Below are positions 1 through 31,152 of a stretch of DNA of 31,152 nt, piece after piece. This stretch comes from a virus. The position numbers were made by a program, and so were the translations under genes. The stretch spans positions 1 to 31,152 of the IMG/VR virus record IMGVR_UViG_3300032668_000096. One strand, 5' to 3'. Under the pieces are notes generated by a model that saw only the letters and a list, made by a program, of their open reading frames with translations, ran no database searches and had not been told where the DNA came from. Each line of letters starts with the position of its first letter. Within the stretch, counting starts at the first letter, position 1.

Positions 1-112
1 CCGGCAGCCCGGCTGTTTCTTCGCACACCGACAGGCGAACGGTGTCGCCGTCACTCTCGACCGACACGTATGTGTGGCGGTTCATGTCGATCAAATTGGC
101 TTCGTATGTCAT
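1..112 (-). CDS. Partial hypothetical protein, cut by window edge
   Basis: On the minus strand an ATG at 112-110 opens a frame that runs 37 codons without a stop to the window edge; the peptide begins MTYEANLIDMNRHTYVSVES. It is preceded by CTGATCGAGATTGAC, almost the same leader as the two plus-strand genes starting at 256 and 628, which supports the start. It is transcribed divergently from those genes, so 113-255 must hold the control signals for both directions. Too little is visible to assign a function. Confidence 0.55.
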   Translation of the reverse strand, partial: MTYEANLIDMNRHTYVSVESDGDTVRLSVCEETAGLP

Positions 113-182
113 GTCAATCTCGATCAGTTTCAACGCTCTGACTATGAGCAAAAGTTTTTTCGTTGTCTCTGTATTTTTTCTG

Positions 183-211
183 TTGACGGTGGGGTGGGGT
201 TACCGTAGAAG
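183..211 (+). promoter_or_regulatory. Candidate sigma70-type promoter
   Basis: TTGACG (183-188), a 17-base spacer and TAGAAG (206-211) lie 45 bases upstream of the start at 256, in the divergent intergenic region. The -35 matches 5 of 6 consensus bases and the -10 matches 4 of 6. It would drive the early plus-strand gene at 256. Confidence 0.4.
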
Positions 212-255
212 GGTGCCACGGCGCTGATGCCGGTTTTGACCTGATGGAGATCGAA

Positions 256-519
256 ATGTCGGAAATGTTCTACAACCTCATCCGCGACGACGTCGAATAT
301 GACGTCGTCATCGAATATGACTGCGAACTCAAGGAAAAGGGTTATGCAGGCACCTACTACGACCCGCCGATGGCGGACGAGTATGAGTGCGAAATCGTGG
401 ACATCGAGCTGTATCGCTACGGCGAAGATGTCCCGCCGTTGACCGACGCCGAAAAGGCACAGATTAAGGCATGGTTTGAACTGAACCACGATGAAGCCGT
501 CGATTGGGCCATAGCGTAG
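256..519 (+). CDS. Acidic hypothetical early protein
   Basis: This 87-residue protein is very acidic, rich in Asp, Glu and Tyr, with patches such as DDVEYDVVIEYD near the N-terminus and DEYECEIVD in the middle. I chose ATG 256 over ATG 244 because GGAG at 246-249 then sits at normal Shine-Dalgarno distance, and the gene at 628 has the same arrangement. I do not recognise the family. Small acidic early proteins of phages are often DNA mimics or inhibitors of host proteins, but nothing here identifies a target. It is the first plus-strand gene after the divergent promoter region. Confidence 0.6.
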   Translation: MSEMFYNLIRDDVEYDVVIEYDCELKEKGYAGTYYDPPMADEYECEIVDIELYRYGEDVPPLTDAEKAQIKAWFELNHDEAVDWAIA

Positions 520-532
520 GGGCTTCGGCCCC
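519..532 (+). terminator. GGGGC-TTCG-GCCCC hairpin at gene end
   Basis: A 5-bp G/C stem (519-523 with 528-532) closed by a UUCG tetraloop begins on the last base of the stop codon of the preceding gene. An A-rich stretch follows rather than a T-run, so it is either a weak terminator or a 3'-end-protecting hairpin. Confidence 0.4.
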
Positions 533-557
533 TGCAAAAATATCTGAAAAATATCTG

Positions 558-586
558 TTGACACCCCCGACGACCTATCATAAAAC
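558..586 (+). promoter_or_regulatory. Sigma70-type promoter with consensus -35
   Basis: TTGACA (558-563), a 17-base spacer and TAAAAC (581-586) lie 41 bases upstream of the ATG at 628. The -35 is perfect consensus and the -10 matches 4 of 6. It follows the hairpin at 519-532, so the gene at 628 probably has its own promoter. Confidence 0.5.
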
Positions 587-627
587 ATTCCTACCGGCGC
601 AAGACCGGCAACCTGATGGAGATTGAC

Positions 628-918
628 ATGACGAACGCTTCTAACCGCACCCTCGCCGACCGCTACGCCGCTGCCAAGGCGGCTGAGGCAGAAGCCGCCA
701 AGCTGGTTTCGGCTCTGAAGGCCGAGATCGAGGCAACCGGCCTCGAACGCCTGGAAGGCGACGACTGCGATGTCGTCATCGACCTGCGCGAGCGTAAGGG
801 ATCTTTGGACGAAAAGGCGCTGCTGCGCCTGATCACGCCAGACGAACTGGCGGCGTGCCGCAACAAAGCGACGGTCTATACCGCGCTCAATATCAAGGCC
901 AAGGTCAAGGGGGCGTAA
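628..918 (+). CDS. Small hypothetical protein with N-terminal coiled coil
   Basis: A 96-residue protein. Residues 5-40 are Ala/Glu/Lys-rich and predicted to be helical or coiled coil, followed by a segment with VVIDLRERKGSLDEKALL and a C-terminal AKVKGA. ATG 628 is preferred to ATG 616 because GGAG at 618-621 then acts as Shine-Dalgarno. Its stop codon TAA (916-918) lies inside the GTAA tetraloop of a hairpin. The helical start followed by a short alpha/beta domain resembles small phage proteins found next to recombination genes, but I cannot name a family. Confidence 0.6.
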   Translation: MTNASNRTLADRYAAAKAAEAEAAKLVSALKAEIEATGLERLEGDDCDVVIDLRERKGSLDEKALLRLITPDELAACRNKATVYTALNIKAKVKGA

Positions 919-924
919 GCCCCC
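909..924 (+). terminator. GGGGGC-GTAA-GCCCCC hairpin over stop codon
   Basis: A 6-bp G/C stem (909-914 with 919-924) is closed by a GNRA-type GTAA tetraloop that contains the stop codon of the upstream gene. A weak T-containing tract (AAACCTTTAT) follows. It may attenuate transcription or protect the upstream message; the next gene starts 26 bases later. Confidence 0.4.
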
Positions 925-949
925 AAACCTTTATCTATAGGAGATCATC

Positions 950-1294
950 ATGATTAAAAGAGACGTCGTTCTCATGCTCGACCTGCTCAAGCGCACCCCG
1001 CGCTTGACCTACACCGAGATCGCCCGGAAGACGAACATCAGCCTGTCGCAGGTCGCCACCTGCGGCAAAGTCTTTGCCTTCCTCGACATGATACCGTCGC
1101 GGACAGGATCAGCACCGCCGTCGGCATACGCCGATGCTGTGCGCGATCCTACGACTCAGCAAATCAAACGCTGGAAGCGGGTCGAGAAGGCCCGCAATAC
1201 CGGCACTACCTGGGATGAGATCGCCGACCGGGAGGGCTGCTCCAAGGCAGCTATCGTCGGCTTCCACCGCCGTTATCGGGAGAAACTGTCATGA
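950..1294 (+). CDS. Helix-turn-helix DNA-binding protein
   Basis: A 114-residue basic protein with two helix-turn-helix-like segments. Residues 18-40 contain RLTYTEIARKTNISLSQVA, and residues about 85-110 contain TWDEIADREGCSKAAIVGFH. The double pattern resembles phage regulators built from two small HTH units. The start has a strong Shine-Dalgarno, TAGGAGATCATC before ATG. The stop overlaps the next gene's start (ATGA). It probably regulates early transcription or binds phage DNA; which sites it binds cannot be read from the sequence. Confidence 0.65.
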   Translation: MIKRDVVLMLDLLKRTPRLTYTEIARKTNISLSQVATCGKVFAFLDMIPSRTGSAPPSAYADAVRDPTTQQIKRWKRVEKARNTGTTWDEIADREGCSKAAIVGFHRRYREKLS

Positions 1295-1455
1295 TACTGG
1301 CTATCAAAGGCTGGCTGATTGCCATAGTCCTGATGATAAATGCCTTCGCCTTAGTCTGGGCAGCCTCTTTTGCTTGGGCGTGCGGCGCGCATGGATTTAG
1401 CTACGGGTTCATCAGCCTATCTGCGTCGATGTTCCTGCTGCTTGTATTTCTCTGA
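1291..1455 (+). CDS. Small two-helix membrane protein
   Basis: A 54-residue reading frame starts at the ATGA overlap with the HTH gene, which implies translational coupling. It is almost entirely hydrophobic: helix 1 at about residues 8-31 (WLIAIVLMINAFALVWAA), a short polar turn with CGAHGFSYG, and helix 2 at about residues 40-54, ending LLLVFL. The codons use the same G/C-ending pattern as the neighbours. No family is recognised. A role at the host membrane, such as superinfection exclusion, is possible but unsupported. Confidence 0.55.
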   Translation: MILAIKGWLIAIVLMINAFALVWAASFAWACGAHGFSYGFISLSASMFLLLVFL

Positions 1456-1521
1456 CACTATGGACAACAACATAGAACACCTCTACACTCACGGCGTTTC
1501 CTCTTGTTGATCTCCAAACTA

Positions 1522-1552
1522 CCCCGTCAGCAGCCGCTGGCGGGGGTTTTTT
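1522..1552 (+). terminator. Rho-independent terminator
   Basis: CCCCG and CAGC (1522-1531) pair with GCTG and CGGGG (1536-1545) around an AGCC loop with one internal T/G mismatch, and TTTTTT follows at 1547-1552. It ends the early operon 67 bases after the small membrane protein gene. Confidence 0.8.
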
Positions 1553-1562
1553 CGACGCATGA

Positions 1563-1591
1563 TTGACATCACCCGGCACAACAGATCATCC
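1563..1591 (+). promoter_or_regulatory. Possible promoter of the replication module
   Basis: A consensus TTGACA (1563-1568) follows the terminator and lies 50 bases before the resolvase start. With a 17-base spacer the -10 would be TCATCC (1586-1591), a poor match, so only the -35 half is convincing. A promoter is expected here because the terminator at 1522-1552 separates the operons. Confidence 0.3.
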
Positions 1592-1618
1592 TGTCGGCTT
1601 CTGAGTTAGAGGAAACAA

Positions 1619-2065
1619 ATGTCTTATATTCTCGGTGTTGATCCCGGCCTCAGCGGCGCTTTGGCTTTCTACAGCCCTACCACCCTTGTCACATACGACA
1701 TGCCGGTCGTGGATGGCGGCGTCGATGCTGCCGAACTGACGCGGCTAATCCGTAGCATGGATGTCTCCTGCGCGGTCGTCGAACGGGTCCATTCCATGCC
1801 AAAGCAGGGCGTGTCTTCGACCTTCACCTTCGGATACTCTGCCGGCGTCCTGCGCGGTGTCATCGTCGCCTTGGGCATTCCACTGCATCTGGTATCGCCG
1901 ACGGTGTGGAAGCGCCATTATCGGCTTGGTGCCGATAAAGAGGCCAGCCGCGCCCTGGCTATCCATCTGTGGCCTACGTCGGCTGATTTCCGGCGCAAGA
2001 AGGACCATGGCCGTGCGGAAGCGGCGCTGATGGCGAAATACGGGGCTGAGGTCGTCCGCCAATAA
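1619..2065 (+). CDS. RuvC-like Holliday junction resolvase
   Basis: A 148-residue RNase H-fold nuclease. It starts with GVDPGLSGALAF (catalytic Asp8). A second acidic residue follows in AVVERV (Glu55). The C-terminal helix carries KKDHGRAEAALM, the usual DHxxAEA pattern of RuvC (Asp129, Glu134). The length fits phage and bacterial RuvC proteins (about 150-175 residues). It cleaves branched DNA during recombination or before packaging. It lies 17 bases upstream of the primase-helicase gene, within a replication and recombination module. The start follows TTAGAGGAAACAA. Family assignment is confident; substrate specificity is inferred. Confidence 0.88.
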   Translation: MSYILGVDPGLSGALAFYSPTTLVTYDMPVVDGGVDAAELTRLIRSMDVSCAVVERVHSMPKQGVSSTFTFGYSAGVLRGVIVALGIPLHLVSPTVWKRHYRLGADKEASRALAIHLWPTSADFRRKKDHGRAEAALMAKYGAEVVRQ

Positions 2066-2082
2066 CACCGAATAGGTGACAC

Positions 2083-4410
2083 ATGATTGATTTTGATCCT
2101 GATTTCGCGGGCGGTGGGGATTACATCCGGCTGTATCGCAGCTTGGGCTGGCAGGTCGTCCCCGCCAATCACCCATCCAACGGCAGCAACTGGAAACGCC
2201 CCAGCATCGCCTGGAAGGCGAATCAAAGCACCCTGGCCGACGAGGATACCCTCGAAGGCTGGTTTCGCGGCAGATCGACCGATCAGCTTGGGATCATCAC
2301 TGGCGCTGCGTCCGGTGGGCTGTTCGTGATCGACCTCGATACACACAAAACACACGCGGCATCGGACTGGTGGCAGGCCCTGCTGACCGACCACGACGTC
2401 ATGATGCTTGACACGCCTATGCAAGTGACCGGCGGCGGTGGGTGGCAGATATTCCTGCGCGCCCCTGCTAGCTGGATGCCGCCGACGAACAAGACATCCA
2501 TCGGCGTCGATATACGGGGGCAAGGCGGGTTCGTCATGGCACCGCCAAGCAGCCACGAGAGCGGCAAACGCTACGACTGGAAGCCTGGGTGCGGGCCGTG
2601 GGAAAAGCCCGTCATGGAAGCCCCCAGATGGCTCTGTGACGCCATCGACAAGCTAGTCCGGGAGCATGGCGGCGGCAGCACCACAGGGCCAGCAGAACGC
2701 CAGCCTGGGCCAAATAACCCCGACGGCGGCATCCTGCGAAATACGCTGACTGACGAAGTTGTCGATGGTCGCGAAACCTATATGACCCGCATCGTGTGGG
2801 CAGCTTTGGTCAATGCCTACCGCGAATCGCCGATCATGTCGGATGCGTTGGCAAAGACCTTCATGATGAAGGCTTTTGAAACTTACGTCCGAAACGTCAA
2901 ATCTCGCATGTACGAACCCAGCACGCCAAAGCATTTCCTGTTGGAGCGGGAAGGTCGCGGCATCACAATGTTCCGCGAAAAGTGGGATCATGCCTATGCC
3001 AAGTGGGATCATGAGGTTCGTGAGGCTGCCGAAAAAGCACCACCCCAGAAGCCAGAACCGCCTAAGGACCGCGTCAAGGCCGGTGATAGCGGCTCTAGCA
3101 CCACCGACGACGGCGAGCCTGACGAACCTACCGGCAAAGAGCAAAATACCGGCTTTGAGGAAGATTTTGAACCCCAGCGCGGTCTAACGCCGACACCCTT
3201 ATTCTCATACGATCAAAGCAAAATACCTCCACGCCAATGGGTTTATGGCCGGGAAACAATCCTCAAATTCGTTTCCCTGCTTGGATCGCCGGGCGGCGTC
3301 GGTAAGACGGCCAAGTCGATGGTAGACGCATTTAGCGTCGCTTTGGGCTACTCGCTGATCGAACGCACCATTAAATCATTCTACGAAGCCGTTCATACAT
3401 CTGGTGCTGTCTGGATTTTCAACGGCGAAGATCCCATCGACGAGATGCTTCGCCGGGTTGCCGGCATCACGCGGCATTACCGTCTTACACCCGCCGACTT
3501 CAAGCACCCAATCTACCTCGACAGCGGTCGTAACCAGCCCATCATCATCACGCAACGCACCGACGGCGGCTTGATAGCGTCGCCCATCGTCGATGAGTTA
3601 GTCGCGGCGCTGATTGCCAAGAACATCAAGCTACTTGTCGTTGACCCTTTCGCGCATACCCATACCGCCGAGGAAAACCGCAACGAAGAAATGGTCAAGG
3701 TCATGGCGCTTTGGTCCCAGGTTGCCGATCAAGCAAACTGCGCCATCCAGCTGGTCCATCATTTCCGCAAAGGCGGCACGTCCGGCGATGGCGAGTCTTT
3801 CCGTGGCGCATCTGCTCTACAAGGCGCCGCTCGCGTCATGACGACACTATCAGCCATGTCAGAAGAGGATGCGGCCAAGTTAGGCATCAAGAGCGAGGAT
3901 CGACGCACTTACATCAGATCAGACAATGCCAAAGCCAACATGGCACCCCCCGCCGATCACGCGCATTGGTTCCAGCTTGTCAGCGTCTGCCTCGACAACG
4001 CCACCGACGATTACCCTGCTGATTACGTCCAGGTCGTCGATGCCTGGGATCCACCCGGCTTGTTCGATGGTGTTTCCGATCCCCTGACCGCCAAAATGCT
4101 GGAGCAGATCGAGGCGGGTATGCCCGGCGAAAAGGAAAAAATTCGCTATATCCTAAGGGGGCGTGCCGACTCGAAAGTTTGGGCCGGTGATGTCATTATC
4201 GACCACATTATGCCGCCCGACGGTGACCGTAAGAACTACAGAAGTAGGGCGCAAAGTATGCTCGATCTTTGGAAGAAAGATGGATTTATTTTTGAGAAAA
4301 TGTATCCCGGCAAGGACCGTTCAGAGCGGTTACATGTCTTCGTTGACACGCAAAAGTTAGCGGATTTTAAGCGCCAGAGCGCCTATGCTCCGCAATCAGA
4401 GGAAGAGTAG
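2083..4410 (+). CDS. Primase-polymerase / RepA-like helicase fusion
   Basis: A 775-residue protein with two parts. The N-terminal part (about residues 10-200) has the prim-pol (archaeo-eukaryotic primase-like) pattern: WKRPSIAWK, GIITGAASGGLFVIDLDTHK with the metal-binding DLD at about residues 84-86, and GGGGWQIFLRAP. An acidic, Pro-rich linker (about 310-365) follows. The second part is a RecA-fold ATPase of the RSF1010 RepA type: Walker A GSPGGVGKT at about residues 402-410, Walker B LLVVDPF near 518, and VHHFRKGG near 558. It probably unwinds and primes DNA, perhaps also polymerising it, because no separate DNA polymerase is visible. The octamer array begins 5 bases after its stop. Confidence 0.85.
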   Translation: MIDFDPDFAGGGDYIRLYRSLGWQVVPANHPSNGSNWKRPSIAWKANQSTLADEDTLEGWFRGRSTDQLGIITGAASGGLFVIDLDTHKTHAASDWWQALLTDHDVMMLDTPMQVTGGGGWQIFLRAPASWMPPTNKTSIGVDIRGQGGFVMAPPSSHESGKRYDWKPGCGPWEKPVMEAPRWLCDAIDKLVREHGGGSTTGPAERQPGPNNPDGGILRNTLTDEVVDGRETYMTRIVWAALVNAYRESPIMSDALAKTFMMKAFETYVRNVKSRMYEPSTPKHFLLEREGRGITMFREKWDHAYAKWDHEVREAAEKAPPQKPEPPKDRVKAGDSGSSTTDDGEPDEPTGKEQNTGFEEDFEPQRGLTPTPLFSYDQSKIPPRQWVYGRETILKFVSLLGSPGGVGKTAKSMVDAFSVALGYSLIERTIKSFYEAVHTSGAVWIFNGEDPIDEMLRRVAGITRHYRLTPADFKHPIYLDSGRNQPIIITQRTDGGLIASPIVDELVAALIAKNIKLLVVDPFAHTHTAEENRNEEMVKVMALWSQVADQANCAIQLVHHFRKGGTSGDGESFRGASALQGAARVMTTLSAMSEEDAAKLGIKSEDRRTYIRSDNAKANMAPPADHAHWFQLVSVCLDNATDDYPADYVQVVDAWDPPGLFDGVSDPLTAKMLEQIEAGMPGEKEKIRYILRGRADSKVWAGDVIIDHIMPPDGDRKNYRSRAQSMLDLWKKDGFIFEKMYPGKDRSERLHVFVDTQKLADFKRQSAYAPQSEEE

Positions 4411-4414
4411 ATTT

Positions 4415-4554
4415 TGCTGACTACAACCTTAAAAGTGGGTTTGAAGTCAGCAACAAGTCAGCAAAACGGTCTGCTGACTTCAAAACCCCCACTAGTGCAA
4501 GTTGCAGTCAGCAACCTGCTGACTTGCCTCCGCCGGAGGCTGCACAAGTCAGCA
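4415..4554 (+). repeat. Array of seven AGTCAGCA octamers (iteron-like)
   Basis: Seven exact copies of AGTCAGCA or its complement TGCTGACT lie in 140 bp of intergenic DNA. Forward copies start at 4445, 4456, 4506 and 4547; reverse copies start at 4415, 4472 and 4517. Spacings between starts are 30, 11, 16, 34, 11 and 30 bases, mostly near whole DNA turns. Copies 5 and 6 form a hairpin with a 3-base loop. The position immediately downstream of the PrimPol-helicase gene suggests a replication origin; a repressor operator is the alternative. Confidence 0.75.
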
Positions 4555-4569
4555 TTGCACGAGTGGGGG
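4486..4569. repeat. 84-bp dyad enclosing three octamers
   Basis: Left arm CCCCCACTAGTGCAA (4486-4500) and right arm TTGCACGAGTGGGGG (4555-4569) are inverted repeats matching at 14 of 15 positions. Near the centre is a second palindrome, GCCTCCGCCGGAGGC (4526-4540). A further inverted pair joins 4434-4452 to 4472-4493. The nested symmetry would allow cruciform or looped structures and supports a protein-binding or origin role. Confidence 0.65.
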
Positions 4570-4625
4570 AAGGGGATCGCGCTAGCAGTCTGCTAGTTGG
4601 CATAATGGTACAGGAGAAAAAACAA

Positions 4626-5252
4626 ATGGCGAAGAAACCGATAAACAAATCACCCCCCAACCCACCGGCATCATCGGCTGGTTGGATGAACCGTGGCCCC
4701 GATGTATACCTCACCGGCAGGTCGCATCTGGACGCTGTTGACGCCCTGGCGACGGAGATGGAACGGCGGTGGGGGATCGGTAGGTTGCGGCTGCTGGTTG
4801 ATGCTGACCTGCGCGAGAAGTTCGACCGGCAAAGGAAATTATTCTACGACGCCGTGCGCGAGGGCGACAGTGAGGTGCTGGAGCGCGAGTGTAAGCGTAT
4901 GTCAGCCGCATGGCGGCGTCTGGATCAGGTCGCAGCCGAAGCCGGTCACAAGCACCTCGATCCCGAGGTCTGGGAGACACACGACCCGGCTACCGGCGAA
5001 GTGATACTCATCTGCCGGGACAATATCGACGCGGCGCACGTCGTGCGATCAGGTCGAGCGTCGGTGGTCTACAGTTTGGCAGAGATCGGTCTTATCCTGT
5101 CCAAGTATGCCGAGGTCATCGACATCAAGCGCGCCTTTCCTGGCGCAACCGTCAAGCCCATGGGACGCGAACGCGCCGACCCAGTCGTCATTGTGACCGG
5201 ATCGGCGTTGCCGTGCGATGATGATGGGTTAGACGACGAAGTGCCATTTTAG
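4626..5252 (+). CDS. Conserved-looking protein downstream of candidate origin
   Basis: A 208-residue protein. The ATG at 4626 follows AGGAG with normal spacing; longer starts in the same frame would run into the octamer array. The N-terminus is Lys/Pro/Ser-rich (residues 1-20). The middle (about 45-110) is helical and charged, containing LVDADLREKFDRQRKLFYDAV. The C-terminal half contains HDPATGEVILICRDNIDAAHV and EIGLILSKYAEVIDIKRAFPG. I do not recognise the family. Its position directly after the array makes it a candidate for the protein that binds the array or assists replication, but this is inference only. Confidence 0.65.
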   Translation: MAKKPINKSPPNPPASSAGWMNRGPDVYLTGRSHLDAVDALATEMERRWGIGRLRLLVDADLREKFDRQRKLFYDAVREGDSEVLERECKRMSAAWRRLDQVAAEAGHKHLDPEVWETHDPATGEVILICRDNIDAAHVVRSGRASVVYSLAEIGLILSKYAEVIDIKRAFPGATVKPMGRERADPVVIVTGSALPCDDDGLDDEVPF

Positions 5253-5316
5253 GATGTTTCCCAAAATGTTTTTCCCTGCTATCCTGCGCCCGGCGTCATG
5301 CCAAAAGGAGATTGAT

Positions 5317-5607
5317 ATGACTGAGGGACACAATAGCGGCGTTGCCGTCGAACGCCTGAAATCCATCATCCAATGTATCGAGCGGCTGGAAGACGAACGG
5401 CGCACCCTGGCGTCCGACATCAAGGACGTTTACACCGAAGCGAAGTCTGCCGGGTTCGACGTCAAAGCAATCCGCGCTTTGCTCGCCGAGCGTCGTAAGC
5501 CGGACGAGGCCGAAGAGCAAAATGCCATGCTCGCAATCTACCGCGATGCGCTGGCTGGATGGGATAGTACGCCGCTGTCGAAATACGCCTCTGAGGATCG
5601 TTCATGA
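5317..5607 (+). CDS. gapR: GapR-like (DUF2312) DNA-binding protein
   Basis: A 96-residue protein whose residues 8-80 match the GapR/DUF2312 pattern: two charged helices with IERLEDERRTLASDIKDVYT, then EAKSAGFDVKAIRALLAERR and an acidic KPDEAEEQNAMLAIYRDAL. GapR is a nucleoid-associated protein of Alphaproteobacteria that binds overtwisted, AT-rich DNA and supports replication. The ATG at 5317 follows AAGGAG (5306-5311 region); the in-frame ATG at 5254 has no such signal. It overlaps the next gene (ATGA). In this phage it may manage supercoiling during replication or interfere with host chromosome organisation. Confidence 0.85.
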   Translation: MTEGHNSGVAVERLKSIIQCIERLEDERRTLASDIKDVYTEAKSAGFDVKAIRALLAERRKPDEAEEQNAMLAIYRDALAGWDSTPLSKYASEDRS

Positions 5608-5819
5608 CTAAACGCAAGGCAACCAGCGAACAAAGACAGGAAACAGCCGCATTGCTCGCTGCCGGTGCGATTGTCGCCCAATCTTTGTATGGTTGTGACG
5701 CAAAATCTCAGGACGAGTTTTGGATCATCTTCCGACGCGGCGTCGAAAGCATCCTGCAAGTGATGGGTAACGAAGACCTGCAACGCCTCGCCGCAATCGA
5801 ACCCGCAGGTGAGGCTTAG
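5604..5819 (+). CDS. Small hypothetical protein coupled to gapR
   Basis: A 71-residue, largely helical protein. It starts with a basic segment (MTKRKATSEQRQETAA), then LLAAGAIVAQSLYGC, a mild hydrophobic stretch too short and polar to be a clear membrane helix, followed by DEFWIIFRRGVESILQVMG. Its ATG overlaps the gapR stop (ATGA), so it is translationally coupled. It is the last gene before the hairpin at 5832-5866. No family recognised. Confidence 0.55.
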   Translation: MTKRKATSEQRQETAALLAAGAIVAQSLYGCDAKSQDEFWIIFRRGVESILQVMGNEDLQRLAAIEPAGEA

Positions 5820-5831
5820 TGTTTGAAAACA

Positions 5832-5866
5832 ACAGGAAATCGCCTATATGTTGGGCGGTTTCCTGT
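5832..5866 (+). terminator. 13-bp stem-loop between replication and packaging modules
   Basis: ACAGGAAATCGCC (5832-5844) pairs with GGCGGTTTCCTGT (5854-5866) around a 9-base loop, with one G-T wobble. No T-run follows, so it may be a processing or pausing site or a factor-dependent terminator rather than an intrinsic one. It is immediately upstream of the small terminase gene. Confidence 0.5.
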
Positions 5867-5883
5867 ATTGATCGGAGGTTAAA

Positions 5884-6417
5884 GTGGCGGGCCGTAAAGT
5901 AAAGAAAGGCATTACCGCTGATTGGGATGAGTTGTTGCCAAAGAAAGGCAAACCCAAAAGAGAATTAAATCCATATAACGAAGAACAGGCGCAGTATGTT
6001 CTGACGCAAATGAGCGTTTATGGTCGGTCTTTACTTTCGATTTGTCAGGACGAAGAAGCGCCGCCAAGAGAAAGTTTTTATCGTTGGATGCGCGACAACC
6101 CCGTTTTGTCGGCTCAATATGCGCGTGCGCGAGAAGATCTTGGCGACCACGCAGCCGACGAGATCGCCGAATTGGCGCGCACTGTCACGCCCGAGTCGGC
6201 GTCTGCGGATCGCGTTAAGCTGGATGCGCTGAAGTGGCGGGCAGAACGGTTGAAGGCGCGCAGCTACTCGCCGACGGCGCGTGTGGAGGCGACAGGCAAG
6301 GATGGTGGACCGATCCTGACCGAGCAGGTTAAGACCATCGACGCGACTGCGCTTGATGCTGATGCGCGTGATGCTCTAAAGCAGGCACTGTTGGCGGTGA
6401 AGAACCAAGCGGATTAA
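5884..6417 (+). CDS. Terminase small subunit
   Basis: A 177-residue protein with a GTG start behind CGGAGGTTAAA. The N-terminus is basic (GRKVKKGITADWDELLPKK). A helix-turn-helix-like region at about residues 35-80 contains GRSLLSICQDEEAPPRESFYRWMRDNP, typical of Sf6/P22-like small terminases, followed by the recurrent helical pattern VKLDALKWRAERLKARSYSP at about 115-135. It would recognise phage DNA and hand it to the large subunit. Its position upstream of the large terminase, with six small genes between, is normal for phages of this type. Confidence 0.8.
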   Translation: MAGRKVKKGITADWDELLPKKGKPKRELNPYNEEQAQYVLTQMSVYGRSLLSICQDEEAPPRESFYRWMRDNPVLSAQYARAREDLGDHAADEIAELARTVTPESASADRVKLDALKWRAERLKARSYSPTARVEATGKDGGPILTEQVKTIDATALDADARDALKQALLAVKNQAD

Positions 6418-6421
6418 AGAC

Positions 6422-6676
6422 ATGGAAAACAATAACTGGATTACCGTCCCGAGCGTTTTTGTAGAACTGGGTTTTGAGCCGATCCCGGCGGACACATGGG
6501 TTGCCGGGGCAATGGTTCGCGAAGCTTATCGCAAGGTGGTCGGTAATTACCCTGTCAAGTCTTTACGCCATAAAACCAATGGGCCTGGGTCGCATTGTTT
6601 TGCAGTCTATCCGCCGGAATTTAGACAAATTGTTGGAAACCGCGATGAAATGAAGCTGCTGAAAGCATCGGCATGA
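6422..6676 (+). CDS. Small hypothetical protein
   Basis: An 84-residue protein starting four bases after the small terminase stop and overlapping the next gene (ATGA). The sequence reads as a compact mixed alpha/beta domain: ITVPSVFVELGFEPIPADTW, then REAYRKVVGNYPVKSLRHKT and a C-terminal HCFAVYPPEFRQIVGNRDEM. No family is recognised. Tight packing between packaging genes suggests it is expressed with them. Confidence 0.55.
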   Translation: MENNNWITVPSVFVELGFEPIPADTWVAGAMVREAYRKVVGNYPVKSLRHKTNGPGSHCFAVYPPEFRQIVGNRDEMKLLKASA

Positions 6677-6912
6677 CCAATCTCCCTTACGACCCCGGCG
6701 ATGCTGTCATCGAGCGCGAGCATGCGGTTATCGCCGTATGTCGCGCTCTGTCGCACCGGATGGTCGATGATTACGATCGCGCCGTGCTGCTGCGGTTTGC
6801 CGACGACGCCGAGATGCTTGTCAAGATCATGCAGCGCGTGCGTCAACTGACGACGTTGGGCATGAGCAAGCAAGAGGCGTTAGAAACCGCGCAGAAGGAA
6901 AGGAAGGATTGA
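6673..6912 (+). CDS. Small helical hypothetical protein
   Basis: A 79-residue protein with high predicted helix content, including VIEREHAVIAVCRALSHRMV and VLLRFADDAEMLVKIMQRVR, and ending in a charged tail (EALETAQKERKD). It begins inside the preceding gene's stop (ATGA). The sequence does not identify a family. Confidence 0.55.
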   Translation: MTNLPYDPGDAVIEREHAVIAVCRALSHRMVDDYDRAVLLRFADDAEMLVKIMQRVRQLTTLGMSKQEALETAQKERKD

Positions 6913-6913
6913 T

Positions 6914-7141
6914 ATGACGACGCTCGGCCCCCTCGCTTACGACGAAGCCCGCATGGCCCTCGATCCCGACGGCCCTGTGGGCGTGTCAGGTTCGCTGCAC
7001 ATAACCTCGATCCGTTCACCCAGCCTCGATGACCGCGTTGCGGTCCTGGAGGCCGACGTTGCCCGCCTGCGCCGGTTGCTGATGGACTGCATGCCGACGC
7101 CGCAGGCTGCCGTGCAGTGGCACGAGGAGGTCAATAAATGA
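6914..7141 (+). CDS. Small hypothetical protein with C-terminal coiled coil
   Basis: A 75-residue protein with a good Shine-Dalgarno (GGAAAGGAAGG). The first half is extended (LAYDEARMALDPDGPVGVSG); the second half contains LDDRVAVLEADVARLRRLLM at about residues 39-58, a short heptad-like coiled coil suggesting oligomerisation. It overlaps the next gene (ATGA). No family recognised. Confidence 0.55.
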   Translation: MTTLGPLAYDEARMALDPDGPVGVSGSLHITSIRSPSLDDRVAVLEADVARLRRLLMDCMPTPQAAVQWHEEVNK

Positions 7142-7446
7142 TTGATCCCATCGACATGCCATCCAAACGCGAAAGCATCCTGCGAAACGCCATCGAACTG
7201 ACGACGCAGACGAGGGACAAGGTATATGGCCCGCCCGAGCGCAACATGGCGTGCTTTGCCCGTCTAGTGAACGGTTATTTAGACTTCAGCGGCTATCGTT
7301 TAACAGCGCACGACGCTGCGATGATTATGGTGCTCTCAAAGGTCGCCCGAATCGCCGCTGGTTCCGGGTTTCACGAAGACAATTATACCGACGGCGCGGC
7401 TTATCTTGCTATTGCCGCCGAGGTGCATGAGAAGGTTAAGGCATGA
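7138..7446 (+). CDS. DUF6378-like phage protein
   Basis: A 102-residue protein matching the pattern I associate with DUF6378: ILRNAIELTTQTRDKVYGPP at residues 14-33, then a central LVNGYLDFSGYRLTAHDAAM and MIMVLSKVARIAAGSG, and a C-terminal DGAAYLAIAAEVHE. The all-helical layout and conserved Asp/Glu residues recall MazG-like nucleotide pyrophosphohydrolases, which would suit its position directly before the dUTPase, but the catalytic ExxE pattern is not obvious. It overlaps dut by ATGA. Confidence 0.65.
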   Translation: MIDPIDMPSKRESILRNAIELTTQTRDKVYGPPERNMACFARLVNGYLDFSGYRLTAHDAAMIMVLSKVARIAAGSGFHEDNYTDGAAYLAIAAEVHEKVKA

Positions 7447-7895
7447 TCCGCACAATACCGATCCACGTCAAACGTCTGCCGCACGCTGCCACGCTGCCGC
7501 TGCCGTCCTACGCGACCGTTGGCGCGTCCGGCGTCGATCTGCTGGCTGCTGTAGAAAGAGACATCGTGCTTTATTCGTATGACCGGCGCGTCATACCGAC
7601 CGGCATCGCCGTCGCCGTTCCGTCCGGCTACGAGTTACAAATCCGTCCTCGATCCGGGTTGGCTGCCAAGCACGGTGTCACCGTCATCAACACGCCCGGC
7701 ACTATCGACGCTGACTACCGTGGCGAGATCCACGTCGTCCTCGTCAACCATGGCGATACTCATTTCATCATCACCCGTGGCATGCGGATCGCCCAGGCGG
7801 TTCTTTGTCCTATTGTCCAAATCGACTGGCAGCCGGTCGTCGAACTGCCTGACACCGGTCGTGGCGGCGGTGGCTTCGGTAGCACGGGCGTCTGA
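7443..7895 (+). CDS. dut: dUTP diphosphatase
   Basis: A 150-residue trimeric-type dUTPase with all five motifs: ATVGASGVDLLAA (motif 1, residues about 24-36), PRSGLAAKHGVTV (motif 2, about 68-80), GTIDADYRGEIHVVLVN (motif 3, about 84-100), RIAQAVL (motif 4) and the Gly-rich RGGGGFGSTG (motif 5) at the C-terminus. It hydrolyses dUTP to dUMP and pyrophosphate, limiting uracil in phage DNA and feeding thymidylate synthesis. The length is typical of the family. It overlaps the large terminase start through TGATG. Confidence 0.93.
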   Translation: MIRTIPIHVKRLPHAATLPLPSYATVGASGVDLLAAVERDIVLYSYDRRVIPTGIAVAVPSGYELQIRPRSGLAAKHGVTVINTPGTIDADYRGEIHVVLVNHGDTHFIITRGMRIAQAVLCPIVQIDWQPVVELPDTGRGGGGFGSTGV

Positions 7896-10498
7896 TGCTC
7901 ATCCGTCTCGGCGCTGATCTGATTGACCGGGACGAGGCGCTGCTGGAGATCGAGCGGTGCGAACTGGAAGCGTCGCTATACGACTTTACCGTCGCCGCAT
8001 GGCCGACTATCGACAGCGCCCCCTTTGCTCATGGCGGCTACGCCCTACAGGCTATATGCGAGCATTTAGAGGCGTGTTGCGACGGTTATATCCCCAACCT
8101 GCTCATCAACGTGCCGCCGCGCTTTAGCAAGTCAACCATTTGCGGTGTTATGTTCCCGGCTTGGGTCTGGACGCAGCGCGCTAACACGCCGCTTGCCGGC
8201 CCAGGCGCGCAGTTCCTGCACGCTGGTTATGCAATGGCGTTGTCTTTGCAGGACTCAGTAAAATGCCGCACATTACTTCAATCTGACTGGTATCAGAAAA
8301 GATGGGGCGACCGATTCCAGTTAGTTGGCGACATGAATACTAAGACTAGATTTCAAAACAACAAGAACGGCATACGAAATACTGTGTCGGTCGGCGGCGC
8401 GACGACGGGCTTGGGCGGCAATTACCTCATCGGCGACGATCTCAACAACAGCGCCGAGGCGAACAGCGAAGCCATCATCAACAGCACCATCGAGTGGTGG
8501 GACATGGCTTGGTATAACCGCCTCAATAACTCTAAGCCGGGCCATGGCTGCCGCATCGTCATCGCCCAGCGTTTAAGCGAACTAGACATCAGCGGGCATG
8601 TTCTTGAGAAAGGCGTCGGCGATTGGCAGCACCTTTGCCTGCCGATGCGCTACGAACCAGAGCGATCCTTTCACACGACCCTGGTCCCTGCCCATTTGAC
8701 CGAAGACAACCAGCCGGTAAAGTGGTCCGACCCCCGCACCGTGCCGGGTGAACTGCTCTGGCCCGAGCGGTTCGATGAAGAGCAGGTTCGGCTGTTGGAA
8801 AAGACGCTCGGTCCCTGGGGCGCTGCCGGCCAGCTACAGCAGCGTCCTGAACCGGCGGGCGGCGGTATCATCAAGCGCGAATGGTGGCAGACCTGGATCG
8901 ACGAAGCCTTCCCGCCGTTCCACTTCATTGTCGCCAGCCTCGACACCGCCTACGGGTTGAAAGAAGAAAACGACTACAGCGCGCTGACCGTTTGGGGCGT
9001 GTTCTACGGCACCAGCGAGATACGCTCGACCCGGCACGTCAACAGATACGGCAAGCAGAGCGTCATCCAGCCGGGCGAAGTTGACGACATCGACGGTCTG
9101 CCCCGCGTCATGCTGATGACCGCCTTCCAGGACCGACTGGAATTGCACAACCTCGTCACCAAGGTCGGCGATACCTGCCGGAGGCTGAAGGTTGACCGGT
9201 TGCTGATCGAGAACAAAGCCAGCGGCATCAGTGTCGCGCAGGAAATACGCCGCATCTACGGTCATGAGGAGTTCGCCGTTCAGCTTGTCGATCCGCGTGG
9301 GCAGGACAAGCTGGCGCGGCTGTATTCGGTGCAGCACCTGTTCGCCGAGGAGATGATCTATGCGCCCGACCGTGCTTGGGCGGACATGGTTATCACGCAG
9401 GTTGGCCAGTTTCCTAAGGGGCGGAATGATGATTTGTGCCTTGTTGGTGATACTTTGATCACCATGGCAGATGGAACTACTAAACGCATAGATGAAATCA
9501 TGGTTGGAGATATGGTGGCAACCCCAGTTGGACCATGCCTAGTCTCTGCGGCTGCCATGACTGGCGTTCGCGAGGTATGGCAAATTAATTTTACGGGAGG
9601 AACTTTAACAGGAACCGCAAATCATCCTGTATGGGCCAATAATCAATGGAAACCGCTTGCTTCATTGTGTCCATCTGATACACTATGGACATTGTATCCA
9701 TTTAGCGGGAGCGGTTCATGGTTTTCCAACCTAAAGAAGGCGTTATTGTTGAAGTTGTTAAATTTAATGGGGTTAAATACCGTCGATACCCAAATTCAAC
9801 CAATCCGGCCCATAGAAGATACTTTGCCAGAGCCGGTCATAGATTGCACCGTGACGTTTGGATCTTTTTCAAAGGCCCAATTCCAAAGGGTTATCAAATC
9901 CATCACATTGATGGCAACACCGGGAATAATGACATTTCAAACCTTGAATGCATGCCATTCAAGGAACATCGCGCAAAACATGCCGATGAATACAGCGCAA
10001 GAGGTAAATCAGAAAAACGATTATCTCATCTTGCATCAATTCGTGAAAAAACTAAAGAATGGCATAGAAGTGATGAAGGCCGCGCTTGGCACAGACAAAA
10101 TGCATACACATCAATGCGAGCGGAAGGTGCGCCAAAACCTTACAGCAAAAGCCATTATACCGGGATTTGTGAGTGGTGCGGTTCGTTTTTTGAAGCAAAA
10201 AGTCCAAAAAAAACAATGTGTTCGATACAATGCGTTGACAGAAAATCAAAATTTGTGTGTGGTAAAATCCATAACGCCCACCCATACTATGCGTCCCGTT
10301 TACAACCTGACGGTTGATGGCGAACATTGTTATTTTGCTAATGGCGTCCTCACGCATAATTGCGACACTGTCAGCATGGCGTTACGACATATGCGCGAGG
10401 TCGGCCTGCTGACCCGGTCGGCGGAGCGTATGGCTGAGGTTGAAGACGCTACGAGGTTTAAGGGCAACAAGCCCCTGCAACCGCTATATCCCGTGTGA
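7895..10498 (+). CDS. Terminase large subunit precursor, interrupted by an intein
   Basis: An 867-residue precursor. The N-terminal ATPase has a Walker A-like NVPPRFSKST (residues 72-81) and acidic DD at 181-182 in NYLIGDDL. The nuclease domain has Asp350 (VASLDTAYG), Glu439 (LLIENKASG) and Asp512-Asp513 (KGRNDDL). Residues 515-822 are an intein starting at Cys515 and ending at Asn822, followed by Cys823. Splicing would give about 559 residues, the normal large-terminase length, and join NDDL to CDTVSMAL, restoring the usual third nuclease motif. The protein packages DNA into the prohead through the portal and cuts concatemers. Unspliced, the nuclease site would be broken. Confidence 0.92.
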   Translation: MLIRLGADLIDRDEALLEIERCELEASLYDFTVAAWPTIDSAPFAHGGYALQAICEHLEACCDGYIPNLLINVPPRFSKSTICGVMFPAWVWTQRANTPLAGPGAQFLHAGYAMALSLQDSVKCRTLLQSDWYQKRWGDRFQLVGDMNTKTRFQNNKNGIRNTVSVGGATTGLGGNYLIGDDLNNSAEANSEAIINSTIEWWDMAWYNRLNNSKPGHGCRIVIAQRLSELDISGHVLEKGVGDWQHLCLPMRYEPERSFHTTLVPAHLTEDNQPVKWSDPRTVPGELLWPERFDEEQVRLLEKTLGPWGAAGQLQQRPEPAGGGIIKREWWQTWIDEAFPPFHFIVASLDTAYGLKEENDYSALTVWGVFYGTSEIRSTRHVNRYGKQSVIQPGEVDDIDGLPRVMLMTAFQDRLELHNLVTKVGDTCRRLKVDRLLIENKASGISVAQEIRRIYGHEEFAVQLVDPRGQDKLARLYSVQHLFAEEMIYAPDRAWADMVITQVGQFPKGRNDDLCLVGDTLITMADGTTKRIDEIMVGDMVATPVGPCLVSAAAMTGVREVWQINFTGGTLTGTANHPVWANNQWKPLASLCPSDTLWTLYPFSGSGSWFSNLKKALLLKLLNLMGLNTVDTQIQPIRPIEDTLPEPVIDCTVTFGSFSKAQFQRVIKSITLMATPGIMTFQTLNACHSRNIAQNMPMNTAQEVNQKNDYLILHQFVKKLKNGIEVMKAALGTDKMHTHQCERKVRQNLTAKAIIPGFVSGAVRFLKQKVQKKQCVRYNALTENQNLCVVKSITPTHTMRPVYNLTVDGEHCYFANGVLTHNCDTVSMALRHMREVGLLTRSAERMAEVEDATRFKGNKPLQPLYPV
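9707..9711 (+). promoter_or_regulatory. Internal Shine-Dalgarno for the nested HNH gene
   Basis: GGGAG lies 6 bases upstream of the ATG at 9718 in the middle of the intein coding sequence. In the HNH frame a TAG stop at 9703-9705 comes just before it. Translation of the HNH protein therefore needs its own initiation here (or a frameshift in the few bases between). Confidence 0.65.
9718..10317 (+). CDS. HNH homing endonuclease nested out of frame in the intein
   Basis: A 199-residue protein in a frame offset from the terminase. It has an HNH core at about residues 58-88: PKGYQIHHIDGNTGNNDISN, LECMPFKEHRAKH. A C-terminal zinc-finger pattern follows, CEWCG with MCSIQC (Cys151, 154, 168, 172). 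The N-terminal part (about 15-50) with NPAHRRYFARAGHRLHRDVW is typical of phage HNH endonucleases. It probably cuts intein-free terminase genes so that the intein spreads by homing. The overlapping terminase frame stays open throughout the 600 bases. The HNH frame's end overlaps block F of the intein. Activity is inferred from family, not shown. Confidence 0.88.
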   Translation: MVFQPKEGVIVEVVKFNGVKYRRYPNSTNPAHRRYFARAGHRLHRDVWIFFKGPIPKGYQIHHIDGNTGNNDISNLECMPFKEHRAKHADEYSARGKSEKRLSHLASIREKTKEWHRSDEGRAWHRQNAYTSMRAEGAPKPYSKSHYTGICEWCGSFFEAKSPKKTMCSIQCVDRKSKFVCGKIHNAHPYYASRLQPDG

Positions 10499-10511
10499 TG
10501 GAGCCAATGAA

Positions 10512-10709
10512 ATGTTCATAAGGGCCGACGCAACCGTTGATGAAATCAAGGATGTTACTTTGAACGGTAAGCGGGTATTTGAAGTGACTGTCTCATGTCC
10601 TGACAATGCCAAGTGGATTGAAACCTATACTTTACCGGCAGAAGATGATACTGCTGCGGCCCAAGCGGCGATTGACCGCTTTGTTGAGCATTACGCCGCA
10701 CAGGAATAG
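10512..10709 (+). CDS. Small hypothetical protein
   Basis: A 65-residue protein. The ATG at 10512 follows GGAG (10500-10503) with good spacing; the in-frame ATG at 10440 lies within the terminase gene and is unlikely. The sequence suggests a small beta-rich domain (MFIRADATVDEIKDVTLNGK, then VFEVTVSCPDNAKW) followed by an acidic helix (DDTAAAQAAIDRFVEHYAAQ). No family recognised. It sits between terminase and portal. Confidence 0.6.
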   Translation: MFIRADATVDEIKDVTLNGKRVFEVTVSCPDNAKWIETYTLPAEDDTAAAQAAIDRFVEHYAAQE

Positions 10710-10711
10710 CC

Positions 10712-12997
10712 ATGCCCCTCGTCCCCGGCCTATCTTCTAACGTCAGGGTGGCGGAACCTCCGCCAGCTGATATGCCGGAAGGCATCGAAGTGGTGGTGGA
10801 TGGGCAGGACGACGGCAACGACACGCCCGAGTATGACGACAAGGGCAACGTGCTGCGGATCGAGCATCCTGATGGTTCGATCACCGTCAGCCTCAACGGA
10901 TCACCCGTTCAGAAGGCCGACAAAGGCCCTACAGGCTGGTTTGACAATCTGGTCGATGAAATAGACGAGATGGAGTTAAACCGCATCAGCGCCGATCTGA
11001 TGCGCGGTATTGAGGACGACATCAAGAGCCGACAGAAGTGGATCGAGGATCGCGCCCAGGGTATCAAGCTGCTCGGCCTTGAAATTGAAATCCCCAATCT
11101 TGCCGGTGCGTCCGATGGGGCGCCGGTCGAGGGTATGAGCCGGGTGCGGCACCCGCTGCTGTTAGAGGCGGTGCTGCGGTTCCAGGCCAATGCGCGTAGC
11201 GAGATGCTGCCGACCGATGGCCCGGTTAAAATCCGCGACGATAGCAATGGCGACACCATGCAGGAGGATCGTCTGGCCGACGCGCTAGAGCGCGACCTGA
11301 ACCATTTTCTGACGGCGGTGGCGACCGAGTATTACCCCGACACCGACAAGATGCTGTTCATGCTGGGCTTCGGCGGCACGGCGTTTAAGAAAGTCTATTT
11401 CTGCCCGCTGCGGAACAGGCCGGTCAGCGAGAGCGTCGATGCCAACGACCTGATCGTGTCCAATCAGGCGACCGATCTGATGAACGCTCGCCGGGTGACG
11501 CATCGGACGATGATGAAGCCTAGCACGGTGCGCCGGTTGCAGATCCTGGGCGTCTACAAGGATACCGACCTGCCACGCGCCGACATGCCCAAGCTGGATG
11601 CAGTGCGTGAGGAGGAAAACAGCCAGCAGGGTATTTCTGTTGATGCCGGCGATCCCGACGACCGCGACCGCGAAATCTACGAATGCTACTGTGAGTTAAA
11701 TATATCTGGGTTTGAACACAAGTATAAGGGGAAGGACAGTGGCCTGGAAGTCCCGTATCGTGTCACGATTGATGTCTCATCTAAGCAGATATTGTCGATT
11801 GTTAGGAATTATGATGAGGATGATAAAGAACTTCCTAGTGCCAGAGCCAACTTTGTTAAGTATACTTTTGTTCCCGGTCTGGGCTTCTACGATATTGGTC
11901 TTCTTCATATTCTTGGTAACACTACAAATGCTATCACTGCTGCTTGGCGCGAGTTGCTCGATGCTGGCATGTTTGCGTCGTTCCCTGGTTTCCTTATGGC
12001 TGACACTGGCGCTCGCCAGAATACGAACATATTCCGCGTTCCGCCGGGTGGTGGCGCGCTTGTCAAGACCGGAGGGATGCCTATTTCGCAAGCCATCATG
12101 CCCCTTCCATACAAGGAACCGTCCGGGGCGTTGATGAACCTTGTCGGCGACATGGCGCAGACGGGTATGCGGATTGGTGGGACAAGCGAGCAGCAAGTCG
12201 GTGAAGGGCGCGCTGATGCGCCGGTCGGCACGACGCTGGCGATGATCGAGCAAGCCACCAAGGTCATGAACGCGGTGCATAAGCGCATGCACGCCGCCCA
12301 GGCCGAGGAGTTTCAGTTGCTGGTGCGGGTGTTTCGTGAGCATCCCGAGAGTTTCTGGCAGCGCAATAAGAAGCCAGCTTATCAGTGGGATGAACAGACG
12401 TTCTTGGCTGCCTTGCAGAACTGCGAACTGACGCCGCAGGCCGATCCTAACACGTCGTCGCATGGTCAACGGTTGATGAAGCTGGCGGCGCTGAAGCAGC
12501 TACAGGCGGCGTCTCCGACGATGTATGACCCGATTGCCATAGATCAGGCGTGTATCCAAGCGATCGGCTTCAGCAACCCTGAGCAGTTCATGGCGCCGCC
12601 GCAAGCGCAGGGTCAGATGCCACCTGAATTGCAAAAACAGATGGCCGAGATGCAGGTTAAGAAGCAGGAGGCCGATGCGCGGACGTTGAAGGCGCAGGCC
12701 GAGGTTGCGAAGATGAAGGCCGAGACGGCGGTTATGCAAATGGATGCGACCAAGCCGGATCAGGGGCCGACGACGGTCGAGCAGGCCAAGGCGCAGGCGT
12801 CGTTGATGGACGCCCAAACGCGGCGTGAGCAGCTAAAGATCCATGCGGCGAAGGTGGCGTTCGATGATTCGAACAAGACCGAGGATCGTCAGTCTGATGA
12901 GAAGTTGCAGCTTCTTCAGATGGCGCGTGAGATATTGATCCACCCGGAGGCAGCGCCGATTGCTGCGCCGTTTGCCAAACAGGCTGAACAGAAATGA
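10712..12997 (+). CDS. Portal protein
   Basis: A 761-residue protein, close in length to the P22-type portal (about 725). Residues 85-130 contain MRGIEDDIKSRQKWIEDRAQ; about 145-170 contain GMSRVRHPLLLEAVLRFQAN, followed by RSEMLPTDGPVKI, patterns typical of podovirus portals. Around residues 440-470 is GGTSEQQVGEGRADAPVGTT, a conserved portal feature. The last 150 residues are Gln/Ala/Lys-rich coiled coil (the barrel region of large portals). The dodecameric ring would be the DNA entry and exit gate. The 3' end carries the first copy of a 13-bp repeat (12975-12987) and overlaps the next gene by ATGA. Confidence 0.88.
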   Translation: MPLVPGLSSNVRVAEPPPADMPEGIEVVVDGQDDGNDTPEYDDKGNVLRIEHPDGSITVSLNGSPVQKADKGPTGWFDNLVDEIDEMELNRISADLMRGIEDDIKSRQKWIEDRAQGIKLLGLEIEIPNLAGASDGAPVEGMSRVRHPLLLEAVLRFQANARSEMLPTDGPVKIRDDSNGDTMQEDRLADALERDLNHFLTAVATEYYPDTDKMLFMLGFGGTAFKKVYFCPLRNRPVSESVDANDLIVSNQATDLMNARRVTHRTMMKPSTVRRLQILGVYKDTDLPRADMPKLDAVREEENSQQGISVDAGDPDDRDREIYECYCELNISGFEHKYKGKDSGLEVPYRVTIDVSSKQILSIVRNYDEDDKELPSARANFVKYTFVPGLGFYDIGLLHILGNTTNAITAAWRELLDAGMFASFPGFLMADTGARQNTNIFRVPPGGGALVKTGGMPISQAIMPLPYKEPSGALMNLVGDMAQTGMRIGGTSEQQVGEGRADAPVGTTLAMIEQATKVMNAVHKRMHAAQAEEFQLLVRVFREHPESFWQRNKKPAYQWDEQTFLAALQNCELTPQADPNTSSHGQRLMKLAALKQLQAASPTMYDPIAIDQACIQAIGFSNPEQFMAPPQAQGQMPPELQKQMAEMQVKKQEADARTLKAQAEVAKMKAETAVMQMDATKPDQGPTTVEQAKAQASLMDAQTRREQLKIHAAKVAFDDSNKTEDRQSDEKLQLLQMAREILIHPEAAPIAAPFAKQAEQK
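12975..12987 (+). repeat. Direct repeat, left copy
   Basis: CCAAACAGGCTGA, identical to 13412-13424. It encodes the KQAE near the portal C-terminus. The pair flanks the AT-rich gene at 12994-13434. Confidence 0.7.
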
Positions 12998-13434
12998 ACG
13001 ACGCACGCGAATTAAGATTGATTAGAGCCATTGAAAATTGGGTCAGAAATGAAATTGCCATTGTAGTTAATGGTCAAGTTATATTTGCCCCATTGTCTAA
13101 TAAATTTTGCATTAAAAATAATATAACAAATGCGCGTTCTGATTATGAATTTAATGAATACAAAGGAAAAGGCTTTCAATCGCCTGAAGATGCTGCACGA
13201 GCATTTGTGGATTTAGTAACACAAGACTTGCTTGTTTTAACTGACCGTGCTTTTGGGACAGTAGTGTCACGAGTTCCTTGTGAAATTTATTTTCAAAAAG
13301 GGCTTTTAAGGGCAGGGTGGGCGTATTACGCTCGGTTGGCTATCGTCAATGTGCAAGATGATGAAGTCATCACATTCAATGGTGGCGATACCATTGAATG
13401 TGATGATTTCACCAAACAGGCTGAGGGGAAGTAG
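12994..13434 (+). CDS. Hypothetical protein on AT-rich cassette
   Basis: A 146-residue protein starting at the ATGA overlap with portal. Codons are strongly A/T-ending (AAT, ATT, AAA), unlike the flanking genes. Visible segments: an N-terminal helix (MNDARELRLIRAIENWVRNE), beta-rich IAIVVNGQVIFAPLSN, a middle EDAARAFVDLVTQDLLVL and a C-terminal GWAYYARLAIVNVQ. The last codons (KQAEGK) repeat the portal's end (KQAEQK). Its final fifth is encoded by a near-perfect palindrome. No family recognised; it looks like an acquired accessory gene. Confidence 0.6.
   Translation: MNDARELRLIRAIENWVRNEIAIVVNGQVIFAPLSNKFCIKNNITNARSDYEFNEYKGKGFQSPEDAARAFVDLVTQDLLVLTDRAFGTVVSRVPCEIYFQKGLLRAGWAYYARLAIVNVQDDEVITFNGGDTIECDDFTKQAEGK
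13362..13411 (+). repeat. 22-bp stem, 6-base loop inverted repeat
   Basis: Positions 13362-13383 pair with 13390-13411 around the loop GGCGAT, with a single G-T wobble. It lies inside the coding sequence of the AT-rich gene and directly abuts the right direct repeat. No T-run follows. Because of the symmetry, both strands can encode nearly the same peptide (ITFNG...TIECDDF). Confidence 0.85.
13412..13424 (+). repeat. Direct repeat, right copy
   Basis: CCAAACAGGCTGA, identical to 12975-12987 and read in the same frame as KQAE, ten bases before the stop of the AT-rich gene. Confidence 0.7.
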
Positions 13435-13437
13435 GCG

Positions 13438-14265
13438 ATGGGCGGTGCGACACCGGGCATGGTGAACTATGGCGGTCTGTCTTCTCAGCAGACGCCGCAG
13501 GGTTATGGGTCGATGTCGTCGCCGCAGGGCTATAACGCCTGGATGCAGAACTTCCTTCAGAGCCTGTATTTGCCGCAACAGCAGCAGTGGCAGAACGCTA
13601 ATGCCTTGATGGGTGGATATGGGCAGGGCGCGGGCGATCTGGTGGGTAGCTATAACCCGTATGCGGCGATCCCTGCCGGTGCCACTAGACAGGCACCTGC
13701 GCCTAACGTTGCCCCGGTATCAGCGCCGGTTGATGATCCATCCACAATGGTCGATCCCAATGCCGTGGCGATGTTAAGTGCGTCCGAAAGTGGCGCTGGG
13801 AATAAGCGCGGTGGTCGGGTGGGTCGTGCGCCGGGGGGGATGGCGGGCGATCCCCAGAAAGCCATCCGCCGTGCAACGATGGTTGCCAAGAGCATTGTTC
13901 GCGACGTTGGGCCGATACCGAGCCAGCCAGCCGCCCCTGCCGTTCACCCGGCGTCGATGGTGCCTGGGGTGCATGTGGCGTCTGAGCCGCAGCATTTCGC
14001 GGAAGGCGGTGATGTGGGCATACCGGCCTTTCACTCAACAAATGAACCGTTTGAAAATTATGATTGGCAACGACTGGGACAAACGACTCGCAAAAATATA
14101 ACTGATGCAAATGATCCACATTCTTTTGGCATGGCATTGGCGTCTCTTGGGCCATGGGCAAATGAACGTGATTTATCAAAACAATTAGTTCAATCTCACG
14201 CAATGCCAGTCCGTATTGGAGGTAAAGGAAAACAATTTCGATCTTTGGAGGAGCGGCACTGTTGA
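13438..14265 (+). CDS. Gly/Gln/Pro-rich structural-region protein, altered C-terminus
   Basis: A 275-residue low-complexity protein. The N-terminal 60 residues are Gly/Gln/Tyr-rich (SSQQTPQGYGSMSSPQGYNA), then Pro/Ala-rich, with NKRGGRVGRAPGG near residue 122 and HFAEGGDVG near 186. The KRGGR signature also occurs in the proteins at 14387 and 20352, suggesting a common role, perhaps DNA or capsid contact. From about 14030 to 14250 the DNA becomes AT-rich and the style changes. Just after, another frame reads TVDQALALTRRYARG before its own stop at 14303-14305, a plausible displaced original C-terminus. Function unknown. Confidence 0.6.
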   Translation: MGGATPGMVNYGGLSSQQTPQGYGSMSSPQGYNAWMQNFLQSLYLPQQQQWQNANALMGGYGQGAGDLVGSYNPYAAIPAGATRQAPAPNVAPVSAPVDDPSTMVDPNAVAMLSASESGAGNKRGGRVGRAPGGMAGDPQKAIRRATMVAKSIVRDVGPIPSQPAAPAVHPASMVPGVHVASEPQHFAEGGDVGIPAFHSTNEPFENYDWQRLGQTTRKNITDANDPHSFGMALASLGPWANERDLSKQLVQSHAMPVRIGGKGKQFRSLEERHC

Positions 14266-14313
14266 CCAAGCCCTCGCCCTCACCCGCCGGTATGCGAGGG
14301 GATGATGATTCCT

Positions 14314-14343
14314 TTGCATTTTCTCCCCGTTTGTCTTTATATC
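14314..14343 (+). promoter_or_regulatory. Weak candidate promoter
   Basis: TTGCAT (14314-14319), an 18-base spacer and TATATC (14338-14343) lie in the 121-base gap before the gene at 14387. Half-sites match 4 of 6 each. A small hairpin, GCGGG-GACG-CCCGC (14360-14373), stands just before the Shine-Dalgarno. No gene is visible in this gap apart from the frame remnant described for 14261-14305. Confidence 0.25.
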
Positions 14344-14386
14344 AAAGGCATCGCCAACTGCGGGGACGCCCGCTGGAGCAACATCC

Positions 14387-15760
14387 ATGTCTGAACAAGC
14401 AAAGACTGCCCGCGCCGCTATGAAAGCAAAGGCGCACCGCCTTGCCGGCAAGACTGACCCGCATCAGAAGGTTGATGCGTCGTCTTGGACGCCCAGTGAG
14501 CCGGAAGCGGCCACGTCCCAGACCGGCATGCGTCCGGTTTCTCCGCGCCAGTATAAGCGCGGCGGTAAGGTTGTCGGCAAGCACGAAGGTGAGCATGCCA
14601 AGCATCACGCCGGTCGCAAGCCGCGCAAGGCTGGTGGCAAGGCGTTGACGCCGGACAACCTAATCAACCGCAACGTGAAGGAAGCCAACGAGCAGCGTCC
14701 TGGCACGAAGCACGTTGGTGGTATGAAGGCGGGTGGCCGGGCTAAGAAGATGGATGGTGGCCCGATGGCTGCGATGCCGCCAGCAATGGCGAACCCTCGC
14801 ACGGCTGCGTTGGTGCGCGCTATGGCTGATGCCAAGATGCGTGGCGCGATGCCGGGTGGCATGCCGATGATGCGTAAGGAAGGTGGTCGCGCTGGTCATC
14901 CTGATGAGGCCGAAGATCGCGCCTTGGTCAAGAAGATGGTCAAGCACGGCGCGTTGACGGGTAAGAAGGATGGCGGTCGCACGCGCAAAGCGGGTGGCGG
15001 TTCATCAAGCAAGTATCCCGTTGATTGGGATAAGGTCCATTTGATGCCTGGGCCGGAAAAGCCCGATATTGCCGGGTATTATCATTTCCTTGCCACGGGC
15101 GAACAGCCTGAAGGCGATGGGCAGGTGCATCTAATGCCTGGGCCTGAGCAGCCGTTGCCTGTTCCTGGCCGCAAGCATGGCGGCAAGGCCGACGGCAAAT
15201 GGATACAGGGCGCGATCAAGCACCCTGGCGCGCTGCACAAGGCGCTTCATGTGCCTGAGGGCGAGAAGATCCCGGCCAAGAAGCTAAAGAAGGCCGAGCA
15301 TAGCAAGAACCCGCTGATGGCGAAGCGGGCGCATCTGGCTGAGACGCTGGGCAAAATGCACAAGAAAGCCGGTGGGTGCGTATCGGACGGCGAAATGCAA
15401 GGCACACGTCCGACCGGTGGCCGGTTGGCTCGTAAGGATGGCGGTCGTGCTAAGGGCAAGACGAACATCAACATCGTCATCAGCCCGCATGGTGCTGCTG
15501 GCGGTGCGCCGATGCAGCCGCCGATGGGTATGCCGCCTCGCCCGCCCGCGCAGCCGGTGCAGGTGCCTCCTACGCCGCCCGGTGGCATGCCTCCTGGCGG
15601 CATGATGCCCATGCCCATGCCAATGCCGATGCCTTCACCGGCAGCCCCGCCTCCGGCACCGATGGGTCGCAAGCGTGGTGGCCGCACCGTTTACCCCGAC
15701 ATGGAGTATGGCGCGGGTAGCGGCAAAGGCCGTTTGGAGAAAATCAAAGAATACGGCTAA
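14387..15760 (+). CDS. Lys/Gly-rich repeat protein (GGR/GGK motifs)
   Basis: A 457-residue, very basic low-complexity protein. GGK, GGR or AGG motifs recur throughout (KRGGKV, RKAGGKA, KAGGRAKK, KDGGRTRK, RKDGGRAK, KRGGRT). A segment VHLMPGPE occurs twice, about 30 residues apart (near residues 220 and 247), an internal duplication. The last 90 residues are Pro/Met-rich (MPMPMPMPSPAAPPPAPM). It shares AKHHAGRKPRK with the His-rich protein at 20352. It lies in the virion gene block and is followed by a strong terminator. I infer a nucleic-acid-binding or virion-internal role; no enzyme motif is seen. Confidence 0.7.
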   Translation: MSEQAKTARAAMKAKAHRLAGKTDPHQKVDASSWTPSEPEAATSQTGMRPVSPRQYKRGGKVVGKHEGEHAKHHAGRKPRKAGGKALTPDNLINRNVKEANEQRPGTKHVGGMKAGGRAKKMDGGPMAAMPPAMANPRTAALVRAMADAKMRGAMPGGMPMMRKEGGRAGHPDEAEDRALVKKMVKHGALTGKKDGGRTRKAGGGSSSKYPVDWDKVHLMPGPEKPDIAGYYHFLATGEQPEGDGQVHLMPGPEQPLPVPGRKHGGKADGKWIQGAIKHPGALHKALHVPEGEKIPAKKLKKAEHSKNPLMAKRAHLAETLGKMHKKAGGCVSDGEMQGTRPTGGRLARKDGGRAKGKTNINIVISPHGAAGGAPMQPPMGMPPRPPAQPVQVPPTPPGGMPPGGMMPMPMPMPMPSPAAPPPAPMGRKRGGRTVYPDMEYGAGSGKGRLEKIKEYG

Positions 15761-15786
15761 ACAATACGCTTGATTTATCAGTAAAA

Positions 15787-15820
15787 GGCCGGTAGCGTCC
15801 CCTCGCTGCCGGTCTTTTTT
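15787..15820 (+). terminator. Rho-independent terminator
   Basis: An 11-bp stem (15787-15797 with 15804-15814, including two G-T pairs) with loop TCCCCT is followed by TTTTTT (15815-15820). It lies 27 bases after the Lys/Gly-rich protein gene and just before the next gene, so it may act as an attenuator between two blocks of virion genes. Confidence 0.85.
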
Positions 15821-15829
15821 GTGAGAAAT

Positions 15830-16024
15830 ATGCTTACTCTTGACTTATATTTTGAGCGAGAACTTAAAAAACTTATCTTCATCCAAATAGAAGAATTTAA
15901 GGAACACTTGGCGTCTGGTAATGCAGAAAATTATCAAAGGACAGTTGGCATTATTGCCGGATTACGCAACTGCTTAGAATTATGCGACGAAGCAAATAGA
16001 TTGGCAGCAAAATCCTACAGTTAA
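15830..16024 (+). CDS. Small helical hypothetical protein
   Basis: A 64-residue, all-helical, AT-rich gene. The protein contains YFERELKKLIFIQIEEFKEH and TVGIIAGLRNCLELCDEANR; small proteins with this look (RxxIxxxxEEx... GLRxALELCDEA) are common in head gene clusters of phages. ATG 15830 is preferred to the GTG at 15821, which touches the terminator T-run. Function unknown. Confidence 0.55.
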   Translation: MLTLDLYFERELKKLIFIQIEEFKEHLASGNAENYQRTVGIIAGLRNCLELCDEANRLAAKSYS

Positions 16025-16036
16025 TTGGAGTATACT

Positions 16037-16429
16037 ATGCCTTACATGGAGATGGATCACAGTAAAGATCCACGCGACGAATTGAAAAAGGCCGTTGGCG
16101 ACTTGTCTGGCGTCGAAATTTTCAACAACCAAATACTTGTTGCCGTTTATATTCGCCCTAATAAGACAAAGGGTGGCATTTATTTGGCTGATAGCACGCG
16201 GGATGAAGACAAGACGCAAGGCAAAGTTGGCCTAGTCTTGAAGAAAGGCCCGCAAGCTTTTGTTGACGAGACTAATTCTTGGTTTTCGGACATCGAGGTC
16301 AACGAAGGTGACTGGGTTTATTTCCGACCGAGCGAAGGTTGGAGCATCACCGTCAATAATGTCCTTTGTCGTATTCTGGATGACACGTTGGTGCGTGGTC
16401 GCGTCCAGAAACCCGATCATATTTGGTGA
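16037..16429 (+). CDS. GroES-like co-chaperonin
   Basis: A 130-residue protein with a GroES-like layout. After a 25-residue leader come the first strand EIFNNQILVAVYIRP, the mobile-loop region NKTKGGIYLADSTRDEDKTQ, then GKVGLVLKKGP, and a C-terminal VNEGDWVYFRPSEGWSITVN with VLCRILDD. This follows the GroES order (KTxGGI, TxGxVxxVG, VxxGDxVxF, nnxxVLixxed). It probably replaces or assists host GroES as a lid for GroEL during capsid protein folding. ATG 16037 follows TTGGAG; the TTG start at 16025 is less likely. It is two genes upstream of the capsid assembly proteins. Confidence 0.78.
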   Translation: MPYMEMDHSKDPRDELKKAVGDLSGVEIFNNQILVAVYIRPNKTKGGIYLADSTRDEDKTQGKVGLVLKKGPQAFVDETNSWFSDIEVNEGDWVYFRPSEGWSITVNNVLCRILDDTLVRGRVQKPDHIW

Positions 16430-16437
16430 GGTTTGAC

Positions 16438-17298
16438 ATGGATAATGAAGAAATCACCTTAGAAGAGAAGATTGAGGAGCCGGTTGAGGTCGTCGTAGAA
16501 GAGACGCCAGCCCCACCGGCACCTGAACCAGAAGAAGATGTTCAGCAAACGCTTCTTCAACTTCGTAAGCAACTAGAAGATGCCAGAAATGCCCAGGCCC
16601 AGGCCGAGCAGGAGCGGTATCAGGCGCAACAACAGGCGTATCAAGCAAGAATTGAGACAAAGGATACTAACCTTCAGCTTGTCATTAACGCCATTCAGAC
16701 GGTCAAAACAAACACCGACATCCTAGAAGGCCATTATGCCGAAGCGATGTCGGCTGGTGACTACAATCGAGCCGCCCAAATCCAACGCGAAATGGCAAAT
16801 AACGAAGCCAAATTGCTTCAGTTGGAGAACGGCAAGGCTGCGATGGAGGAGGAAGCCAAGCGTCCTGCTGCGCCGCCGCCGCTAGACCCGGTTGAGGCGC
16901 TTGCATCGCAGCTAACGCCTCGATCTGCCGAATGGATACGCCGTCATCCGCAGTTTGTGCGCGACCAAAGGCTGTTTAAGCAGATGGAAGCGGCGCATAC
17001 GTTGGCTGTAAGCCGTGGTATCCAGGCTGATACCGACGAATATTTCGCCGATGTTGAAGCGACGCTGCGGATTCAGCCTCCTAAACCAGCCGAACCGGAA
17101 GACCCGATGGAATATACGGCGAAAGTGACGCAACGGCGTGCTGCGCCGCCTGCTGCGCCGGTTTCTAGGGGCGAAAGCAGGTCTACGGTCGTCCGGTTGT
17201 CGTCGGAAGAGCGTGAAATCGCCCAAATGATGAAAATGACGCCCGAAGAATACGCGAAAAACAAAACCGCGCTGCAACGCGCCGGCAAAATAAAGTGA
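16438..17298 (+). CDS. Capsid scaffolding-like protein
   Basis: A 286-residue, mostly helical and highly charged protein. The N-terminal 40 residues are Glu/Pro-rich; residues about 45-90 form a Gln/Ala-rich coiled coil (LLQLRKQLEDARNAQAQAEQ), followed by EGHYAEAMSAGDYNRAAQIQ and more helix. The C-terminus is basic (YAKNKTALQRAGKIK), as in P22-type scaffolds, where a basic helix binds coat protein. The position upstream of the capsid gene and the composition fit a scaffold; no protease motif is seen. The start at 16438 has GGTGAGG upstream; the earlier TTG at 16423 would overlap the co-chaperonin gene. Confidence 0.68.
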   Translation: MDNEEITLEEKIEEPVEVVVEETPAPPAPEPEEDVQQTLLQLRKQLEDARNAQAQAEQERYQAQQQAYQARIETKDTNLQLVINAIQTVKTNTDILEGHYAEAMSAGDYNRAAQIQREMANNEAKLLQLENGKAAMEEEAKRPAAPPPLDPVEALASQLTPRSAEWIRRHPQFVRDQRLFKQMEAAHTLAVSRGIQADTDEYFADVEATLRIQPPKPAEPEDPMEYTAKVTQRRAAPPAAPVSRGESRSTVVRLSSEEREIAQMMKMTPEEYAKNKTALQRAGKIK

Positions 17299-17308
17299 AA
17301 GGCTGACC

Positions 17309-17926
17309 ATGAGCGATAATATGAGCCTGCGAAACCGTAGAAAGGCCCCCAGCGCCCTTGAAGCGGCCATGAATACTGAACCTGCGGCACTAGTAGAAGC
17401 CACTCCAGAGGCACCTACGCCCGTTCGAGAGGCTATGCGCCGACCGATGCGGGAGGAAGACCCTCGCGCCCGTGCTGCCAAGCGTGCGGCGGAAATTAGG
17501 GGGCATTTGGGTGGCGATTTGGATGAAGGCCCCGACAAGTTCTATGTCCCGGCGCATTACGTGCCGGATGGGTGGACGTATGAATGGAAGCGCAAGACCA
17601 TCCTGAACCAAGAAGACCCGGCTTATCAGGTTGCCTTGGCTCGTAAGGGGTGGGAGCCGGTTCCGGCCAGCCGCCATTCCGAAATGATGCCATCGGGTGG
17701 TTCTTGGAACACCATCGAGCGTGATGGCATGGTCCTGATGGAACGACCGAAAGACATCACCGACGAAGCGCGGGATTTAGAGTTGCGTGCTGCCCGTCAA
17801 CAGATGCGGCAGAAAGAAGCGCAACTGAACTCTGCGCCTGATGGACAGTTCGGCCGCAATCATCCGCAAGCAAAAGCAAGGATCAATAAAGGATACGAAC
17901 CTATCCCGATCCCTGGCGACGAATAA
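17309..17926 (+). CDS. Conserved-looking head-region protein
   Basis: A 205-residue protein. The first 60 residues are Ala/Arg/Glu-rich and disordered-looking. A likely folded core at about 70-150 contains DKFYVPAHYVPDGWTYEWKR, KGWEPVPASRHSEMMPSGG and a central MVLMERPKDITDEARDLELR. A helical Gln/Arg-rich tail follows. I associate this pattern with proteins encoded next to capsid genes in short-tailed phages, but I cannot assign a function. It lies between scaffold and capsid genes, 10 bases after the scaffold stop. Confidence 0.6.
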   Translation: MSDNMSLRNRRKAPSALEAAMNTEPAALVEATPEAPTPVREAMRRPMREEDPRARAAKRAAEIRGHLGGDLDEGPDKFYVPAHYVPDGWTYEWKRKTILNQEDPAYQVALARKGWEPVPASRHSEMMPSGGSWNTIERDGMVLMERPKDITDEARDLELRAARQQMRQKEAQLNSAPDGQFGRNHPQAKARINKGYEPIPIPGDE

Positions 17927-17945
17927 AGTCTTTCATTTTGTCTTG

Positions 17946-17967
17946 CGGCATGTTAGTTGGCATGCCG
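17946..17967 (+). other. 7-bp inverted repeat downstream of 17926
   Basis: CGGCATG (17946-17952) and CATGCCG (17961-17967) flank an 8-base loop in the 147-base gap before the candidate decoration gene. There is no T-run directly after. It could be a processing site; the gap otherwise shows no gene. Confidence 0.35.
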
Positions 17968-18050
17968 TAGGACAGAATCCTTACTTCCCCCCGGCGTGGG
18001 AAGATGAGTTTTTCCTGGTTTCCAATCGCCCCGGTGCGCGATGTCGGAAC

Positions 18051-18066
18051 CTCCTTTATGAAGGAG
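18051..18066 (+). promoter_or_regulatory. Hairpin sequestering the Shine-Dalgarno of the capsid operon
   Basis: CTCCTT (18051-18056) pairs perfectly with AAGGAG (18061-18066) around a TATG loop. AAGGAG is the Shine-Dalgarno of the gene starting at 18074. The hairpin may tune translation or stabilise the 5' end of a strongly expressed message. Confidence 0.5.
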
Positions 18067-18073
18067 AACCGTC

Positions 18074-18811
18074 ATGGCGAATACCAATGCGCCTTTCGGA
18101 TTTTCACAGTATAGCGGCACCGGGTCTGCGCCGACCTATGAGCAGACGCAGCTTGCCATTTCCGCGACCAGCAGCACGAACCCGCAGATTTTCTATGGCG
18201 ATCCGGTCGCACAGCTTTCTACCGGCACGATCTGCCAGCTTGGCACCAACAGCACGGTTGATGGACCGACTGCTGGCGCTGGTAACCTTGTCGGCGTCTT
18301 CGTCGGCTGCAAATACCTGAGCGTGTCGCAGAAGCGCACGACTTGGTCGAACTACTTCCCCGGCATCGGCGATGTTAACAGCGCGTCCACCAGCTACGTG
18401 ACCGCGTATGTGATTACCGACCCGAACGCGCAGTTCGTCGTTCAGACCGCGAACAGCAACACGACGGCCACTGCGGTCGGCGTGTCGTCCATCGGTCAGA
18501 ACATTGGCGTAGCGTATGCGGCTGGCACCGGCACCAACACCAACACCTTGGCGCCGACTTATACGTCGAACAACGGCCCTGGCAACATCGCCAACGGTCT
18601 GTCAACGGCGTATGCTGACCAGTATACCTTGACCACGCCGGGCGGCACTTCTGCCACCCTGCCGTTCCGTATCATCGCCCTTGCCAACTACACGCCTGAC
18701 GGGTCCAACCCGCTTCAGACGATCAACGGCAACGATTACACCTCCGCATACAACCGCATCATTGTCGCGTTCAATAACGCTGCGATGAAGGTTGGCGTGA
18801 CCGGCATCTAA
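18074..18811 (+). CDS. Candidate capsid decoration protein
   Basis: A 245-residue beta-rich protein, high in Thr, Ser, Asn and Gly, with few charged residues. It begins MANTNAPFGFSQYSGTGSAP and contains IFYGDPVAQLSTGTICQL near residue 40, a pattern seen in phage proteins encoded just before the capsid gene. The composition and position fit a decoration or head-stabilising protein. It starts a strong translation unit (AAGGAG, then ATG 18074) and ends 15 bases before the capsid gene. The role is inferred. Confidence 0.6.
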   Translation: MANTNAPFGFSQYSGTGSAPTYEQTQLAISATSSTNPQIFYGDPVAQLSTGTICQLGTNSTVDGPTAGAGNLVGVFVGCKYLSVSQKRTTWSNYFPGIGDVNSASTSYVTAYVITDPNAQFVVQTANSNTTATAVGVSSIGQNIGVAYAAGTGTNTNTLAPTYTSNNGPGNIANGLSTAYADQYTLTTPGGTSATLPFRIIALANYTPDGSNPLQTINGNDYTSAYNRIIVAFNNAAMKVGVTGI

Positions 18812-18826
18812 CAGGAGTAAGGACCA

Positions 18827-19741
18827 ATGGCTGTTAATCTTTCAGCAATCAAGGATCTTCTCCTGCCCGGACTCCGGGGGGTGGAAGGCAAATACGAAAT
18901 GATTCCAAGCCAATATGATAAGATCTTTACCAAACATGATTCGAAGTTGGCTTTGGAACGTACCGCCGAATTGCGCTTCCTGGGTCTCGCGCAGTTGAAG
19001 ACTGAAGGTGGTCAGACCGCCTTCGACAACGGCGCTGGTGAGCGTTATGTCTACAACCAGGAACACACGGAAATCGGTCTTGGTTATGCCATCACCCGCA
19101 AGGCGGTGGACGATAACCTCTACAAGACCCAGTTCCATCCGTCGAACCTTGGCCTGATCGAGTCCTTCCAGCAGACCAAGGAAATTTACGGCGCGAACGT
19201 CCTGAACACTGCGACCACCTACAACGCCAACGTCGGCGGTGACGGTGTTGCGCTGTGCGCCTCCAACCACCCGATTGACGGTTCGACCGTTGCCAACATT
19301 CCTTCGACCCCGGTCGATCTGAACGAGGCGACGCTGCTGAACGGCATGATCTCGATCCGCACAAACTTCAAAGACCAAGCCGGTCTGAAGGTGTTTGCTC
19401 GCGGTCGTAAGCTGGTCATCCCGCCGCAGTTGGAGCCGGTTGCAATCCGCCTGCTGAAGACGGAACTGCGCCCTGGCACTGCCGACAACGACGTCAACGC
19501 CATCCTTACGACGGCGGGCGGTCTGTCCGAAGGCTACATGGTCAACGACTTCTTGACCTCGTCCTATGCTTGGTTCCTGCTGACCAACATCGACGGCCTG
19601 TCCTACATGGAGCGCGTTAAGTTCGAGACGGATATGCAAGTCGATTTCGTCTCTGATAATTTGTTGGTGAAAGCCTACGAACGTTATAGTTTTGGATACT
19701 ACAATTGGCGTTCAATCTGGGGCAGTTTCCCGACTTCGTGA
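18827..19741 (+). CDS. Major capsid protein (gpT-like, HK97 fold)
   Basis: A 304-residue protein that matches the Mu gpT-like capsid pattern. N-terminal LRGVEGKYEMIPSQYDKIFT, then AERTAEL-like segments, GLGYAITRKAVDDNLY at about residue 85, and the P-domain/A-domain stretch LLNGMISIRTNFKDQAGLKV with KLVIPPQLEPVAIRLLKTEL. The C-terminus contains SYMERVKFETDMQVDF and KAYERYSFGYYNWRSIWGS. The length is typical of a capsid protein without a cleaved delta domain. Preceded by CAGGAGTAAGG. It assembles the icosahedral shell, probably with the scaffold at 16438 and the GroES-like protein assisting. Confidence 0.85.
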   Translation: MAVNLSAIKDLLLPGLRGVEGKYEMIPSQYDKIFTKHDSKLALERTAELRFLGLAQLKTEGGQTAFDNGAGERYVYNQEHTEIGLGYAITRKAVDDNLYKTQFHPSNLGLIESFQQTKEIYGANVLNTATTYNANVGGDGVALCASNHPIDGSTVANIPSTPVDLNEATLLNGMISIRTNFKDQAGLKVFARGRKLVIPPQLEPVAIRLLKTELRPGTADNDVNAILTTAGGLSEGYMVNDFLTSSYAWFLLTNIDGLSYMERVKFETDMQVDFVSDNLLVKAYERYSFGYYNWRSIWGSFPTS

Positions 19742-19769
19742 TTGGGATCACTAGGAAAGGAGTAACCTC

Positions 19770-20339
19770 ATGGCGACGCTAATCAACGATATTGTCCCCG
19801 GACAGTATCCGAACCCCAACGGTAGCCCGGTAACCCCGGCTACCGCCTTCACCGGGCCGCTGCTGGCTGGTAACGTGCTTGTTAGCGATGGCACGGGCAA
19901 CCTTGCTGCCCTTGGGTCGTCGGTTGGAACGCAAAACCTTGGCTATGTGCAGGTGGCGCAGAGTAGCGTCATTACGCAAGCTAACGGTGCTGCGGACATC
20001 ACGATCCCGGCGCAGAGCCAGATCACTGACATTTACCTGATGGTGACGTCGGTTTGGTCTGGTGCTGCGGCTACTCTGAACATTGGTGCGACTGCCGGCA
20101 CGAACGCAGCGACTGCGTTTACGGCGGCTAACGCTGTCACCGCCAGTGCTTTGGGCCAGCTTACGATCCTTCCTGGCACTGGTGCCACGCAGATTGCAAA
20201 CTGGGACAATGTCAGCAACTCGACCTTCCAGACTGGTGGTCCGACTGACATTCAGATCAAGGTGACTTCGGCTAACACTGGCACTGGCGTAGGCACCCTG
20301 ACGGTGTTCTATATCCAGGGCATCAACAACGCTTCGTAG
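19770..20339 (+). CDS. Beta-rich virion protein
   Basis: A 189-residue protein rich in Ala, Thr, Gly and Asn with few charges. The N-terminal segment (LINDIVPGQYPNPNGSPVTP) is followed by repeated short beta strands such as GNVLVSDGTGNLAALGSSVG and a central ITDIYLMVTSVWSGAAATLN. This style is common in head-decoration and tail-spike proteins of marine and freshwater phages. A strong Shine-Dalgarno (AAAGGAG) and its place directly after the capsid gene suggest high expression. Exact role unknown. Confidence 0.6.
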   Translation: MATLINDIVPGQYPNPNGSPVTPATAFTGPLLAGNVLVSDGTGNLAALGSSVGTQNLGYVQVAQSSVITQANGAADITIPAQSQITDIYLMVTSVWSGAAATLNIGATAGTNAATAFTAANAVTASALGQLTILPGTGATQIANWDNVSNSTFQTGGPTDIQIKVTSANTGTGVGTLTVFYIQGINNAS

Positions 20340-20351
20340 TAGGAGGCAGCA

Positions 20352-20828
20352 ATGGCTCATCATTCCGCGCACCATGGTGCTCCCCACCACGGGCATCACA
20401 CGAAAAAGCATCACGCTCATCATGGCGTTCACGAAGTGGCGCACCATGGCGTGCATGGCGCTCCTAAGGCTCGCAAGCACCGCAAGACTGGCGGTGAAGT
20501 GGAGAGTGACATGAAGGGTGTGAATGAGGCTGAAATGGACCTCAAGGACAAGCCGGAAGAATACAACCACAGCCGCGTTGAGAAAGAGGCTGAGGAGCGT
20601 AAGCACGGTGGCCGTGCGAAGCGCAAGCGCGGCGGTCATGTGATGCATCACCACATGGGTCATGTGAAGCATGTTGGCTCGGTGCATGGCGAGGCTGCCA
20701 AGCATCACGCTGGTCGTAAGCCGCGTAAGAGCGGTGGCCGTGCGACTTCTGACGCTAACCCGTTCACTTCTGCTCGTCATGGCACCCCGGCTAAGGGCCG
20801 TCATGTTGAGCCTGAGACGATGGGCTAA
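20352..20828 (+). CDS. His-rich basic protein with GGR motifs
   Basis: A 158-residue protein whose first 40 residues are about half histidine (HHSAHHGAPHHGHHTKKHHA). The middle is charged (NEAEMDLKDKPEEYNHSRVE), and the rest contains RKHGGRAKRKRGGH and AKHHAGRKPRKSGGRA, the latter shared with the protein at 14387. The composition suggests metal (Zn, Ni) or nucleic acid binding. The Shine-Dalgarno is AGGAGG. It lies between two beta-rich virion proteins, so it is probably a virion component. No known domain is recognised. Confidence 0.65.
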   Translation: MAHHSAHHGAPHHGHHTKKHHAHHGVHEVAHHGVHGAPKARKHRKTGGEVESDMKGVNEAEMDLKDKPEEYNHSRVEKEAEERKHGGRAKRKRGGHVMHHHMGHVKHVGSVHGEAAKHHAGRKPRKSGGRATSDANPFTSARHGTPAKGRHVEPETMG

Positions 20829-20833
20829 AGGCT

Positions 20834-20849
20834 GGGGGCTTCGGCCCCC
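20834..20849 (+). terminator. GGGGGC-TTCG-GCCCCC hairpin
   Basis: A 6-bp G/C stem with UUCG loop six bases after the stop of the His-rich gene, followed by ATACTTTCTT. It resembles the hairpins at 519-532 and 909-924. Weak terminator or 3'-end protector. Confidence 0.45.
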
Positions 20850-20869
20850 ATACTTTCTTGGAGGGCGTT

Positions 20870-21136
20870 ATGGCTGGTGCTTGGACACGCCGTGAAGGTA
20901 AAAATCCTGAAGGCGGTTTAAACGCCAAGGGCCGCGCTTCTCTGAAGGCCGAAGGGCATAATATCAAGCCGCCGGTATCCCGCGAACAAGCGCAGCATAG
21001 TGAACTGGAAGCCGCTCGGCGTCGTTCTTTTTGTGCGCGGATGGAAGGTATGCGGAAGCATTTAGCTTCTGCCAAGACGGCGCATGATCCGAATAGTCGG
21101 ATCAACAAATCTCTCCGTAAATGGGATTGCAACTAA
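20870..21136 (+). CDS. DUF6321-like small protein
   Basis: An 88-residue basic protein with the pattern I know as DUF6321: WTRREGKNPEGGLNAKGRAS at residues 5-24, RRRSFCARMEGMRKHLASAK at about 50-69, and a final DPNSRINKSLRKWDCN. Proteins like this are common in environmental phages, usually among virion genes; their function is unknown. ATG 20870 follows TTGGAGGGCG. The stop overlaps the next start (TAATG). Confidence 0.75.
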   Translation: MAGAWTRREGKNPEGGLNAKGRASLKAEGHNIKPPVSREQAQHSELEAARRRSFCARMEGMRKHLASAKTAHDPNSRINKSLRKWDCN

Positions 21137-21927
21137 TGACCGGTGTAGTCAATCAGTCCATCACTCGGGTTGGGCGTTATGAGCCGTTTGAATTGCAGGT
21201 TTCGCGTGGTCAGATTTATGGTCACACGGCGGCAAACGTGTTTGGGTATGGCACGACACCGGCCACGGCCAATCTATTTCGCACCGTTTGGGAAAACATG
21301 TCTTCGACGGATTATGCGTTTCCTCCGTCGGCGATTACAATGAACCTTGTTAGCACGGTCAACACTGACACTGCCTCGATCTTGATTTCGGGGTTGGATG
21401 CTAACTACAACGCGATTTCTGAAGTATTGGTTCTTAATGGCACGACGAACGTGCCAACTGTAAACCAGTATTTCCGCATCAATAATATTTCGGTGTATGT
21501 GGGCAGTGCCACTAATCCTGCGGGCGTTATTACGCTGTCTAATACTGGCGGCACGGTCGTTTATGCCCAGATAAACACTGGCACCATCAATGGCGTGACG
21601 GCCAGCCTTGGCACGTCCCAGATGACTGTTTATACGGTTCCGGCGGGTAACACGTTGTATATGTATCGTTTTGGGGCATATTCGTCGTTCAACGGAAATA
21701 CTGCTAACTATACGACATATCGCGCTGTGACTAACTCCTCGTCTGGTGTTCAGCGTGTTATTCTACAATCGCCGTTTAATACAAACTATGAAGTGCAACG
21801 GCATTTTCCCTTCGGTTACGCGGCGGGGACCGATATTCGGTGGCAGATTGCGCCTAGTAGCGCGACTGCGGCGGTGGTTAGCATCAACATCGGCGGTGTT
21901 TTGGTTCTCAATGACGGGACGCTGTAA
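21136..21927 (+). CDS. Beta-rich structural protein
   Basis: A 263-residue protein with repeated beta strands: VFGYGTTPATANLFRTVWEN, then TASILISGLDANYNAISEVL with VLNGTTNVPTVNQYFRINN, and VYTVPAGNTLYMYRFGAYSS. This succession (GLDANYnxISExVxLNGTT, TVPAGxTxY) is typical of a widespread environmental-phage structural protein family. ATG 21136 overlaps the upstream stop (TAATG); an in-frame ATG at 21121 is also possible. Probably part of the head-tail or tail region; exact location unknown. Confidence 0.68.
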   Translation: MTGVVNQSITRVGRYEPFELQVSRGQIYGHTAANVFGYGTTPATANLFRTVWENMSSTDYAFPPSAITMNLVSTVNTDTASILISGLDANYNAISEVLVLNGTTNVPTVNQYFRINNISVYVGSATNPAGVITLSNTGGTVVYAQINTGTINGVTASLGTSQMTVYTVPAGNTLYMYRFGAYSSFNGNTANYTTYRAVTNSSSGVQRVILQSPFNTNYEVQRHFPFGYAAGTDIRWQIAPSSATAAVVSINIGGVLVLNDGTL

Positions 21928-22613
21928 TGGCGACAACCAACACCTACAACTACAACCCTGCGCTTGGTGAGATTACGCTTTATGCGTTCAATCTTTGCGG
22001 CATTCGCAGCACGTCGCTAGTTCAAGAGCATTTTGAGTCTGCCGTTATGGCGGCAAACATGATGCTGATGAACTGGTCGAACCGTGGGGTGAATTTGTGG
22101 AAGGTAGAGTTGGTTACGACCCAGCTGGTTCAAGGCACGGCAACGTATACGGTAAACCCCAATATCGTCATGATTTTGGACACCTATATTACGACGGGCA
22201 GCGGATCAACGGCGATTGATCGTATTATTATGCCGGTCAGCCGCACTGAATATGCGTCCTACCCTAATAAAACGCAGCAAGGTTGGCCGACTACGTACTG
22301 GTTTGACCGGTTGCTTTCGCCGACGATTAGCTTGTGGCCGGTGCCGGACGGCAATGAGACATCTATGAGTTACTATGCCGTGCAGCAAATCGAAGACTCG
22401 GCCTTAGCGGGTGCTGCTAACGTCGATATTCCGCCGATCTGGATGGAAGCCTTTGCTTATGGTTTGGCATTGCGGTTGGCCCAGGTTTGGGCGCCGGACA
22501 AAGTGCCGTTGCTGAAGCCGTTTGCCGACGAGTCGTATACGGTTGCGGCGGAACAGAACGTAGAGCAGGCTCAATATTACGTCTCCCCGCAGATCCAAGG
22601 TTATTACAGGTAG
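21927..22613 (+). CDS. Head-tail adaptor (P22 gp4-like)
   Basis: A 228-residue protein. The N-terminal helical part contains LGEITLYAFNLCGIRSTSLV and SAVMAANMMLMNWSNRGVNL with WKVE, the pattern of P22 gp4 or Sf6-type adaptor and packaged-DNA-stabilisation proteins. A middle beta insertion (VELVTTQLVQGTATYTVNPN) and a C-terminal helical part (WMEAFAYGLALRLAQVWAPD) complete the domain. The ring binds beneath the portal and connects the short tail. It overlaps the preceding gene by TAATG. Length is larger than P22 gp4 (166 residues) but usual in this family. Confidence 0.75.
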   Translation: MATTNTYNYNPALGEITLYAFNLCGIRSTSLVQEHFESAVMAANMMLMNWSNRGVNLWKVELVTTQLVQGTATYTVNPNIVMILDTYITTGSGSTAIDRIIMPVSRTEYASYPNKTQQGWPTTYWFDRLLSPTISLWPVPDGNETSMSYYAVQQIEDSALAGAANVDIPPIWMEAFAYGLALRLAQVWAPDKVPLLKPFADESYTVAAEQNVEQAQYYVSPQIQGYYR

Positions 22614-22622
22614 GAGGCTTGA

Positions 22623-23354
22623 ATGGCATGGGCCTCCCAGTCTGGTCGAGCAAGAGCAAGTTCTAAGAACCCCCGCGCATTTGGCGTCTGCGACCGGTGC
22701 GGGATTTGGTATAATCATGCCAAGCTGAAATGGCAGTTTGATTGGCGCGGCACGTCGCTTCAAAACCTTCGTATTCTGGTCTGTGATCGTTGTTATGATT
22801 TGCCGCAAGAGCAGTTGCGGGCGATTGTCGTGCCGCCTGATCCGACGCCGATCATCAATGCTCGCGTTGAATATTATCAGGCGGACGAGACTGATTACAT
22901 GACGGTTGGGACAGGCACGACAGACCCGCTTACAGGCTTGCCTGTGCCATCTACGACCGTTCTGGATATGCAGGATGGCAGCGCGTTGAATACCCAGCCT
23001 GTAGGCAATCCTACGGGCTATACGCAGAACGCCCAGATGCCTTTGGTGATGGATACGCAGTGGGCGGTGAAGCTGCCGTTGTTGTCGGTGTCGTCGATTG
23101 GCACAACTGTTATCACGGTGACGTGTTCTTCGGCGCATGGTTTGGCGACAAACGCGCAGATTGGTGTGCAGGGCTTGTCGAACAATTTGGCTGATGGGGC
23201 GTATTCTATCACCGTGACAACGGCTACTGCTTTCACGTATATGACGAACACAGTAATACCGGCGGGTTCTTTGCTGACCGGCACGACAAACATGGTGACC
23301 ATGAACATGGGTCTGCCGTATAATTACGTGCAGATACCGCAGACGGGACCGTAA
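22623..23354 (+). CDS. Zinc-ribbon-containing structural protein
   Basis: A 243-residue protein. An N-terminal zinc ribbon has CDRCG (about residues 23-27) and CDRC (about 54-57) separated by an aromatic-rich stretch containing WYNHAKLKWQFDWRG. After a linker (PPDPTPIINARVEYYQ) comes a beta-rich domain with repeated Thr/Val strands, including SVSSIGTTVITVTCSSAHGL. The ribbon-plus-beta layout occurs in phage tail or injection-apparatus genes next to the adaptor. Exact role unknown; a metal-stabilised tail tip or nozzle component is possible. AGGAGG Shine-Dalgarno. Confidence 0.62.
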   Translation: MAWASQSGRARASSKNPRAFGVCDRCGIWYNHAKLKWQFDWRGTSLQNLRILVCDRCYDLPQEQLRAIVVPPDPTPIINARVEYYQADETDYMTVGTGTTDPLTGLPVPSTTVLDMQDGSALNTQPVGNPTGYTQNAQMPLVMDTQWAVKLPLLSVSSIGTTVITVTCSSAHGLATNAQIGVQGLSNNLADGAYSITVTTATAFTYMTNTVIPAGSLLTGTTNMVTMNMGLPYNYVQIPQTGP

Positions 23355-24727
<1,373 letters not shown>

Positions 24728-24728
<1 letters not shown>

Positions 24729-25747
24729 TGGCAAACGTCTTTAACGCAACCACCACCACCGGGCTGCAACTGACGCCTGATAATTCGGGCGCAATCCAAT
24801 TACAGACGAATAACGGCACGACGGCGATGACGATCAGCACCGCCCAAGCCGTGACGACGACGAACGCCATTAACATGGGATCATCGTTTCTGCGGAACCG
24901 GATCATCAATGGCGCGATGCAAATTGTCCAGAGAGGAACCAGCTTTACGTCTCCGGCCACAGGTTCTTATACCCTAGATCGCTGGATAAGCCTTTCATCA
25001 GGCACGGCTCCCGCAACTGTGGCTCAGGTCGCGGGGCCAACTGGTTATCAGTATGCTCTTCAGCTCACCGGCGCGGCAAGCAATACGTCTGCCGGTATCG
25101 CGCAGCGAATTGAGTCATATAACATCGCTGATCTTGCAAGCACAACTGTCACGCTGTCCGCGACCATCTTGGCCTCAACCAACCAAACAGTGCTATGGGC
25201 AGCGTATTATCCAAGCGCCACAGACAATTATACGTCTTCAACCCAGATCACCACTGGCACATTCAGCGTCACAACGTCAGCGCAGGTTTTTAACGCACAG
25301 ATTGCGTTACCTTCCAACGTCGTAAATGGCCTGGAAATTAGATTTTACGCTAACAATAACAGCGCATTTACTTCTGGAACATTAACTATAACAGGCGTCC
25401 AACTTGAAGCCGGGTCTGTCGCCACGCCGTTTGAACGTAGGTTGTATGGGCCGGAATTATCAATGTGCCAGCGTTATTTTGTTGACGTGGCATTTAGCGG
25501 ATCAAGTCCCGCTTATCAGATTGGCGGGTACAGCGGTGTTATCGGTAACATAACTGTGCCTACTCTTGTTTTGCCCGTCACAATGCGAGCGTTGCCGACT
25601 TTAGCTACTCGCAATATAACCTATTCCAACGGCGCTGGCTTAACGGTTGCATCCGTAAGCGCCCAAACAGTTACTAACTATTTTTCTTGGACCGCAATAG
25701 GTAACTCCTATGTCACCTTTAACTTAGCGGCTAATGCGGAGATATAA
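24728..25747 (+). CDS. Tail fibre or receptor-binding protein
   Basis: A 339-residue protein. Residues 1-55 contain Thr-rich repeats (LQLTPDNSGAIQLQTNNGTT), typical of a virion attachment stalk. From residue 55 the sequence RNRIINGAMQIVQRGTSFTS introduces a jelly-roll carbohydrate-binding-like domain, with SYTLDRWISL, then EAGSVATPFERRLYGPELSM, a pattern that recurs in phage receptor-binding proteins. The C-terminal 80 residues (YQIGGYSGVIGNITVPTLVL) are beta-rich. It probably recognises surface glycans of the host. The start ATG 24728 overlaps the stop of the collagen-like fibre gene. Confidence 0.75.
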
Positions 25748-25749
25748 TC

Positions 25750-25932
25750 ATGCCCACTTACACAAACGCCCAATATGTCAACGGCTTTGGCGGCACCCCG
25801 CCTAACATCGGCATTAACGTGCAGATTAACGGTGTGCAGTCTTATGTCCCCTGCGACCCGGCAAACACCGATTATGCGAATATGATGATTTTGGTGTCTG
25901 AGGGTCAATTAACTATTGCACCGGCGGCATAA
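25750..25932 (+). CDS. Small fibre-associated protein
   Basis: A 60-residue protein, MPTYTNAQYVNGFGGTPPNI at the start and MMILVSEGQLTIAPAA at the end. It follows the receptor-binding gene by two bases. Short proteins with an xVNxxxxTPPNIG...VPxDPxNxDYxxxM pattern are often encoded after fibre genes and may cap or chaperone the fibre. The role here is inferred from position. Confidence 0.6.
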   Translation: MPTYTNAQYVNGFGGTPPNIGINVQINGVQSYVPCDPANTDYANMMILVSEGQLTIAPAA

Positions 25933-25933
25933 T

Positions 25934-26047
25934 ATGACAGCTATCCAGCAATCAGGCACGATCACGCGCAACCACCTCCTGACGTGGGCGGCGCCGGGTG
26001 TCGTGCAGGACGCTGGATCGTCCGCTTTGGAAAAGGTGTCAGATTGA
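25934..26047 (+). CDS. Very small tail-region protein
   Basis: A 37-residue frame, MTAIQQSGTITRNHLLTWAA then PGVVQDAGSSALEKVSD. It begins one base after the preceding stop and ends in a TGATG overlap with the next gene, which supports its reality. Similar tiny proteins (xGxITxxHxxxWxxxGVVxDAG) are seen after tail fibre genes. Function unknown. Confidence 0.5.
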   Translation: MTAIQQSGTITRNHLLTWAAPGVVQDAGSSALEKVSD

Positions 26048-26211
26048 TGTTTACCCTCGATGAACTCCAACAAATCCTCAACATCGTGGCGACCCGCCCC
26101 TACAGCGAGGTTTATCTGCTGATCCCGCGCATCCAAGAGGTTGCGGCGCCATTGGTTGCCGCGCAGCAAAACGACGCGGTCCCTGACATCAACAGCGGTA
26201 AGGCGGCATAA
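26047..26211 (+). CDS. Small helical hypothetical protein
   Basis: A 54-residue protein, MFTLDELQQILNIVATRPYS then EVYLLIPRIQEVAAPLVAAQ. The ATG at 26047 overlaps the preceding TGA. It is all-helical and amphipathic, with no clear membrane segment. It precedes the membrane-anchored protein at 26214. No family recognised. Confidence 0.5.
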   Translation: MFTLDELQQILNIVATRPYSEVYLLIPRIQEVAAPLVAAQQNDAVPDINSGKAA

Positions 26212-26213
26212 CC

Positions 26214-26447
26214 ATGGACACACAGACGGCGATCAACCTCATAGGCGGCGCAATACTCGCCGTCATCGGCTGGTTTGCTCGCCGTCTGTACGAAGCGACG
26301 GAAAACCTCCGGCGCGACATCCATGAGATCGAGAAGGATCTTCCGATCAGCTACGTCCGCAAAGAAGACTTCGACAAGCGGATGGACCGCATCGAGCATA
26401 TGCTTGAGAAAATTTTCGAAAAGCTAGAAGGCAAAGTCGACCGTTAA
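26214..26447 (+). CDS. Membrane-anchored coiled-coil protein, candidate lysis factor
   Basis: A 77-residue protein with one N-terminal membrane helix (about residues 7-22, INLIGGAILAVIGWFA) followed by RR and a long charged coiled coil (ENLRRDIHEIEKDLPISYVR, then RMDRIEHMLEKIFEKLEGKV). This layout is seen in phage lysis cassettes (i-spanin or class III holin-like) and in small phage membrane proteins of unknown role. The endolysin lies about 1.1 kb downstream. The assignment is tentative. Confidence 0.6.
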   Translation: MDTQTAINLIGGAILAVIGWFARRLYEATENLRRDIHEIEKDLPISYVRKEDFDKRMDRIEHMLEKIFEKLEGKVDR

Positions 26448-26461
26448 TTTAGGGGACGATT

Positions 26462-27541
26462 ATGGCGATGACCCGGCTGTCGCAAGAACGAATGCAACAG
26501 GCGGTGGATTCTGTCGTCGCCAAAGGGTCAATAGTTCAAGCGGCCAAATTCCTAAAACTGCCATATGAAACCCTGCGGAGCCGGTATTATACGGCAAAGG
26601 CGATGGGTTTAACACCTTCTGGCGATTTGTCTTCCATTGAGAAACCTAACGACTGGCAAGAGGCTGAACCGGCCTTTGAATATCCCGATTTGCCATCGCC
26701 AGAGCCGACTTACGCCGAACTGAAGGCAAGGGCGGTCGAGGATTTCAACCGCACACACGCCCACCGTGAAGCGGCTAAGCTGATTAAGATCAAGGTGCGG
26801 ATAGACGGGCCTTACGGCATTATGACAATGGGCGACCCGCATGTTGATGACAATGGCACCGATTGGCCCTTGCTCGACCGGCACACCCAGCTAATCAAAC
26901 GAACGCCGGGTTTGTTCGGTGCGAATGTGGGCGACATCACGAATAACTGGATCGGACGCTTATCTAGGCTTTACGGCCAGCAGAACATGAGCCGCAGCCG
27001 GGCGCTTATCCTGGCGGAAGGTTGGCTGCGTGAGGTTCGTTGGCTGTGGATAGACCCAGGCAATCACGATCTTTGGTCCGGCGCTGATGATCCCGTGCGA
27101 TGGATCGCAAAATTGTCTGGGTTCCACTACAAGTGGCAGGGATCGAGGCTTGAACTGGTATCGCCTAATGGATCTTCTGTCATTGTCAATAGCCGCCACG
27201 ATCATCCTGGCCATAGCATGTATCACCCGACGCATGGACCGTTAAAGTCGGCGATCTGGGATAGCTATCACGATGACGTTTATACGTGCGGGCATATCCA
27301 TTCTGGTGGCTATATTCTGAAGGCGCACCCCAATGGGAAGCTATCGCATTGCTTGCGATTGTCGGCGTATAAGGTTTATGACTCGCACAAGGACGAAAAG
27401 GGGTTCCTTGATGCTCATTTGCCGGCGGCACTGTTCATCATAAATCCTTCTGCCAAAGAACAGCGAAATCGTATTATGTTCTTTCATGATGTTGAAGAAG
27501 GGGCAGCAGTGTTGACCGATATGAGAAAGAGGCTGAAATGA
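26462..27541 (+). CDS. HTH-metallophosphoesterase fusion
   Basis: A 359-residue protein. The N-terminal 50 residues form a helix-turn-helix (AVDSVVAKGSIVQAAKFLKL, then PYETLRSRYYTAKAMGL). After a linker comes a calcineurin-like phosphoesterase: GDPHVDD (about residues 124-130), GDITNN (about 157-162), GNHD (199-202), a histidine in SRHDHPGHS (about 245), and CGHIHSGG (275-282). All metal-binding motifs are present, so the enzyme should hydrolyse phosphodiesters or phosphomonoesters; substrate unknown. The HTH suggests it acts on or near DNA. It overlaps the endolysin gene by ATGA. Confidence 0.85.
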   Translation: MAMTRLSQERMQQAVDSVVAKGSIVQAAKFLKLPYETLRSRYYTAKAMGLTPSGDLSSIEKPNDWQEAEPAFEYPDLPSPEPTYAELKARAVEDFNRTHAHREAAKLIKIKVRIDGPYGIMTMGDPHVDDNGTDWPLLDRHTQLIKRTPGLFGANVGDITNNWIGRLSRLYGQQNMSRSRALILAEGWLREVRWLWIDPGNHDLWSGADDPVRWIAKLSGFHYKWQGSRLELVSPNGSSVIVNSRHDHPGHSMYHPTHGPLKSAIWDSYHDDVYTCGHIHSGGYILKAHPNGKLSHCLRLSAYKVYDSHKDEKGFLDAHLPAALFIINPSAKEQRNRIMFFHDVEEGAAVLTDMRKRLK

Positions 27542-28062
27542 GCAACGCGATTGCTACCGCGACAGCATTTATCGCTGATAGGGAAGGCTTTCGGTCTGTT
27601 CCTTACCGTGATCAGGCGGGTGTGTGGACGATAGGTTATGGGTTCACTTACATGCCTGACGGTAGCAAAGTTGGCCCAGATACCCCGTCAATGAGCCAGC
27701 AGGACGCTATGGAGCGGCTTGGGGGCATGGTTAAGCAGGTATCTGATGCTGTGTCTGTCATGGTCGCAGTGCCATTGACGGGCAACCAGATGGCTGCGTT
27801 GACCAGCTTTGCGTTTAATGTCGGCACGCATGCCCTTCGCACGTCTAACTTGCTGGCAATGGTAAATCGAAGCGATTTTGAGGATGCCGCAAAGCAGTTT
27901 GGTGCTTGGGTATATGCTGGCGGCAAGATGGATCACGGGCTTGTAAACCGCCGCAAGTTAGAGGCAGAACTGTTTATGACGCCCGATGACGTTGTTCGTA
28001 GTCCTGAGAAGACTGCCGATGACCTAAACGCAGCTGAACTTAACCACCTGGAGCAACCCTAA
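27538..28062 (+). CDS. Endolysin, GH24 lysozyme
   Basis: A 174-residue muramidase of the T4 lysozyme type. The catalytic triad spacing is clear in DREGFRSVPYRDQAGVWTIG: Glu16, Asp25 and Thr31. Residues 78-105 contain LTGNQMAALTSFAFNVG, and about 140 has LVNRRKLEAELF, both standard for the family. No signal peptide or signal-anchor is evident, so release probably needs a holin. It cleaves the peptidoglycan glycan strands at the end of infection. It overlaps upstream (ATGA) and downstream (TAATG) genes. Confidence 0.92.
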   Translation: MSNAIATATAFIADREGFRSVPYRDQAGVWTIGYGFTYMPDGSKVGPDTPSMSQQDAMERLGGMVKQVSDAVSVMVAVPLTGNQMAALTSFAFNVGTHALRTSNLLAMVNRSDFEDAAKQFGAWVYAGGKMDHGLVNRRKLEAELFMTPDDVVRSPEKTADDLNAAELNHLEQP

Positions 28063-28304
28063 TGGATCTATCTGTTATCCTGTCGCTGGTCCCAGCGCAG
28101 TATGCCGTTTACGCTGCCGCAGTCTGCGGCGTCTGCGCGGCAGTGGCTACCGTTCTGCCGCCTCCTGCTATGCCGGCAAGCGGTGCTTATCCGGTTTTCT
28201 ACCATATCGTTAACTTCTTTGCCGCGAACGTGGGCAAGGCGAAGAACGCTAATGCGCCGGTCATTCCGGCTATCCCGACCCCGAACAATGGAGCGAATAC
28301 ATGA
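28062..28304 (+). CDS. Small membrane protein, candidate holin
   Basis: An 80-residue protein with one or two hydrophobic segments: VILSLVPAQYAVYAAAVCGV to about residue 32 and a weaker PVFYHIVNFFAANVG (about 44-58). The C-terminus is Pro/Asn-rich. It overlaps the endolysin stop (TAATG) and the lipoprotein start (ATGA), so it belongs to the lysis cassette. A holin-like role is inferred from position and hydrophobicity only. Confidence 0.6.
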   Translation: MDLSVILSLVPAQYAVYAAAVCGVCAAVATVLPPPAMPASGAYPVFYHIVNFFAANVGKAKNANAPVIPAIPTPNNGANT

Positions 28305-28642
28305 TCCGCCGCATTGCTTTAGTCGGCACCGTCCTGGCGCTGGCGGCTTGCTCAAACACGCAGACGGCAACCTCGATAGCAGCCCTAGAAAGCGCGTTGA
28401 CGGCTGCTGATGATGCTGCCCTGGGGTATCTTCAGTTACCGGTCTGCACCGGCTCCAACGGGCCTGTATGCGGTAATGCGACCGTGCGGGGCCAGATCAA
28501 AGAGGCTGCTGCTGTTGCTTACGCTGCCATCAAGGCCGCTGAAAAGGCCAATGCTGCTGGGCAGCCTGTTGACCTGACCGTTGCCACGGCTTCCTTGACT
28601 GCGTTCCAGGCGGTTGTCGCATCTGCCACGAAAGGATTGTAA
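28301..28642 (+). CDS. Lipoprotein of the lysis region
   Basis: A 113-residue protein with a lipoprotein signal peptide: MIRRIALVGTVLALAAC, lipobox LAAC with Cys17. The mature part is Ala-rich and helical (SIAALESALTAADDAALGYL, then EAAAVAYAAIKAAEKANAAG) with a disulphide-capable pair in PVCTGSNGPVC. The position after endolysin and candidate holin suits an outer-membrane lysis lipoprotein (o-spanin-like), but it is longer than Rz1 and not Pro-rich, so that is only one possibility. Confidence 0.68.
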   Translation: MIRRIALVGTVLALAACSNTQTATSIAALESALTAADDAALGYLQLPVCTGSNGPVCGNATVRGQIKEAAAVAYAAIKAAEKANAAGQPVDLTVATASLTAFQAVVASATKGL

Positions 28643-28643
28643 T

Positions 28644-28832
28644 ATGCCGATTACCACGATTGTCGCGCTGATCCAGGCGCTGATGCAATTTGCCCCGCAG
28701 GTGCCAGAATTGATTACGGCGGCTGAAACGGCGATTAGTTTGCTGAAAAGCGGCACCGCGCCGACCGCTGCCCAACAGGCACAGATCGACGCGGCGCTTG
28801 ATGCGGCGAACGCTGCGGTGCAGAACGCTTAG
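28644..28832 (+). CDS. Small amphipathic hypothetical protein
   Basis: A 62-residue protein, MPITTIVALIQALMQFAPQV then PELITAAETAISLLKSGTAP and a C-terminal AQIDAALDAANAAVQNA. ATG 28644 follows AAAGGA. Its stop overlaps by 4 bases the stop of the minus-strand GcrA gene (convergent). Similar small helical proteins end many phage lysis operons. Function unknown. Confidence 0.58.
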   Translation: MPITTIVALIQALMQFAPQVPELITAAETAISLLKSGTAPTAAQQAQIDAALDAANAAVQNA

Positions 28833-29347
28833 GCGACTTCCTCGCACCATGTGGGGCGTTGGAACACGACCTTGTAGTGTTCCTCGCACCATGATTTGCC
28901 CTGTATGCTGGGCTTCTTGCACCAGTAAATTTCCTTCGCCCTAGGGCTGTTGTAAATCCATTGGCATGTGCGTTTCGTCGATAGCTTCGGCGGATCTTTG
29001 GGGCGCAGTTCTGGTTGTTGATTGGGCGGCGTAAACTGCATGACGTTGTCATTGTCGCTGGGTAGCGGCGGCAGTGTTTTTGCGTCGCTAGGGAGCGGCG
29101 GCAGCGTTTTCGCCCATTCAGGCAGGACGACGGGCTTAACATTATCCGGCTTTTTGCCCTGTTTAATAGGGCTGGCGCGTGGTGTTAAGTGTAAACGGTG
29201 CGCCTTCCCAATAACCGAATTTTTGCTGATTTTGAGTATGTTCGCTATTTGCCGAGTTGTAAGGCCCAAGTTCCAAAGTTCCTTTAGCTTGTTGATTTGA
29301 TCGACCGCCCATGGCGCGTTGGTCGGTTTTTTATTCGTTATTTTCAT
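28829..29347 (-). CDS. gcrA: GcrA-family cell-cycle regulator homologue
   Basis: A 172-residue protein. The N-terminal domain (about residues 12-58) is a GcrA-like helix-turn-helix: PWAVDQINKLKELWNLGLTT, then RQIANILKISKNSVIGKAHR and LHLTPR. A linker carries a 10-residue tandem repeat (AKTLPPLPSD twice). The C-terminal part contains RTCQWIYNS, WCKKPSIQGKSWCEEHYK and YKVVFQRPTW, the Cys-containing pattern (CxW...C...G..C..H) of GcrA. In Alphaproteobacteria GcrA binds sigma70 RNA polymerase and activates promoters carrying GANTC methylation sites. The phage copy may redirect host transcription. Its start overlaps the upstream membrane protein by 17 bases. Confidence 0.85.
   Translation of the reverse strand: MKITNKKPTNAPWAVDQINKLKELWNLGLTTRQIANILKISKNSVIGKAHRLHLTPRASPIKQGKKPDNVKPVVLPEWAKTLPPLPSDAKTLPPLPSDNDNVMQFTPPNQQPELRPKDPPKLSTKRTCQWIYNSPRAKEIYWCKKPSIQGKSWCEEHYKVVFQRPTWCEEVA
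29054..29113 (-). repeat. 30-bp tandem duplication within gcrA linker
   Basis: Two adjacent 30-base units (29054-29083 and 29084-29113) differ at only four positions, all silent: both encode AKTLPPLPSD. This is a recent in-frame duplication in a Pro-rich linker. Confidence 0.85.
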
Positions 29348-29471
29348 CCGAGATTACCATCCAAAACAGTGTTAGCAGTGTCATTAGGATCAAGGCGGTT
29401 GTGGTTGATGCTTGGGCATATACCATGATCCAGACCATGAAGCAGATTGCCAGAAGCGTGGCAACCATCAT
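29331..29471 (-). CDS. Small membrane protein upstream of gcrA
   Basis: A 46-residue hydrophobic protein, MMVATLLAICFMVWIMVYAQ then ASTTTALILMTLLTLFWMVI and SDENNE. Two membrane helices are likely (residues 3-19 and 24-40). The start overlaps the RlpA-like stop (ATGA) and its end overlaps the gcrA start by 17 bases, so it is part of the minus-strand operon. No family recognised. Confidence 0.55.
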   Translation of the reverse strand: MMVATLLAICFMVWIMVYAQASTTTALILMTLLTLFWMVISDENNE

Positions 29472-29800
29472 CGCAGCACCTGCACTATGACATGTGCAAC
29501 CCCGCACCTACCAATCCCCAGCCGCTCACCCGCTGCCTGCGATAGGTCAATAACCCTGCCCCTTTTCCACGGCCCACGGTCGTTGATCCTGACGATAACG
29601 TGCCGATGGTCGTCCATCCGGCTGACTAAGACGCGGGTGCCGAATGGCAGAGTGCGGCTGGCTGCTGTCAGGCCGTGCCGGTCATACCGTTCGCCGCTGG
29701 CCGTGACGTGGCCTTGGCTATACCAAGACGCTGTGCCGGTGGCGTCGGCCAGGGCGGGCGTGCTGGCGAGTAATAGGGCGGCAAGGGCGAGGCGGGTCAT
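29468..29800 (-). CDS. RlpA-like secreted protein (double-psi beta barrel)
   Basis: A 110-residue protein with a Sec signal peptide (MTRLALAALLLASTPALADA, cleavage about residue 18-20) and a mature RlpA-type domain: GTASWYSQGHVTASGERYDR, LTAASRTLPFGTRVLV and VIVRINDRGPWKRGRVIDLS with AAGERLGI. These are the hallmarks of the RlpA double-psi beta-barrel; in Pseudomonas RlpA is a lytic transglycosylase that degrades denuded glycan strands. The SPOR domain found in full-length RlpA is absent. A phage copy could assist cell wall degradation or alter the host surface. It overlaps its neighbours by ATGA on both sides. Confidence 0.85.
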   Translation of the reverse strand: MTRLALAALLLASTPALADATGTASWYSQGHVTASGERYDRHGLTAASRTLPFGTRVLVSRMDDHRHVIVRINDRGPWKRGRVIDLSQAAGERLGIGRCGVAHVIVQVLR

Positions 29801-30069
29801 CGGAAGTCATCCAAAGAAATAGGCACCCAGGCTGCGGGCAAAAACTCAACTTCCACCTTCTCTCCAGATAAATTCTCTATATGATGAAGAAAGATTTTTT
29901 GCGTGTGACATTGAGGGCTACCCAATCCCTTGTCGCCCTTCATCCAATAAAACGCCAACCCCTTGTCGGGATGGACCAGCCAGTAGTTGTCGGTTATCAG
30001 CCGATAAAACCCGCCTTTTGTTGGTGTTAGGGCTTTTTCTTTCGGGAGGAATTTGTATTCTCCTCTCAT
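29797..30069 (-). CDS. Hypothetical protein of the accessory operon
   Basis: A 90-residue protein, MRGEYKFLPKEKALTPTKGG at the start, FYRLITDNYWLVHPDKGLAF in the middle and VEVEFLPAAWVPISLDDFR at the end. The ATG at 30069 follows AGGAGGCACCCGA; an in-frame start at 30147 would overlap the upstream gene and lacks such a signal. No family recognised. Overlaps the RlpA-like gene by ATGA. Confidence 0.58.
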   Translation of the reverse strand: MRGEYKFLPKEKALTPTKGGFYRLITDNYWLVHPDKGLAFYWMKGDKGLGSPQCHTQKIFLHHIENLSGEKVEVEFLPAAWVPISLDDFR

Positions 30070-30299
30070 TCGGGTGCCTCCTGTTTTGCTGCGGCGAGCG
30101 GCGAATAATCCTGTATGCTGACCCGCACATGATCTGCACGTCCCCAAACAGCCGCCACCTGCCCTTCTTCAGATACGTATATAACAAAGTTGCGCTGTTG
30201 ATCGCGCCGAGGATCGTCGGCGTAATCTGTGACAAAGTTATGCGCTATTTTGGCTATACGATACGCTGAATGAAGCGGGCCTGTGTAGGTAATTTTCAT
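30066..30299 (-). CDS. Hypothetical protein of the accessory operon
   Basis: A 77-residue protein, MKITYTGPLHSAYRIAKIAH, then NFVIYVSEEGQVAAVWGRAD and a C-terminal AAAKQEAPE. The last codons overlap the next gene's Shine-Dalgarno and start (GAGGCACCCGAATGA). The start is preceded by GGGGAGGCACCCGA. Small alpha/beta protein of unknown function. Confidence 0.58.
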   Translation of the reverse strand: MKITYTGPLHSAYRIAKIAHNFVTDYADDPRRDQQRNFVIYVSEEGQVAAVWGRADHVRVSIQDYSPLAAAKQEAPE

Positions 30300-30511
30300 T
30301 CGGGTGCCTCCCCCAACGCCATGCGCGCTTCACGGCCCAAGTCCTCTTTGCTTGTGCCAGAGTTTTGCGATCCAAGGCTAATTAGTTGGAGCGTATGCCG
30401 CAACCGCCTCATGCGGCGTGCTGCATTTTCCACATGCGTTGCGTGTTGCGGTAAATCTAATTTACGCAACTTATCAGCCGCATCTTCAAGCCAATAATCT
30501 TTTTCGGTCAT
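30296..30511 (-). CDS. Helical hypothetical protein of the accessory operon
   Basis: A 71-residue basic helical protein, MTEKDYWLEDAADKLRKLDL, then NAARRMRRLRHTLQLISLGS and a C-terminal ARMALGEAPE. Its end doubles as the ribosome-binding site of the next gene. No family recognised. Confidence 0.58.
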   Translation of the reverse strand: MTEKDYWLEDAADKLRKLDLPQHATHVENAARRMRRLRHTLQLISLGSQNSGTSKEDLGREARMALGEAPE

Positions 30512-30837
30512 TCGGGTGTTCCCTGTTTATACGCCAACACTGCCTGATCAATGCTGGCTCGGTAATCAACCATCATCTGATCAAACATTTTGTCTGATGC
30601 CACAGTCTTTTTGATTGCTTTGCCGCCACGCACAAGCAAGGAAATTGCGGCAGCAAGCGAAGCCACAACGCCCATTAGTGCGTCTTGCAAATTGGCGTTT
30701 TGTGCTTGCAACCGTTTGATCTCCGCGACCGGTGCGCAAGCACCCAGGTCCGGCCCGCACGCGCATCGGCGGCGCTCAAGCATGGCTTCCATCATGAGAT
30801 CGAAGTCCCGTTCTTCCAGGTCATGCGGGCTGGTCAT
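30508..30837 (-). CDS. Hypothetical coiled-coil protein with Cys cluster
   Basis: A 109-residue protein, with an acidic start (MTSPHDLEERDFDLMMEAML), a Cys-rich turn (RRCACGPDLGACAP), a coiled-coil segment (EIKRLQAQNANLQDALMG), a mildly hydrophobic VVASLAAAISLLVRGG (about 60-75) and a helical tail ending YKQGTPE. The three cysteines within ten residues could bind metal. The start may be ATG 30837 or GTG 30840. It overlaps both neighbours. No family recognised. Confidence 0.55.
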   Translation of the reverse strand: MTSPHDLEERDFDLMMEAMLERRRCACGPDLGACAPVAEIKRLQAQNANLQDALMGVVASLAAAISLLVRGGKAIKKTVASDKMFDQMMVDYRASIDQAVLAYKQGTPE

Positions 30838-31139
30838 CACACCAGCCCCCAGTCATCCGCCACCGGGATACTGAAAACCTCAGAACCGGCAGGAACATCG
30901 AGGTCCAGGATGGGCCGGATGTCGGCGTTGCTGCCAACCGGATCTTTCACGACTGCCGGGAAGCCGACGCTTTCCCAGCGGAACAGATTGACCACGCGGG
31001 TCATGTATATTCGGCCATCCTTGCGGGTAACGTCTCCCGCGAAAATCCAGCCGCGATCCAGGACCACAACAGCCCGTGTGCCGGTGGTGCGTTTGGTAGG
31101 TGCGTATTCCACGCCGTTGATTGTGATGATGTCGCTCAT
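30837..31139 (-). CDS. Beta-rich hypothetical protein, first visible gene of the accessory operon
   Basis: A 100-residue protein, MSDIITINGVEYAPTKRTTG then RAVVVLDRGWIFAGDVTRKD, RIYMTRVVNLFRWESVGFPA and a C-terminal VFSIPVADDWGLV. The start is preceded by TAGGAG with an A-run before ATG. The beta-strand pattern suggests a small barrel or SH3-like fold. Function unknown; its promoter would lie beyond 31152. Confidence 0.58.
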   Translation of the reverse strand: MSDIITINGVEYAPTKRTTGTRAVVVLDRGWIFAGDVTRKDGRIYMTRVVNLFRWESVGFPAVVKDPVGSNADIRPILDLDVPAGSEVFSIPVADDWGLV

Positions 31140-31152
31140 TTTTTTTCTCCTA

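Follow-up and report, generated by a model that had tools for sequence, protein, structure and literature searches.

A phage-encoded member of the GcrA family with a conserved DNA-binding domain and an altered sigma-interacting domain

The window, meaning the whole stretch of DNA that was analysed, is the IMG/VR virus record IMGVR_UViG_3300032668_000096 (31,152 nt). Its genes include matches to an Sf6-type small terminase, a terminase large subunit, an SU10-type portal, a major head protein, an endolysin, a primase/helicase, and GapR. Structural and lysis genes occupy the plus strand as far as 28832; all open reading frames (ORFs) judged to be genes between 28829 and the right end lie on the minus strand. 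The gcrA-like gene, its parts, and the other genes needed here are as follows.

28829-29347, minus strand: gcrA-like gene, 172 aa, intact ORF starting with ATG; PF07750 at 75 bits, PDB 7ye1 at E=2.9e-13
29186-29317, minus strand: N-terminal DNA-binding helix-turn-helix (HTH) domain, residues 11-54; matches 5yiu and 5yiv
28976-29185, minus strand: linker, approximately residues 55-124; variable in the alignment, low pLDDT at residues 103-116
29054-29113, minus strand: linker repeat, residues 79-98; two tandem copies of the 10-residue unit AKTLPPLPSD
28856-28975, minus strand: C-terminal domain of the sigma-interacting type, residues 125-164; matches 5yix_B at 1.2 Å
29468-31139, minus strand: opposite-strand cassette adjoining gcrA, from the ORF list; a DPBB_1 gene and small ORFs without assigned function
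29468-29800, minus strand: DPBB_1 lytic-transglycosylase-like gene; PF03330 at 85 bits
5254-5607, plus strand: GapR-like gene; PF10073 at 79.8 bits, cut-off 22.6

No end repeat of the tested lengths was seen in the window. Its left part matches contig G005 at 99.7%, the far part of G005 matches L286 at 99.8%, a right-end motif of the window is common to L286 and L287, and the last 1.37 kb match L287 at 99.4%. G005 and L286 apparently derive from the same phage as the window, and the overlaps among these contigs suggest a circular map of about 48-49 kb. In L286 to L288, the minus-strand ORFs continue for approximately 1 kb and are followed by long plus-strand ORFs. The window's last minus-strand ORF, at 30837-31139, has its counterpart at L287 (reverse) 4532-4834; L287 holds it as two tandem copies that are 96-100% similar, followed by glycine/tyrosine-rich repeat ORFs. 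The left part of L287 is unlike the window phage, has undefined bases near the junction, and encodes proteins that we take to be ribonucleotide-reductase-like and ThyX-like; L287 is possibly a scaffold join of two phages. Another feature of this phage lies in the terminase large subunit gene (7895-10498), where an intein-like insert with Vint and Intein_splicing matches extends from approximately residue 515 to 822. The insert is found in L002 and L003 and is missing from L004 and G005, whose portal is identical to that of the window. On these sequences, it is a presence/absence polymorphism within one phage species.

The first-pass annotation had placed a GcrA homologue at 28829-29347 and left its strand unstated. 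The gene lies on the minus strand, and the plus-strand reading of the same interval is interrupted by stops. The comparison with PF07750 (GcrA) that the annotation had proposed gave a significant match over both domains (E=1.1e-20, 75 bits versus a cut-off of 26.9), aligning residues 13-164 to profile positions 3-147 of 155; an independent run scored 74.1 bits. The best PDB sequence match is Caulobacter crescentus GcrA (7ye1_G, E=2.9e-13), again over both domains. PHROGs matches were weak, with a best score of 29 bits.

The predicted structure leads to the same family. An AlphaFold2 model, for which 56 aligned sequences were used, reaches a mean pLDDT of 78.7 and has a poor middle part, with values below 50 at residues 103-116 with one gap. 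The top four PDB chains in Foldseek are all GcrA (7ye1_G, 5yiu at 0.9 Å, 5yix_B at 1.2 Å, and 7ye2_G), with E-values of which the best is 2.3e-3 and none falls below 0.001. VIA-align 2 places 5yiu (Z 7.9) and 5yiv_A (Z 7.7, 0.8 Å over 44 residues) first, followed at Z 7.0 by unrelated HTH-like domains, which fill the list; the DNA-binding fold alone would therefore be unspecific. The C-terminal domain of the model superimposes on 5yix_B at 1.2 Å over 38 columns. The HTH noted in the first-pass annotation is borne out by its conserved residues and by the fold match to 5yiu and 5yiv, and the Cys-rich C-terminus corresponds to C128, C143, C154, and H157, which are invariant in relatives. On sequence and predicted fold, the gene product is assigned to the GcrA family as a phage member.

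This member has no near neighbour in the collections searched. A tblastn search of window GcrA against 50,697 phage records gave 0 matches at E≤0.01. Of 14 IMG/VR stretches picked out by peptide patterns for close relatives, none was confirmed, and a 33-mer of the gene likewise had no exact match. In a tree of 159 rows and 97 columns, window GcrA sits on an end branch of 1.19 and belongs to no starred set, a placement that points to no single bacterial lineage as a recent source of the gene.

The two domains of the protein differ in how well they have been kept. The comparison drew on bacterial contigs, in which at least 586 of 591 pattern stretches were confirmed as GcrA-like and the best 80 kept, on viral contigs of IMG/VR (257 of 326 confirmed, best 80 kept), and on GcrA-like ORFs from named phages and plasmid records; 33 named phage records have a GcrA match, beside the 257 IMG/VR stretches. 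Eight repeat retrievals were left out, and removal of exact duplicates took the set from 183 to 171 proteins, which were placed in one profile alignment. In this alignment 170 rows were scored, one row being without the domain, and the count also left out rows in which two or more scored positions of either domain were missing. Positions with at least 95% agreement among the bacterial rows served as reference; there are 26 of them, of which the DNA-binding domain holds 14 and the sigma domain 12.

Window GcrA keeps 13 of the 14 near-invariant residues of the DNA-binding domain, the sole change being A to S44. In the sigma domain it keeps six of 12, namely C128, W130, P135, C143, C154, and H157, and the replacements are P to I131, G to N133, F to I140, F to W142, Y to W153, and A to V161. 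The bacterial sigma-domain motif W-P-x-G-x-P, F-x-F, Y is thus not matched. Since other phage rows also lack parts of it (the P is kept in 59 of 78 rows and the G in 62 of 77), the motif does not define the family, and its loss bears on function, not on GcrA membership. All 12 sigma positions are kept in 83 of the 86 bacterial rows, and eight of 75 phage rows, the window among them, keep six or fewer. What is particular to window GcrA, judged from its residues, is a preserved DNA-binding half joined to a strongly altered polymerase-binding half. The window's own counts lie outside the selection of rows, while the reference positions are subject to it. The idea that phages generally have a relaxed sigma domain was also considered and set aside. 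The mean numbers of kept positions (12.63 of 14 and 9.53 of 12 in 75 phage rows, 13.94 and 11.93 in 86 bacterial rows) are biased, because the scans picked their rows by a motif of the DNA-binding domain and the bacterial rows are the window's best matches.

With six sigma-domain residues replaced, sigma binding may be altered or lost. The absence of residues that contact sigma70, which the first-pass annotation had named as a point against its own proposal, may therefore apply in part. Because the sigma domain is altered, the strongest rival to an activating role is one in which the phage protein opposes host GcrA. The DNA-binding domain would sit on the methylated promoters of the host, and the diverged C-terminal domain would bind sigma poorly or in another way; as an outcome host GcrA would be displaced and host cell-cycle transcription shut down, not boosted. 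We regard this mechanism and its outcome as unlikely. The unequal conservation of the two domains (13/14 versus 6/12) speaks for it, as do proteins of other phages (MD18, Kikimora) that consist of the DNA-binding half only. Against it, window GcrA retains the C/C/C/H residues, W130, and P135, and its C-terminal domain still models on 5yix_B at 1.2 Å, so that the C-terminal fold seems to be under selection, and the changes of F to W142 and of Y to W153 retain an aromatic residue.

Between the two domains, the linker repeat described in the first-pass annotation is present as two tandem units that share 26 of 30 bases, which makes a local duplication its likely origin. The linker varies in both length and sequence among aligned GcrA members. 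By one repeat test, repeats occur in three of 72 phage linkers, including that of the window, and in two of 82 bacterial linkers; the feature is uncommon, not unique, and gives no reason to assume a function beyond spacing.

The distribution of GANTC indicates where such a protein might act. The window contains 24 GANTC sites, where Markov models of order 1, 2, and 3 predict 110.9, 84.2, and 55.2. It is the most depleted of the 16 palindromes of the form XYNY'X' (24 versus about 85 expected, ratio 0.28); GGNCC (0.60) and CTNAG (0.64) come next. The ratio is 0.46 over 63 bacterial gcrA contigs or loci of at least 9 kb, 0.37 over 54 viral gcrA contigs, and 0.51 over 34 portal-related phage contigs. 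A low frequency in both the window and the bacterial gcrA contigs fits a host that methylates GANTC. Depletion is also seen in portal relatives where a gcrA match was not found, and therefore supports the type of host rather than the function of the gene; in some portal relatives (L031, L032, L036, and L073, ratios 0.82-0.87) there is little deficit. By these counts, what the deficit marks is the host environment, not the carriage of gcrA. Two of the 24 sites lie outside genes.

14307-14311, no strand: intergenic GANTC site, 80 bp upstream of ORF 14387
17975-17979, no strand: intergenic GANTC site, 99 bp upstream of ORF 18074

These two sites are what favours a second alternative, in which the protein would guide host polymerase to methylated GANTC sites within promoters of the phage itself and so time phage transcription. 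We consider it quite unlikely. Two gene-free sites of 24 is the number expected by chance (P=0.32), their place is not kept upstream of orthologous genes, a consensus-type plus-strand promoter was found at neither the 14307 nor the 17975 site, and none of the 24 sites falls in 27385-31152, the region of gcrA and its neighbours. GANTC-controlled phage promoters are hence unsupported. The count near phage promoters that the first-pass annotation had recommended shows sites that are strongly depleted and not concentrated at promoters. Sparse sites without promoter enrichment argue against a dense phage regulon and are a better fit to host targets.

The remaining alternative, that gcrA is a recently gained or decaying accessory gene of little effect, is very unlikely: its position between the lysis and tail genes, on the strand opposite to theirs, and the lack of a gcrA match in most portal relatives would agree with it (five of 81 records, namely G026, G044, G045, G051, and G073, match at E≤0.001 and three of 81 over the cut-off, most records being fragments, so that absences count little), but the ORF is intact, the DNA-binding domain retains 13 of 14 invariants, the C/C/C/H set is complete, and gcrA recurs in many phages.

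The first-pass annotation had also coupled GcrA with GapR as two host-type factors. Both are indeed present, GapR being supported by its PF10073 match; their pairing, on the other hand, is nothing special. GapR scores over the cut-off in eight of 12 further phage records related by portal, the majority lacking a gcrA match, and in eight of 34 gcrA-bearing viral records. A PF01555 methylase, over the cut-off in eight of the same 34 records, has no match in the window or in the overlapping contigs G005 and G081; methylation would thus be that of the host. The GANTC deficit and GapR fit a CcrM-bearing alphaproteobacterial host. The portal protein has 18 matches in named phage records, among them Caulobacter, Roseobacter, and Pelagibacter phages as well as cyanophages. 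The host is probably an alphaproteobacterium.

GcrA is a cell-cycle transcription activator that couples DNA methylation to transcription in Alphaproteobacteria. The reading that we prefer, and to which we give about an even chance, is that window GcrA is likewise a sigma70 co-factor guided by m6A, with host promoters as its main targets. It starts from features that can be read directly, namely the family, the domain architecture, the fold match, the retention of DNA-binding residues, and a shortage of GANTC resembling that of bacterial gcrA contigs. Binding to methyl-GANTC and to sigma70, action on host targets, the time of expression, and an advantage for the phage are taken over by analogy from the family. 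The phage protein would be made during infection, and its N-terminal HTH would bind GANTC sites methylated by host CcrM. The C-terminal C/C/C/H domain would dock on region 2 of the host principal sigma factor and favour open-complex formation, as in C. crescentus GcrA. Host RNA polymerase would be biased to methylated promoters of the replication and division phases, which would make replication and division functions available to the phage. That phage GcrA reprogrammes host cell-cycle transcription, as the first-pass annotation suggested, may thus reasonably be supposed.

GcrA-like proteins with other arrangements of the two domains occur in several phages. The DNA-binding half stands by itself in L114 (Phaeobacter phage MD18, 2501-2875), L119 (Brevundimonas phage Kikimora, 1357-1878), and L253, and in L118 (Brevundimonas phage Bajun, 988-1695) the DNA-binding domain is duplicated before a single C-terminal domain. 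The C-terminal half alone, without the HTH, is found in L088 (G073:33406-33540) and L089 (G051:37495-37686), proteins of about 75-80 aa from their ATG that are carried by portal-related phages; these could possibly be sigma70 decoys, or co-factors without DNA aiming. A broader and decidedly tentative idea is that phages took GcrA apart, keeping its DNA-binding half and rebuilding the sigma-binding half (window), dropping it (MD18, Kikimora), or using it alone (G051, G073). If so, phages would possess a range of sigma modulators guided by methylation, and some of these would work against host GcrA rather than imitate it. The phage copies suggest that the methylation-transcription switch is worth seizing, and a diverged copy with an intact DNA-reading half would make it testable whether phages boost or block that switch. 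The feature worth following is this split conservation of domains, together with the half-GcrA proteins of other phages.

A comparison with known GcrA proteins places the window copy more closely. GcrA is described in the available text of PMC7403470 as a sigma2-binding, m6A-guided activator composed of a DNA-binding part (residues 1-45), an unstructured linker (46-107), and a sigma-interacting part (108-173), and window GcrA has its parts in the same order. It shares with C. crescentus GcrA (7ye1, 7ye2, 5yiu, 5yiv, and 5yix) the two domains, the HTH residues, the C/C/C/H residues, and the linker. It differs in being phage-borne, in an identity of about 31%, and in carrying I131, N133, I140, W142, W153, and V161 where the C-terminal motif of bacterial GcrA has P, G, F, F, Y, and A.

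Among phages, GcrA homologues (pfam07750) were reported in 2012 in five of six phiCbK-like phages, with the proposal, in the accessible part of that paper, that phage GcrA up-regulates host replication genes (PMC3556154). Window GcrA resembles phiCbK gp222 and the other phiCbK-like homologues in being a full-length phage-encoded protein, but it has lost the WPYGDP motif that the GcrA of these large Caulobacter phages keeps. G026, G044, and G045 are phage kin of the window by portal protein. The GcrA of G026 and of G045 has the same architecture as that of the window, and that of G044 is cut by the contig end. The G045 protein is 26% identical to window GcrA over the aligned part and, unlike in the window, the three genes are located near the terminase and portal genes; they and the window gene were probably acquired separately.

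GcrA is also reported in Agrobacterium phage Atu_ph08 (PMC6630229), as two GcrA-like ORFs in a brucellaphage (PMC11836647), in a coral-associated phage linked to Rhizobiales (PMC11309003), and among the listed genes of Sinorhizobium meliloti prophages (PMC12429752); what these share with the window is a reported GcrA gene in a phage or prophage. A prophage-like operon of Brevundimonas is expressed in a GcrA-dependent manner (PMC7987155, in its accessible text), which indicates that phage-type genes can be GcrA targets. The finding, in the portion of PMC9437464 at hand, that GcrA sites in phage genomes lack positional asymmetry agrees with the GANTC result in the window. The accessible text of the cited phage-GcrA literature reports no functional test of any phage GcrA. 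Phage GcrA is not new, having been published since 2012, and is common; the window adds another phage group to those that carry it.
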